The notes beneath the pieces are model-generated. The model worked only from the letters and a program-made list of their open reading frames with translations, made no database searches and had not been told where the DNA came from. Of a stretch of 50,350 nt of DNA, positions 1 through 50,350 are shown piece by piece. This stretch comes from Pseudobdellovibrionaceae bacterium (lineage in GTDB: Bacteria; Bdellovibrionota; Bdellovibrionia; Bdellovibrionales; Bdellovibrionaceae), in assembly GCA_013359135.1 (NCBI GenBank), contig JABWCN010000033.1, positions 1 to 50,350 on the forward strand. Reading direction: 5' to 3'. Made by a program: the position numbers and the translations under genes. Positions within the stretch are counted from its first letter, which is position 1; each line of letters begins with the position of its first letter.

Positions 1-126
1 CACAAGAGTCTGCGCTTGAGTCTTTCCTATCTCATTAAGTGGAATATCTGTATGTCCTTGAAATTTTCTTTGTGCGTTCCAGTGAGTTTCCCCATGGCGA
101 AATACATATAAATCAATTGGCTTCAT
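1..126 (-). CDS. Histidine phosphatase family protein, N-terminal part (cut by window start)
   Basis: The minus-strand frame starts at the ATG at 126 and is still open at base 1, giving 42 residues. It begins MKPIDLYVFRHGETHWNAQR, with the RHGE(T)xWN motif of the phosphoglycerate mutase/histidine phosphatase superfamily; the His is the residue phosphorylated during catalysis. Typical substrates are phosphomonoesters such as phosphoglycerate, alpha-ribazole phosphate or sugar phosphates, and the visible part cannot tell them apart. The trmB stop lies 2 bases upstream of this start, so the two are probably co-transcribed. The family call is secure; the substrate is unknown. Confidence 0.85.
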   Translation of the reverse strand, partial: MKPIDLYVFRHGETHWNAQRKFQGHTDIPLNEIGKTQAQTLV

Positions 127-128
127 TC

Positions 129-881
129 TTAGGCCTCGGACTTTCTAAGTAAAAAGTAGTTAATTTTAATTCCTTGCTTTAAAAATATAGTTTCAAATCC
201 TGTAATAAAATTTTCGGAAGCTTTTTCACTTTGATGTAAATCAAAAGTACAAAATTCAATTTTATAAGGAGAATTCTTGATTTCTTCAAGAGCCCATTCA
301 AAATAAACTAAAGAATCTGTTTTGAATTCAACAAAAGAACCACTTTTCTGTAACTTAAAAAGTTTTTCCAAATTACTTTTCTGAACTAATCTGTTTCTAG
401 GCTTTTTAGGTGTGACCCAAGGATCAGGAAAATGAATGAAGACATTATTCAGCTCATTTTCATCAAATAAGTCCTCTACATTAAAAGCATGAAATCTACA
501 AATAGCTGCATTTTTAGCACCCGATTTTAAGGCTCTCCTAATAGACTGAATAAGTGGCTTATATTTTAACTCCATGCCTACCAAAAAACGTTCGGGCTGC
601 TTTAGAGCTTGGTAATTAAAAAAATGTCCAGCACCTGTTCCAATTTCAAGATCTAAAGGTTGATTCGCAGAAGTCTGAAAAACTTTTTCTCTCCATTGAC
701 CTTTATTCAGTGGTGCCCTTTCTTCATTAAAAGCTACATGCTTATACTCATTGTCCAATGCCAGAGTGTATTGATTTTGGACTGGTAATTCTCGTGTTAA
801 ATTGATAATTCTTTTTGAAACGTTTCTTTCTATTTTATCTGTCATGACAGATCTGTTACCGTTAAATGAAGAAAATTTCAT
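129..881 (-). CDS. trmB: tRNA (guanine-N7-)-methyltransferase TrmB
   Basis: SAM-dependent methyltransferase that makes m7G46 in the tRNA variable loop; cytoplasmic. The 250-residue protein has the Rossmann SAM motif LDLEIGTGAGHF (about 76-87), then the family signature VFIHFPDPWVTPKK (about 147-160) followed by a basic RNRLVQ stretch, and ends with a FxTGFE-type block, as usual for TrmB. Most TrmB proteins are 210-240 residues, so the N-terminus is slightly long; an internal Met at residue 13 is an alternative start. A TAGGA Shine-Dalgarno about 7 bases before the ATG at 881 supports the longer form. The phosphatase gene follows 2 bases downstream. Confidence 0.92.
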   Translation of the reverse strand: MKFSSFNGNRSVMTDKIERNVSKRIINLTRELPVQNQYTLALDNEYKHVAFNEERAPLNKGQWREKVFQTSANQPLDLEIGTGAGHFFNYQALKQPERFLVGMELKYKPLIQSIRRALKSGAKNAAICRFHAFNVEDLFDENELNNVFIHFPDPWVTPKKPRNRLVQKSNLEKLFKLQKSGSFVEFKTDSLVYFEWALEEIKNSPYKIEFCTFDLHQSEKASENFITGFETIFLKQGIKINYFLLRKSEA

Positions 882-1052
882 CTAAAATCCTATTTTTCTA
901 TAGATTAAATGCTCTAACTGAGTATAGACTTAAGTAAGGTCCCTGTAGTTAATTTAACCAACTTAAATTAATACACTAAGCCTAAATATTTGAAATAATT
1001 AATTTTTTCTATTTTTTGCAAAATTAATTAAAGCTTTCAAAGGAGGAAAGTT

Positions 1053-2452
1053 ATGTCAAGTACAGCTGCTCAATCCAGCCACCATAGTGGTTCTCACGAT
1101 ATGAGTAAGACAAAAAGAAATAACATTTGGACAGTAATTGGTGCTTCCTCTGCGGGAACATTGATTGAGTGGTATGACTTTTATATCTTTGGTAGCTTAG
1201 CTACAATCATTGCTGGTCACTATTTTCCAAAAGGAAATGATGTCGTCTCATACTGTTAACCTTGGCCACTTTTGCCACAGGTTTCGTGGTTCGTCCTTTT
1301 GGAGCTTTATTCTTTGGACGCATAGGTGATATTGTTGGGCGTAAATACACATTCCTAGTAACACTTTTGATTATGGGTGGATCGACTGCAGTTATAGGAT
1401 TACTTCCAACATACGAAACTATTGGAATATTTGCGCCGATTCTTCTATTATTACTAAGACTTCTTCAAGGACTGGCGCTTGGTGGAGAGTATGGTGGAGC
1501 CGCTACCTACGTTGCAGAGCATTCTCCAGATGATCGACGGGGTTACTTTACTAGTTTTATTCAAACCACAGCAACACTTGGATTATTTGTTTCTCTGGGA
1601 GTGATTTTGGCAACTCGTCTATCTCTAGGTGATGAAGACTTTAAAGCCTGGGGATGGAGAGTGCCATTTCTACTTTCCATGATACTTGTTGTACTTTCTT
1701 ATTTCATTCGTCAAAAGCTTCACGAGTCACCAGTTTTCCAAGAACTAAAATCATCTGGAAAAGCTTCAACATCCCCACTTAGAGATAGTTTTATGAATCC
1801 TGAAAATAGAAGGATGGTTATTATCTCTCTTCTTGGAGCCACCATGGGACAAGGCGTGGTTTGGTACACTGGTCAGTTTTATGCTCTTTATTATTTGCAA
1901 ACAGTATTAACAGTAAATTTCGTGACAGCAAACTATATTATTGCAGGTGCTTTACTTCTTGGAACTCCCTTCTTTGTTTTATTTGGAGCGCTATCTGATA
2001 AAATAGGTCGCAAGAAAATTATGATGACCGGTTGCTTAATAGCTGCAATCTCCTACATCCCCCTCTATAAGGCCATGGCAGCAGCTTCTGGGTTTAACCA
2101 TGATAACCCGGCAATACCACTCCATGAACCTAATATACCAGTGTTAGTTCTGATCGTCTTCATTCAGGTTATTTTCGTAACCATGGTTTATGGCCCCATA
2201 GCGGCTTTTCTTGTTGAATTATTTCCAACCAAAATTAGATACACTTCTATGTCACTACCTTATCATATTGGTAATGGAGTATTCGGTGGTCTTGTTCCTT
2301 TAATAGGAACGTATTTGGTGGATAAAACTGGGGATATGTACTCTGGACTTTATTATCCCATTGCTATCGCCCTGATCACCTTTGTCGTTGGTAGTATCAT
2401 GATCAAAGAAAAAGGACACCACGTTGGGTTGAATGATAAAGACCTAAAGTAA
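1053..2452 (+). pseudogene. MFS metabolite:H+ symporter (MHS family), frameshifted
   Basis: An AAAGGAGG ribosome site precedes the ATG at 1053. The first 68 codons encode a soluble head and TM1 (IEWYDFYIFGSLATIIAG) and end at TAA 1257-1259. From about 1253 the next frame continues as LLTLATFATGFVVRPFG and runs about 400 codons to 2452, with MFS motif A (GRIGDIVGRKYT), RLLQGLALGGEYGG and the second-half repeat ALSDKIGRKK. Joined, the product is about 466 residues with 12 TMs, like ProP/ShiA/KgtP proton symporters for organic acids or osmolytes. Adding one base near 1253 (TAC-CTG-TTA-ACC) restores the frame, so this is a one-base deletion or a sequencing error. The rest of the protein looks intact, which points to a recent lesion or an artefact. 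Confidence 0.85.
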
Positions 2453-2488
2453 AATTCTAATAGTAATAATTAATCTAGTCTGTTTTTT

Positions 2489-2521
2489 AAGGAGCTATCT
2501 GAAAATAGCTCCTTATTTTTT
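2489..2521 (+). terminator. Rho-independent terminator after the MHS transporter
   Basis: AAGGAGCTAT (2489-2498) pairs perfectly with ATAGCTCCTT (2505-2514) around a 6-base loop, then a run of T residues follows (2516-2521). It lies 36 bases after the transporter stop. The stop codon of the convergent exported-protein gene (2513-2515) sits in the right arm. Confidence 0.85.
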
Positions 2522-3001
2522 CTTTAACTGAATGAAGTAAAGAATATTTAAACTTGAAGTGCCATTCTGAACAAACTGTCCTAAGCTCATTCTATTCGGC
2601 AACATTCCATCTTGAAATCCGATTAAACTTGATTGCCCATGGCTCTGAGGAAGTGATCGATTATATAAAACTTGTGGGTACTCATCAACCCAATAAAGTA
2701 CCTCAAGAATGTCACTTTTCTGCCCAAATACACGCACTAAAAAATGAACAAGAAAACTAAGTTTCACTTTCGAGGTTTGTGATAAGCATGTCACCTTCCA
2801 ATCGTAAGGTAAATTAGGAACTGGTTCATGCCGACATTCCCAAGTTGGGCCAGGCTCATTTGGCAACAGGCTAAAAGAAATACTTTCTTTAGTAATTGGA
2901 AACGGGGCCGGAAGATCATTTCTTACAGGAAACTTAGGATATGCTAGTAAATTGCCTGTAAAACTCAAAACCAACAAAAAATAAATACAACTTTTTAACA
3001 T
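2513..3001 (-). CDS. Hypothetical exported protein
   Basis: I do not recognise a family. The 162-residue product starts with MLKSCIYFLLVLSFTGNLLA, a clear Sec signal peptide with likely cleavage near LLA-YP. The start at 3001 is preferred because GGAG lies 6 bases upstream; a start four codons earlier is possible. The mature part is proline-rich at first (YPKFPVRNDLPAPFP), has two cysteines that could form a disulfide (WECRHEP and VTCLSQ), and ends in a lysine-rich tail. It is probably periplasmic or outer-membrane associated. The gene is convergent with the broken MHS transporter, and the CDF gene lies just upstream on the same strand (25-base gap), so co-transcription with it is possible. 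Confidence 0.6.
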   Translation of the reverse strand: MLKSCIYFLLVLSFTGNLLAYPKFPVRNDLPAPFPITKESISFSLLPNEPGPTWECRHEPVPNLPYDWKVTCLSQTSKVKLSFLVHFLVRVFGQKSDILEVLYWVDEYPQVLYNRSLPQSHGQSSLIGFQDGMLPNRMSLGQFVQNGTSSLNILYFIQLKKK

Positions 3002-3026
3002 AGCAAACTCCATTTTTATGTTCGTA

Positions 3027-4013
3027 TTAATTCTGTCCCTGAATCATTTCTTTAGATGAAAAGGAATAATGTGATTTAAACTCAGTTGTACGTATAGGAC
3101 AATCTTTAACATCACATCTATCACAATAAGATTTTTTACATGGATCTAAATGAAAAGCAAATTCTCCATCGAACGGATAATCACGAACTACATTAGATTC
3201 AAAATCATGAGTAATTTTGTGTGACTGGGCCACATTCCAAAACTCCGGGACAATCAAGTGAGCATCTATGTGATGAAAACTACCAGCCCTTATTGTTCTT
3301 AAATTATGAATATTAATAATTCCAGGTTGTAAATTTTTTTGAATCGACTTTGAAAGCTCATTCAAAGTTTCATCATCTAACTCATCAGTTAATCCTGATA
3401 TAGATCTTCTAACAATTTTAATTCCTTCAAAAATTAAATGAAAAGCAATTAAAAATGATAATAAAGGATCTAACCAAAAGATGCCTGTGAGTTTAACTAG
3501 AAAAAGACCCACAACTACCCCACCCGTAGTTACGACATCACTCATGATATGAGCGCTACTTGCTAGAAGCGTCTCGGACTTTTCTTTGGAGCCAATCTTC
3601 TTTAAGTGAAGCGAAATAGCCAAATTCACTAAACTTGCTAAAACAACAAATAATATTCCCAAATTAAGATCAGTCATTTTATTACCTTCACTATAAGAAC
3701 GGTAACTTTCTATCATGATAGAAATGGCAGCAAACAGTATCAGTCCGCCTTCAAATGCAGCGGAAAAAAATTCTACTTTACCATGTCCATAGGGATGATT
3801 TTGATCTTTTGGTTTAGCTACTAAGTTGATAACCCACAAAGCTGTTGCCGCGGTAATGATATTCACTAAAGTCTCTAACGCATCAGAAAAAATAGCTGTT
3901 GATCCAGAAACCCGATAACCAAAAAATTTTAAACATATAACTATAAAACTGACGACAAGGCTATATTTGGCAGCTCTTAACTTGGCACTTTGCGATTCAC
4001 TAATTGTGTTCAT
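3027..4013 (-). CDS. Cation diffusion facilitator (CDF) metal transporter with cysteine-rich tail
   Basis: Inner-membrane divalent-metal/H+ antiporter of the CDF (FieF/ZitB-like) family. It has about six TM segments, the first transport-site aspartate in TM2 (FSDALETLVN, D44), the family NHPYGHGKVEFF motif (72-83), and the TM5 HxxxD site (H155, D159). A cytoplasmic dimerisation domain follows (about 205-290). The usual second TM2 aspartate is Thr48 here, so metal preference is uncertain. The C-terminus carries four cysteines (C292, C297, C300, C305) in a CxxxxCxxCxxxxC pattern absent from standard FieF and suggestive of an extra metal site. Length (328) is normal for the family plus this tail. 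Confidence 0.88.
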   Translation of the reverse strand: MNTISESQSAKLRAAKYSLVVSFIVICLKFFGYRVSGSTAIFSDALETLVNIITAATALWVINLVAKPKDQNHPYGHGKVEFFSAAFEGGLILFAAISIMIESYRSYSEGNKMTDLNLGILFVVLASLVNLAISLHLKKIGSKEKSETLLASSAHIMSDVVTTGGVVVGLFLVKLTGIFWLDPLLSFLIAFHLIFEGIKIVRRSISGLTDELDDETLNELSKSIQKNLQPGIINIHNLRTIRAGSFHHIDAHLIVPEFWNVAQSHKITHDFESNVVRDYPFDGEFAFHLDPCKKSYCDRCDVKDCPIRTTEFKSHYSFSSKEMIQGQN

Positions 4014-4064
4014 ACCAGTTAATTAATAACAATCAACTAGCTTGGCAATAACAATAACGATTTG

Positions 4065-5171
4065 TTAACTGACTTTCTTCTTTTTTCGACCAGAAGTTCC
4101 AACAATTTTTGGTTTTCCTTCGCTCTCTTTATTAAGATTAAGCGTACCAACAGACGAAGTTGAACTGAAATTGCCTTGATGATTACCTTGAGCTGGAAGA
4201 ACTAGTTGATTTGGAGATTGCGTAAATTCAGTAATGCCTGGCATTTTATAATAACAAACCTTATTTCTTCCACTCTCTTTTGCTTCATACAATGCATGGT
4301 CAGCTCTTCTAACTAGCTCTTTTGGAGTAATACTCTCTTTAGGATCTGTCATCCCAAAACCAACTGAAATAGTTAGTTGAATACTATCCTCACCACTTCG
4401 AAAAACTGTTCCTTCAACTGACTTCCTTAAACGTTCACAAAAAAAGTAAGCACCATCAAAGTTCACCTCGGTGAGTACAATAAGAAACTCATCACCACCA
4501 TAACGAGCAGGAATATCTATATTTCTAGTATTGGCACGCACAATTTTACCAACTTCGGTAATAACAAAACTTCCAAAAAGATGGTCGTGACCATCATTCA
4601 CACTCTTAAAATGATCTAAATCGAACATAATCACACAAACCTGACGCTCAAAACGTCGGGCTCTTTGCATCTCGAAATCAAGCTTTTGGTACAAAGATCT
4701 CATATTATATAAACCGGTCAAATCATCTGTATCAGCTAATTCTTTGAGCTTTTCATTAGCAAACAGCAATTGCTCTTGCAGATCGCGAATTCTTAAATGT
4801 GTCCTAATACGCGCCAGCAACTCCAAAGGAACGAAAGGCTTAACTATATAGTCATCAGCACCACTATCTAACCCGTGGATTATAGAGTCAGTTGAAGACT
4901 CGTCACTCAAAAGCAGTAAAGATGCAAGTGGTCGTATGTCACGAATTTTTGCAAGAGCTTCGAAACGTTCATTTTTTTCTTTAAAATCTAAAATAATAAT
5001 CAAAGGCATCCATGAATCGATGATTTTTAATCCATCTTCCAAATTATGAACTCCTAGGGTGTCATAGCCTTCCCACTTCAATGGTTCAAGAATAATGTCT
5101 ATTCCCTGAGGATCGTCATCGATGACTAATATTTTCCTGGTACTTGCCAATTTTTCCATTTGTTGCGACAT
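4065..5171 (-). CDS. Response regulator with GGDEF domain (diguanylate cyclase, PleD-like)
   Basis: Makes the second messenger c-di-GMP under phosphorylation control. An N-terminal receiver domain (about 13-130) has the acidic pair D18/D19, phospho-acceptor D62 and switch lysine K111 (VKPF). A coiled linker follows (130-147), then the GGDEF domain from DTDDLTGLYN (148) with intact active site GGDEF (225-229) and an inhibitory-site RxxD (RNID, 216-219) five residues before it. It should therefore be an active cyclase with product inhibition. The receiver lacks the common Pro/Gly after the phospho-Asp. The last 60 residues are low-complexity and end in a basic SGRKKKKVS tail. No histidine kinase lies nearby. 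AGGA about 11 bases before the ATG serves as ribosome site. Confidence 0.93.
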   Translation of the reverse strand: MSQQMEKLASTRKILVIDDDPQGIDIILEPLKWEGYDTLGVHNLEDGLKIIDSWMPLIIILDFKEKNERFEALAKIRDIRPLASLLLLSDESSTDSIIHGLDSGADDYIVKPFVPLELLARIRTHLRIRDLQEQLLFANEKLKELADTDDLTGLYNMRSLYQKLDFEMQRARRFERQVCVIMFDLDHFKSVNDGHDHLFGSFVITEVGKIVRANTRNIDIPARYGGDEFLIVLTEVNFDGAYFFCERLRKSVEGTVFRSGEDSIQLTISVGFGMTDPKESITPKELVRRADHALYEAKESGRNKVCYYKMPGITEFTQSPNQLVLPAQGNHQGNFSSTSSVGTLNLNKESEGKPKIVGTSGRKKKKVS

Positions 5172-5622
5172 ATTCTTATTATCCTATTGAAAGCAGTTCA
5201 AAAAAAGGTCCGGAAGCTTTATTTGAGTACAATCTGTCCTTCAGTCTGGCAAAATGGGATTCTTTGTCAACATTGGAATCTAGTAAAATCACCCTAGTTT
5301 ACTCTGGATTCTTAAAACCTGAGTACCTAACCAGCAGTTCAGATAATAACCACAGTTTATGCTCTAGCTGGAAAAGCAAAGAAAAAGTGGTTTACAAAGA
5401 GGGGACTATCTTACTTCTACTTGTAAAATAAGTTTTCAGTTTAAGGGTATTTTTTTGTCATCCTTTCAAGTTTTTACAAAAAATAATCTCTCTGAGATAT
5501 TTTTGAAAATAAACTTGAAAGGACTTTATTTTTAAAATAAGAAATAGAACTTATTCTAAGTGAATTATTTTTTAAAATTTTTGCATCACTCATTATCGAG
5601 TGACACAAAGGAGAATACTGAA
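5172..5622. other. Intergenic region between response regulator and speA, with no convincing gene
   Basis: These 451 bases separate two divergent genes. An open frame of up to 95 codons (5144-5431, plus strand) exists, but it has no ribosome site, no recognisable motif and overlaps the regulator start antisense, so I do not call it. The main content is the nested inverted repeat at 5461-5523. A weak promoter-like pair follows it (TTGAAA 5515-5520, 17-base gap, TAAGAA 5538-5543, poor -10). Confidence 0.6.
5461..5523 (+). repeat. Nested inverted repeat / long hairpin upstream of speA
   Basis: TCCTTTCAAGTTT (5461-5473) and AAACTTGAAAGGA (5511-5523) are perfect 13-base inverted arms 37 bases apart. 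Inside them AAAAATAATCTC and GAGATATTTTT form a second stem (one bulged A) around a TCT loop, so the whole 63 bases can fold into one hairpin. It ends 99 bases before the speA start. No T-run follows, so it does not look like a terminator. It could be an operator for a dimeric regulator or a structured 5' leader; which depends on where transcription starts. Confidence 0.6.
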
Positions 5623-7605
5623 ATGTCAAACAGCCTTACTGGTATGACTTCTCAAGCATCAGCATCTACTTCTTCGCTTTCTGGCTCTGGAATGACAACA
5701 TCTAACTGGAATCCAGAAAAAAGTGCTGAACTTTATGGAATCAATAACTGGGGTAATGGTTATTTCAGAGTGAACCAAAGTGGCAACGTTTCTGTGACTC
5801 CTTTTGGAACCCAAGGCCCTTCTGTAGATCTTCATGAACTATCTCAGGAGCTTCTAGACCGTGGAATTCGAGTCCCTATTATGATTCGTTTCCCTGACAT
5901 TATCAAATCTAGAGTCAACCTCCTTCATTCTTGTTTCAAAAATGCAATTAACGAGCACGGTTACAAAGCTGAGTATCGTGGTGTTTATCCAATTAAAGTG
6001 AATCAGCAGCGCCACTTAGTTCAAGAGATAGTGCATTTTGGAAAAGAAGTTGGACTTGGCCTAGAATGTGGATCTAAACCAGAGCTTTTAGTAGTTTTAT
6101 CGATGATGATCAACCCAAATGCGTTGATTATATGTAATGGGTTCAAAGATGCAGAATACATTGAAACAGCCATCCTCTCACAAAAACTGGGAAAAAATAC
6201 GATAATAGTGGTAGACAGAAAAGAAGAACTACAGCTTATCATCAATGTAGCCAAAAAATTTAATGCTCGTCCAAAAATTGGTTTCAGAGCAAAGCTCAAT
6301 ACCCAAGGCGCAGGAAAATGGGTTGATTCTTCTGGAGCAAGGTCTAAGTTCGGACTTACTTCTATGGAAATTGTTGAGGGAATAGAACATCTCAAACGTG
6401 AGAATATGATTGAGTGCCTAGAGTTACTTCATTATCATATTGGCTCTCAAGTTCCATCAATTCAAAGTATTAAATCTTCTTTAAAAGAAGGGGCCAGATT
6501 TTTCACTGAAATATATTCCTATGGTGCAAGTAGCTTGAAATATATTGATGTCGGAGGTGGTCTTGGGGTGGATTATGATGGTACTGGCCACTCAGACTCA
6601 TCGATTAATTATTCAGAGCAAGAATACGCAAATGATGTTGTTTCAACTCTACAATCACTCTGCGATGAAAAAAACATTCCACATCCACACATTGTAACTG
6701 AGTCTGGTAGAGCTCTTGTCGCTCACCACTCTGTTCTTGTTTTTAATATTCTTGGAGTCAATCATTTACATCGAGAAGCGCCACCAAGACTAGTCATAAA
6801 AAAAGATCCTACAATTATGCATGACCTTCAATATATTTATGAAAAGGTTAATAAAGATAATATCAACGAGTGTTTTAATGATTTAACTCAAGCTAAACAA
6901 GAAACACTGCAACTTTTTACTTATGGAGTTCTCAATTTAGAACAAAGAGCTTGGTGTGAATCAATGTACTTTTCGATTGCTACCAAAATGTTAAATATCT
7001 CTAAAAACAATTCTGATTTAGAAGATATTGAGAGCACTCTTCGCCAAGAACTGTGTGACACTTATTATGGTAATTTTTCAGTATTTCAGTCAGTTCCTGA
7101 CTCTTGGGCTGTTGGCCAGTTATTCCCCGTAATGCCAATTCATCGTTTACAAGAAGAACCAGATCATGAGGCTACGTTGGCAGATTTAACTTGTGATTCT
7201 GATGGTAAAATTGAAAAATTCATCGATACTAAAACTGGTGAATACAAACGTACATTGCAAATTCATGAATTTAAAGAAACTCAACAATATTATTTAGGTG
7301 TTTTTCTTACCGGCGCTTACCAAGAAATTTTAGGAGATCTACACAATCTTTTTGGTGATACTGATGCTGTTCACGTTTCAATTGGAGAAGCTGGATATAC
7401 TATAGATCATTATGTTCCTGGTGATACTGTAACAGAAGTGTTATCTTATGTTCAGTACGACAGAAATAAAATGGTTGACAATGTCCGACAAGCTTCTGAA
7501 GAATTTATTCAAAAAGGTAATATCACCAAACATGAAGCTAAAGTCTTAATTAAACACTATGAAGAAGGACTCTCTGGATATACTTATTTAGAAGAATCAG
7601 AATAA
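5623..7605 (+). CDS. speA: Biosynthetic arginine decarboxylase SpeA
   Basis: PLP enzyme that decarboxylates arginine to agmatine, the first step of the agmatine route to putrescine. The ATG at 5623 is chosen because AAAGGAG lies 9 bases before it; the frame is open upstream to 5560 without a ribosome site. The 660-residue length matches the family. Motifs are the PLP lysine in YPIKVNQQ (K125), LHYHIGSQ, the glycine-rich phosphate loop VGGGLGVDYDG, ESGRALVAHH, and the C-terminal ALYQ..LGDLHNLFGDTDAVHV-like block, here GAYQEILGDLHNLFGD. The first ~25 residues are Ser/Thr-rich and not conserved. The agmatinase-like gene at 16186 would supply the next step, though it is 8.6 kb away. Confidence 0.95.
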   Translation: MSNSLTGMTSQASASTSSLSGSGMTTSNWNPEKSAELYGINNWGNGYFRVNQSGNVSVTPFGTQGPSVDLHELSQELLDRGIRVPIMIRFPDIIKSRVNLLHSCFKNAINEHGYKAEYRGVYPIKVNQQRHLVQEIVHFGKEVGLGLECGSKPELLVVLSMMINPNALIICNGFKDAEYIETAILSQKLGKNTIIVVDRKEELQLIINVAKKFNARPKIGFRAKLNTQGAGKWVDSSGARSKFGLTSMEIVEGIEHLKRENMIECLELLHYHIGSQVPSIQSIKSSLKEGARFFTEIYSYGASSLKYIDVGGGLGVDYDGTGHSDSSINYSEQEYANDVVSTLQSLCDEKNIPHPHIVTESGRALVAHHSVLVFNILGVNHLHREAPPRLVIKKDPTIMHDLQYIYEKVNKDNINECFNDLTQAKQETLQLFTYGVLNLEQRAWCESMYFSIATKMLNISKNNSDLEDIESTLRQELCDTYYGNFSVFQSVPDSWAVGQLFPVMPIHRLQEEPDHEATLADLTCDSDGKIEKFIDTKTGEYKRTLQIHEFKETQQYYLGVFLTGAYQEILGDLHNLFGDTDAVHVSIGEAGYTIDHYVPGDTVTEVLSYVQYDRNKMVDNVRQASEEFIQKGNITKHEAKVLIKHYEEGLSGYTYLEESE

Positions 7606-7622
7606 GCTACCTAAAGTAGCTT
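7604..7622. terminator. Possible hairpin between speA and the convergent gene
   Basis: AAGCTAC (7604-7610) pairs with GTAGCTT (7616-7622) around CTAAA, directly at the speA stop and 1 base before the convergent stop. There is no strong T-run on either side, so termination here is only probable. Confidence 0.4.
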
Positions 7623-9389
7623 CTAAGTACTCAAGTTATTTTCAATAGCTCTACACTTTGAAGTCTTATTAGGAGTTTGAATAAGACAATTTTCCAGCTC
7701 TATTCTTTCATCATTAGATAAGATTTTTTTTCTTATAAAACTCTTCACTTTATCTTTCCAATTTCCACCAGACTCTTGATTTATTTGAGTCAAAGCCATG
7801 AGTAAATCTACGGGATCCTCCTTACTCATGGTTTCAATAAATTCCTTTCTTGGAAAAGACTCTAAAGAGGATAATTTAAGAGATTTATCAATTTCACTAA
7901 TAAGTTTATTTTTTTCAGTAGAGGTTAGCATTTTATTATTATTGATTGAAGTTACTAAGCTTTCATATCGTTCTTTCAACCCTAGTTTAAATAAATTTTC
8001 TTCTTTTTTAAGTTTCTTTGCCTGAGTTGTTGATTTAAATGCAGTTAGGCCAGATACAGCAGCAAGACCAACATCTATCAAACATTGAGAGTGATCAAAT
8101 TCTTTATCCAAAACCGAGCTCATTCCATTGATATCAGTTGACTTTATTTTTTCACAAATTTCACTATCAAGTTTTGAAAATTTGTCATCGGCACAACTTT
8201 CATATAAACTTTTGGCAAGCTCAGCTGAACTAAGTCCAAGCGTAGCAACAGACGTAACAACCTGAGCCACTCTAGCTAGTCTCAACGATGATAATCCGAT
8301 CTGAGATAACTTAACCAACAACATACTAGTTCCACCCATGAAAACAGTTGCTCCTCCAACCACTACAGAGTTAGCAATTGAGGCAAGATGCTCTCCTTGA
8401 CCATACTTTGAATCTAAATCACATTGAATTTGAGAGTAACTAATTTTCTGATTATCTTTTTTGTTTAAAAGATTTGAACCAATTCCAGATTGAACAACCT
8501 TAACCTTAAAATCATAATTGTCGTCGTAGCTACCTTGAATTTCAGCGAGTTTCTGCTGTTCAGAAGCCATCCTCTTCATTTTATTATTAATAACCCGGTT
8601 TTGAAAACTATATATTTTATCTTTATAAAAATAATCAATTAGCTCTTCCTGAGAAAGAGATCGCGTCGATTTAAAACGTTCTCTAATTTTGGGAAGTATA
8701 GAAAATTTAACATATTCAGAGATATCTAGATCTTCTGAAAATGGATACGAATTTTCTAAAATTGCTAATTCAGCATTTAACTTATTAAACTGCTCTTTTT
8801 TTTTCTCCACAAAAGAAGTTGAATATATTGACGAAATAGCAGCCATTTTTTGAATTTCTTGTTCTTTATTAAAAATAAGAATTGAGTGCTTCACAAGCTC
8901 TGATACAATCTTCAGTTGTCCTTCTTTAGCATTTTTAATTTCCTCTGCAGTTTTTGGCAAAGATTTAGCTAACTCCAATTTAGGTCCATTGTTAATTGTC
9001 TTTAAATCGTCAAACTGGTTCGCTAAAGACTTATTAGCTTTAACAAAATCATCCTTAAAACTGTCATTCTCAGAGCTTATTTTTTCCCAAAAAGAAAACT
9101 TACATTGATTTTGTACTGAATATTCTTTCAATGATTCATCGTAAAAAGATTGTTTTAAAAATTGTTGATTTAGCTCTAAATTATCAGCTCCTAATGGCAT
9201 TGTCAGATTGCAATTATGATCTTTAGTCTTAAATGATAATACTTCACCAGACTTACTTTTATTTGAGCTGCAATTACCAACAAATTGATTGAACCAAAAC
9301 TCGTTCACATTTGCCCTAATCCAATCATAAGACTCAGCTTCTGAATAACAACTACAAATTAAGGAAATGATAATAAAATATTTCTTCAT
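7623..9389 (-). CDS. Large exported protein with coiled-coil and hydrophobic core, unknown function
   Basis: No family recognised. The 588-residue product starts MKKYFIIISLICSCYSEAES, a signal peptide that may carry a lipobox (ICSC). Residues about 110-290 are charged, helical and coiled-coil-like, rich in Lys/Glu/Gln. A hydrophobic, Gly/Ser/Ala-rich stretch (about 336-390, with a second block at 436-452) could cross or insert in a membrane. A charged helical C-terminus (455-588) follows, ending in a region with two cysteines (LENCLIQT, SKCRAIE). The start overlaps the stop of the upstream PIN-like gene by ATGA (9386-9389), so translation is probably coupled. The layout (export signal, helical stalk, hydrophobic middle, distinct C-terminus) resembles secreted-toxin carriers, but this is inference only. 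Confidence 0.6.
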   Translation of the reverse strand: MKKYFIIISLICSCYSEAESYDWIRANVNEFWFNQFVGNCSSNKSKSGEVLSFKTKDHNCNLTMPLGADNLELNQQFLKQSFYDESLKEYSVQNQCKFSFWEKISSENDSFKDDFVKANKSLANQFDDLKTINNGPKLELAKSLPKTAEEIKNAKEGQLKIVSELVKHSILIFNKEQEIQKMAAISSIYSTSFVEKKKEQFNKLNAELAILENSYPFSEDLDISEYVKFSILPKIRERFKSTRSLSQEELIDYFYKDKIYSFQNRVINNKMKRMASEQQKLAEIQGSYDDNYDFKVKVVQSGIGSNLLNKKDNQKISYSQIQCDLDSKYGQGEHLASIANSVVVGGATVFMGGTSMLLVKLSQIGLSSLRLARVAQVVTSVATLGLSSAELAKSLYESCADDKFSKLDSEICEKIKSTDINGMSSVLDKEFDHSQCLIDVGLAAVSGLTAFKSTTQAKKLKKEENLFKLGLKERYESLVTSINNNKMLTSTEKNKLISEIDKSLKLSSLESFPRKEFIETMSKEDPVDLLMALTQINQESGGNWKDKVKSFIRKKILSNDERIELENCLIQTPNKTSKCRAIENNLST

Positions 9390-10087
9390 AATGGAAGTAC
9401 TACCATCTTTCTCACAACTCCACTTAAATCAGTTAACTGAACTTCAAATCCTTGAGAAAAATTTTTCAAAACCTCATCTTTTGTTTTACTAAAACGGCAA
9501 CGTAAACTCATCTTACACAGTGGCATTATAATGCCATAATCTCCTGTTGCAAATTTGGGAACAACATTGTTCTCTGTCTGAGCAAAAAGGACATCAGCAA
9601 CAATTTTTCTATCCATCTCTGAATTAAATTTAAGTTCACCAACTTCCATTTTTAGCAATTTTTCATTAACCATATCTTGATACTCAGGAGTTTCTCTAGA
9701 AAGGCTGGTTCTAGTAACCCTGACACCGTCTGGAATAATTGTTGAGTTTCCTCTAGTTGACTCTTTGACAGTGTCTTTTGTAGCAAATAAAGATTTAACT
9801 TTTCCACTTTGAAGCAAAGCTTTAATTCTAGTAACAATTCTGATGTCATTTGCTTGAGCTCTTTTTTGACTGATTTTTTCTCTTGCTACAAAAAAATTTG
9901 TATCAACTACTAAAGCCCCATCAGTAAGGGGTGCTTTTTTTAAAGTTTGTCCTGTTTCGCTTTTCAGTTCTCCAGAAACAATACTAGATAACGAGGTAGT
10001 ACAGTTAGACTTTGAGCTTGCTGCGTTAGCTACTGCTACGAAAAATTGGAAGAATAATAATGCAATTAATAATTTTTTTTCTTTCAC
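9386..10087 (-). CDS. Exported PIN-like domain protein (putative nuclease)
   Basis: 233 residues with a signal peptide (FFQFFVAVANAA, cleavage near residue 22). From residue 58 the mature part resembles a PIN ribonuclease fold: GALVVDTNFF (D62-T-N64) is the usual first beta-strand motif, TVKEST gives E109, DRKIVADVLFA gives D159 at the start of a helix, and FATGDYGI gives D183 after a strand. These four acidic positions match the spacing and context of the metal-binding quartet of PIN domains. Export is unusual because PIN nucleases are normally cytoplasmic VapC-like toxins or RNA-processing enzymes. GTG start. It overlaps the next gene by 4 bases. The assignment rests on motif reading, not on a profile search. 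Confidence 0.6.
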   Translation of the reverse strand: MKEKKLLIALLFFQFFVAVANAASSKSNCTTSLSSIVSGELKSETGQTLKKAPLTDGALVVDTNFFVAREKISQKRAQANDIRIVTRIKALLQSGKVKSLFATKDTVKESTRGNSTIIPDGVRVTRTSLSRETPEYQDMVNEKLLKMEVGELKFNSEMDRKIVADVLFAQTENNVVPKFATGDYGIIMPLCKMSLRCRFSKTKDEVLKNFSQGFEVQLTDLSGVVRKMVVLPL

Positions 10088-10302
10088 TTATTACTATTTT
10101 TTCACAACAAGTTATGATTTTGAAGTCCAAATTCATAGAAAGCTATATAACAATCTATTAAAATCCTTCTCAATTTCAGTATTATATTCTAAACCTATAA
10201 AAATTTCATATTTACTAGACCAAGCCTTATCTGGCAGTCTAGTTAGAATACAGCGATGACTCTTTTATCGACTCACAGCAAAGCCATTGATATTCTCTAA
10301 CA

Positions 10303-11547
10303 ATGGAAAATACAAGCCACTCTTTACATCTCCCTAGCTTCACTTATTATCAAAAATTTGTTATTGCAGTACTTGCTTTTTTGCAGTTCACTATCATTCT
10401 AGATTTTATGATAATCTCTCCTCTAGGGGCAATTTTAATGCCCGCACTAAAAATTTCGCCCGCACAATTTGGCATTGTTGTTTCAGCTTATGCGCTAAGT
10501 GCAGGACTTTCAGGAATTCTTGCTGCTGGTTTTGCCGATCGTTATGATCGAAAAAAACTTCTTTTATTTTTTTACACAGGCTTTGTTATTGGTACTCTTT
10601 TATGTGGAATAGCACCAACTTATGAGTTTTTACTTGGAGCACGTATAGTAACGGGAATTTTTGGAGGAGTCATCGGAGCCATTATTATGGCCATATCCAC
10701 TGATATCTTTTCCTTTCAACAACGAGGTCGAGTCATGGGCTTCATTCAAACCTCTTTTGCTGCTAGCCAAATTTTAGGAATACCTATTGGGCTCTTTGCA
10801 TCTAATCTTTGGGGCTGGCACTCCCCATTTATATTAATTGTTCTTATAAGTATTGTTGTTGGCTTGATTATTTTATTCTACTTTAAGCCAGTCAATGAGC
10901 ACTTAAAAAATAAAATTGATCACAATGCTTTTCATCATCTTTGGACAACAATAAAAATTCCAAATTATATTTAAGCTTTTTTTACTACAGGATTACTAAG
11001 TTTAGGAGGCTACATGCTTATGCCTTTTGGTAGCGCTTTTACTGTTCATAATTTAGGGATTCAGATTGATCAATTACCACTGATTTATCTATTAACTGGA
11101 ATAGTTACTATTTTCATTGGGCCTCTTGTTGGCAAATCTAGCGATACCTTTGGTAAATTTAATGTTTTTCTTTTCGGAGCTGTACTTAGCATTGTCATGG
11201 TACTTGTCTATACTAATTTAGGAATTACTCCTATAGGTTGGGTTGTTACTGTGAATTCTATTATGTTTGTAGGTATTTTTTCACGTATGATTCCTTCACA
11301 AGCTCTTATGTCAGCAATCCCATCAGTAGACCGCCGGGGTGCTTTCATGGCCGTAGGTTCTTCATTGCAGCAGTTTTCAGGAGGAATAGCCTCTCTAGTT
11401 GCGGGGATGATTGTCATTGAAGGAGCTGAAGGAAAACTAGAACATTTTGATACTCTTGGATACATCATGGTAATAATTGCACTTATATCTACCTACACGA
11501 TGTACCTTATTCATCGCTCAATCCCTGAACCAGAAGAAAAAAAATAG
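10303..11547 (+). pseudogene. MFS efflux-type transporter interrupted by an in-frame TAA
   Basis: The frame from ATG 10303 encodes TM1-6 of a major facilitator (FADRYDRKKLLLF motif A; LGARIVTGIFGGVIGA; family AraJ/DHA1-like). It meets TAA at 10972-10974 in the central loop (KIPNYI-stop-AFFTTGLLSLGG). The same frame then continues uninterrupted to 11547 with TM7-12 (motif SSDTFGKF, FSRMIPSQAL). If the TAA were sense the product would be 414 residues, normal for the family. A single substitution (for example CAA or AAA to TAA) explains it. Alternatives are a sequencing error or two half-proteins; the second half has ATGs in the right place (11014) but no clear ribosome site. No good ribosome site is seen before 10303 either. 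Confidence 0.82.
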
Positions 11548-11859
11548 AAAAATTTAAGATGTGATCACAAACTACAATATTGCCCTATATGTTAGTACAG
11601 TTATTTAAGGTCCCTCAAATCACCCAGATCTGTTATTGAAAGTATCTCTTTTTAAAATTTTAAAAAAGTTGGAGTTTACATTCATGCACTGGAATTTTCC
11701 ATGTAATGCCACTTTTTTGCCCCCTTCTCAATGTGAGACAGTGTCCAATAAAAGTGTCTCAAAATTATTATGTTAACTTCAATCCATTGATTATAGCGCT
11801 TTAAGACAGGCATCAGTCTTGAAACATCCTCATATAAAGGCATCCAAAGTGAGGTTGGT
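11548..11859. other. Gene-poor stretch with short palindromes
   Basis: No convincing gene. It holds a 10-base palindrome TGTGATCACA (11560-11569) and a short inverted repeat TGAGACA (11734-11740) / TGTCTCA (11755-11761). A minus-strand open frame of 65 codons (11682-11879) crosses the latter and the start of the lytic transglycosylase; it has no ribosome site or known motif, so I do not call it. The repeats could be remains of a mobile-element end, but no transposase is visible. Confidence 0.45.
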
Positions 11860-12552
11860 ATGAAAACAAAGATCATCATAATGTTAGCGATAATAGCATT
11901 CTTTTTTCAAAACTTTAGTTTTGTTAACTTGCTTGATAAAAAATTTCTAATCGATGAACCCGCAAGAAAAACTCACGCCCAAGAAATTCTTGGAAAAAAA
12001 TATCGCAAAAGTGCATTGTCAAAAATTGAAGGTGAAAAATTCCTTCATGTTTACATCTACGATATAGTCAACCAACGACTACCTAAAAAATTTAAAAATA
12101 AATCCAAAGATATTACCAAGGCTATAATTCAGGAGTCTAAAAAGTATGAAATGGACCCTTTGTTTATCATGTCAGTTATAGCTACTGAAAGTTCCTTTAA
12201 TCCAGAAGCGAAAGGAACATCAGGAGAAATTGGACTTATGCAATTGATGCCTGAAACTGGCAAAGAAGTAGCTCAAAAAGTAAAGGAACACTGGCAAGGA
12301 ACTATGACATTAAAAGATCCTATAAAAAACATCCGTATCGGAGCTGCTTATTTGAATCAATTAAGAAATTATTTCGATAATAATCCCAGTAAGTACATCT
12401 CAGCATATAATTCTGGAATAGGAAAAATTAGAAAGATCGCAAAATCTGAAGATCTTCCTAAAATATATCCAACAAAAATTCTGAAGTATTATGAGGCTCT
12501 TTATAAAAAAATTGTTTCCAATAAAGTTCCTGATAACTTAGCAATAAACTAG
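11860..12552 (+). CDS. Lytic transglycosylase, SLT (GEWL) family
   Basis: Cleaves the MurNAc-GlcNAc bond in peptidoglycan with formation of 1,6-anhydro-MurNAc, in the periplasm. The 230-residue protein starts with a hydrophobic segment (IIIMLAIIAFFFQNFSFVNLL), a signal peptide or anchor. The SLT domain is at about 88-220: catalytic Glu in VIATESSFNP (E110), GEIGLMQLMPETG, the IRIGAAYLNQL helix, and the YNSG motif (SAYNSGIGKIRK). It is short, like the compact MltC/EmtA-type catalytic domains, with no extra binding domains. A GAGG ribosome site precedes the ATG. The gene is convergent with the oligopeptide permease genes and overlaps the last one by 4 bases. Confidence 0.93.
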   Translation: MKTKIIIMLAIIAFFFQNFSFVNLLDKKFLIDEPARKTHAQEILGKKYRKSALSKIEGEKFLHVYIYDIVNQRLPKKFKNKSKDITKAIIQESKKYEMDPLFIMSVIATESSFNPEAKGTSGEIGLMQLMPETGKEVAQKVKEHWQGTMTLKDPIKNIRIGAAYLNQLRNYFDNNPSKYISAYNSGIGKIRKIAKSEDLPKIYPTKILKYYEALYKKIVSNKVPDNLAIN

Positions 12553-13520
12553 GTAATTTGGTTAGAAACTATCTTAGGTATCTGCTTTAAAACAGAAGAA
12601 ATACTTAAGAGCAGTGTAAAAAAATAGATACATGGAAACCATAAAATCCATGGTGCAGTTAAAAATTGATTTTGTGCTTGCATAAAAATTTCTCCAAAAC
12701 TAGGTTCTGGGGGCTGAACTCCAAAGCCTAAATATTCTAAAGAAGTCAAAACAAGACAAAATTGTAAGAGCATTGTTGGAATTTGCATTTGAAATATTTC
12801 ACGACAATGCCTAAGAATATGAAAATACCAAATTTGTATTGAATTCATTCCTAGTAATCGACTGGCATTGATGAATTCCCGATGTTTAAAATCCATCACA
12901 AAGGCTCTTGTTGGTAAAATACTCTTAAAACTATAGAAAAAAGAAATTATTAAAATTGTTTTTAAATAGCTTCCAGAGGAGAAACTAAATAAACTACCAG
13001 CTAAAAATAGAAAGGGAATGCTTTGAACGACTTCAATAAATCGGAGCATAATAAAATCAAAAACCCCACCTAAAAAACCAGCCAATGATCCCAAAATAAC
13101 TCCAAGAAATGTTGACATACCTACACCAAGAAAAGTGATAAATAATAAAGTCTTGCTTGCATAAATACATCTCGCAAAAAGATCTCTACCTCTATCATCG
13201 GTGCCCCACAAGTGACTGCTTGATGGCGATGCTGGAATTTCAGCAAGAGACATATCACTTTGATATGGATTCCAATTAACTATTGGATTTATAAGAAATT
13301 GGATTTTCCGAGGATCAAGAGTCTTATAATCTAGATTAATTTCTTCAATAAGTTGAAAATCTTCTGGGTAATAGTTAAAAAAAATAGGATAATACCAGTT
13401 CTGATTATATTTTATTACTAACGGCTTATCGTTTATCCACAAACTACAAGAAAATATCAGCATAAGTAATAATAAAAAAATAGCTCTAGAGAAAGTTTTG
13501 AAACTAACTATATAATTCAC
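12549..13520 (-). CDS. Peptide/nickel-type ABC transporter permease (OppC/DppC-like)
   Basis: Inner-membrane permease subunit. N-terminal TM, then a periplasmic loop with the family motif HLWGTDDRGRDLFARCIYASK (about 104-124), then five TMs of the BPD_transp_1 domain with an EAA-loop-like REFINASRLLGMN segment that docks the ATPase. It starts with GTG inside the stop of the upstream permease (GTGA overlap), so the two are translationally coupled. Its 323 residues fit OppC. The C-terminal end overlaps the convergent transglycosylase by 4 bases. No ATP-binding subunit is found in the window. Confidence 0.92.
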   Translation of the reverse strand: MNYIVSFKTFSRAIFLLLLMLIFSCSLWINDKPLVIKYNQNWYYPIFFNYYPEDFQLIEEINLDYKTLDPRKIQFLINPIVNWNPYQSDMSLAEIPASPSSSHLWGTDDRGRDLFARCIYASKTLLFITFLGVGMSTFLGVILGSLAGFLGGVFDFIMLRFIEVVQSIPFLFLAGSLFSFSSGSYLKTILIISFFYSFKSILPTRAFVMDFKHREFINASRLLGMNSIQIWYFHILRHCREIFQMQIPTMLLQFCLVLTSLEYLGFGVQPPEPSFGEIFMQAQNQFLTAPWILWFPCIYFFTLLLSISSVLKQIPKIVSNQIT

Positions 13521-14449
13521 TTAACAACTTCCTTATAGCTAGATTGTTCTATATAACCAGAAAAGATACCTCTAGCTCTAGGATCAAAAATAGCATTCAA
13601 ACAGTCACTTAACGTCCTGAAAATAAATACAGAAATGGCTATAAAAAAACTACAACATAATAATACAGGAAAATCTTTGGCTAGCATGGAGTTGAACAGC
13701 AAATTTCCAAATCCATTAACTGAAAAAACTCTTTCAACTAAAATAGATGTTGAAACTAATGTAACCCAAACGGAACTAAAAGAAGATGAAATTACCCCTA
13801 AAGAATTATTAAGCACATGGGCTACAATAATAGAAAATTGAGAAAGACCTTTGGCTTTAGCAAATCTAACATGTTCTCTTTTTTCTTGCTCTGCCATTGC
13901 ACCTATCAATAAAAAATAAACTTCAGCCAAAATCGTAATACAATATATCGATACAGGTAAAAAGAGATACGTTAGGCTATCTAAGATTTTTCCAAAAAAG
14001 GAAAGGTCTTCATAAAATTCTGAATTAATTCCTCCCAAAGGAAAAATATTTAAAAATTCACGACCTGAAAAAAAAATCAAACAATAGACAGCTAGTACAT
14101 AAATTGGAATAAATTGAGCCAACAGTATTCCTTTTTCAAAAAAATAAAAAAATTTTATTTTTTTGAAAAATTGTTTAGTGACGGCAAATAACAGACTAAT
14201 CATGTATGTCAATATAAATGCCAGTATCAAATACAGCAAAGTTATTTTTATTTTACTCCAAACCAACGGTAAGACATCAACTCCATGAAATATGCTTTTA
14301 CCAAAATTTAAAGTCATCAATGATACTAAATAATTGAAAAAGTTATTTGCAGTTAAACTAAAATTATGTGCCAGCATCAGCATTAAGCTTTGCACTAGTA
14401 TTAATGTTAATATGAAGATTGTAACTCTTCTCAGAAAAAAAATGACCAA
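13517..14449 (-). CDS. Peptide/nickel-type ABC transporter permease (OppB/DppB-like)
   Basis: First permease of the importer: N-terminal TM (RRVTIFILTLILVQSLMLML), then five more TMs of the BPD_transp_1 fold, with the EAA-like loop KREHVRFAKAKGLSQFSIIVAHVL and the conserved VERVFSVNGFGNLLFNSML segment. Length 310 is normal. The start is TTG with AAGG about 8 bases upstream, 8 bases after the solute-binding protein gene; the permease downstream overlaps by 4 bases. The set oppA-oppB-oppC is one operon on the minus strand. Confidence 0.92.
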   Translation of the reverse strand: MVIFFLRRVTIFILTLILVQSLMLMLAHNFSLTANNFFNYLVSLMTLNFGKSIFHGVDVLPLVWSKIKITLLYLILAFILTYMISLLFAVTKQFFKKIKFFYFFEKGILLAQFIPIYVLAVYCLIFFSGREFLNIFPLGGINSEFYEDLSFFGKILDSLTYLFLPVSIYCITILAEVYFLLIGAMAEQEKREHVRFAKAKGLSQFSIIVAHVLNNSLGVISSSFSSVWVTLVSTSILVERVFSVNGFGNLLFNSMLAKDFPVLLCCSFFIAISVFIFRTLSDCLNAIFDPRARGIFSGYIEQSSYKEVVK

Positions 14450-14457
14450 AATTTACC

Positions 14458-16083
14458 TTATTTCTCTAACCACCAAGAGTTTGATCCTACACTATAGTTA
14501 AAAGTTGGTTTTTGTTTTTTAATTTTTACTGTTGTTGCATAGTATGAATATCTATCACTAAACATGAAAAGATAGGGCGCATCTTCTGCTATTAACTGAT
14601 AAGTTTTCTGCAAGATTCCAATTCTTTTTTTCCGATCTATAGTCATTCTTGCTTCATCAATCAACTTATCTACTTCGGAATTTCTATACCCTATGAAATT
14701 GGATCCTCCTTTAACTGCGGAAGTAGAATGCCAAATTTGCTTTGGATCAGGGTCAACACTGCCACCACCCCACGATAATGCTAACGCATCAAAGCTTAAT
14801 TCATCTTTAATTTTTAGCATTTGATTGAAATCTACAATTTTTAGATTCATTTCAATACCTACATTTTTCATATCTTCCTTCAAAATAGTCCAAAGTTTTT
14901 CATATTCTCTATTAGCAAAGACTAGAGTAAACTTGAAATCTACTTTTTTTCCATTAATTTCTTTTTCTAAAATTCCATCTCTGTTAACATCTTTCCATCC
15001 GGCCTTCTTTAGCAAAGCTGCTGCTATTTTGGGATTAAAAGTAATTGGTTTTGTTTTTGGTGCATACTCACTTAATGGAGAAATTGGGGCAGAAACCAAT
15101 AAGGAATTGTTGTTGAAAAATTTTTTATTAATTTCTTCTCGATTCGCTAAGTGAGCTAATGCTAACCTAACATTTTTGTCTTTGAATAAGACTTTCTCTA
15201 GATTCCAGCCAATATAACTCCAAATCTTTGGAATTTTATTTTCAATTTTATATTTTATTATCTCTTTTCCCCACAACTCACCAACCGCCTTTTTTTCAAA
15301 AATTTCTGAATTGCGCCATTCGACAAAATCAATTTCCCCTTTTTTAATTTTCTCAAGCTTAATATTTTCATCCAATAAAAATCGGTACTTAATTTGCTCG
15401 TAATTGTATAAGTTTTTATACTTAGAATCGGTGCTTGTATAATGTTGATCAAACTTAACTAAATCTATTCCCTGACCTTTTACAAAACTAGAAAGTTTAT
15501 AGGCACCAGAACATACTAAACTTTGGACCATGGAATTACTTTTTTCTGGATTATCATAAATATGTTTTGGGATGATTAGCTGTTTAGCCACGACATCTAT
15601 ATTTTTGAAGTAGTTGGTTTTGAAAACAACCTTTACAGTATTTTCATCGATTATAGTTACCGATTCTACATTTTCAAAGTAGTTACGAATATGTTTATTA
15701 TCGTAACGTTCATCTTTCATCACATCAATCGAAAATTTCACATCTTGGGCTGTTATAGGCTTACCATCATGAAAAACTAAATTTTTCCTGAGAGTAAATG
15801 TAATTGATTTATTATCATCAGAAATTTTCCATTTTTCAGCTAGCGCTTGCTCCCACTCATAAGTTTCTGGATTTTTATTCAATAAACTATCGCAGACCCA
15901 ACTTTGAACTTCATTAGCGTATCCCGAAATTGAACTTACAGGATGCAACGATTCAGGTTCTTCATCCAAAGACAAAACGACTGAACCTCCCTTTAAAACT
16001 TTGTCTACAGATTTACTTGCATAGATTGTTTGCGTAGAGCATTGAAATATTAGAGGCAGCAACAAAAATTTAGTAATTTTCAT
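14458..16083 (-). CDS. ABC transporter solute-binding protein, family 5 (OppA/DppA-like)
   Basis: Periplasmic binding protein for peptides or a related solute. The ATG at 16083 is chosen over the longer frame (to 16266) because it begins a signal peptide (MKITKFLLLPLIFQCSTQTI, cleavage near YAS) and has AAGGAA upstream. The 541-residue mature protein shows the SBP_bac_5 features: GGSVVLSLDEEPESLHP, WKISDDNKSITFTLRKNLVFHDG (in pieces), ITAQDVKFSIDVM, and ALAHLANREEINKKF. The C-terminal half (SVDPDPKQIWHSTSA) is usual for the family. The ligand cannot be told. It is divergent from the ureohydrolase gene, which may hint at uptake of an arginine-containing peptide; this is inference. Confidence 0.9.
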   Translation of the reverse strand: MKITKFLLLPLIFQCSTQTIYASKSVDKVLKGGSVVLSLDEEPESLHPVSSISGYANEVQSWVCDSLLNKNPETYEWEQALAEKWKISDDNKSITFTLRKNLVFHDGKPITAQDVKFSIDVMKDERYDNKHIRNYFENVESVTIIDENTVKVVFKTNYFKNIDVVAKQLIIPKHIYDNPEKSNSMVQSLVCSGAYKLSSFVKGQGIDLVKFDQHYTSTDSKYKNLYNYEQIKYRFLLDENIKLEKIKKGEIDFVEWRNSEIFEKKAVGELWGKEIIKYKIENKIPKIWSYIGWNLEKVLFKDKNVRLALAHLANREEINKKFFNNNSLLVSAPISPLSEYAPKTKPITFNPKIAAALLKKAGWKDVNRDGILEKEINGKKVDFKFTLVFANREYEKLWTILKEDMKNVGIEMNLKIVDFNQMLKIKDELSFDALALSWGGGSVDPDPKQIWHSTSAVKGGSNFIGYRNSEVDKLIDEARMTIDRKKRIGILQKTYQLIAEDAPYLFMFSDRYSYYATTVKIKKQKPTFNYSVGSNSWWLEK

Positions 16084-16137
16084 AAAGAAATTTCCTTTTA
16101 ATTGATCTGAATCAAAGTCCTTATTGACAGTCTCTAA

Positions 16138-16143
16138 ATTATA
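16138..16143 (-). promoter_or_regulatory. Candidate -10 box of the peptide-transporter operon
   Basis: On the minus strand TATAAT is read at 16143-16138, placing transcription start about 50 bases before the oppA-like ATG. No good -35 lies at 17-18 bases, so this is a weak call based on one perfect box. A TTGACA on the plus strand at 16124-16129 lacks a matching -10. Confidence 0.3.
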
Positions 16144-16185
16144 TTTCAGAAGATGGGAAAAGATAGAAAATTTTTTAGAGGTATT

Positions 16186-17232
16186 ATGATACAATTTGAC
16201 CCATCTACATCCGTTTCTCCTGAATTTGGTATTTTTGGAATACCAACTGAAGAAAAAAATTCGCAACTTGTTTTGTTACCAGTTCCGTGGGAAGTAACAA
16301 CTTCTTATGGCGCTGGTGCATCGCTTGGTCCAGCTTTAATTCGAGAGGCCAGCTCACAGATTGATTTATTTGATCTTGAGACAGGAAAAGCTTACGAAGC
16401 TGGTTACTTTATGAAAGAAATTTCAGAGGATTTAAAAGTAAAAAATGATATTTTAAAAGAAAAAGCGCAAAAAGTTATTCAATTACGTACTGACTTATCT
16501 AATGATGAACAACTAATCAATTCGCTTTGTAATGATGTCAACTCGGGTTGTGCTGATATGGTGAATTGGGTTTATGAACATTCAAAAAAAATTTTAGCAG
16601 AAAACAAACTTTTGGGCTTGATTGGAGGAGATCACTCTACTCCACTTGGTGCAATACGTGCTCTTGCCGAAAAGTATAACGGGAATTTTGCAGTTTTACA
16701 TTTTGACGCCCATGCCGATCTTCGTAATGCTTATCAAGGATTCAAACATTCTCATGCTTCCATTATGTACAATGTTATGAATGAAAATATAAAACCCAAA
16801 AAACTGGTACAAGTGGGTATCAGAGATTTTTGTGAAGAAGAGTTCAACTACATCCAATCCAGAGAAGACATTAAAACTTTTTTCGACCTAGATCTTAAAA
16901 AGAAATTACTCAATGGTAAAAGTTGGGATCTTATCTGCCAAGAAATACTCAATGAATTACCCGAAAAAGTTTATATTTCTTTTGATATTGATGGACTGGA
17001 TCCAGTTTATTGTCCTAACACAGGGACACCAGTACCTGGTGGACTTTCTATTGATCAAGTTTTTTATTTATTTCAACTTCTACATAAAAACAAAAAACAA
17101 ATCATAGGTTTCGACTTAAATGAAGTTTCTTCTGGTGGTTTACCTATTGATGAAGCTTCTGAATGGGATGGAAATGTTGGATCTAGAGTACTATACAAGC
17201 TTTGTGGATGGAGTATTTTAACTAATCATTAA
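16186..17232 (+). CDS. Agmatinase-family ureohydrolase
   Basis: Binuclear-manganese ureohydrolase, probably agmatine to putrescine plus urea; arginase or formimidoglutamase activity is not excluded. The ATG at 16186 is preferred (AGAGGT upstream); the frame is also open to 16153. Mn ligands are all present: GGDH (H150), DAHADLR (D174, H176, D178) and SFDIDGLDP (D267, D269). The long insert with YQGFKHSHASIMYN is typical of the ~350-residue agmatinase group common in Bacteroidetes rather than the ~300-residue E. coli SpeB. With SpeA in the same window, the arginine-to-putrescine pathway is a sensible reading. Terminated by the hairpin at 17242-17274. Confidence 0.85.
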   Translation: MIQFDPSTSVSPEFGIFGIPTEEKNSQLVLLPVPWEVTTSYGAGASLGPALIREASSQIDLFDLETGKAYEAGYFMKEISEDLKVKNDILKEKAQKVIQLRTDLSNDEQLINSLCNDVNSGCADMVNWVYEHSKKILAENKLLGLIGGDHSTPLGAIRALAEKYNGNFAVLHFDAHADLRNAYQGFKHSHASIMYNVMNENIKPKKLVQVGIRDFCEEEFNYIQSREDIKTFFDLDLKKKLLNGKSWDLICQEILNELPEKVYISFDIDGLDPVYCPNTGTPVPGGLSIDQVFYLFQLLHKNKKQIIGFDLNEVSSGGLPIDEASEWDGNVGSRVLYKLCGWSILTNH

Positions 17233-17241
17233 GCTCAAAAT

Positions 17242-17274
17242 AAAAAAAGAGAGACCCCTCATCTCTCTTTTTTT
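17242..17274. terminator. Bidirectional terminator between ureohydrolase and DksA-like gene
   Basis: AAAAAAAGAGAGA (17242-17254) pairs perfectly with TCTCTCTTTTTTT (17262-17274) around a 7-base loop CCCCTCA. Flanking A and T runs let it work on both strands. It lies 9 bases after the ureohydrolase stop and 78 bases past the convergent DksA-like stop. Confidence 0.88.
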
Positions 17275-17351
17275 ATCAAACCACTTAAATGACTAACAAC
17301 TTCTAAATATTTTTGCGTTTGATACAAAATTAGAAGGCAATGTTTATAGCC

Positions 17352-17732
17352 CTATCCTCGAGCATACCTTTTATTCATCGATTCCCTTATCTCGGCCCCC
17401 TCAATACTTAGCCTTGTCCAGGGTATCGCTCTTAATCTTTCTGGCTCGATAACTTCTTCAGTTTCTTCACAAAGACCAAAAGTACCATTTTCAATTCTTG
17501 CCAGGGCACTTTCAATTTCCATGAGCTGATTTCTGAGTCTATCTTGCATATTAACAAACTCTTGCTCAGCTAAAACTCTTACAGTTTGATCGGCTTCATC
17601 TCCACCAGTTTCTAAACCGTCCAACTGATGTTTTGCCTCTCTTACACGATTAAGCAAATCAGTCTTATTTTGCATAAGTCTTTGCTTACACTCTGCTATT
17701 AACTTTTGTGATATACCGGCAATCCCTGCCAT
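17352..17732 (-). CDS. TraR/DksA-family protein lacking the zinc finger
   Basis: Probable RNA polymerase secondary-channel regulator. The 126-residue protein is a helical hairpin whose tip carries acidic residues (GGDEADQT, D45, D48), matching the DxxD(x)A tip of DksA that reaches the active centre. The zinc-finger region reads FGLCEETEEVIEPERLRAIP: only one cysteine (C88) of the four survives, and the later CxxC pair is replaced by WTRLSIEGAEI. The overall line (RLRAIPWTR) is conserved, so this is a non-zinc variant, not a broken gene. Such variants are known in related deltaproteobacterial proteins from general family knowledge. Its exact job (stringent response or other) is not shown by the sequence. 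Confidence 0.85.
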   Translation of the reverse strand: MAGIAGISQKLIAECKQRLMQNKTDLLNRVREAKHQLDGLETGGDEADQTVRVLAEQEFVNMQDRLRNQLMEIESALARIENGTFGLCEETEEVIEPERLRAIPWTRLSIEGAEIRESMNKRYARG

Positions 17733-17994
17733 ACTTCCCCTCCTTAATTTACCAATTAACAGTCTCGGGTAGTTCTAATCCTTGACTATTCTTATCGGAA
17801 ACTCATGAAACTTCTTTAGTCTTTAATGAAGCTCCATTTTGGAACTGACTTATTAAGAACGAGTTTTGAAATTATTGCAAGATTTTTCTTAAAATGACTT
17901 AAATTTTTTAACTTATTGATATTATTAGTTATTTTTATGGATCTATTATGATTTGGTTAAAAAGTGAATCTTTATCTGAACAAATGTCATGATC

Positions 17995-18393
17995 TTATTT
18001 TTTACCATAACATTTTGCTAATTTATTAATCAAAACATCAGATATTTTGTTTAATTTTTCAGCTAACTTAGTAGATTTATCACTTCTTATAGATAAAGCT
18101 TGAGTTGTTAACTTAATATCTTGGATTTGCTTTTTTTCTAAATAGCCTTGATTCATCTCGGCATCTAAATGCGTAGATTTCAAGTTAGAGACTGCTGTAT
18201 CTAAACTTTCCGTTAATGAAGAAATCAGCTGCTGATGAGCTTTCTTCATTGCATTTACCTCTTCAGCAAGATCGTTACACCTAGTAACTTCAGTGTCGAT
18301 AGCTCCTACAGCCCAAGTATAATGTGAAAAAAATATAAAACTCATATAGAGTATAACTGCAGTTCTAATCAAGAAACCCTCCCAAAAGTTCAT
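17995..18393 (-). CDS. Hypothetical exported helical protein
   Basis: No family recognised. The ATG at 18393 is chosen because GAGG lies about 8 bases upstream; the frame is open 13 codons further. Product of 132 residues with a long hydrophobic start (RTAVILYMSFIFFSHYTWAVGA, cleavage near VGA), then an all-helical, coiled-coil-like mature part with Cys near each end (TRCNDLAEE and LAKCYGKK) that could bridge. It is probably periplasmic. The TetR gene lies 65 bases upstream on the same strand, so the two may share a transcript. Confidence 0.55.
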   Translation of the reverse strand: MNFWEGFLIRTAVILYMSFIFFSHYTWAVGAIDTEVTRCNDLAEEVNAMKKAHQQLISSLTESLDTAVSNLKSTHLDAEMNQGYLEKKQIQDIKLTTQALSIRSDKSTKLAEKLNKISDVLINKLAKCYGKK

Positions 18394-18458
18394 GTTTAGC
18401 CTCTTGAATAGAACTAGCAATTTAAGGTCCAACTCATCTCAAAGACAACGAACTTCAA

Positions 18459-19085
18459 CTACAACATTGGGTCAGAATTGATAAACTTTTCAAACTCCTC
18501 ACGAGTTTTTCCAATAGTGTATGGCAATAAAAGCCTTGTCACATGAGTCTTACCACGCTCAATAGACCTTCTTCCCGGAGATTTATCCGTACTTTCAAAA
18601 AACTGTAAAAAAGTAGTAGCCATGGCTAGCAAAGATTCAAACACATAAAGCATCTCTTTATCATTCTTAACTTCTACCATTTTACCTTCTGCAACCCAGT
18701 GACGATAAAGAACTTTCATCAACTTCATCATCTTTTCCATGTGCACCTTCCACATTTTACTCAGACCAACGTCCTTTCTGCGAAGAGAATACATTTCTCG
18801 GTGGAAGAATCTATACTTCCAATAAACCTCAAAATTATCATCTACGAATTGCATAGGTGAGGATTTTGAGCTTCTTTTAGGGCGCCAAATCTTATATGTT
18901 TCTTTGCACATACGTTTATACAGCTCCAAAATGATTTCCTCTTTATTGTCATAATGGAAATACAAATTTCCTGGAGAGATATTCATAGCCTTAGCGATAT
19001 GATTTGTTGTTATAGCAACGACACCGTTGCGGTTAAATAATTCAATTGAGGTATCTAAAATTCTGTCTTTAGTTTTCATATCCAT
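18459..19085 (-). CDS. TetR/AcrR-family transcriptional regulator
   Basis: 208 residues. The N-terminal DNA-binding domain (about 4-50) has the standard TetR pattern: DRILDTSIELFNRNGVVAITTNHIAKAM, then NISPGNLYFHYDNKEEII, where NLYFHYDNKEE is the recognition-helix end. The ligand domain (about 60-208) is all helical with no known ligand signature; it resembles the DUF-type TetR C-domains of Gram-negative bacteria with the YWKYRFFHREMYSLRR segment. It is divergently transcribed from the transpeptidase gene at 19185, so it may control that gene, itself, or fatty-acid/efflux genes elsewhere. Confidence 0.93.
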   Translation of the reverse strand: MDMKTKDRILDTSIELFNRNGVVAITTNHIAKAMNISPGNLYFHYDNKEEIILELYKRMCKETYKIWRPKRSSKSSPMQFVDDNFEVYWKYRFFHREMYSLRRKDVGLSKMWKVHMEKMMKLMKVLYRHWVAEGKMVEVKNDKEMLYVFESLLAMATTFLQFFESTDKSPGRRSIERGKTHVTRLLLPYTIGKTREEFEKFINSDPML

Positions 19086-19184
19086 GCTATATAGGCTTAG
19101 GTCTACAAATCTTCAATAATTATTTAGACTTAACACCAAGTCCAACTTGAAGTCTGTAAAAAAAAGGTGTTAAAATCTAAAGAT

Positions 19185-20459
19185 ATGCGACTTTTTACAA
19201 AACTTAAATACTCAGTCCCTATTTTTTTCTTTTTACTCACTTCTATTGCTATACTTACTGCCTTCAGTTCTGAAGAAACTGAAGTTGAAAAAGTAGAATC
19301 CCAAATTAAGAAGAATCTTGAAGAACGACAATCTGTCGCAAAAATCATCACTCCACATATAAAAAAAAATCAGTTTCCAACTGAAATTGAATTTGCTCTT
19401 AAGGAAAATGACTCCCAAGAAAAGTATTCTGTTGAATATAATTTAGACCCTAGATTGCAAAAAGAAGCTGATGGTCTATTCAAACGTTACAAACCAGATT
19501 ATGGAGCAGTTGTTCTAATGGAAGCGACAACAGGAAAAATTCTAGCACTCTCTAGCTTTCAAAAAGATGATCAAAAAGCACCCAACTTGGCTCTAAGGGC
19601 AAGCTATCCTGCAGCTTCTTTATTTAAAATTATTACAGCAAGTGCCGCTGTTGAAAAAGCTGGAGTCTCTCCATACCACACCATTTACTTTAATGGTGGA
19701 AACTACACTCTTTACAAAAAAAATGTTATGTCTGACAAGGTAACAAAGTGGACACGAAAAATAACCCTCAAGGAAGCTTTTGCTAGATCCATCAATACCG
19801 CTTTTGGTCGCCTAAGCCTTGAGAAACTTGAACCTACCGATTTACTTGAGTTTGCCAATCGCTTCATGTTTAATCAAGAAATTCCAGCTGACTTTGAAGT
19901 TGAAAAAGGAAATGCAATAGTCCCTCTTGAAAAAGGTTTTGAACTAACAGAAGTTGCCTCCGGATATAATAAAAATAACACGATAAGTCCGATTCAAGGG
20001 GCTATGATCGCTGGGGCCGTTGTTAACGATGGCAAAATGCAAATACCTTACTTAGTTGATCACATTAAAAATCAACACGGAGAAGTTGTCTACAAAGGTG
20101 AGCCTTTAGACAAAGGTTTTATTATGACAGTCGAATCCGCTAATCAAATGCGCCAAATGATGGAGCAAACGGTTCTTGGGGGAACTTCCAGAAAAAGCTT
20201 TAGACAACTAGTAAAAGACAAACGCTTCAAAGAAATAGAAATGGGTGGAAAAACAGGCCACCTAACAGGAGACAATCCCAAAGGTAGAGTAGACTGGTTC
20301 ATAGGTTATGCAACTGATGAAGAAAATCGAAAATTAGCCGTAGCAGCTATCACTGTAAATAAAAAATTTTGGACAGTTAAATCTTCTTATATAGGTCAAT
20401 TTATGTTTAAATCTTATTTTGAGCCTCTCATGAAAAAGAAAAGTGTAGCAGCGAGATAA
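19185..20459 (+). CDS. Penicillin-binding protein transpeptidase domain protein
   Basis: Membrane-anchored D,D-transpeptidase-like enzyme that crosslinks peptidoglycan. A single N-terminal TM (SVPIFFFLLTSIAILTAF) is followed by a helical linker and the transpeptidase domain with all three motifs: SxxK (PAASLFKI; S145, K148), SxN (SINT) and KTG (GGKTGHLTGD). There is no glycosyltransferase or PBP dimerisation domain, so at 424 residues it is a short class B-like protein. The second SxN-type segment and the FELTEVASGYNKNNTISP helix are as in FtsI/PBP2 relatives. The ATG at 19185 is chosen; a GTG 6 codons upstream is possible. No strong ribosome site is seen. It may be regulated by the divergent TetR. 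Confidence 0.9.
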   Translation: MRLFTKLKYSVPIFFFLLTSIAILTAFSSEETEVEKVESQIKKNLEERQSVAKIITPHIKKNQFPTEIEFALKENDSQEKYSVEYNLDPRLQKEADGLFKRYKPDYGAVVLMEATTGKILALSSFQKDDQKAPNLALRASYPAASLFKIITASAAVEKAGVSPYHTIYFNGGNYTLYKKNVMSDKVTKWTRKITLKEAFARSINTAFGRLSLEKLEPTDLLEFANRFMFNQEIPADFEVEKGNAIVPLEKGFELTEVASGYNKNNTISPIQGAMIAGAVVNDGKMQIPYLVDHIKNQHGEVVYKGEPLDKGFIMTVESANQMRQMMEQTVLGGTSRKSFRQLVKDKRFKEIEMGGKTGHLTGDNPKGRVDWFIGYATDEENRKLAVAAITVNKKFWTVKSSYIGQFMFKSYFEPLMKKKSVAAR

Positions 20460-20464
20460 TTTAT

Positions 20465-20497
20465 AAAAAAAGGACTCTATACCTAGTCTCTTTTTTT
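20465..20497. terminator. Terminator after the transpeptidase gene
   Basis: AAAAAAGGACT (20465-20475) pairs with AGTCTCTTTTTTT (20485-20497) with one mismatch/bulge, followed by T residues. The A-run on the left makes it usable from both strands. The fxsA stop codon (20483-20485) lies within it. Confidence 0.7.
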
Positions 20498-21025
20498 ATC
20501 TTCAATTAACTGAATTTCTTCAATCTTTTTATAACTAGCATCTATTATATCATTCTCTTGAGGTTCAACTTTTGTATTTATAAAATCTTCTGAGTTGACA
20601 CCACCTCCTGGTCTATCTCCAAACGTTTTATAATAAAATTTAAAATTTCCATTCCCAAACTGTCCAAAATTTTGAGAAAATTTTTGTGTTTGAGAAAATA
20701 CTTTATTCACCAAAAACCCTTGAAATCCCCAGGCCAAAATAGAACGTATGAATGGTAACATCAGAGTTAAACCAAAAACTTTGGAAAAAAAGGAAGGAAA
20801 GATCAAGAGTATGGCGGCCAAAAAAGTAAGTCCTTTTTTAATGACTTCTTTTGATGGATTACCATCAGTTTGCACATCCATTAAAAAATTTCTACTCTGG
20901 ACTCTTAAAACTAAAAACCCTAAAATGGTTGGAATTAAATAGACCAAAACTGAATACCAAAAACCAATTTGATTGACAAAAATTATAAAAATAAAAATTT
21001 CTAAAAAAAATAGCAATAAAGGCAT
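20483..21025 (-). CDS. fxsA: FxsA family membrane protein
   Basis: Small inner-membrane protein of the FxsA family (in E. coli overexpression relieves phage T7 exclusion by plasmid F; its native role is unclear). Four TM segments are visible: LLFFLEIFIFIIFV, YSVLVYLIPTILGFLVLR, LTFLAAILLIFPSFF, LTLMLPFIRSILAW. Family features include the RVQSRNF link after TM2. A hydrophilic C-terminal tail of about 60 residues follows (NGNFKFYYKTFGD onward), which matches the family's variable tail. AAGGA lies about 6 bases before the ATG. It is 12 bases after exonuclease III, so the two form an operon. Confidence 0.82.
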   Translation of the reverse strand: MPLLLFFLEIFIFIIFVNQIGFWYSVLVYLIPTILGFLVLRVQSRNFLMDVQTDGNPSKEVIKKGLTFLAAILLIFPSFFSKVFGLTLMLPFIRSILAWGFQGFLVNKVFSQTQKFSQNFGQFGNGNFKFYYKTFGDRPGGGVNSEDFINTKVEPQENDIIDASYKKIEEIQLIEDKKRD

Positions 21026-21037
21026 AAAATTCCTTTT

Positions 21038-21805
21038 CTAAATTATATATTCAGCAACAACGGGACAGTGGTCACTTCCCTCTACTTGATCTAACACATC
21101 TGAGTGCTTTAAATTCATAGCTGTTTTAACTGTTGAGCATATATAATCTATCCGCCATCCACGGTTTGAAATTCTAGCAAGCTCGCGGTAGCTCCACCAT
21201 GAGTATTTATCCTTAACACCAGGATTTTTTTGTCTAAAGGAATCTACAAATCCTAGATCTATAAATTTATCAAACCACAATCTCTCTTCTGGTAAAAACC
21301 CACTAACAGAAGAAAGTCTAATAGGATCAAAAACATCTATTTCTTTATGGGCAACATTATAATCGCCAACAACTATTATTTCTTTGCCATTATGAATCAA
21401 GTTACTTAAATGGGCGTTTAATCTTTGCAAAAAAACTTGTTTAAACTGATGCCGCTCATCACCAGACCCACCATTTGGAAAATAAATATTAAATAAAATA
21501 AATTTCCCAAAATCAGAAATAACCGTTCTACCCTCTTCCTCATACTCATTAAAACCAAACTGGGTCTGCACCTGCAAAGGCTTTTCTTTTGAAAAAGTAG
21601 CCACACCTGAGTAACCTTTTCTTTTGGCAGAAGACCATAAGAAATGTTCGTAACCAAGCGATTTCAAATCACCTTCTACTTGATCTATTTGCGCTTTGGT
21701 TTCTTGAATGCAAAAAATATCTGCATTCTCTTTTTTAACAAAATCAAGAAGACCCTTCTTGGCGCAAGCTCTAATTCCATTGACATTCCAACTGATGATT
21801 TTCAT
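21038..21805 (-). CDS. xth: Exodeoxyribonuclease III
   Basis: Mg-dependent AP endonuclease/3'-5' exonuclease for base-excision repair. Motifs: SWNVNGIRA (N7), QETKAQ (Glu of the metal site), the IVVGDYNVAH block with Asp and Asn of the active site, LSSVSGFLPEERLW, and the C-terminal GSDHCPVVAEY with the catalytic Asp-His. 255 residues, normal length. The ATG at 21805 is chosen because MKIISWNVNG is the usual family start; the frame also has a TTG three codons upstream. No ribosome site is clear. It is followed by fxsA. Confidence 0.95.
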   Translation of the reverse strand: MKIISWNVNGIRACAKKGLLDFVKKENADIFCIQETKAQIDQVEGDLKSLGYEHFLWSSAKRKGYSGVATFSKEKPLQVQTQFGFNEYEEEGRTVISDFGKFILFNIYFPNGGSGDERHQFKQVFLQRLNAHLSNLIHNGKEIIVVGDYNVAHKEIDVFDPIRLSSVSGFLPEERLWFDKFIDLGFVDSFRQKNPGVKDKYSWWSYRELARISNRGWRIDYICSTVKTAMNLKHSDVLDQVEGSDHCPVVAEYII

Positions 21806-21857
21806 GATGATCAAAATACACTATTTTTAAAGAATTTCTAGCGAATAAGGAAAATTT

Positions 21858-22385
21858 ATGCTGTTTATCGATAGTTCTGCTCCAGACTTTTCTACAGAAG
21901 CCGTATTTGACAGTGGAGAAATTAAAAAAGTTTCGCTTTCAGACTATAAAGGTAAGTGGATTGTTTTATTTTTTTATCCCCTTGATTTTACCTTTGTTTG
22001 TCCAACAGAAATTACTCAGTTTCGTGAACACCTAAAAGAATTTAAAGATTCCTCTGCGATCCTTTTGGGCTGTTCAATAGACTCAGTTCATTCACACAAA
22101 AGATGGCTTAGAGATGACCTTGGTAATTTGGGCTTTGGTTTACTTTCTGATTTAACTCATAGCATTTCTAGAAGTTATGGAGTTCTAAATGAAACAGAAG
22201 GTATTGCCACAAGAGGAACTTTTATCATTAGCCCAGAACAAAAAATTCAATACATTAGCATTCATAATTTTGACGTAGGAAGAAATGCAAAAGAAATTTT
22301 GAGAGTATTAAATGCCTGTCAATCAGGAGAACTTTGCCAGGCTGGATGGAAAAAAGGTGACCATCACTTAAAGCCAGTAAAATAA
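21858..22385 (+). CDS. 2-Cys peroxiredoxin (AhpC/TSA family)
   Basis: Thiol peroxidase that reduces H2O2 and organic hydroperoxides. Residues PLDFTFVCPTEITQF contain the peroxidatic Cys (C48) with the Thr and Pro of the active site; Arg near RGTFII completes it. The C-terminal GELCQAGWKKGDH contains the resolving Cys (C160) of typical 2-Cys Prx, which forms a dimer disulfide. At 175 residues it is slightly shorter than most. It is on the plus strand, divergent from exonuclease III, and upstream of the ATP-grasp-like and CorA genes with gaps of about 20 bases, so a three-gene operon is likely. Confidence 0.93.
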   Translation: MLFIDSSAPDFSTEAVFDSGEIKKVSLSDYKGKWIVLFFYPLDFTFVCPTEITQFREHLKEFKDSSAILLGCSIDSVHSHKRWLRDDLGNLGFGLLSDLTHSISRSYGVLNETEGIATRGTFIISPEQKIQYISIHNFDVGRNAKEILRVLNACQSGELCQAGWKKGDHHLKPVK

Positions 22386-22404
22386 GGATTCAGCAGATTA
22401 ACTT

Positions 22405-23580
22405 ATGGAAACAAATTTAAAAGAACGCTTTCTTCAATCCCTAAAAAATCATTACCCTCAAATTAACTCACAACATAATATTGATCAACTTATAGACGAA
22501 AATCTTCTTTGTCCATTCACTCTAACTCTTCCTCAACAAGTGATGGTTGATATTGAATCTTTTATTAAGAATTTTTTTTCATTAAGAGAAACACCGTCTT
22601 ATTCCAGTTTCTTATTATCTAAATATAAGAAAAACGATCTTGTTGATCCAGGAAATAAGTCTTTATTTATGAGTTATGATTTTCATCTGGATGAACAACT
22701 GCAACCTCAACTTATAGAAGTAAATACCAATGCTGCTTTTTTAGCGTTAGGCTATCACCTCTATGAAACGCTGCAAGTTCCCAAAGGGACAAATTTTCAA
22801 CTGAGTGATCTAAAAAATGACTTTTTGCAAGAGTTAGAACTTCAAAAAAACAAGGCACCAACTCAGACTCCAAAAGTTTTGATTATCGATGAAAATCCTG
22901 AGCAACAAAGACTATTTATAGAATTTTTAGTTTATCAAGAACTTCTTAAGTCTTTTGGATGGAGTTGTTCCATAGCTGACTACAAAAATATTGAGTCATA
23001 TGATTTTAATTTTATTTATAATCGCTGGACAGATTTTTATTTTTCACAACCAAATTCAGCACACTTAAAAGAACTTTATTCTAGTAAAAAGGTTTGTTTC
23101 TCTCCAAATCCGTATGAATATTTTTTGCAAGCTGACAAACAAAGGCTTATCGATATTCACTCAACAGAACTCTGGGAAAAAGTTTCGTTTCCCTTAGATA
23201 AAAAACTTTTTCTTCAGAAACACATCCCTTTTTCTCAAATTATCGATTCAAATAATAAATCAAACCTTTGGGAGCAAAGGAAAAAACTTTTTTTCAAGCC
23301 ATTAAATTCTTTTGGATCTAAACAAACATATAAAGGAGCATCTATATCAAGGAAAACTTTCGAAGAATTTAATATGAATGAATTTTTAGCTCAGGAATAT
23401 ATTTCTGCACCAGAAATAGATCATGAAACGCCCGAAGGTAAAGACAAGTTTAAATATGATTTAAGATGCTATGCCTACAAAGACCAATTACAACTTGTTG
23501 TAGCAAGAGTCTACAAAGGGCAAGTGACAAATTTGAAAACTAAGTACGGTGGTTTTGCAGCTATTAAATGGCAAAACTAA
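22405..23580 (+). CDS. ATP-grasp-like protein, substrate unknown
   Basis: Not assigned to a named enzyme. The 391-residue protein shows ATP-grasp-like features in its C-terminal half: FFKPLNSFGSKQTYKGAS (glycine-rich ATP loop, about 296-313), FLAQEYI (the hinge strand preceding ATP binding), and FKYDLRCYAYKDQLQLVVARVYKGQVTN (in pieces), resembling the metal-binding core of glutathione/glutathionylspermidine-type ligases. The N-terminal half has LIEVNTNAAFLALG, similar to the EiNtN motif of such ligases. This suggests a carboxylate-amine ligase or peptide tailoring enzyme, but neither substrate nor partner is visible. It lies between the peroxiredoxin and CorA genes, which gives no clear hint. 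Confidence 0.5.
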   Translation: METNLKERFLQSLKNHYPQINSQHNIDQLIDENLLCPFTLTLPQQVMVDIESFIKNFFSLRETPSYSSFLLSKYKKNDLVDPGNKSLFMSYDFHLDEQLQPQLIEVNTNAAFLALGYHLYETLQVPKGTNFQLSDLKNDFLQELELQKNKAPTQTPKVLIIDENPEQQRLFIEFLVYQELLKSFGWSCSIADYKNIESYDFNFIYNRWTDFYFSQPNSAHLKELYSSKKVCFSPNPYEYFLQADKQRLIDIHSTELWEKVSFPLDKKLFLQKHIPFSQIIDSNNKSNLWEQRKKLFFKPLNSFGSKQTYKGASISRKTFEEFNMNEFLAQEYISAPEIDHETPEGKDKFKYDLRCYAYKDQLQLVVARVYKGQVTNLKTKYGGFAAIKWQN

Positions 23581-23602
23581 TATTTGTTGAGTAAAATATT
23601 TT

Positions 23603-24538
23603 ATGAAAAAAACTTTATTATCTCTTAAAAATTCTCAATGGCTAGATGTAGTTGATCCTAATCGCAATGAACTATCAGAAATTGCTGAAAAATTCGAATT
23701 AAATTTAAAAACTTTAGAGACGTGCCTTGATCCAGAACATCTGCCAAAATTTGAAATTCACGATTCTTTTACATTTTTAATTATTAGAATTTATGATCCA
23801 CATAAAAAATCAACTGCCGACACAATCCAAGATCTAACTACTAAATTAGCACTGTTAATTACTAAAAATTTGATTTTGACAGTTCATCGACTAGATCAAG
23901 ATTTTATTAAAACCTTTAGAGCTAAAGTTGAAAAAAATGGCGACAACTTAATGGCAAAAGATTTAATCAAAGAGATTATCACACAATCAATCATGAGTTA
24001 CGATGCCCCATTAACCGATTTAGAAAGCAAAGTTGAAGCGTTTGAACAAAATGTGCTGCGAATAAAAACACTAAATAAAATTCTGAAAGATGGATTTATA
24101 CTTAAGCGTCGGGCCTCTGTTTTTAAAAAAATTCTTAAACTTTCAATTGATATAATTAATAAACTCGTTAGTAAAACTGATTTAAATACCAATGATTTTC
24201 AAGACCTTAGAGACTCTATGGACACCTTGTTATTTTACAGTGAAGATGTCTTAGAAAATGTTAACAATCTCATCCACCTTCATATTGCACTCACTTCTCA
24301 AAAAATTAATGATGCATCATTTAAAACCAACGAAGTAATGAGAACATTAACCGTGTTTTCAATTTTTTTCTTACCTTTAAACTTTATTGCTGGAGTTTAC
24401 GGAATGAACTTTGAAAATATTCCCGAATTAAAACATCCCTTCGGTTATTACTATACAATTTTTGCTATGGTAATCATTTCTGCTATCGTCTTATGGTGGA
24501 TCAAAAGAAAAGGCCTTTTAGGCAACGAAGACACCTAG
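23603..24538 (+). CDS. corA: CorA-family magnesium/cobalt transporter
   Basis: Homopentameric divalent-cation channel of the inner membrane. The cytoplasmic domain (1-245) is mixed alpha/beta then long helical. Two C-terminal TMs follow; the signature YGMNF (at the end of TM1, preceded by FSIFFLPLNFIAGV) is the selectivity motif. The second TM is YYTIFAMVIISAIVLWWI, and the tail is KRKGLLG. 311 residues, normal for the compact CorA group. Other CorA-like clades transport Zn or Ni, so the exact ion is not certain. Confidence 0.92.
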   Translation: MKKTLLSLKNSQWLDVVDPNRNELSEIAEKFELNLKTLETCLDPEHLPKFEIHDSFTFLIIRIYDPHKKSTADTIQDLTTKLALLITKNLILTVHRLDQDFIKTFRAKVEKNGDNLMAKDLIKEIITQSIMSYDAPLTDLESKVEAFEQNVLRIKTLNKILKDGFILKRRASVFKKILKLSIDIINKLVSKTDLNTNDFQDLRDSMDTLLFYSEDVLENVNNLIHLHIALTSQKINDASFKTNEVMRTLTVFSIFFLPLNFIAGVYGMNFENIPELKHPFGYYYTIFAMVIISAIVLWWIKRKGLLGNEDT

Positions 24539-24698
24539 GCATCAATCTGGTTTCACTTATGAATACTGCTGTTTTATTAATATAATTGCTTGTAAGGTGT
24601 TAAACTAGTTCAAGGTCCAATATTTTTCCAATAACTGTCTCGTCATAGAAACAACATTTATTCAAGCTAGGCAAATAAACTGCCGAAGACGTTTCAAC

Positions 24699-26579
24699 AT
24701 GGGATTTAAGCAAATATCCGCAAAGAATGCTGAGAATAAGAATCTTAACAAATCATCTTCTCTTTATGAGAAGTTTGATACTATTGATGGTACTCATCCA
24801 TTCAAACTCCTTGGCAATCAGGCTTACGTTGAATACCCAGTTATAGAGCTAAATAAAGGAAAAATAATCTATTTTAACTTTGCTTTAGCTAAAGAAATGG
24901 GCTTACTTGAAAAACATCATGAAAACTTAATGAATCAAGACCTAGAAGAAAAATTATTAAAAACTTTTTCAATACAAATATTAAACGAATACGACATACT
25001 TACTAAAAAAAAATACAATAAGAAGTTTCTGAAAAAAAATAAATATATGGCTACAAGATATTTACAACTTCAACACAAAAATAAACGTGGAGCCACCTCA
25101 GGAGATGGTCGAAGCATTTGGAATGGTTTTATTGAGCATGAGGGAAAAATTTGGGATATTTCGTCTAGAGGAACTGGTGTTACCATGCTATCTCCTGGAG
25201 CCGCTGAAAAGAAAAAACCCTTACAAACTGGAAATACCAATACTGGGTATGGCTGTGGTCAAGCAGAAGTAGACGAACTTCTTTCATCAGCGATTATGTC
25301 TGAGAATTTATATAATAAAGGTTTTCAAACAGAAAGAGTACTTTGCGTCGTTGACCTTGGAGATGGTTATGGGATTGGAGTTAGAGCTGGTTTAAATTTA
25401 ATTCGTCCTGCACATGTTTTTTTATATATGAAGCAAAACAAACTATCAGAGCTAAGGAAAATTGTTGATTATGTAATTGATCGGCAAATTAAAAATGATA
25501 AGTTACAAGTAAGAAAAAATTATTTTCCTTTGCAAAAATATCAGATTTTTTTAAATTATTTTATAGATAATTTAGCTAAATTTACAGCTCAATGTGAGTC
25601 TGATTATTTATTTGTGTGGATGGATTGGGATGGCGACAATCTTCTAATTGATCCTGGCATTATAGACTATGGAAGTATTAGACATTTTGGAGTATGCCAC
25701 GATGAATATCGCTATGATGACGTAGATAGATTTTCTACTAATCTAAAAGAACAAAAATTAAAAGCTAAGTTTATCGTTAAAGAAATGATACAAACTATTG
25801 ATTTTCTTAGATCAGGAAATAAAAAGAATATAAGTTATTTTGATCACTGCCCAGAAATAGCAAGATTTAATAATAAACTCAATGCTTATGAAAACGAGTT
25901 CTTTGCAAAAAAAATTGGACTTGATAACAAAGAATTTCAAAAGTGTAAGAAAATTCCAAATTTCAAAAAAAAATTTTTAAAACTAAAAAAGAATTTTTTA
26001 TATTTGGAATCATTAAAAACTAAAAAAGGAAAAATTAATGTTCCTGATGGAGTTAATCAACTCCCACTTTTTAACATGAGAAAAGTTTCCAGAGAATTAC
26101 CTAATTTTTTGTTTAACTTCGACTCACAGAAAGCAGAAATTGATCGTGATTTTTCCGTAGATGATTTTTATCAACATTTTTCAACAAAATATGCTACCAA
26201 CAAAGACGAAAAGTGGATTAAAAAGAAAGCTCACTTTGTTAGAAAATTTCTTCATGCTTATAGCTTATTATTTTTGCAAATAAATAAATTTTCAAATATC
26301 CAAAAAATGAATCAATTCAAGGATCAAGTAAAAAAAATTCACCCCGAAGGTTTTCTGACAGGGAATTCTCTAATTCACTCTGTAGACGATATGATTCAAG
26401 GTTTATCTAAACACAATAGACATAATATTCAATTCATTATTACTAAATTAATTCAATATCTCTCGCACTCATCAACTCTAAGATTGAACCAGACTTCTAC
26501 CTTTGATGAAAATTATTTAGATAAAGCATTATGGAATAAAATTGTTATGAATTTACATGAATTTAATGAAGAAATTTAA
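24699..26579 (+). CDS. SelO-like (YdiU) pseudokinase, divergent
   Basis: SelO proteins transfer AMP from ATP to Ser/Thr/Tyr of other proteins using an inverted kinase-like site. Here GDGR (135-138), the segment WDISSRGTGVTMLS (152-165), the CVVDLGDGYGIGVRAG strand, and GDNLLIDPGIIDYG (312-325) give D313-N314 and D323 with the same ten-residue spacing as the catalytic Asp/Asn and metal Asp of SelO. The lysine that SelO has in LKGxGxT is Arg157 here. Overall length 626 is longer than typical SelO (about 480-520), with a C-terminal helical extension of ~200 residues. No C-terminal CxxC/U redox motif. Identified by motif reading only; another atypical kinase fold is possible. Confidence 0.65.
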   Translation: MGFKQISAKNAENKNLNKSSSLYEKFDTIDGTHPFKLLGNQAYVEYPVIELNKGKIIYFNFALAKEMGLLEKHHENLMNQDLEEKLLKTFSIQILNEYDILTKKKYNKKFLKKNKYMATRYLQLQHKNKRGATSGDGRSIWNGFIEHEGKIWDISSRGTGVTMLSPGAAEKKKPLQTGNTNTGYGCGQAEVDELLSSAIMSENLYNKGFQTERVLCVVDLGDGYGIGVRAGLNLIRPAHVFLYMKQNKLSELRKIVDYVIDRQIKNDKLQVRKNYFPLQKYQIFLNYFIDNLAKFTAQCESDYLFVWMDWDGDNLLIDPGIIDYGSIRHFGVCHDEYRYDDVDRFSTNLKEQKLKAKFIVKEMIQTIDFLRSGNKKNISYFDHCPEIARFNNKLNAYENEFFAKKIGLDNKEFQKCKKIPNFKKKFLKLKKNFLYLESLKTKKGKINVPDGVNQLPLFNMRKVSRELPNFLFNFDSQKAEIDRDFSVDDFYQHFSTKYATNKDEKWIKKKAHFVRKFLHAYSLLFLQINKFSNIQKMNQFKDQVKKIHPEGFLTGNSLIHSVDDMIQGLSKHNRHNIQFIITKLIQYLSHSSTLRLNQTSTFDENYLDKALWNKIVMNLHEFNEEI

Positions 26580-26604
26580 TCAATCTTTTTTCAATCGATA
26601 TCTG

Positions 26605-27318
26605 CTACTTTTTAGGACTCAATATAATATAAGCACAAATGCCTAATGGATTATTGAGTGGATGTTTGACCTTATCGCACTCCATATTAATATTATGCCT
26701 ATGTTCACTTAGCATTTCTCCACGTCCCATTTTTTTTAGATTTTCATTAAAATCATAAAAATTAATATTTTTATCTAACTCAAGACCAATAAGGTTATTA
26801 TTAAATAAGCTAAAACGCATCGACATTGGAACATAAAAAAAACTTTTTTGAGACAAAATTAATTGATTTGTGATTGGTGGTTCACGAAACCGATTTTGTT
26901 GATCAAATTTTGATTTATAATTCTCATCTTGAGTCTCCAAAGAGACTAATTCACAAAAATATTTTATTTCATCAAAATCATTTTTTTCTGATTTACAATT
27001 AAGACTTATAGACTCTTGTTCTATACCATTTGCAGAAATTCTGACCCAAACACCTTGCCAATTTTGATTTAAAAAAACTTTCTCCCAAGTAGAATTGCGA
27101 GTTTTATCTTGCCTTGAAATACCAAAAATTCCTAAGTTTTCTTTTTCCGAAAGAGAATTGCTAAAAATTCTACCAATATTCAGCAAATTGTTTCGTGATG
27201 CAGGATCACTGTAATACTCAATAGCACTAAGGTCTAAAGAAAGTAAAGTAACCAATATAAAAGCCATCCTAATGAGGAAAAATAAATCGCAATTCCGGCT
27301 TGAATAATTGTCTTTCAT
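26605..27318 (-). CDS. Hypothetical exported protein
   Basis: Not recognised. 237 residues, start with ATG and an AGGAG ribosome site ~11 bases upstream. The N-terminus has a hydrophobic stretch (FFLIRMAFILVTLLSLDLSA) compatible with a signal peptide or anchor after a short polar lead. The mature portion is mainly beta-like, with cysteines at SLNCKSEK, YFCELVS, MECDKV and LGICAYI, which could give two disulfides. It is convergent with the SelO-like gene (25-base gap). There is no clear partner. Confidence 0.55.
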   Translation of the reverse strand: MKDNYSSRNCDLFFLIRMAFILVTLLSLDLSAIEYYSDPASRNNLLNIGRIFSNSLSEKENLGIFGISRQDKTRNSTWEKVFLNQNWQGVWVRISANGIEQESISLNCKSEKNDFDEIKYFCELVSLETQDENYKSKFDQQNRFREPPITNQLILSQKSFFYVPMSMRFSLFNNNLIGLELDKNINFYDFNENLKKMGRGEMLSEHRHNINMECDKVKHPLNNPLGICAYIILSPKK

Positions 27319-27587
27319 AAGACCTGTTCTCCTATCATATCTGTTTTATAAACAATCATATCAATAATAGATGATGCGATAATCTTGCCAGAATAGGTTA
27401 AATATAAAGCCAAAGAAACATGTTATCTTTCAATATGAGATTAATGGTTTTACAATTGTCATATAAGTAGACAATTACAAGGATATCAAAGTGACATAAA
27501 TTGTTCCTTTGAAAAAAATCTCTGAAGTGGTTTTCTCTATGAGAGAATTTATTATTGAATAGTATAAGCTGAATTTAAATCAGATCT

Positions 27588-28292
27588 TCATTTCGTTGAA
27601 ACAGCTACTTCTTTTAACCAACGACGAATGATTGGAAACTCATCCTCTTCAAGATTATGCTTTTTATTTAACGATACAAACTCAACGTTTAGCCCTGCGC
27701 TTTTTAATTTCTCGACCCCAAACTTTGTATCTTCATATTTTAAAATTTCATCTTTAAAACCATGGGTCATAATCCAAGGAGTTTTCTTAGCTGCTAAAGT
27801 TAATGATTCCCGCCAACGAGGAAAAAAATGAAAATAACCACTAATTCCAATCACTCCCCCCAATGCTTTAGGGTAATTGAGTGCTACATCTGCACTGATA
27901 AGACAACCTTGTGAAAAACCAAAAAGAAAAATATCTTTTGTTTTCCAACCATGATTTTCAAGAAGATTCAAAAGTTCAAACATTTTACTTCTAATTCTTA
28001 GAACCCCTTCTTTTTGATAAGGCGGTTCTCCATACCAAGAAAATCCAGTCAAAAATTTTCTTGGTGCATTTAATAACAAATAATTCATTTCAGGAATGTT
28101 CAGTTCTTCATCAAATTTACGAAATGGCTTGTAACTATCACCTCTACCGTGCAGAACAATCATTAGTTTCTTAGATTTTTTTTTGCTTGGAATAAAATAC
28201 GAATCAAAAAGATTCTTGTTTAACACTTGGGCTAAAGAATTAAATATTGTAGGGCTATTGTTGATCGAAGTTTTTAAAGAAAAGCTTAACAA
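27588..28292 (-). CDS. Alpha/beta hydrolase, carboxylesterase/phospholipase type
   Basis: Serine hydrolase with the visible triad: GFSQGC (S127), an Asp (D181, HGFKDEIL) and His (H212, KKHNLEED). The oxyanion segment is HGRGD (48-52). The strand order LMIVLHGRGD, YLLLNAPRK, IFLFGFSQG, PWIMTHGFKD fits the carboxylesterase/acyl-protein thioesterase family (EstB-type). 234 residues without a signal peptide, so probably cytoplasmic. The start is TTG with GGGAG about 9 bases upstream. The physiological substrate is unknown. It follows the S41 protease gene on the same strand, but a hairpin lies between them. Confidence 0.85.
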   Translation of the reverse strand: MLSFSLKTSINNSPTIFNSLAQVLNKNLFDSYFIPSKKKSKKLMIVLHGRGDSYKPFRKFDEELNIPEMNYLLLNAPRKFLTGFSWYGEPPYQKEGVLRIRSKMFELLNLLENHGWKTKDIFLFGFSQGCLISADVALNYPKALGGVIGISGYFHFFPRWRESLTLAAKKTPWIMTHGFKDEILKYEDTKFGVEKLKSAGLNVEFVSLNKKHNLEEDEFPIIRRWLKEVAVSTK

Positions 28293-28340
28293 AAGAGGCT
28301 CCCATTTCTATTTTGTAGTTTCAACGAAATCGTTGTCTTT

Positions 28341-28367
28341 TAAAAAGAGAGCTTGAAATAGCTCTCT
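28341..28367 (-). terminator. Hairpin downstream of the S41 protease gene
   Basis: AGAGAGCT (28346-28353) pairs with AGCTCTCT (28360-28367) around a 6-base loop. On the minus strand it follows the S41 stop by about 50 bases and is followed by four or five T residues, so it is a plausible, weak-tail terminator. Confidence 0.6.
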
Positions 28368-28417
28368 CTCAAAAAAAATTCAATACTTTTCTTTGTTTTA
28401 GAATATTTTGTAGCTTC

Positions 28418-30091
28418 TTAAGAAGAACAAACAAGCTGTGCTTGAGCTTTTCCTAAAGCAGGATCATCATTTTGAATTTCACTAAAATCTACCTTACACT
28501 TTGGCTTGAACTGAACTTTCTTGAGTCCAAGACTTGTAGAATTTTCCAAAACTCTTTCAGGTTCATTATTAATATTCACATATCCTGCAACTTGGGTATG
28601 CCAAGCTAATGGATTTCTAATTGGATTATAATAAATATCCTCTTCTCTCCCTTGCTCTTTAAGTAATGCCAAATCCTTGCTTTGCGCTACCTCTTTCTCA
28701 TCCAAAGGCACATCAGGTAATATTCCTAAAAGCTGTGGTGAGCGACCTGAAGGCAATGTAAATAACCCCTTAGTTTGAAAAATTAGAATCTTTGAGTTTT
28801 TAACCCAAACCTCTCCCTCTTGAAAGGTCCCTTTTCCAAAAGAACGTTCACCAACAACAACACCTCTCTGATAATCCTGAATAACACCAGCAAGGATTTC
28901 TGCACTACTAGCAGTTCCTTGATTAATGACTACAGCTAATGGCCCAAAATAAACTTGATCTTTTCCGGAAAAAAACTCCTCTGGTTTTAAAATTTCTTCC
29001 TGAGAATTTACAGCAAATTTAGCACCAGATGTTGCCTGATGACCTCTTTCAGAAAGAGTATCAAAATACTCAAGGTCATAGATTTTTCTATTGCCAACAA
29101 ATAAGCCGGCTAAACATAAAACCTCATCCATAGAGCCACCGGAGTTATCTCTAAGATCAAGTATAACACCTGACGACTTCTGCATCACTGCTTGAGTCAA
29201 ATAATCTTCTGTCTCTTTACAGACCCCATCTGCAATTTTAAATATTGAAATTTGAAATTGCACTTTATTATTTTCAGATAAAAGCTTTTTCAATTGAACT
29301 GATTTGATAGTTTGATTTTCCTTTGCCAAAGAAAATTTAAGTATTTTTTCTTTTTGTAGAATCAAAAAATCATTTTTTCTTTTATTTTTGAATAAATTAA
29401 ACAATTCTTCTTCATTCAAATTGGCAACATCTTGGCCATCTACTTCCAAAAGCTGATCTCCCCTCGATACACCCTTTTTGTCAAAAACTGATCCAGAGTA
29501 AACTCTTGTAAAAATAAATTTCCTGTTGATCTTATTAACAATAAAACCATACGAGGTCATTTGATTCTGACTTTGAGCAATAACTTTTTCATAGTATTCT
29601 TTTGGGAGTATGTAAGTATGTGGGTCTTTTAGGACCGATAAATAGCTGTTAAAAGCTTGGGCTACTCTTAATGGTTCTCGCTTCTGCCCTTTGATTTTAA
29701 TTTTTAAAGATGACCAAAGTTTTTCAACATTAAAAACTCTGCCTTTAGTTTGATCATAGAGATGATCCCAGTATAACAAGCGTTCCTTCTCTGTCTCTGG
29801 CAACATCTGCCCTAGGGGTTTTAAAACTCCATCTTCAGTGATACTCATTGACTCTTTTTCTGCCAACTGTGACAAGGCGTTCATACAAGCAGCAAAAGAT
29901 TTTTTGTTTAACTGACAATGTTTATTTAAAAATAAATTGGAAATATCCTCAGTTTTTAAATTAGTATTTTCCCACCGCTCCTCTAATCCAAACTGATTAA
30001 CATCTGGAATTGATTCTCCCGAATTCTGCAACCATAAAAAGCCCAGAATAAAAAGCAAAATAGTGCTTACCCCAAACCCAAAACGAACCAC
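28418..30091 (-). CDS. S41-family carboxyl-terminal processing protease with PDZ domain
   Basis: Periplasmic serine protease that trims proteins at the C-terminus. It has an N-terminal TM/signal anchor (GVSTILLFILGFLWLQ), a helical head (about 40-170), a PDZ domain (about 178-260; YGFIVNKINRKFIFTRVYSGS, RGDQLLEVDGQDV), and the S41 catalytic domain (about 275-480). LDLRDNSGGSMDE and GTASSAEIL (nucleophile at S395/S396) lead to the general base Lys in GERSFGKG (K420). GTG start with GGGAGG 6 bases upstream. 557 residues, somewhat longer than typical CtpA because of the head and a C-terminal extension. It may act in envelope turnover or secreted-protein processing. Confidence 0.92.
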   Translation of the reverse strand: MVRFGFGVSTILLFILGFLWLQNSGESIPDVNQFGLEERWENTNLKTEDISNLFLNKHCQLNKKSFAACMNALSQLAEKESMSITEDGVLKPLGQMLPETEKERLLYWDHLYDQTKGRVFNVEKLWSSLKIKIKGQKREPLRVAQAFNSYLSVLKDPHTYILPKEYYEKVIAQSQNQMTSYGFIVNKINRKFIFTRVYSGSVFDKKGVSRGDQLLEVDGQDVANLNEEELFNLFKNKRKNDFLILQKEKILKFSLAKENQTIKSVQLKKLLSENNKVQFQISIFKIADGVCKETEDYLTQAVMQKSSGVILDLRDNSGGSMDEVLCLAGLFVGNRKIYDLEYFDTLSERGHQATSGAKFAVNSQEEILKPEEFFSGKDQVYFGPLAVVINQGTASSAEILAGVIQDYQRGVVVGERSFGKGTFQEGEVWVKNSKILIFQTKGLFTLPSGRSPQLLGILPDVPLDEKEVAQSKDLALLKEQGREEDIYYNPIRNPLAWHTQVAGYVNINNEPERVLENSTSLGLKKVQFKPKCKVDFSEIQNDDPALGKAQAQLVCSS

Positions 30092-30324
30092 TGGGACCCT
30101 CCCTTTAATTAACCCCTATCACTTTTTCAAGTGACCAATTTAGTAACCCAGAGATTATTACAGCAAGTCACATGCCGCCTAAAAGTAGACAATTTAACTA
30201 ATAAAAAAGGCTAAAATATGTTAATTTTTCAATGTCGACGACAAATTGTACAACCAACTAGATCCAGGTTAATGCGTTGACTTTAAAATCTTAACTGGAG
30301 TAAATATTCAATAGAAGGGTTTTT

Positions 30325-31344
30325 ATGATAAATTCTGACTTAAAAAATTCGACTGTCATTGTGACTGGAGCTAATGGCTTTATTGGCAGTGTTATTATAT
30401 GGCAATTGAACAAAATTGGATTTACACAAATCGTTGCTGTAGATAGTATCTCCTTAGAAAAACGTAATTTACTAAAACATCTAAAATTTGCTAAGTTTCT
30501 TCTTAAAGACCAATTAATTAAAGAGCTGCAACTGGAAGCAAAAGACCGATCTGAAGTGTTAAAAAAAGTTTCCTGGATTATTCATATGGGAGCCTGTTCT
30601 TCAACTACGGAAACGAACTGGGAATTCTTGTTAGAAAATAACACCCACTACACCCAAAAGCTCTATGAATGGGCTCAGAAAAATCATTCTGGTTTTATTT
30701 ATGCTTCAAGTGCTGCCACTTATGGTGCCGGTGAAAATGGTTTTGACGACAATTTTGATTCTGAAAAACTTAAACCTCTAAACCTTTATGGTGAATCCAA
30801 AGTTTTGTTTGATCGCTGGTTAATGAAGCAAGTAGCTTTACCTGAAAAAGTGTATGGATTGAAATTTTTTAATGTTTTTGGGCCTATGGAATACCACAAA
30901 GAATCAATGGCAAGTGTTGTTTACAAATCTTTTCATTTAATAAAGCAAACTTCCCAAGTTCAGTTGTTTAAATCCCATAAACCCGAATACAAAGATGGAG
31001 AGCAACTTAGAGATTTTGTCTATGTTAAAGATGTCTCTAGATGGATATTGGAGCTTATGAATAAAAAACCTAGAAGTGGAATTTATAATATGGGTTTTGG
31101 CAAGGCAAGAACATGGCTTGATTTAGCAACTTCAGTGTTTCGTTCGATGAATAAAACTGCAAATATTCAATGGATCGAAATACCAGATAATATAAAAAAT
31201 CAGTATCAATATTTTACAGAAGCAAAAATGGGAAAACTGTTTCAACAAAATCTTTCATCCCCTGAATGGCCTCTAGAAAAGGCTATTGAAGATTATGTAA
31301 AAAACTATTTAGAAAAAGGAGACGCTTTTCTTAAAGCGGACTAG
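30325..31344 (+). CDS. hldD: ADP-L-glycero-D-manno-heptose 6-epimerase HldD
   Basis: Converts ADP-D-glycero- to ADP-L-glycero-D-manno-heptose for the LPS inner core. NAD(P) fold TGANGFIGS (14-22), the family signature HMGACSSTTETNW (about 87-99), SDR catalytic pair YGESK (Y155, K159), FFNVFGPMEYHKESMASVV (in the HldD order), and RDFVYVKDV. Length 339 is close to the usual 310-340. GAAGGG before the ATG is a good ribosome site. Its stop overlaps or nearly abuts the next gene (aromatic hydroxylase), so they form an operon. The presence of HldD indicates a Gram-negative with heptose-containing LPS. Confidence 0.93.
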   Translation: MINSDLKNSTVIVTGANGFIGSVIIWQLNKIGFTQIVAVDSISLEKRNLLKHLKFAKFLLKDQLIKELQLEAKDRSEVLKKVSWIIHMGACSSTTETNWEFLLENNTHYTQKLYEWAQKNHSGFIYASSAATYGAGENGFDDNFDSEKLKPLNLYGESKVLFDRWLMKQVALPEKVYGLKFFNVFGPMEYHKESMASVVYKSFHLIKQTSQVQLFKSHKPEYKDGEQLRDFVYVKDVSRWILELMNKKPRSGIYNMGFGKARTWLDLATSVFRSMNKTANIQWIEIPDNIKNQYQYFTEAKMGKLFQQNLSSPEWPLEKAIEDYVKNYLEKGDAFLKAD

Positions 31345-31349
31345 TGATT

Positions 31350-33095
31350 ATGGAAAATCTACCACAGCATTTAAGAAAATATATCGTTGAACAGGACTAT
31401 TCTAAATATACTCCCATCGATCATGCTGTGTGGAGATTTATCCTAAGACAACTTAAAAAGTTTTTAAAAGTTAATGCTCATGAATGTTATCTTGAAGGTT
31501 TAGAAAAAACTGGAATCACAGAAGATCGAATTCCTTCCATAGCAGAACTAAGTAAAAATCTTGAAAAATTTGGCTGGAGAGCCTTACCAGTGAGTGGTTT
31601 TATTCCTCCAGCTGCTTTTATGGAATTACAATCACTGAGTGTACTACCTATTGCAAGTGACATGAGATCACTAGAACATCTTTTATATACTCCGGCACCA
31701 GATATCGTACATGAGGCTGCTGGACATGCTCCGATTTTAATCCATCCCGAATTTTCAAATTATCTAAAAAAATACGCTCAAGTAGCAAAAAAAGCCCTTA
31801 TAAGCAAAGAAGATCTAGAGCTTTATGAAGCCATTCGTATTTTATCTGATATCAAAGAAAATCCTCATTCAAACTCAGAACAAATTATGGAAGCCGAAGA
31901 AAATTTGAAATTCAAAAGTAAATCTATCACACACGTATCGGAGGCATCACTTTTAAGTCGAATGAATTGGTGGACCGCTGAATATGGATTAATTGGTAGT
32001 CTTGATAAACCTAAAATTTTTGGAGCAGGTTTGTTGTCAAGTGTTGGTGAATCCAAATGGTGCTTGAGCGATGCAGTTAAAAAAATTCCTCTCTCTTTAG
32101 ATTGTCTAAATTATTCATATGACATTACAGAACCTCAACCACAACTTTTTGTAACCCCTAATTTTCAAACTTTGACTTTGGTACTTGAGCAAATGGCCGA
32201 AACTATGGCCTTCAAAGTTGGGGGTGTTGAAGGACTAAGTAAAGCAATTCACACAGAGGTTATAAACACTGTTGAAATCGACGGTCATCTTCAAATTGGA
32301 GGTTGTTTAGAAAGCTTTAAAAAAGATACTTTACAACAAAAAAAAGATTCCGTAAGTTTTTTGAAGTTCAAAGGACCTTGTCAATTAGCCTATATAGATA
32401 AAGAACTTCCAGGCCATAATAAAGAGTATCATGCCAACGGCTTTAGTACTCCACTGGGACGTATTAAAGGTTTAGATAAAAATCCTCAGGATATTACTGA
32501 TTCTGAGTGGGCAACTCTAGGGTTTCAACTTGGAAGTTATACCAAACTAGACTTCGAAAGTGGTTTTCATCTTGAGGGTATTTATCTTGGCAGAACTGTT
32601 CTTAAAAATAAGACTTACATACTTCGCTTTAAAGAAGCTAGTGCCCTCTACCAAAATGAAATTTTATTTCAACCTGAGTGGGGTTATTACGATGTAATTC
32701 TTGGCGAAAAAATTACAAGTGTTTTTTCCGGTCCTCCAGATAGATTTTCATATGGAGAAACAACAGACTTTCAAGCTCTACGAGTACCTCAACCCAAATA
32801 CACTGTAGAACAATTACAAATTCAAAAGCTTTATGAAGAAGTTAGATTTCTAAGAGACAATGGCCAAACAGGAGATATCCTTAAAAAGGCTCTAGCTAAT
32901 ATGTTTAATAGTATTCAAAACTTATCAAAAGAAGACTGGCTACTAACCTTAGATATGTATGAATTAGCTCATAAAAGAAACTTAAATATGGAAATAAAAA
33001 GTAAATTTTTAGAATATCTAAAAACACAATCTGAAAAATTTCCAATCCACAAAACTTCTATTGAAGATGGCTTACAGCTGATCACAAATAGTTAA
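31350..33095 (+). CDS. Aromatic amino acid hydroxylase (phenylalanine 4-monooxygenase-like), long form
   Basis: Non-haem iron, pterin-dependent hydroxylase; probably phenylalanine to tyrosine. Iron ligands are H121 and H126 in PDIVHEAAGHAP and E211 in NWWTAEYGLIG. The catalytic domain covers about 1-300. A C-terminal half of about 280 residues follows, without recognised motifs, giving 581 residues, about twice the Pseudomonas PhhA size; similar long forms are known in Bacillus and Bacteroidetes. The ATG at 31350 is chosen; a GTG at 31344 overlapping the hldD stop is possible. It lies with hldD in one operon. No pterin recycling gene (phhB) is visible in the window. Confidence 0.88.
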   Translation: MENLPQHLRKYIVEQDYSKYTPIDHAVWRFILRQLKKFLKVNAHECYLEGLEKTGITEDRIPSIAELSKNLEKFGWRALPVSGFIPPAAFMELQSLSVLPIASDMRSLEHLLYTPAPDIVHEAAGHAPILIHPEFSNYLKKYAQVAKKALISKEDLELYEAIRILSDIKENPHSNSEQIMEAEENLKFKSKSITHVSEASLLSRMNWWTAEYGLIGSLDKPKIFGAGLLSSVGESKWCLSDAVKKIPLSLDCLNYSYDITEPQPQLFVTPNFQTLTLVLEQMAETMAFKVGGVEGLSKAIHTEVINTVEIDGHLQIGGCLESFKKDTLQQKKDSVSFLKFKGPCQLAYIDKELPGHNKEYHANGFSTPLGRIKGLDKNPQDITDSEWATLGFQLGSYTKLDFESGFHLEGIYLGRTVLKNKTYILRFKEASALYQNEILFQPEWGYYDVILGEKITSVFSGPPDRFSYGETTDFQALRVPQPKYTVEQLQIQKLYEEVRFLRDNGQTGDILKKALANMFNSIQNLSKEDWLLTLDMYELAHKRNLNMEIKSKFLEYLKTQSEKFPIHKTSIEDGLQLITNS

Positions 33096-33232
33096 AAATA
33101 AAACTGAATATTATTTATTTTAAGAAAAAATGGCTTACTTTCTAATTTTAAGTTGCTCTTTGCTTTCATTCTAACCTATATTTTGCCACAAATAAAAGGG
33201 ATGCTTTAGAAATACACAAGCTCTGAAACTTA

Positions 33233-34045
33233 ATGAATAATAATATTAACTACCAAATCAATGTTGTTCTGGTCAGAAGTCTTTATGACCGTAATATTGG
33301 CTCTTCAAGTAGAGCCATGGCTAACATGGGAGCTCATCGATTAATTTTAGTTAACCCCCAGTGTGAAATTACTTATGAGGCACAATTAGCTGCCGCTACT
33401 GGGCAAGAAGCATTGCAAAAACGCACAACTTACACTTCAATGAATCAATTTTTATCATCTGAACCTGAGGGGATTAGAATTGCTTTTTCAGCGCGTGATG
33501 GCCGAGGTCGACTGTCTAGAGATTTCAACGAAGCTATGCAATGGCTAAAAAGTCATTCTCATTTTTTTATTAACGAACAACCTTCTATACAAAAAGAAAC
33601 ATTTATTTATCTGATTTTTGGAGCTGAGGATGCTGGTCTTAATAGTGAAGAAATTAAAGATGCTCATTACTGTTGCTGCTTGCCAACCTTTGGTAACAAC
33701 TCAAGCCTTAATTTATCTCAAGCTGTTCTTTTAGCTCTTTTTATTCTAAGACAACATATAGGTGGTCAAAGAACTCTTCTTGATGGACAACAAAAACCTC
33801 GAGAATCTGAGAGCTTACCAAACATACTTCCTGATGAGTCACTAAAGCTTTGGCTTGAGGCTTTAGGGCTTGATTTAAGTAGTAAAAAAATTAATGCTCA
33901 TAGTGTTTTAAAAAGGATGCTCCTTCAAAATACCCCAACTGTTAAAGAGTATCAGATGCTCGAAACAATGGTCCAACAAACCGTCAGAAAACTAAATCGC
34001 CTCAAAGAACTTGAAAAAAAAATGAAAAGTACAGAATCTATATAA
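33233..34045 (+). CDS. RNA 2'-O-methyltransferase, SpoU/TrmJ family
   Basis: SAM-dependent SPOUT enzyme; TrmJ makes Cm/Um at tRNA position 32. Motifs: VRSLYDRNIGSSSRAMANMG (motif 1), LIFGAEDAGL (motif 2, where TrmJ has FGxExxGL), and LNLSQAVLLALF (motif 3) in the trefoil-knot domain (1-175). A C-terminal extension (LKLWLEALGLDL, VLKRMLLQNTPTVKEYQML) matches the TrmJ dimer/tRNA-binding domain. Length 270 fits TrmJ. Glu-Asp in motif 2 (GAED in place of GxER) is a mild departure. The ribosome site is poor. It is a separate transcript start or a distal part of the hldD operon (137 bases gap). Confidence 0.85.
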   Translation: MNNNINYQINVVLVRSLYDRNIGSSSRAMANMGAHRLILVNPQCEITYEAQLAAATGQEALQKRTTYTSMNQFLSSEPEGIRIAFSARDGRGRLSRDFNEAMQWLKSHSHFFINEQPSIQKETFIYLIFGAEDAGLNSEEIKDAHYCCCLPTFGNNSSLNLSQAVLLALFILRQHIGGQRTLLDGQQKPRESESLPNILPDESLKLWLEALGLDLSSKKINAHSVLKRMLLQNTPTVKEYQMLETMVQQTVRKLNRLKELEKKMKSTESI

Positions 34046-34067
34046 AACTAAAGGTATCAACACTAAA

Positions 34068-35984
34068 TTAATATAACAATAGACACTTATTGATAAATAC
34101 AGGTCTTAAACTTTCACCTTTTAAAAATTTAATAGTTTCTATTATACTCTTTGATTGGTTTTTTTTAAGACGACCGAACTTGATCAATTTTTTCTCTTTA
34201 GATGTGACATTTTCTACACTAATTTCATAACTAAATATTTTTTCTTTATTATCTTCGTCAACTAAACTTGAAGTTATTCCTATTGGAAATTGAATGAATA
34301 GGGGATTTTTTCTCAAGGAAGCTAACAACAAAGACTTCTTTTTTAGATCTTTCTTGCTTTCAATAATTTCAACTAACACACTAGCGATTTCATAAATTTC
34401 TTTTTTATAAAGTTCACTGTTCTTGTTTTTATTTTTCAAAAAGAGGTCGCAAACTCTTCCAATGCAAGAATTAAGAGTAATAACATCTACTTTTTCAATT
34501 TTATTCAAATAATCAGAAATCAACTGCTGAAGTTGATTTACCATTATGTCTTTAGTCATTGACTTGCCAGCCAATAAGCTTTCCTGACCGTATTTAGAAC
34601 TTATAAAATCAAAAAAATTATCTTTAATAGAAAAAGTAACATTCGCTTTGAGCTGACTTTTGGTGTGCTCTGCAAAGTCAAGATACTCTTTTAACGAATT
34701 AACTTCCTCCAAACTAAAACTATCTTCAATCATTTTAATCCATGAAGCATTGTAATACTTACTTTCTTTTGCTTTTAAATCAAAAGAATTAACTAACTGA
34801 AATTCTAAAAACTCAACAGGAGTTCCATCGTAGTTAGTTTCATAAAAAGCTTTACCAGTACGTCTTTCATTAGCTACAGCTCCATAACCAAATAAGTGAT
34901 TTACGCCTTTTGCTAAAGTAAATTCATCCATCATATAAAAGTGTTGATCTTTTTTGACATCTTCTAAACGATACCAAATCCTACTATATTTTTGAGTTCG
35001 AATCCTTTTAAATAAATAACCTAAGTTAAACTTTTTACTAAACTCATCGCTCTTTAAAGCACCAAAATCTTGAGATATAACACCTATTTGATTTTTTCCT
35101 GAATGTACTAATGATTTTTTTAGTTCTTCTAAACTCAATTCATCATTTTTTGAAACAACAGATTTTAAATCTTCTAATGTAAGGGCACTTCCTAAAAGAT
35201 CATTATAAAACTTTTTACCATTTGCTGTATTTAAATCTACTTTATATGAAAATGTGCGAGCAGAGATATTATTATCTACACTTGAAAAATCAAGAACTCT
35301 AGGAATGAATTTTTTAAATTTCAAGTTCAATTTTGAATCCATATCAAAGAAGTTCAAATTTGAGTTGGTTCCAATGTTACCTTTGACACCTTTTTCCTGA
35401 TCGTTAATATGTGTCATAGACATTTCAATTTCAGTTTCGGAAATTTTTTTTATTATAACAGAAAAGTTTCCGCTTATTACTGTATCACCTGCTATCTTCA
35501 TTGGTGAAATAAATAACTTTGGCAAAGCACTAAACCCCGTAAGAAAAGAAAGTTGAGTTTTAAAACGAATTTCTTCACCAATCTGAAAATCTGAAATAAT
35601 TTTCTCGGCTCGGTATGGTATTTTATTTAAATAATCAACAAACTCTAAAATATTATTAGCCTCTTGTTCTGTTGAATGTATTGTGACAAAAGTAACACTA
35701 TTTTCCTTATTGGTATCTAGTTTAAAAAATGGAATCTGAGCAGTTGCCAAACCCGCAATATCAAAACTTGAAGGAATGCTTACAGTAACGGTTCGAGTCC
35801 AAACTGAATCTTCCTTTGAAACCTCAAACTCTATAAAGTTCATTAATCCAAACTTCTTAAGTTGAGATATGTTTGATAAAGAGAAATCTTTCCAAGTTAT
35901 AGCTTTAACAGTAGAAGATGAAAAAATCAAAAATCCTAGAACCACAGACGGCATTATAAAATACTTAAATAACTTGATTTTCAT
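34068..35984 (-). CDS. Large hypothetical exported protein
   Basis: Not recognised. The start at 35984 (ATG, MKIKLFKYF) is chosen; the frame is open six codons further to a TTG. Signal peptide FIMPSVVLGFLIFSSSTVKA with cleavage near VKA. The ~605-residue mature protein appears beta-rich in the first half (VSIPSSFDIAG, SGNFSVIIKK, FSYKVDLNTANG) and more helical toward the end. Two cysteines close together (LNSCIGRVCDLF) may form a disulfide; another Cys is near the C-terminus. It may be a periplasmic or surface lipocalin-like or beta-sandwich protein, but that is guesswork. It is convergent with the TrmJ-like gene (22-base gap). Confidence 0.55.
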   Translation of the reverse strand: MKIKLFKYFIMPSVVLGFLIFSSSTVKAITWKDFSLSNISQLKKFGLMNFIEFEVSKEDSVWTRTVTVSIPSSFDIAGLATAQIPFFKLDTNKENSVTFVTIHSTEQEANNILEFVDYLNKIPYRAEKIISDFQIGEEIRFKTQLSFLTGFSALPKLFISPMKIAGDTVISGNFSVIIKKISETEIEMSMTHINDQEKGVKGNIGTNSNLNFFDMDSKLNLKFKKFIPRVLDFSSVDNNISARTFSYKVDLNTANGKKFYNDLLGSALTLEDLKSVVSKNDELSLEELKKSLVHSGKNQIGVISQDFGALKSDEFSKKFNLGYLFKRIRTQKYSRIWYRLEDVKKDQHFYMMDEFTLAKGVNHLFGYGAVANERRTGKAFYETNYDGTPVEFLEFQLVNSFDLKAKESKYYNASWIKMIEDSFSLEEVNSLKEYLDFAEHTKSQLKANVTFSIKDNFFDFISSKYGQESLLAGKSMTKDIMVNQLQQLISDYLNKIEKVDVITLNSCIGRVCDLFLKNKNKNSELYKKEIYEIASVLVEIIESKKDLKKKSLLLASLRKNPLFIQFPIGITSSLVDEDNKEKIFSYEISVENVTSKEKKLIKFGRLKKNQSKSIIETIKFLKGESLRPVFINKCLLLY

Positions 35985-36233
35985 AGCAATTAAAATAAGC
36001 AAAATTCATGACAACAAAATAGTATTTAAGTCATAATTTATAGCTATTTAATTTAATCATCAGAACACTATAGACCTTTCTTTAGTCGAATGGTGCAAAT
36101 TAGAATGACACCTGTCAAAAAAAACTACATTATCTTAAATAAGACCTAAGCTTTTATAAAACATTTTTTACCCACTTTAGTTTATTTTTCCTAGACCGAA
36201 GAACTGTTATCAACTTTTATCGCTTGGGAACTT

Positions 36234-37490
36234 GTGAATACGAAGAAAGAAACTTCAAAAGAAAATTTATTGGAAATTGATTCTAATCTTAAAGAGTTGC
36301 GTATGCAAATAGATAACATTGATCAGCAGTTGATTCCTTTGTTGGATAAAAGAGCCTCTCTTGTTTTTAAAGTTGGTAAGTGGAAGAAAGAAAATGGCAA
36401 AGAAATTTTAGACCCTAACAGAGAGCTGCAAATACTTGAACGCATAGCACTTATTCCTAGAACTACTCTTAGTTGTTTTGAAATTGAGAGTTTATTTAAA
36501 GGAATCATAGAATTTTTCAGAAACGCCGAAGCTGCTCATCAAAACATAGAGTCTGGAAAAAAAATGACTTTTCTAGATAAAAAAGGAACTTTTGGTTTTT
36601 TAGGGTTTGGACTTATTGGTGCATCAATAGCACTATCCTTAAAAGAAAGTTATCCAGAATGCAATTTTTTGATTCATGATCCTTTTTTAGCAACTAATGA
36701 TTATAAAGACTGGATTACAACTCAAGAAAAAAAATCAAAATTGTCATTTAATAATTTCAAATTAGTTGAGTTTGATGAGCTTAACAATTTAGATATTGTT
36801 TTTCTTTCTGCACCTATTAATATTAATAGGAAATTAGGTCCTTTTTTAACAAAAAAAAATAAGATTGTTTTAAACTTAGGAAGCTATCAAGAAGATCTAC
36901 CAGACGTATTAGGATTTCACCCACTTGCAGGTAAGGAAGTAAGTGGCTTTAAAAATTCACAGTCAGATCTTTTCTACAAAAAATGGATTTATCTAAGTTC
37001 TCCAAGCAATAGAAATTTTACAGAACTAGAGCTTTCAACTTTAAAACAAATTGCAATGTCACTTGGAGCCGAAGTTTTTAGTGGAAATAATTCAACTCAC
37101 AATAAAAGTTTATCTTATTCAAGTCATTTACTTCAATTACTATCAATGATTTATGGGATAACACTTGAAAATAGACATGAGGAATTGAATTTCCATGTAG
37201 TTCCAAAATCAGGCTGGGAGTTTTTGCGTTTAAATGGCTCAGATTTAAAAATGTGGGCACCTGTCTTTGAGCGAAATAGTGAAAATGTTATTCAGGCTTT
37301 GAATGAGTTTGAGGAGAACCTAAGGTTAGTTAAAAAAATTATCACATCAAAAACTGAAGAAAATTCAGAAAGTCAGTCTAGTTCAGATGTAAATCCTGAT
37401 GAAGGTAATATTAGCTCAATAAGAAAACTATTTATCAAAGGACAAAAAATTTATAATCATCTTTACTTAAGAAGAAAGAAGGATACATGA
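36234..37490 (+). CDS. tyrA: Chorismate mutase / prephenate dehydrogenase (TyrA, T-protein)
   Basis: Bifunctional enzyme of tyrosine synthesis: chorismate to prephenate, then NAD-dependent oxidative decarboxylation to 4-hydroxyphenylpyruvate. An AroQ chorismate mutase domain (about 15-95; LRMQIDNIDQQLIPLLDKR, VGKWKKENGKEILDPNRE) is followed by the Rossmann dehydrogenase (about 116-385; GFLGFGLIGASIALSL), FHPLAGKE (the HPMxG-like motif), and STHNKSLSYSSHLL with the catalytic His. Starts with GTG at 36234. The last ~45 residues are Ser/Glu-rich and not conserved. It heads the operon: its stop overlaps the next ATG by 4 bases (ATGA, 37487-37490). Confidence 0.92.
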   Translation: MNTKKETSKENLLEIDSNLKELRMQIDNIDQQLIPLLDKRASLVFKVGKWKKENGKEILDPNRELQILERIALIPRTTLSCFEIESLFKGIIEFFRNAEAAHQNIESGKKMTFLDKKGTFGFLGFGLIGASIALSLKESYPECNFLIHDPFLATNDYKDWITTQEKKSKLSFNNFKLVEFDELNNLDIVFLSAPININRKLGPFLTKKNKIVLNLGSYQEDLPDVLGFHPLAGKEVSGFKNSQSDLFYKKWIYLSSPSNRNFTELELSTLKQIAMSLGAEVFSGNNSTHNKSLSYSSHLLQLLSMIYGITLENRHEELNFHVVPKSGWEFLRLNGSDLKMWAPVFERNSENVIQALNEFEENLRLVKKIITSKTEENSESQSSSDVNPDEGNISSIRKLFIKGQKIYNHLYLRRKKDT

Positions 37491-38533
37491 TTATTGTTAT
37501 AAAAAAAGGCTTAAAGCCTGAAAATATCCAAGAGGTACTTCTCAAAATCAAAGATCTTGGCGCATCTCCTCATATTGTTGAAGGTCGTGAACAAATGACA
37601 GTCAGTGTTCTTGGTAAAACCGAGAAAATTTCTTTAAAAGATTTTGAAGTTTTTCCTGAAATTGAAAGTGTTATGAGGGTCTCAAAGCCTTTTAAGTTAG
37701 CTTCTTTAGCTGCTAAGCCTAATGGCTCAACTTTTAACATTAAAGGAGTGATGTTCGGACCAGGACATTTTAATATCATGGCCGGTCCTTGTTCTGTTGA
37801 AAGTGAGGATCAAACATTAAGAATAGCTCATGCTGTAAAAAAAGCTGGAGCTACGATAATTCGTGGTGGAGCTTTCAAGCCTAGAAGTTCCCCTTACTCT
37901 TTTCAAGGCATGGGACTAGAGGGACTAAAAATTCTTCAAAAGGCATCTAGGGAAACAGGCTTACCAATTATTTCAGAAGCTATGGACCTTGAAGGTCTAC
38001 GAATGATGATGGACTATGTTGATATTATTCAAATTGGCGCTAGAAATATGCAAAATTTTGCACTTCTTAAAGAACTTGGAAAAATTGATAAGCCAATTCT
38101 ATTAAAACGTGGAATGTCTGCGACAGTTGAAGAATGGTTAATGAGTGCAGAATACATTCTTGCGGGTGGAAATGATAAAGTCATTTTATGCGAGCGCGGC
38201 ATTAGAACATTTGACACTCAATTCTCAAGAAACACGTTAGACCTTAACGTAGTTCCCATATTAAAAGGCCTTACTCATCTTCCCGTGGTCGTCGATCCAA
38301 GTCACGGAACAGGTTTCAGACATCTTGTAGCGCCAATGTCTCTAGCTGGTATGGCATCTGGTGCTGATTCATTAATCATAGAAGTGCACGATAAGCCTGA
38401 AGAAGCTCTCTCTGATGGACCTCAAGCTTTACTTCCAAGTGATTTTGAAGCGCTAATGAAAAAATTAGTACAAATGGGAGAAATTATGGGACGAAAAGTG
38501 CAAACAGAAATTTTAGACAAGAAAGCTTCATAA
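37487..38533 (+). CDS. aroF: 3-deoxy-7-phosphoheptulonate synthase (DAHP synthase, type I-beta)
   Basis: Condenses PEP and erythrose-4-phosphate to DAHP, the first shikimate step. An N-terminal ferredoxin-like domain (1-70) is the same layout as the Thermotoga enzyme, where this domain mediates Tyr/Phe feedback inhibition. The catalytic barrel shows NIMAGPCSVESEDQ, GGAFKPRSSPYSFQG, ICERGIRTFD-like VILCERGIRTFD, and VVDPSHGTGFR. 348 residues. The start overlaps tyrA by 4 bases, so expression is coupled, and the N-domain makes feedback by tyrosine likely. Confidence 0.95.
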   Translation: MIIVIKKGLKPENIQEVLLKIKDLGASPHIVEGREQMTVSVLGKTEKISLKDFEVFPEIESVMRVSKPFKLASLAAKPNGSTFNIKGVMFGPGHFNIMAGPCSVESEDQTLRIAHAVKKAGATIIRGGAFKPRSSPYSFQGMGLEGLKILQKASRETGLPIISEAMDLEGLRMMMDYVDIIQIGARNMQNFALLKELGKIDKPILLKRGMSATVEEWLMSAEYILAGGNDKVILCERGIRTFDTQFSRNTLDLNVVPILKGLTHLPVVVDPSHGTGFRHLVAPMSLAGMASGADSLIIEVHDKPEEALSDGPQALLPSDFEALMKKLVQMGEIMGRKVQTEILDKKAS

Positions 38534-38534
38534 A

Positions 38535-39773
38535 ATGAAAAAAAGTTTTCACTACCAAGGAACCATACCGGCTTCTAAATCAATTTTAAATAGAGCATTG
38601 ATTTGCGCTTCGTATGCTTTTGAAAGTGAAAGACATAAAAAACTCATCATCACAGGTGATTCCTCTTGTGATGATGTAATTAAAATGAAGGAAGCACTCT
38701 CTATTTTAAAAACAAAGTTTCAAAATTCTTCATCTTTTGTAAATATTCCTGCAACAGTTTATGATTGTGGCGCCGCTGGAACTGTGCTTAGATTTTTATC
38801 TTTAAGGATGAGTCGTATTCCTGGGACCCATATTTTAAAGGGATCTGAAAGGCTTCTTCAACGTCCACAACAAGATTTGTTAGATCTATTCAAAATTTTA
38901 GGTATCAATTATGAAATCAATAAAACTTCGATGACTCTTAAGTCTGAAGGATGGAAAAATATTAATAACCCTATTTTGGTTCAAAGGGGTGTCTCTAGCC
39001 AATTTGCATCAGGATTATTGTTGAATGCTTGGGCTCTTACAGAAGATCTAACTCTTGATATGAAGGGTGAGCCAATGAGTGAAGGTTATCTTCAGATGAC
39101 TATCGATTTAGTCAGTCAACTAGGAATGAATATTGAAAAAAAAGGCAGCCAACTCATCGTGAAAAAAAACAGTTTTATAACCCAGAGCTCTTATCACGCT
39201 GAAAGTGATCTTAGTTCTCTGTTTGCAGTAGCTGCTTTTAGCGTTTTAAATGGGGATTGTGAGTTTAAAGATTTTCCTCTACCAAGTCTTCAACCTGATG
39301 TAGAGTTTTTAGATTTCTTTAAGAAAATGAAAATTCCTTTTGAAATTATTAATGATTATTTAAAAATTAAAACTACATCTGATTTTTATGGATTAGAAGC
39401 TAACTTAAAAAATTGTCCTGATCTCTTTCCAGTGTTAGCTGTTCTCTGTGCCTTTGCCAAAACCCCATCTCAACTTTATGGAGCCCCACAATTAGTTTAC
39501 AAAGAATCTAACCGGATCGCAAAAGTTTCCGAATTACTAAATCTAATAGGTGTCAAAAATACCCCGCAAAGTGATGGAATGACTATTTTTCCAATAGACA
39601 GAGGAAATCTTACGGCAATTAAGTCTTTTTCTTATGATACTGATCATGACCATCGTTTAGCTTTTGCTGCGGCATTGGTAAAATCACAAGATATACCTAT
39701 TAACATTTTAGGCCCTGAGGTTGTTTCAAAAAGCTTTCCTGAATTTTGGGATGTCATAAAGGCGCGTCCTTAG
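38535..39773 (+). CDS. aroA: 3-phosphoshikimate 1-carboxyvinyltransferase (EPSP synthase)
   Basis: Transfers enolpyruvate from PEP to shikimate-3-phosphate. Motifs: PASKSILNRALI (the active-site Lys-Ser-Arg), CGAAGTVLRFLSLR, RPQQDLLDLFKILG, SSQFASGLLLNAWAL, SDLSSLFAVAAF, and KESNRIAKVSELL with DHRLAFAAAL. 412 residues, slightly shorter than the usual 425-440. The sequence is diverged but keeps the active-site lines. It starts 1 base after the DAHP synthase stop. Confidence 0.93.
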   Translation: MKKSFHYQGTIPASKSILNRALICASYAFESERHKKLIITGDSSCDDVIKMKEALSILKTKFQNSSSFVNIPATVYDCGAAGTVLRFLSLRMSRIPGTHILKGSERLLQRPQQDLLDLFKILGINYEINKTSMTLKSEGWKNINNPILVQRGVSSQFASGLLLNAWALTEDLTLDMKGEPMSEGYLQMTIDLVSQLGMNIEKKGSQLIVKKNSFITQSSYHAESDLSSLFAVAAFSVLNGDCEFKDFPLPSLQPDVEFLDFFKKMKIPFEIINDYLKIKTTSDFYGLEANLKNCPDLFPVLAVLCAFAKTPSQLYGAPQLVYKESNRIAKVSELLNLIGVKNTPQSDGMTIFPIDRGNLTAIKSFSYDTDHDHRLAFAAALVKSQDIPINILGPEVVSKSFPEFWDVIKARP

Positions 39774-39821
39774 CCTTGGAAATTTAAAAATAAGTTTTCG
39801 TACTTCCCTTTTCATGTTGAT

Positions 39822-40892
39822 ATGGAACTCATGGGTGGAAATTTATTTGGCGAAAGATTTCAATTGATCAGTTTTGGTGAAAGTCATGGTGTTGGCCTAG
39901 GAGTTGTCATTGATGGATGCCCTTCTGAGGTTATTTTTGATGAAGTTATACTCAGAAAAGAGTTAGAGCGTAGACGTCCAGGTCAAAAAGTAAATAATAT
40001 TTCAATTGTGTCCGATCGTCAGGAGCTTGATAGTCCTGAAATTTTAAGTGGTGTCTATCAAGGGAAAACTCTTGGGACCCCCATAGCTATGTTTGTTCGC
40101 AACAATGATGCTAGATCTCAGGATTATAACGAGATTGCTCAAAAACCTAGACCTGGTCACGCAGATGATACTTGGAAAATGAAATTTGGCCACACAGATC
40201 CGCGTGGTGGTGGACGTTCCTCTGGAAGAGAAACCTTGGCTAGAGTCATGGGTGGAGCTGTTGCGAAAATGTTTTTAAATCAGTGTTTTCCTGAAACTAA
40301 AATCATAGCTTACGCAAAGCAAATTGGCCCATTGAAACTAACACCTGAAGATTGTCTAGAAATAGAAACTAAGATAACTTCACCTTATGAAGTTGATACA
40401 TTTTCTTCTCGCTGCCCTCATGCGATAATGAATTCAAAAATTGAAGAACTATTAGTCAAAGCTAAACAAGAGGGGAGAAGCTATGGAGGAGAAGTAATTG
40501 TTTTAATTAAAAATCCTCCGTCAGGTCTGGGACAACCCGTATTTCACAAACTCAAGTCTGATTTAGCATCTGCCTTCATGAGCCTTGGAGCAACAACTGG
40601 TGTAGAGCTTGGAGCTGGTCATGAAGCTACAGCCGCCGAAGGATCACAATTTCATCAACAACAAACTCAGGCTCACTATGGTGGAATACGTGGTGGAATT
40701 AGTACTGGTGAAACTATTCAGTTTAAGGTATTTTTTAAACCCACGGCCACAGTACTTGATACTGCCAAAAAAGGCAGACACGATCCTTGCATTATTCCCC
40801 GAGCAATACCTGTTCTTGAAGCTATGGCACAAATGGTTATAATGGATCACATTTTATGGCAACGTCAAGATAGAGCTTCTCTCATACGTTAA
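39822..40892 (+). CDS. aroC: Chorismate synthase
   Basis: FMN-dependent 1,4-elimination of EPSP to chorismate. NLFGERFQLISFGESHGVG is the family start; FMN and substrate motifs are RRRPGQKVNN, RPGHADDTWKMKFGHTDPRGGGRSSGRE (in pieces) with the ARV repeat, and the C-terminal GGIRGGISTGETI and KKGRHDPCIIPRAIPVLEAM. 356 residues. The first Met is at 39822; the Met three codons later (39831) gives MGGNLFGERF, a better match to the usual start, so that is a fair alternative. It follows aroA by 48 bases. Confidence 0.95.
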   Translation: MELMGGNLFGERFQLISFGESHGVGLGVVIDGCPSEVIFDEVILRKELERRRPGQKVNNISIVSDRQELDSPEILSGVYQGKTLGTPIAMFVRNNDARSQDYNEIAQKPRPGHADDTWKMKFGHTDPRGGGRSSGRETLARVMGGAVAKMFLNQCFPETKIIAYAKQIGPLKLTPEDCLEIETKITSPYEVDTFSSRCPHAIMNSKIEELLVKAKQEGRSYGGEVIVLIKNPPSGLGQPVFHKLKSDLASAFMSLGATTGVELGAGHEATAAEGSQFHQQQTQAHYGGIRGGISTGETIQFKVFFKPTATVLDTAKKGRHDPCIIPRAIPVLEAMAQMVIMDHILWQRQDRASLIR

Positions 40893-40923
40893 GAAATAGC
40901 AGTTAAAAAGTAAAGGTGTCGGC

Positions 40924-42120
40924 ATGAAATTTTCTCAAAGAGCGCAATCTTTAAAAGGGTCTGCAACCATGGCAGCGACTATTAATGCTCAAGAGCGAAT
41001 TAAAAATGGAGAAGATATTATCTTAGCGTCGGTTGGAGAACCAGATTCACCCGTACCACAAATAACAAAACAAGCATTGATTAATCAAATAGAAAACTCC
41101 GACTCAAAATATGGACCAGCACAGGGATTACTCTCTACTAGAAAAGTAGTCAGTCAATGGATGAATGATTTATACCAACAACAATGGCAACCAGAAAATG
41201 TAGTCATCTCGCCAGGATCAAAATATTCACTCTATTCATTACTGCAAATTTTGGGTGACGAGAATACAGAATTACTCATTCCAAGTCCCTACTGGGTAAG
41301 TTATGTAACACTTGGTAAACTAGCCAATATTAATATCAAAATTATTGAATGTAGTTCGAATGAGAACTATAAACTTTCCGCAACTAAACTTAAAAACTTA
41401 ATTACAGGCAAAAACCAGTTGTTATTACTCAATTCTCCACAAAATCCTACTGGGGCTATTTATTCGAAAGAAGAACTTCAATCATTAGCCGAGGTTATAA
41501 AGCAAAGTCCACAGTTAACAGTCATTTGTGATGATATTTATAATCAGTTAATATTTTCTTCTGAATATCGAGCTCCACATGTTCTTGATTTTATGGAGTC
41601 ATCGTCAGCTTCTAAAGAAGATATTTACAATCAAGTAATCGTAGTTCATGGAGCTTCCAAAAGTTTTGCATTAACAGGTTGGCGCTTAGGCTGGACAGCG
41701 GCCTCTAGAGAAATATCAAAAAAACTAAGTGAATTTCAAAGCCAAACTCTCACTTGCATGCCTGATTTTCTTCAAATAGCTTTAGAGAAAACTTTACAAC
41801 AAGAAACACAGTTTGTTTTAGAATTAAAAAGTTTAATAAATCGACGCTACCAAATAGCAAGTCAAAAGTTAAATTCATGTCCCTTCATAAAAGTATTTCC
41901 ATCAGCAGGGGCTTTTTATATTTGGTTTGAAGTTTTGGATAAATCTAAAAACTCTGCTCAAATGGCATCAGAACTTTTAGAACAACATGGAGTGGCAGTT
42001 GTACCTGGTGCTTCCTTTGGTTGTGAATATCATTTAAGATTTTCAGTAACTATACCAGACGACCAACTTCTAAAAGGAATAGAACGCATAATTCAATATT
42101 TTACGCAAAAAAATCTCTAA
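40924..42120 (+). CDS. Aspartate/aromatic aminotransferase (PLP, class I fold)
   Basis: Aminotransferase with PLP lysine in GASKSFALTGWRLGW, aspartate pairing the pyridine nitrogen in VICDDIYNQLIF, and N-terminal SVGEPDSPVP. It is of the class Ib aspartate-aminotransferase group (many of which also act on prephenate or aromatic keto acids). In this operon the expected reaction is 4-hydroxyphenylpyruvate plus Glu (or Asp) to tyrosine, completing the route from TyrA. Prephenate aminotransferase is an alternative. AAAGGTG lies before the ATG. 398 residues, normal. Confidence 0.88.
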   Translation: MKFSQRAQSLKGSATMAATINAQERIKNGEDIILASVGEPDSPVPQITKQALINQIENSDSKYGPAQGLLSTRKVVSQWMNDLYQQQWQPENVVISPGSKYSLYSLLQILGDENTELLIPSPYWVSYVTLGKLANINIKIIECSSNENYKLSATKLKNLITGKNQLLLLNSPQNPTGAIYSKEELQSLAEVIKQSPQLTVICDDIYNQLIFSSEYRAPHVLDFMESSSASKEDIYNQVIVVHGASKSFALTGWRLGWTAASREISKKLSEFQSQTLTCMPDFLQIALEKTLQQETQFVLELKSLINRRYQIASQKLNSCPFIKVFPSAGAFYIWFEVLDKSKNSAQMASELLEQHGVAVVPGASFGCEYHLRFSVTIPDDQLLKGIERIIQYFTQKNL

Positions 42121-42131
42121 GGAATCTCTTT

Positions 42132-43178
42132 ATGCAACCATCAAAAATAATTTTTAAAAATCAATTTCCTAAAGCGACTAGCTTAGCTCAAACTCCTGTT
42201 TTAATTTTTGATAAACATCTTCTAACTATACCAGCCATAAAAACATGGTTGGAGACTTTTCCACTTAAAATTTCTGTAACTGCAGGTGAAGAACTCAAAC
42301 AATTCAGTAGCTTTGAAAAAATATTTTTAGAGTTATTGAATTTAGTAGAAAAGACCGGAACAAAAAATTTTACCCTTATTGGATTGGGAGGAGGAAGCGT
42401 TGGTGATTTTGTTGGCTTCCTCTCTTCAGTTTTTAAAAGAGGTATTCCTTTAATTCACATCCCTAGCACATGGCTTTCAGCAATCGATTCTTCCCATGGA
42501 GGCAAAACAGCTTTAAATGTTGGCGGCTATAAAAATCAAATTGGTACTTTTTACCCTGCTCAAAGTATTTATCTAATAAAACCAATACTTTTTTCGCAAC
42601 CAGAAGAAAGAACAGAAGAAGCATTAGGTGAAATTATAAAGACAATACTATTAGAAGGTAATTCACTTTGGGAAAAAACAAAAAACTGGAAGTCTTTAAA
42701 TTCACAAAAACTATGGAGCCTTCTACCTGAATTAATCAGTTACAAGTATAAAATTGTTAAAAAAGATCCTTTCGAGAAGAAAGGCATTCGCTTTTTTTTA
42801 AACTTTGGACACACTTTCGGTCATGTTCTTGAATCAAGTCTTAAGATACCTCATGGAATTGCTGTTAATTATGGAATTAGAATTGCTTTAGAGTTTTCAT
42901 TACAAAAAAGAGTCATTACAAAAAAGAGATTTGATGATTTAAACAAAAGTCTTTTAATCAAAAACCTTTTATTCTCTAAAGAATCTGCTTGCAAAGTTAT
43001 TAATGAAGCAAATCAATTTGGAGGTATAAAGAAACAGCTTCTTCAAGACAAGAAAGCTGCTGGAAAAAATCAAGTTAATTTCGTTTTTCTTATTGCTCCT
43101 GGAAAACCTAAAGTCATTACTATACCTAATGAGGCTTTACTTAAATTTGCTATTTCACAAGAAATAAAAGAGAACTAG
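42132..43178 (+). CDS. aroB: 3-dehydroquinate synthase
   Basis: NAD- and metal-dependent cyclisation of DAHP to dehydroquinate. Motifs: GLGGGSVGDFVGFLSSVFKRG, IHIPSTWLSAIDSSHGGKTALN, NVGGYKNQIGTFYPA, and the zinc ligand region FLNFGHTFGHVLE with the later HGIAVNYGIR. 348 residues. AAGGA precedes the ATG. It follows the aminotransferase by 11 bases and is 1 base before the fused gene. Confidence 0.94.
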   Translation: MQPSKIIFKNQFPKATSLAQTPVLIFDKHLLTIPAIKTWLETFPLKISVTAGEELKQFSSFEKIFLELLNLVEKTGTKNFTLIGLGGGSVGDFVGFLSSVFKRGIPLIHIPSTWLSAIDSSHGGKTALNVGGYKNQIGTFYPAQSIYLIKPILFSQPEERTEEALGEIIKTILLEGNSLWEKTKNWKSLNSQKLWSLLPELISYKYKIVKKDPFEKKGIRFFLNFGHTFGHVLESSLKIPHGIAVNYGIRIALEFSLQKRVITKKRFDDLNKSLLIKNLLFSKESACKVINEANQFGGIKKQLLQDKKAAGKNQVNFVFLIAPGKPKVITIPNEALLKFAISQEIKEN

Positions 43179-43179
43179 C

Positions 43180-45111
43180 ATGTCATCTATGGATCAAATA
43201 AATCAGTTGGTTATTTTTGGTCAAAGAGGAGTGGGTAAAACGTCTTTTCTTAATCGTCTAAAACATTACTGGAAACATTCCGAATTTAAGTTTTTAGATT
43301 TAGATCAAGAAATTGAAAAGTTAACTGGAAAAACGAATTCAGAAATATTCGCAAATGAAGGCGAAGCTGCATTTAGAAAATATGAGTGGGATATTTTCAA
43401 CAGTCTTATAAATAATCATAATAAATTAGTATTAACCTTAGGCGGTGGGTTTCCCGTAGAAAAAATCCCAAAAGAAATCTATTGTCTTTGGTTACAGCGT
43501 TTTTCTGACGAAAGTGGTCGCATTTTTACAGATCGTCCCAGACTCAACCCTGAACTCACGGATCTTGAAGAATTTTTATTAAGATCTAAAACTCGAGCAA
43601 TTCAATTTAGAAAAAGAGCGGACGAAATTTATTTTGTATCAGAAGGTTTAGATTATCCTAATACAATTGAGGAAAATATTTTTAATAGTAAATTTTTATT
43701 TCAAAACTTTTACCTAACTCTCTCTGAAGAAAACTACGAACACAAATTATTCTTAAAAAAAATAGGTATGTCGGGATTTGAACTCAGAGATGATTTGCTC
43801 TCTCATGAAAAAATGTATGATCTTATTAAATTGTTGTCACCTCAACATTTAATCCTAAGTTTTCGAGATATAAAGCAAGCAAAGAAATCTTTTGAAGTTT
43901 TTGATCATATAAGACTTCAATGCTCTTCATTCTCAAAAAACCATATCTTTATTGACTGGGCAATTGAACTAGGACCACCAGATTTAACTTCGAGTTTAAA
44001 GCCAAATACAATTTCCCTTCATGAGTTTCTTCCGGGTGAGGGATTAGACTTATTTTTAAAAAGACTGGAAAACTACACTCATAATTTCAGTGCAGCTTTA
44101 TCAAGACCTCACTTAAAAGCATCACCGGTAATTAGTACATGGAAAGAACTTATAATGCTTTGGGAGTGGCAAAGAAAAGATCCACTGAATAGGTCTATTC
44201 TTCCCAGATCACCTAATGGACAATGGAGTTGGTTCAGACAACTTATGAGTCTTAAACAAAAAATTAACTTTTGGAAAGTTTCTCAAGGATCTGCTTTTGA
44301 TCAACCTACACTGTACCAGACTCAAGCTTTGCCCCAAAAAATATCTACTTGGGCGGCGTTATTAGGAAAGCCCGTAGCTCATTCAAAAACTCCTATTGAA
44401 CAACAATCATTCTTCCATTTTTATAAAATGCCAATTTTTGCTATAGAACTAAGCGAAGAAGATTTTTCATTAGCTATTCCCTTTTTATTTCAACTTGGTC
44501 TACGGGCTGCTGCCGTGACATCACCGCTTAAACTCAAAGCTTTTCAACTTGTTACTGAAAATCATCATGAATTGATGAGGCAAACAACAACTGAAAATGT
44601 TCCTGCCTTAAATCCAGAGGCTCTTGAGTTTAAATCTATTAATACCTTGATTTTAACTACAAACTCAGAAAAGCCAAATGGTTTTGAAGTCATTGGTACT
44701 AATACAGATGTAGATGGCTTTGCTAAAAGTGTAGAATTTATTGAGGAAAAAAATTCTATTAGAATAGCAATTTGGGGTGGAGGAGGAACTCTTCCTATTA
44801 TTAAAAAAATTCTACCTCACTCTATCGAGTTTTCAGTTAGAAGTGGTAAAGAGCGAGATAGTAAAGAAATCTTAAAAAATCCTGAAATTTTAATCTGGGC
44901 GGCCGCACCTGATGCTGAGCCTCCCTCTGACTTTATAAAAGATCCTACCTTAGTTATAGATTTAAATTATAAAGAAAGTTCTTTAGCCAGAGCTTATGCA
45001 AAAAGCATTAAGGCTAAATATATTTCTGGAAATTTAATGTTTAAAGAGCAAGCCAAAAAACAGCGTGAATTTTGGCTTCCACTAAGTCATTTATTTACTA
45101 CAAACAAGTAG
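43180..45111 (+). CDS. Trifunctional fusion: shikimate kinase - type I dehydroquinase - shikimate dehydrogenase
   Basis: One 643-residue protein with three shikimate domains. (1) About 1-170: shikimate kinase, P-loop GQRGVGKT (14-21), DLDQEIEKLTGK, GEAAFRKYEW, LGGGFP, and lid DRPRL. (2) About 175-387: diverged type I 3-dehydroquinase, ELRDD (R203), LSFRD (R229), SLHEF (His281) and LKASP (Schiff-base Lys313); the usual glutamate of the EGG motif is not seen. (3) About 390-643: shikimate dehydrogenase, GKPVAHSKTP, AAAVTSPLKLKAF (Lys451), SINT (N488), GTNTDVDGF (D510), and a Rossmann GGGG. The order SK-DHQ-SDH is that of the C-terminal half of fungal AROM. It ends in a 21-base convergent overlap with the next gene. 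Domain calls 1 and 3 are firm; 2 is likely. Confidence 0.88.
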   Translation: MSSMDQINQLVIFGQRGVGKTSFLNRLKHYWKHSEFKFLDLDQEIEKLTGKTNSEIFANEGEAAFRKYEWDIFNSLINNHNKLVLTLGGGFPVEKIPKEIYCLWLQRFSDESGRIFTDRPRLNPELTDLEEFLLRSKTRAIQFRKRADEIYFVSEGLDYPNTIEENIFNSKFLFQNFYLTLSEENYEHKLFLKKIGMSGFELRDDLLSHEKMYDLIKLLSPQHLILSFRDIKQAKKSFEVFDHIRLQCSSFSKNHIFIDWAIELGPPDLTSSLKPNTISLHEFLPGEGLDLFLKRLENYTHNFSAALSRPHLKASPVISTWKELIMLWEWQRKDPLNRSILPRSPNGQWSWFRQLMSLKQKINFWKVSQGSAFDQPTLYQTQALPQKISTWAALLGKPVAHSKTPIEQQSFFHFYKMPIFAIELSEEDFSLAIPFLFQLGLRAAAVTSPLKLKAFQLVTENHHELMRQTTTENVPALNPEALEFKSINTLILTTNSEKPNGFEVIGTNTDVDGFAKSVEFIEEKNSIRIAIWGGGGTLPIIKKILPHSIEFSVRSGKERDSKEILKNPEILIWAAAPDAEPPSDFIKDPTLVIDLNYKESSLARAYAKSIKAKYISGNLMFKEQAKKQREFWLPLSHLFTTNK

Positions 45112-45504
45112 TGCTGAATGCTTGCTAACTTCAGGAAGACTCAAAACAGCGTTATAGACTCCTGATGGAAGTTGGTGATTTTGCATATTAGGTACTAAGA
45201 TGGAGATTTTTCCAAAAGCATCTTTATAAATAGTCCCTCTTAAATCATTGCTAGCTTCAACAGCGTAAAATAACGGCTTACTTGGATTGTTAACCAAAGT
45301 GACTTTAGCTAAAATTCCTTTATTAAGGTAGGCAGCAACGCTTACAACCGCATTAACATTTTGTGATTTACTAATTTCAAGAGATCCTTGACAACGAACA
45401 AACTCAAATCCTTGTGTACCATTACTGATAGATGGACCATGAGATGGAACAGCGAAAAGACTTACAGATGTTAATAGACCAAATACTAAAATTAATTTTT
45501 TCAT
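45091..45504 (-). CDS. Hypothetical exported protein
   Basis: Not recognised. 137 residues with signal peptide MKKLILVFGLLTSVSLFAVPSHGP, cleavage near LFA. The mature domain (~118 residues) looks like a compact beta protein with Cys at FVRCQGS and at LLVCSK near the end. A GAGG ribosome site is near the ATG. Its 3' end overlaps the aroKDE fusion by 21 bases in antisense. It is divergent from the TIGR02147 regulator, with palindromes in between, so it is a candidate target of that regulator. Confidence 0.6.
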   Translation of the reverse strand: MKKLILVFGLLTSVSLFAVPSHGPSISNGTQGFEFVRCQGSLEISKSQNVNAVVSVAAYLNKGILAKVTLVNNPSKPLFYAVEASNDLRGTIYKDAFGKISILVPNMQNHQLPSGVYNAVLSLPEVSKHSALLVCSK

Positions 45505-45548
45505 AATAACCTCATTTCTTTTCCTGCTTATATTAAATCACAACGCTA

Positions 45549-45608
45549 AATGCTATATAAAAAATATTTAAATATAGCATTGATTATTAATTAAAAATTA
45601 ATTAATAA
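45549..45608. promoter_or_regulatory. Two palindromes in the divergent regulator/exported-protein promoter region
   Basis: AATGCTATAT (45549-45558) and ATATAGCATT (45572-45581) are perfect 10-base inverted arms with a 13-base gap. Immediately after, TTATTAATTAA (45584-45594) and TTAATTAATAA (45598-45608) are perfect 11-base arms around AAA, ending at the ribosome site AAGGGG of the regulator gene. They are AT-only in part, so chance is easier for the second. Placement suggests operators for the regulator. Confidence 0.5.
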
Positions 45609-45614
45609 GGGGCC

Positions 45615-46424
45615 ATGAGAGCACTTTTTAATAGCAAAAGCTATCAAGATTATCTTCAAATTTTAATTAATCAACTACACTCAGAACGAGGTTTTCAAAC
45701 AAAATTGGCGAAAGCAATGGGCGTGCAAGCTGCTTATTTATCTCAGGTTTTAAAGGGAAAGGCAGACCTAAATGAAGACCAGGCCATTGCCCTTTGTCAC
45801 TTCATAGATTTCACAGATCTTGAAACAGAATACTTTCTTTTATTGGTACGACTATCCCGAGCTGGAACTTCAGAACTTCGTGTTTTTTTAGAAGACAAAA
45901 TGAAAAAAATACAAGGTGAATACCAAGAAATTTATTCACGGGTTCCTTCTAAACAATCTCATCTTTCAGCGGAAGATACACAAAGATATTTTGCGACCTG
46001 GATTCCTTCAACACTGCATACAGCAACAAGCTCTAATCAATATCAAACTGTTGAAAAACTAGCTGAACGTCTTGATTTAGATACTCAAGTTGTTAAACAG
46101 ACTTTAAAATTTCTGAGTGATGTAGGCCTGGTTACTCATAATGAAAACCGTTATGAGTTCTCTGGTAAATCACTACATTTCACTAAACAAATTTCTATGA
46201 ATCAAACGATTCAAATCAGCAGAAGATTGCAGGCTATTAAATCAATTGAAAAAGACACGGCTGATGATCTACACTTTTCATCAGTTTTTACGATAGACAA
46301 AAAAACACTAACTACTTTACGTGAACTTTTTTTAGAAGTTATTGAGTCTTCTCACAAAGAAATACACTCCTCTGGTACAGAGGAGTTATATGCAATGTGT
46401 ATTGATTTATTTGAGGTTGTTTAA
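45615..46424 (+). CDS. TIGR02147-family putative transcriptional regulator
   Basis: This family is expanded in Fibrobacteres and Bdellovibrio-like bacteria. 269 residues: an N-terminal helix-turn-helix region (about 8-60; YQDYLQILINQLHSERGF, LAKAMGVQAAYLSQVLKGKADL) is followed by a helical body (DUF4423-type) with a winged-helix segment around 140-185 (TVEKLAERLDL, TLKFLSDVGLVTHNENRYEF). AAGGGG lies 5 bases before the ATG. It is divergent from the small exported protein gene, with palindromes between them. The 3' end overlaps the convergent coiled-coil gene by 4 bases. Confidence 0.85.
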   Translation: MRALFNSKSYQDYLQILINQLHSERGFQTKLAKAMGVQAAYLSQVLKGKADLNEDQAIALCHFIDFTDLETEYFLLLVRLSRAGTSELRVFLEDKMKKIQGEYQEIYSRVPSKQSHLSAEDTQRYFATWIPSTLHTATSSNQYQTVEKLAERLDLDTQVVKQTLKFLSDVGLVTHNENRYEFSGKSLHFTKQISMNQTIQISRRLQAIKSIEKDTADDLHFSSVFTIDKKTLTTLRELFLEVIESSHKEIHSSGTEELYAMCIDLFEVV

Positions 46425-46747
46425 GCCCCATTTTGATGATGTTGATCTATTTGATTGAGTTGTTGATTAATCGTGCTGATTTTCTTAGAAATTTGGTTCC
46501 GTTTTTCAATTAAATTTATTAAATAATCAACAGATTCTTTGTTCTTAACAAGTTTTTCGAGCTCGCTATTGATAGATTTCACTTCATGATCAAGCAATTT
46601 TTTATGAAGTCCCATACTTTGGAGTAAATCTTGATTGTCGAGATCCAAATGGTTTTGTTCGCTATTTTTTTCACTTAGATTTTCGTGTAACTTTTTTAAG
46701 CCATCCCTAATGGCATCAATTATTGAGTGACTACTGTCATCTCCCAT
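46421..46747 (-). CDS. Small coiled-coil protein, unknown
   Basis: Not recognised. 108 residues, highly charged and almost all helical: residues 30-100 look like a continuous coiled coil (LLDHEVKSINSELEKLVKN, LIEKRNQISKKISTI). There is no signal peptide, TM or cysteine, so it is likely cytoplasmic. The C-terminus (NQIDQHHQNGA) is His/Gln-rich. The ATG is preceded by no good ribosome site. It is convergent with the TIGR02147 gene (4-base overlap) and has a 500+ base empty region upstream. Confidence 0.5.
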   Translation of the reverse strand: MGDDSSHSIIDAIRDGLKKLHENLSEKNSEQNHLDLDNQDLLQSMGLHKKLLDHEVKSINSELEKLVKNKESVDYLINLIEKRNQISKKISTINQQLNQIDQHHQNGA

Positions 46748-47308
46748 ACTTTATTTAAACTCCCGGCTTGAGCCTTACCTAGAACCTAACTACCTCACAA
46801 ACTATTTATGAAAGCTCCGTTCTAAAGACACAACTCCACTACACAGATATGCAGTACATTCATGTCTCACTATGATAATAACATAGCTTGGGTGTATTGA
46901 TCCATACTGAGACTAAATAATATTTTTTAATGACTTTTTTAACCTCAAAACTTGATAATTTAGCTATTATCTCAAAATATCCTGCTGCACCCTCACAAAA
47001 AGGTCTAGTTACAAGTTCATGACACCCTCTTATTACTTACTTTTTAACAAATTAGATACACAGTCATATATAAAATTCGATTTCATGTTTTGAAATTCCG
47101 AAGTCCTTCCTAGGCCATTTAGTTGAACATCAATTAAAATTAAATAATCTTAAATTTGGTCCAATTCTTAGATTAGGTGACTAAGATGAGCAAATTATGG
47201 AGAGATCTACGAATGAAAAAGGAAAAACTTTTAAATTATTTTCTAAATTAGAAAAATCATTTCCTCCTTTTACAAGACTATCCTATCATGCGCATAAAGG
47301 GGAATTTT
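46748..47308. other. Long intergenic stretch with no convincing gene
   Basis: About 560 bases, the longest gap in this dense window. I see no tRNA, transposon end, CRISPR or strong inverted repeat. Only very short frames occur (for example a 21-codon one at 47186-47251 that starts MSKLWRDLRMK, with a weak AGGTG site). Because it lies upstream of both the coiled-coil gene (minus) and the lipoprotein gene (plus), it must hold their promoters; a small RNA would also fit but is not demonstrated. Confidence 0.5.
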
Positions 47309-47584
47309 ATGAAAATAATTATTTACTTAATGAGCTTTTGTTTTTTGTTATTTACTTCAGCATGTAATTCTTCATCCAAATCAGAAGATCATTCTGATTC
47401 TTATAATTTCAGTGTGAATGGCTGTGAAACAAAAGAGCACAAGTTTACTGGTAATAGCGCAGAAGAGGTTAAAAATCAAATTTGTGCAGCTTTAAAAGAT
47501 AGCCGTATTAACAACAGCTGCGCCACCGAACTTCGCTATGAAATGTTTAAACAAAAATGTTCAGGAATGGATTGGTATAATTAA
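47309..47584 (+). CDS. Small lipoprotein, unknown function
   Basis: The ATG at 47309 is chosen because AAAGGGG lies about 6 bases upstream; the frame begins seven codons earlier. 91 residues with a lipoprotein signal: MKIIIYLMSFCFLLFTSACN, lipobox TSAC, so the lipidated Cys is residue 19. The +2 residue is Asn, not Asp, so outer-membrane sorting is expected by the Lol rule. The ~70-residue mature part has four more cysteines (NGCETKE, NQICAAL, NSCATEL, QKCSGM), enough for two disulfides. No family recognised. It is convergent with ribD, with a 10-base gap. Confidence 0.7.
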   Translation: MKIIIYLMSFCFLLFTSACNSSSKSEDHSDSYNFSVNGCETKEHKFTGNSAEEVKNQICAALKDSRINNSCATELRYEMFKQKCSGMDWYN

Positions 47585-47594
47585 TTATTAAAGA

Positions 47595-48848
47595 TCAATT
47601 GTAATTACCTGAAATTCCGCTCAATAAAAGATCTGCTCCAAAAGAAAAACTTTTGGAGTAATTTAACCTAATCTTGTTTTCCATAGAATGATTGACTATA
47701 GCTTCGCTGTAGCTCTGTCCTTGTCCTAAAATGATTGGAGCAATAAATGTATAAATCCTTTGCCATTCACAGTTTTTAAGAAAAAACTGAATAGTTTTAG
47801 CACCACCCTCAATCAATACAGATTTAAGACCTTTATCAAACAATTTGTCATTTATTTTCAAAGGATCATAAAACCCTTTAGTTTTATCCAGAAAAATAAT
47901 ATTTGATACTTTCGATTCCAAAATAGACTCAAACTGCTTAGTGGGATTAATTCTTTTGGATTCTAACTCATCAATTAAGTAATAAATATTTTCTGATTGG
48001 TGAACTTCTGTAAACTGAAACTCTTTCTCTTTTACTAAAACTTTTCCATAAGGATCAAAGATGACAATTTTACTTTTTTTATCTACATTCTCCATTCGAA
48101 TATTCAACAACGGATTATCTTCAACAATAGTATTGGCACCTACCATAGTAGCATCGTGAATACTCCTTAAAAAATGAGAATATTCTCTTGAAAGTGGATT
48201 TGTAATCCACTTACTTTCTCCGTTCAATAAAGCTGTTTTACCATCAAGACTTTGGGCCCATTTTAATGATAAAAAAGTTTTTTTAAAACGAAAATTAAAT
48301 AAAAAAATTTCAGCAACTTCCTCAAGTTCTTGAGTCAAATCTAAATCATATCCAGCAGGATTGTACAAATGAACTTCTTTACCTGCTGTTTTTAAAATTT
48401 CAGCACCAGCTCCAGCTACCAGAGGATTTGGATCCTTCAATCCATAGGTAACTTTTTTAATCGGTAAATTAGCTAAAGTTTTAGCACAAGATGGAGTTTT
48501 TCCTTGGTGAGCACAAGGTTCAAGGGTGACAATTACATGTGCTTCTTTCAGTTGCTCTTCCGTCAAACCATTAAGTGCATTCACTTCGGCATGAGGGCCA
48601 CCATAAAACTCATGGTGACCTTTAGCAAGAAACCTCCCATGCTGATCAAGCACCACACAACCAACACAAGGATTAGGGGCGACTCTTTGACTTCCTCGAT
48701 AAGCTTCAAAGATAGCTAAAGCCAAAGCTTCATTAGTTGTTAGTGAAAAATCGATTTGATGATCTGTTGCAAGTAATCTTAATTCAGATGAAAATGACTC
48801 CAATAACAATTTCGCTCTAAAATCAATATTAGTACTATTTAAAATCAA
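47595..48848 (-). CDS. ribD: Riboflavin biosynthesis deaminase-reductase RibD
   Basis: Bifunctional: deaminates the pyrimidine intermediate and reduces its ribosyl side chain. The N-terminal deaminase domain (about 35-180) has the zinc site HAEVNAL (H86, E88) and PCAHQGKTPSC (C112, C121). The C-terminal reductase (about 190-417) shows LSLKWAQSLDGKTAL, DATMVGANTIVEDNPLL, and VLIEGGAKTIQFFL. It is 417 residues, long at the N-terminus (typical 360-380). The start is TTG with GGAG about 5 bases upstream. No FMN riboswitch fits in the 28 bases before it; the gene follows hmgA on the same strand, so it may be the distal gene of that operon. Confidence 0.93.
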   Translation of the reverse strand: MILNSTNIDFRAKLLLESFSSELRLLATDHQIDFSLTTNEALALAIFEAYRGSQRVAPNPCVGCVVLDQHGRFLAKGHHEFYGGPHAEVNALNGLTEEQLKEAHVIVTLEPCAHQGKTPSCAKTLANLPIKKVTYGLKDPNPLVAGAGAEILKTAGKEVHLYNPAGYDLDLTQELEEVAEIFLFNFRFKKTFLSLKWAQSLDGKTALLNGESKWITNPLSREYSHFLRSIHDATMVGANTIVEDNPLLNIRMENVDKKSKIVIFDPYGKVLVKEKEFQFTEVHQSENIYYLIDELESKRINPTKQFESILESKVSNIIFLDKTKGFYDPLKINDKLFDKGLKSVLIEGGAKTIQFFLKNCEWQRIYTFIAPIILGQGQSYSEAIVNHSMENKIRLNYSKSFSFGADLLLSGISGNYN

Positions 48849-48876
48849 AGTTTCTCCAAATCAGATTTTTTTTAAA

Positions 48877-49986
48877 CTACTTCTTCATCCAACTTTGCCA
48901 GTAATTAGTTATTTCAACCTTCTCAATTCCTGTATCAATATTCAATGGCTGCCAAGTATCAATCATGACAGCAACTTCGTCAGTATGAGTTTTACTTCCA
49001 ATCCCTTGAACTGCTTTAGGATGAGGTCCATGCGGGAAACCGGCCGGATGTAAAGTAGCCATTCCTGCATGTAAATTGTCACGACTAAAAAAATTCCCAG
49101 CGTGATAAAATAAAACCTCGTCGTAATCAATATTCTGATGATAAAAAGGAACTTTCAAGGCATCAGCATCTGTTTCCAATGGTCGTGGTAAAAAAGTACA
49201 AACTACAAAACCATTTGCAACAAATGTAGTATGAGCACTTGGAGGCAAATGGACTCTGGCTGAAAGCATTGGCATCATGTCTTTTATATGTAAAGTAACA
49301 GGGAAAAAATCGCCTTTCCACCCAACGGTATCATAAACACAATCATCATATAAAAATTTAGTGATTGTCTGAGCCCGTTTCACCTCTATCGTTTTTACAT
49401 TTAGATTTAATTCTTTTTTTCTTGTGTGCATCAATTCTAAATCAGGTTTTCCAAAAGCTGCTGGATCATAAAAAGCATTTCTACCAACCATACCTCTATC
49501 TGGTTCGCGATAACTACTTGTTTTTGATTCAATCACCAAAAATTTAGACTCTTCACTAGCTACAAAAGTATGCTGACAGCACTTCGGTAACAAAATATAT
49601 TGCCCAGGAGAATAAGTTAATAAACCATATTCTGTGAAAACCTCACCACTACCAAGATGACAAAAATAAAGTGTATCTCCATCTGCATTTCGAAATGACT
49701 TAAGCTCCTCGTTAGTTTTCTTTGGAACCCACATTTGATAAATGCCTGCATCTGAATTATAAAATAATCTTTGCCATTGATGATACTGCTTCGCTAGTTC
49801 AACCAAGTCATATAGGTGGGGCTTTAAAGGACCTTCAATATACTTCCAACGAGTACTTGGTTGTGGTTTAATCAAATGAGAAACTGGCCCAAAGAATCCT
49901 TTACGTCCTTGTTCTTCCTCGAAATGATTTTCAGGAATGCCTTTGTGCCCTTGAGTTGTGAAATTACCCTGTTGATATTGGTGCAT
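48877..49986 (-). CDS. hmgA: Homogentisate 1,2-dioxygenase
   Basis: Cleaves homogentisate to maleylacetoacetate using non-haem Fe(II), the ring-opening step of tyrosine breakdown. Motifs of the bacterial form: RLFYNSDAGIYQMWVP, GLLTYSPGQYILLP, and the iron-site region DEVLFYHAGNFFSRDN followed by HAGMATLHPAGFPHGPHP. 369 residues, near the size of short bacterial forms (about 380). AAAGGAG precedes the ATG. The HPPD gene is 11 bases upstream, so hppD-hmgA form one operon. Confidence 0.93.
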   Translation of the reverse strand: MHQYQQGNFTTQGHKGIPENHFEEEQGRKGFFGPVSHLIKPQPSTRWKYIEGPLKPHLYDLVELAKQYHQWQRLFYNSDAGIYQMWVPKKTNEELKSFRNADGDTLYFCHLGSGEVFTEYGLLTYSPGQYILLPKCCQHTFVASEESKFLVIESKTSSYREPDRGMVGRNAFYDPAAFGKPDLELMHTRKKELNLNVKTIEVKRAQTITKFLYDDCVYDTVGWKGDFFPVTLHIKDMMPMLSARVHLPPSAHTTFVANGFVVCTFLPRPLETDADALKVPFYHQNIDYDEVLFYHAGNFFSRDNLHAGMATLHPAGFPHGPHPKAVQGIGSKTHTDEVAVMIDTWQPLNIDTGIEKVEITNYWQSWMKK

Positions 49987-49997
49987 AATTTCTCCTT

Positions 49998-50350
49998 TTA
50001 TAAATAACCACGTAGTTGTTGATCGCGCTCAATGGCATCAAATAAAGCTTGGAAATTCCCTTCTCCAAAGCCAAAATGATTTTTTCTTTGAATGATTTCA
50101 TAAAAAATCGGTCCAATCACATTTTTAGTAAAAATTTGCAGTAAATAGCCATCATGATCTCCATCTACAAGAATGGCATTCTTTTGAAGTCTTGCCACAT
50201 CCTCGGTCACATTAGGCAAACGATCTTTCATCATATCATAATAAGTCTGCGGAGGAGGTGTTAAGTATTCTAAATTTTGACTTTTGCTTGTTTCCAAAGT
50301 GTTCACAATATCATTGGTAATTAAAGCTAAATGCTGGATTCCAGAACCTT
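49998..50350 (-). CDS. hppD: 4-hydroxyphenylpyruvate dioxygenase, C-terminal part (cut by window end)
   Basis: The frame is open to the window end, so only about 117 C-terminal residues are seen; the start lies beyond 50350. The visible part has GSGIQHLALITNDIV (metal-ligand His region of the second vicinal-oxygen-chelate module), YYDMMKDRL, KNAILVDGDHDGYLLQIFTK, and IFYEIIQRKNHFGFGEGNF, where the late Glu is an iron ligand and the FGxGNF block is a family signature. It makes homogentisate from 4-hydroxyphenylpyruvate, feeding HmgA directly downstream. Confidence 0.93.
   Translation of the reverse strand, partial: GSGIQHLALITNDIVNTLETSKSQNLEYLTPPPQTYYDMMKDRLPNVTEDVARLQKNAILVDGDHDGYLLQIFTKNVIGPIFYEIIQRKNHFGFGEGNFQALFDAIERDQQLRGYL

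Follow-up and report, generated by a model that had tools for sequence, protein, structure and literature searches.

A predicted shikimate kinase-dehydroquinase-shikimate dehydrogenase fusion in AROM domain order in Bdellovibrionota

The AROM polypeptide joins five activities of the shikimate pathway in the order DHQS-EPSPS-SK-DHQD-SD (PMC6851490), that is, B-A-K-D-E. Two-domain D-E enzymes and AroK-AroB fusions are likewise already known, and an AroL-AroB fusion has been described in Herbaspirillum (PMC7311316). A published bacterial K-D-E or A-K-D-E fusion was not found in the open literature searched. An open reading frame in a contig of a Pseudobdellovibrionaceae bacterium (JABWCN010000033.1; the whole analysed stretch of 50,350 nucleotides is referred to here as the window) raises the question of whether a bacterium can carry these three domains in one protein, whether all three are enzymes, and how such a protein is related to AROM. 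We consider it very probable that this gene, termed aroKDE, specifies a single polypeptide for steps 3, 4 and 5 of the shikimate pathway, the only one that the cell has for them, and that it is an old fusion of the Bdellovibrionota whose likeness to AROM most likely arose by convergence.

The gene occupies positions 43180-45111 of the + strand, encodes 643 amino acids in an open frame, starts 1 bp downstream of the stop codon of aroB and has an alternative in-frame ATG at 43189. Its product is divided into an AroK domain (approximately residues 1-165; 43180-43674, +), an AroD domain (approximately residues 175-387; 43702-44340, +) and an AroE domain (approximately residues 391-643; 44350-45108, +), and AF2 models the whole protein with a pLDDT of 92 and a pTM of 0.92. 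Sequence comparison and modelling confirm this frame as a predicted AroK-AroD-AroE fusion in AROM domain order, as an earlier note on this DNA had proposed; the arrangement turned out to be wider than noted there, being found across nearly the whole order, within an aroB-aroA-aroKDE-aroC operon and, in some lineages, as A-K-D-E. An assembly artefact as the source of the fusion was considered and rejected, because the same frame recurs in more than 100 distinct loci from many projects. A 137-aa ORF without a Pfam match lies on the opposite strand (window 45091-45504, -) and converges on aroKDE, the two 3' ends sharing 21 bp.

The two outer domains could be assigned by family matches and active-site residues. 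Pfam shikimate kinase (PF01202) covers residues 16-95 with an E-value of 4.7e-15, and the AroK site residues, namely the P-loop GQRGVGKT (K20), D40/D42, R66, E69, G88-G90, R119 and R139, vary little or not at all across 39-66 orthologues; the P-loop is accompanied by counterparts of D34, R58, G80, R117 and R136 (Mycobacterium numbering). The substrate-binding N-domain of shikimate dehydrogenase (Pfam) is matched by residues 394-461 (E 8e-6; 26.4 bits vs a cut-off of 27), and NCBIfam aroE scores 65 bits on the aroKDE protein, far under its 200-bit cut-off. Taken alone, the AroE domain reaches 70 bits with TIGR00507, E 6e-23 to Aquifex AroE in a PDB profile search and Z 21.6 in VIA structural comparison. 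Residues S402, T404, K451, N488, D510, GGGG533-536, Y597 and Q624 are kept; K451 and D510 represent the catalytic Lys65/Asp102 pair (E. coli numbering), and the shikimate-site residues are present as well. The earlier statement that kinase and dehydrogenase motifs are complete is borne out, and both active sites keep their patterns as far out as L151, L153 and L154, the most distant homologues. Because the model matches of the fusion are in part sub-threshold or absent, automated pipelines will recognise no more than one or two of its three activities.

The middle third is the part for which annotation is silent, as it has no Pfam match from the single sequence and none in NCBIfam either. A middle-domain profile of 42 orthologues searched against PDB retrieved type I DHQases as the only matches with E < 0.01 (2ocz, E 1.9e-5; 3l9c, 3e-3), followed by 2egz at 0.057, and a second set of middle-domain sequences gave an E-value of 6.9e-4 to a type I DHQase. 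In the profile, the motifs E-x-R-x-D, S-x-R, S-x-H and K align with the known DHQase active site. The isolated AroD domain was modelled by AF2 with a pLDDT of 90.3, and the top 37 VIA-align entries for the model are all type I DHQases, domains of AROM and plant enzymes included (Z 12.2-14.6; rmsd 3.0-3.5 Å over about 195 of 224 residues), the first unrelated barrel appearing at Z 11.0. Since PF01487 is matched at E <= 10 by only four of the 42 AroD-domain members (best 0.0038) and its gathering cut-off is not reached by the window protein, we refer to the family as a divergent type I DHQase and not as a PF01487 member. The earlier reading of residues 175-387 as a type I DHQase holds, being significant by family profile and model fold, though the single-sequence Pfam search is empty.

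Conservation in this domain is concentrated at the predicted active site. Among 66 divergent orthologues, with an overall AroD-domain column identity of 28%, E201, S279, H281, K313, R353 and Q375 are invariant (66/66), and R203, D205, R229 and D259 are nearly so. We take the counterparts in Salmonella AroD to be E46/R48/D50/R82/D114/S-x-H143/K170/R213/Q236, a numbering that combines alignment reading with established knowledge. His281 (codon 44020-44022, +), the equivalent of AroD His143, aligns with the SxH motif, and Lys313 (codon 44116-44118, +), the equivalent of the Schiff-base Lys170, with the VK motif. The earlier note had recorded these two residues as present and the usual Glu as absent, which is right if Glu86 is meant: of the classical triad Glu86-His143-Lys170, the first member is replaced in the window protein by Gln233 (codon 43876-43878, +), at a position that varies across the family and is Glu in 14/66, and the substrate-site Glu (AroD E46, here E201) is among the invariant residues. 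In the work of Light et al. (2013), activity was reportedly retained in Glu86 mutants. The His/Lys pair has been described as the DHQase I catalytic dyad, with reference to those mutants (PMC9074039), and a missing Glu is on these two counts no argument for a dead enzyme. A large natural type I DHQase family without a conserved Glu86 offers a test of the dyad-versus-triad question. Sequence kinship, barrel fold and the Lys/His pair support the assignment of the middle domain as a type I 3-dehydroquinate dehydratase, with the activity itself predicted. The deep-branching fusions L151, L153 and L154, the last two from Myxococcales MAGs, lie next to aroC and keep His281 and Lys313; at position 375, the Gln236 equivalent is replaced by His in L153 and L154 and by Val in L151, and Ser371 is absent from all three.

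aroKDE closes a contiguous cluster of genes that all lie on the + strand, neighbours being separated by -4 to 48 bp. In order, the preceding genes encode a chorismate mutase - prephenate dehydrogenase (36234-37490; PF01817 exceeds its cut-off, PDH_C does so narrowly and PDH_N falls short), a DAHP synthase (37487-38533; PF00793, E 1e-77), the EPSP synthase AroA (38535-39773; PF00275, E 1e-53), the chorismate synthase AroC (39822-40892; PF01264, E 9e-104), a class I aminotransferase (40924-42120; PF00155) and the 3-dehydroquinate synthase AroB (42132-43178; PF01761/PF24621). These genes lack only steps 3-5, and the cluster covers all chorismate steps if aroKDE supplies them. In the source genome, which is 99.98% complete, neither PF01487 nor PF01220 is represented by a gene above threshold, and no gene besides aroKDE matches PF08501 or PF01202; the separate aroD/aroE set that the earlier note had contemplated was looked for, and no second aroD, aroQ, aroE or aroK was found. 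By sequence comparison, aroKDE is the sole recognisable source of aroD, aroQ, aroE and aroK functions in this genome. Two more DAHP synthase-family genes are present beside the operon copy (G000:C55:29583-30305 and G000:C56:53351-54121). A promoter scan gave a signal no better than shuffled sequence. Just downstream of the cluster lies a gene for a TIGR02147/DUF4423 regulator (window 45615-46424, +), a family typical of Fibrobacter and Bdellovibrio.

The fusion was counted at E < 1e-10 in 197 related genomes (141 of the same order and 56 from outside it), nine weaker matches (best E 1.6e-7) being excluded. It is present in 130 of them, comprising 128/141 within the order and 2/56 outside. Type II DHQase occurs in 26/197 genomes and stand-alone type I in 4/197, none of which carries the fusion, and no separate recognisable dehydroquinase was found in any fusion-bearing genome among the 197, a mutual exclusion of fusion and aroQ/aroD that is confounded by common ancestry. 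Fusion-less lineages of Bdellovibrionota (families f8, f14, f17 and f18) often hold a type II dehydroquinase, and approximately 37/197 genomes have neither DHQase type nor the fusion; such genomes may be incomplete, or they may belong to genuine auxotrophs for aromatic compounds. A contig scan with the single aroKDE protein yielded no relatives, against 80 with an alignment query. The named relatives are Bdellovibrionota, including Bdellovibrio sp. qaytius (complete genome), the rest being a small number of MAGs filed under different labels. KDE genes from MAGs assigned to Planctomycetota, Myxococcales and Deltaproteobacteria (L101, L132 and L117) nest among the Bdellovibrionota, which points to mislabelled bins or transfer. 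One MAG holds two KDE loci (L129 and L145; JAPORL010000195.1 and JAPORL010000186.1), the match in L145 being split across two short frames, which suggests either a mixed bin or a second copy in decay.

For a whole order of predatory bacteria, the assignment fills a gap, since the dehydroquinase there is invisible to Pfam and NCBIfam. A survey of soil Bdellovibrionaceae reports widespread auxotrophies, with 17 amino acids and chorismate assessed by similarity to characterised proteins (PMC10665431). Because the procedure relied on such similarity, part of the auxotrophy call may be an annotation artefact.

In the mechanism that we propose, 3-dehydroquinate delivered by AroB would enter the AroD barrel and be dehydrated through a Schiff base (imine) on Lys313, with His281 acting as the acid/base proton shuttle. 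The resulting 3-dehydroshikimate would pass to the adjoining AroE domain and be reduced to shikimate with NADPH, the predicted preferred cofactor, and the AroK domain would phosphorylate shikimate with ATP. AroA and AroC would finish chorismate, and with aroB and the DAHP synthase the route of the cluster would be complete. The compact packing predicted for the model would allow channelling between the domains.

We regard it as very unlikely that only the kinase and the dehydrogenase work, with the middle barrel inactive and serving as a spacer or for dimerisation, and the cell relying on an unrecognised dehydratase or on aromatics from prey. A dead barrel would fit the failure of single-sequence Pfam to find a DHQase and the unconserved Glu86, and it has a precedent in Candida albicans Aro1, a fusion with a dead DHQase domain in which both catalytic residues are lost and alongside which a type II enzyme is present (PMC9074039). 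In aroKDE, by contrast, the catalytic His/Lys and the substrate-site residues have remained invariant despite the low column identity of the domain, no other DHQase accompanies it in this genome or, recognisably, in any other with the fusion, and the remaining pathway is intact in one cluster. A trifunctional enzyme with a working dehydroquinase domain is the reading that we retain.

The neighbourhood of the fusion extends its likeness to AROM. The commonest order, aroB-aroA-aroKDE-aroC, is seen in 60/115 distinct loci, the remaining ones being mostly truncated or mildly rearranged, and the window reads A-C-aminotransferase-B-KDE. The gene order aroB-aroA-aroKDE equals the domain order of AROM. 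In several loci the ends of aroA and aroKDE are joined by an ATGA overlap, so that a small change can fuse the two. AroA and KDE indeed form one frame of approximately 970-1120 aa in L051, L052, L096, L114, L136 and L149 (that of L149 ended by the contig end), and Pfam verifies the EPSP synthase part in L051 and L052; frames in the same size range, candidate A-K-D-E fusions, also occur in genomes G025, G081, G085, G088, G093 and G095. Two aroA fusion events are counted on a 90-row tree and one on a 30-row tree. We envisage the family as an old Bdellovibrionota invention that would have arisen by fusion of neighbouring genes, aroA having been joined later in some lineages. All of these proteins differ from the five-domain AROM in having three domains in the window and at most four elsewhere, AroB being separate wherever found. 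The bacteria present a graded series of AROM-building events, from an operon in AROM order through fused K-D-E to fused A-K-D-E, and this permits direct tests of how an operon may turn into a fusion and of what is gained by this order.

Whether such fusions arose independently or were transferred was left by the earlier note as a question to be decided. Common ancestry of the fusion and AROM, either with the operon as the source of AROM or with bacteria having taken the C-terminal half of AROM from a eukaryote, appears very improbable to us. It would readily explain the identical B-A-K-D-E order (1/120 by random order), present as an operon and, in some lineages, carried further to a fused A-K-D-E, and AROM is the top match both of a concatenated B-A-K-D-E query (193 bits) and, among whole chains, of the complete structural model. 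AROM ranks first for the concatenated query because the scores of all domains sum, and the whole model deviates from the AROM chain by 18-19 Å rmsd along its length. Domain by domain, however, bacterial enzymes outscore AROM: the best bacterial vs AROM scores are 127 vs 77 bits for EPSPS, 118 vs 66 bits for DHQS, 34 vs 24 bits for SK and 84.7 vs 54.1 bits for the SDH profile, and the AroE domain scores 70 bits with NCBIfam aroE vs 33 bits with Shik-DH-AROM. In AroA and AroB trees, built with a small panel of plasmid-borne, and hence plasmid-biased, bacterial sequences, AROM falls among other bacteria, outside the Bdellovibrionota clade (support 100/100 and 100/99), and the AroA of AROM groups with proteobacterial/campylobacterial AroA. 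Forcing AROM and Bdellovibrionota together carries a penalty of 16.4 and 11.9 log units, with AU p = 0.051 and 0.03 on this small, plasmid-biased panel, so that the tests reject the grouping no more than marginally, a point in favour of common ancestry. Superposition of the D-E part of the model with Arabidopsis DHQ-SDH covers 410 residues at 3.6 Å rmsd (Z 19.5), and the predicted D-E packing is like that of plant DHQ-SDH and not like that of AROM.

Domain scores, trees and predicted D-E packing make independent assembly the better account, and convergence on the AROM order is the reading that we favour, although the sequence-based rejection of a common origin is weak. On the question left by the earlier note, the evidence leans to independent assembly, and the formal tests leave that answer short of firm. 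That the aroB-aroA-aroKDE operon and the A-K-D-E fusions preserve the arrangement from which AROM came, through an ancient transfer and not by convergence, is a reading to which we give only a slight chance.

Comparison with known systems places the predicted convergent fusion more precisely. With AROM (Chaetomium, 6hqv; Candida Aro1, 7u5s/7tbv; S. pombe, 5swv) it shares the K-D-E order, and the A and B functions encoded upstream extend the likeness; it differs in being bacterial and three- or four-domain, with each domain nearer bacterial enzymes and a different predicted arrangement. Plant DHQ-SDH (Arabidopsis 2gpt, 2o7q, 2o7s and 6bmb) and the Chlamydia AroDE type have the same D-E order, with a packing in the plant entries compared that resembles the one predicted here; both types, however, lack a kinase domain, and the plant D domain is an ordinary type I DHQase, whereas the D domain of aroKDE lies below Pfam detection. 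Stand-alone type I DHQases (Salmonella AroD, 1qfe; Aquifex, 2egz; Streptococcus, 2ocz) share the barrel (Z 14.6-13.7), Lys/His and the substrate-site residues, whereas aroKDE is fused, approximately 12-16% identical in structural alignment and unconserved at Glu86. The AroK-AroB fusions (NCBIfam PRK13951 and PRK14021) likewise join a bacterial shikimate kinase to another pathway step, but with another partner and order and in two domains.

QutR, the fungal quinate repressor, is a homologue of the C-terminal three domains of AROM, and a K-D-E fusion serving as such a sensor instead of an enzyme would have the same domain order as reported for QutR (compared by description alone), but this is hardly credible for a protein with three complete and invariant active sites that supplies its genome's sole copy of each of the three enzymes and is located in a biosynthetic operon. 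Outside Bdellovibrionota, B-A adjacency is seen on a Collinsella aerofaciens plasmid (L167:4871-11457), where aroB-aroA-aroC is followed by a 416-aa 'shikimate kinase', possibly of two domains, and by aroQ.
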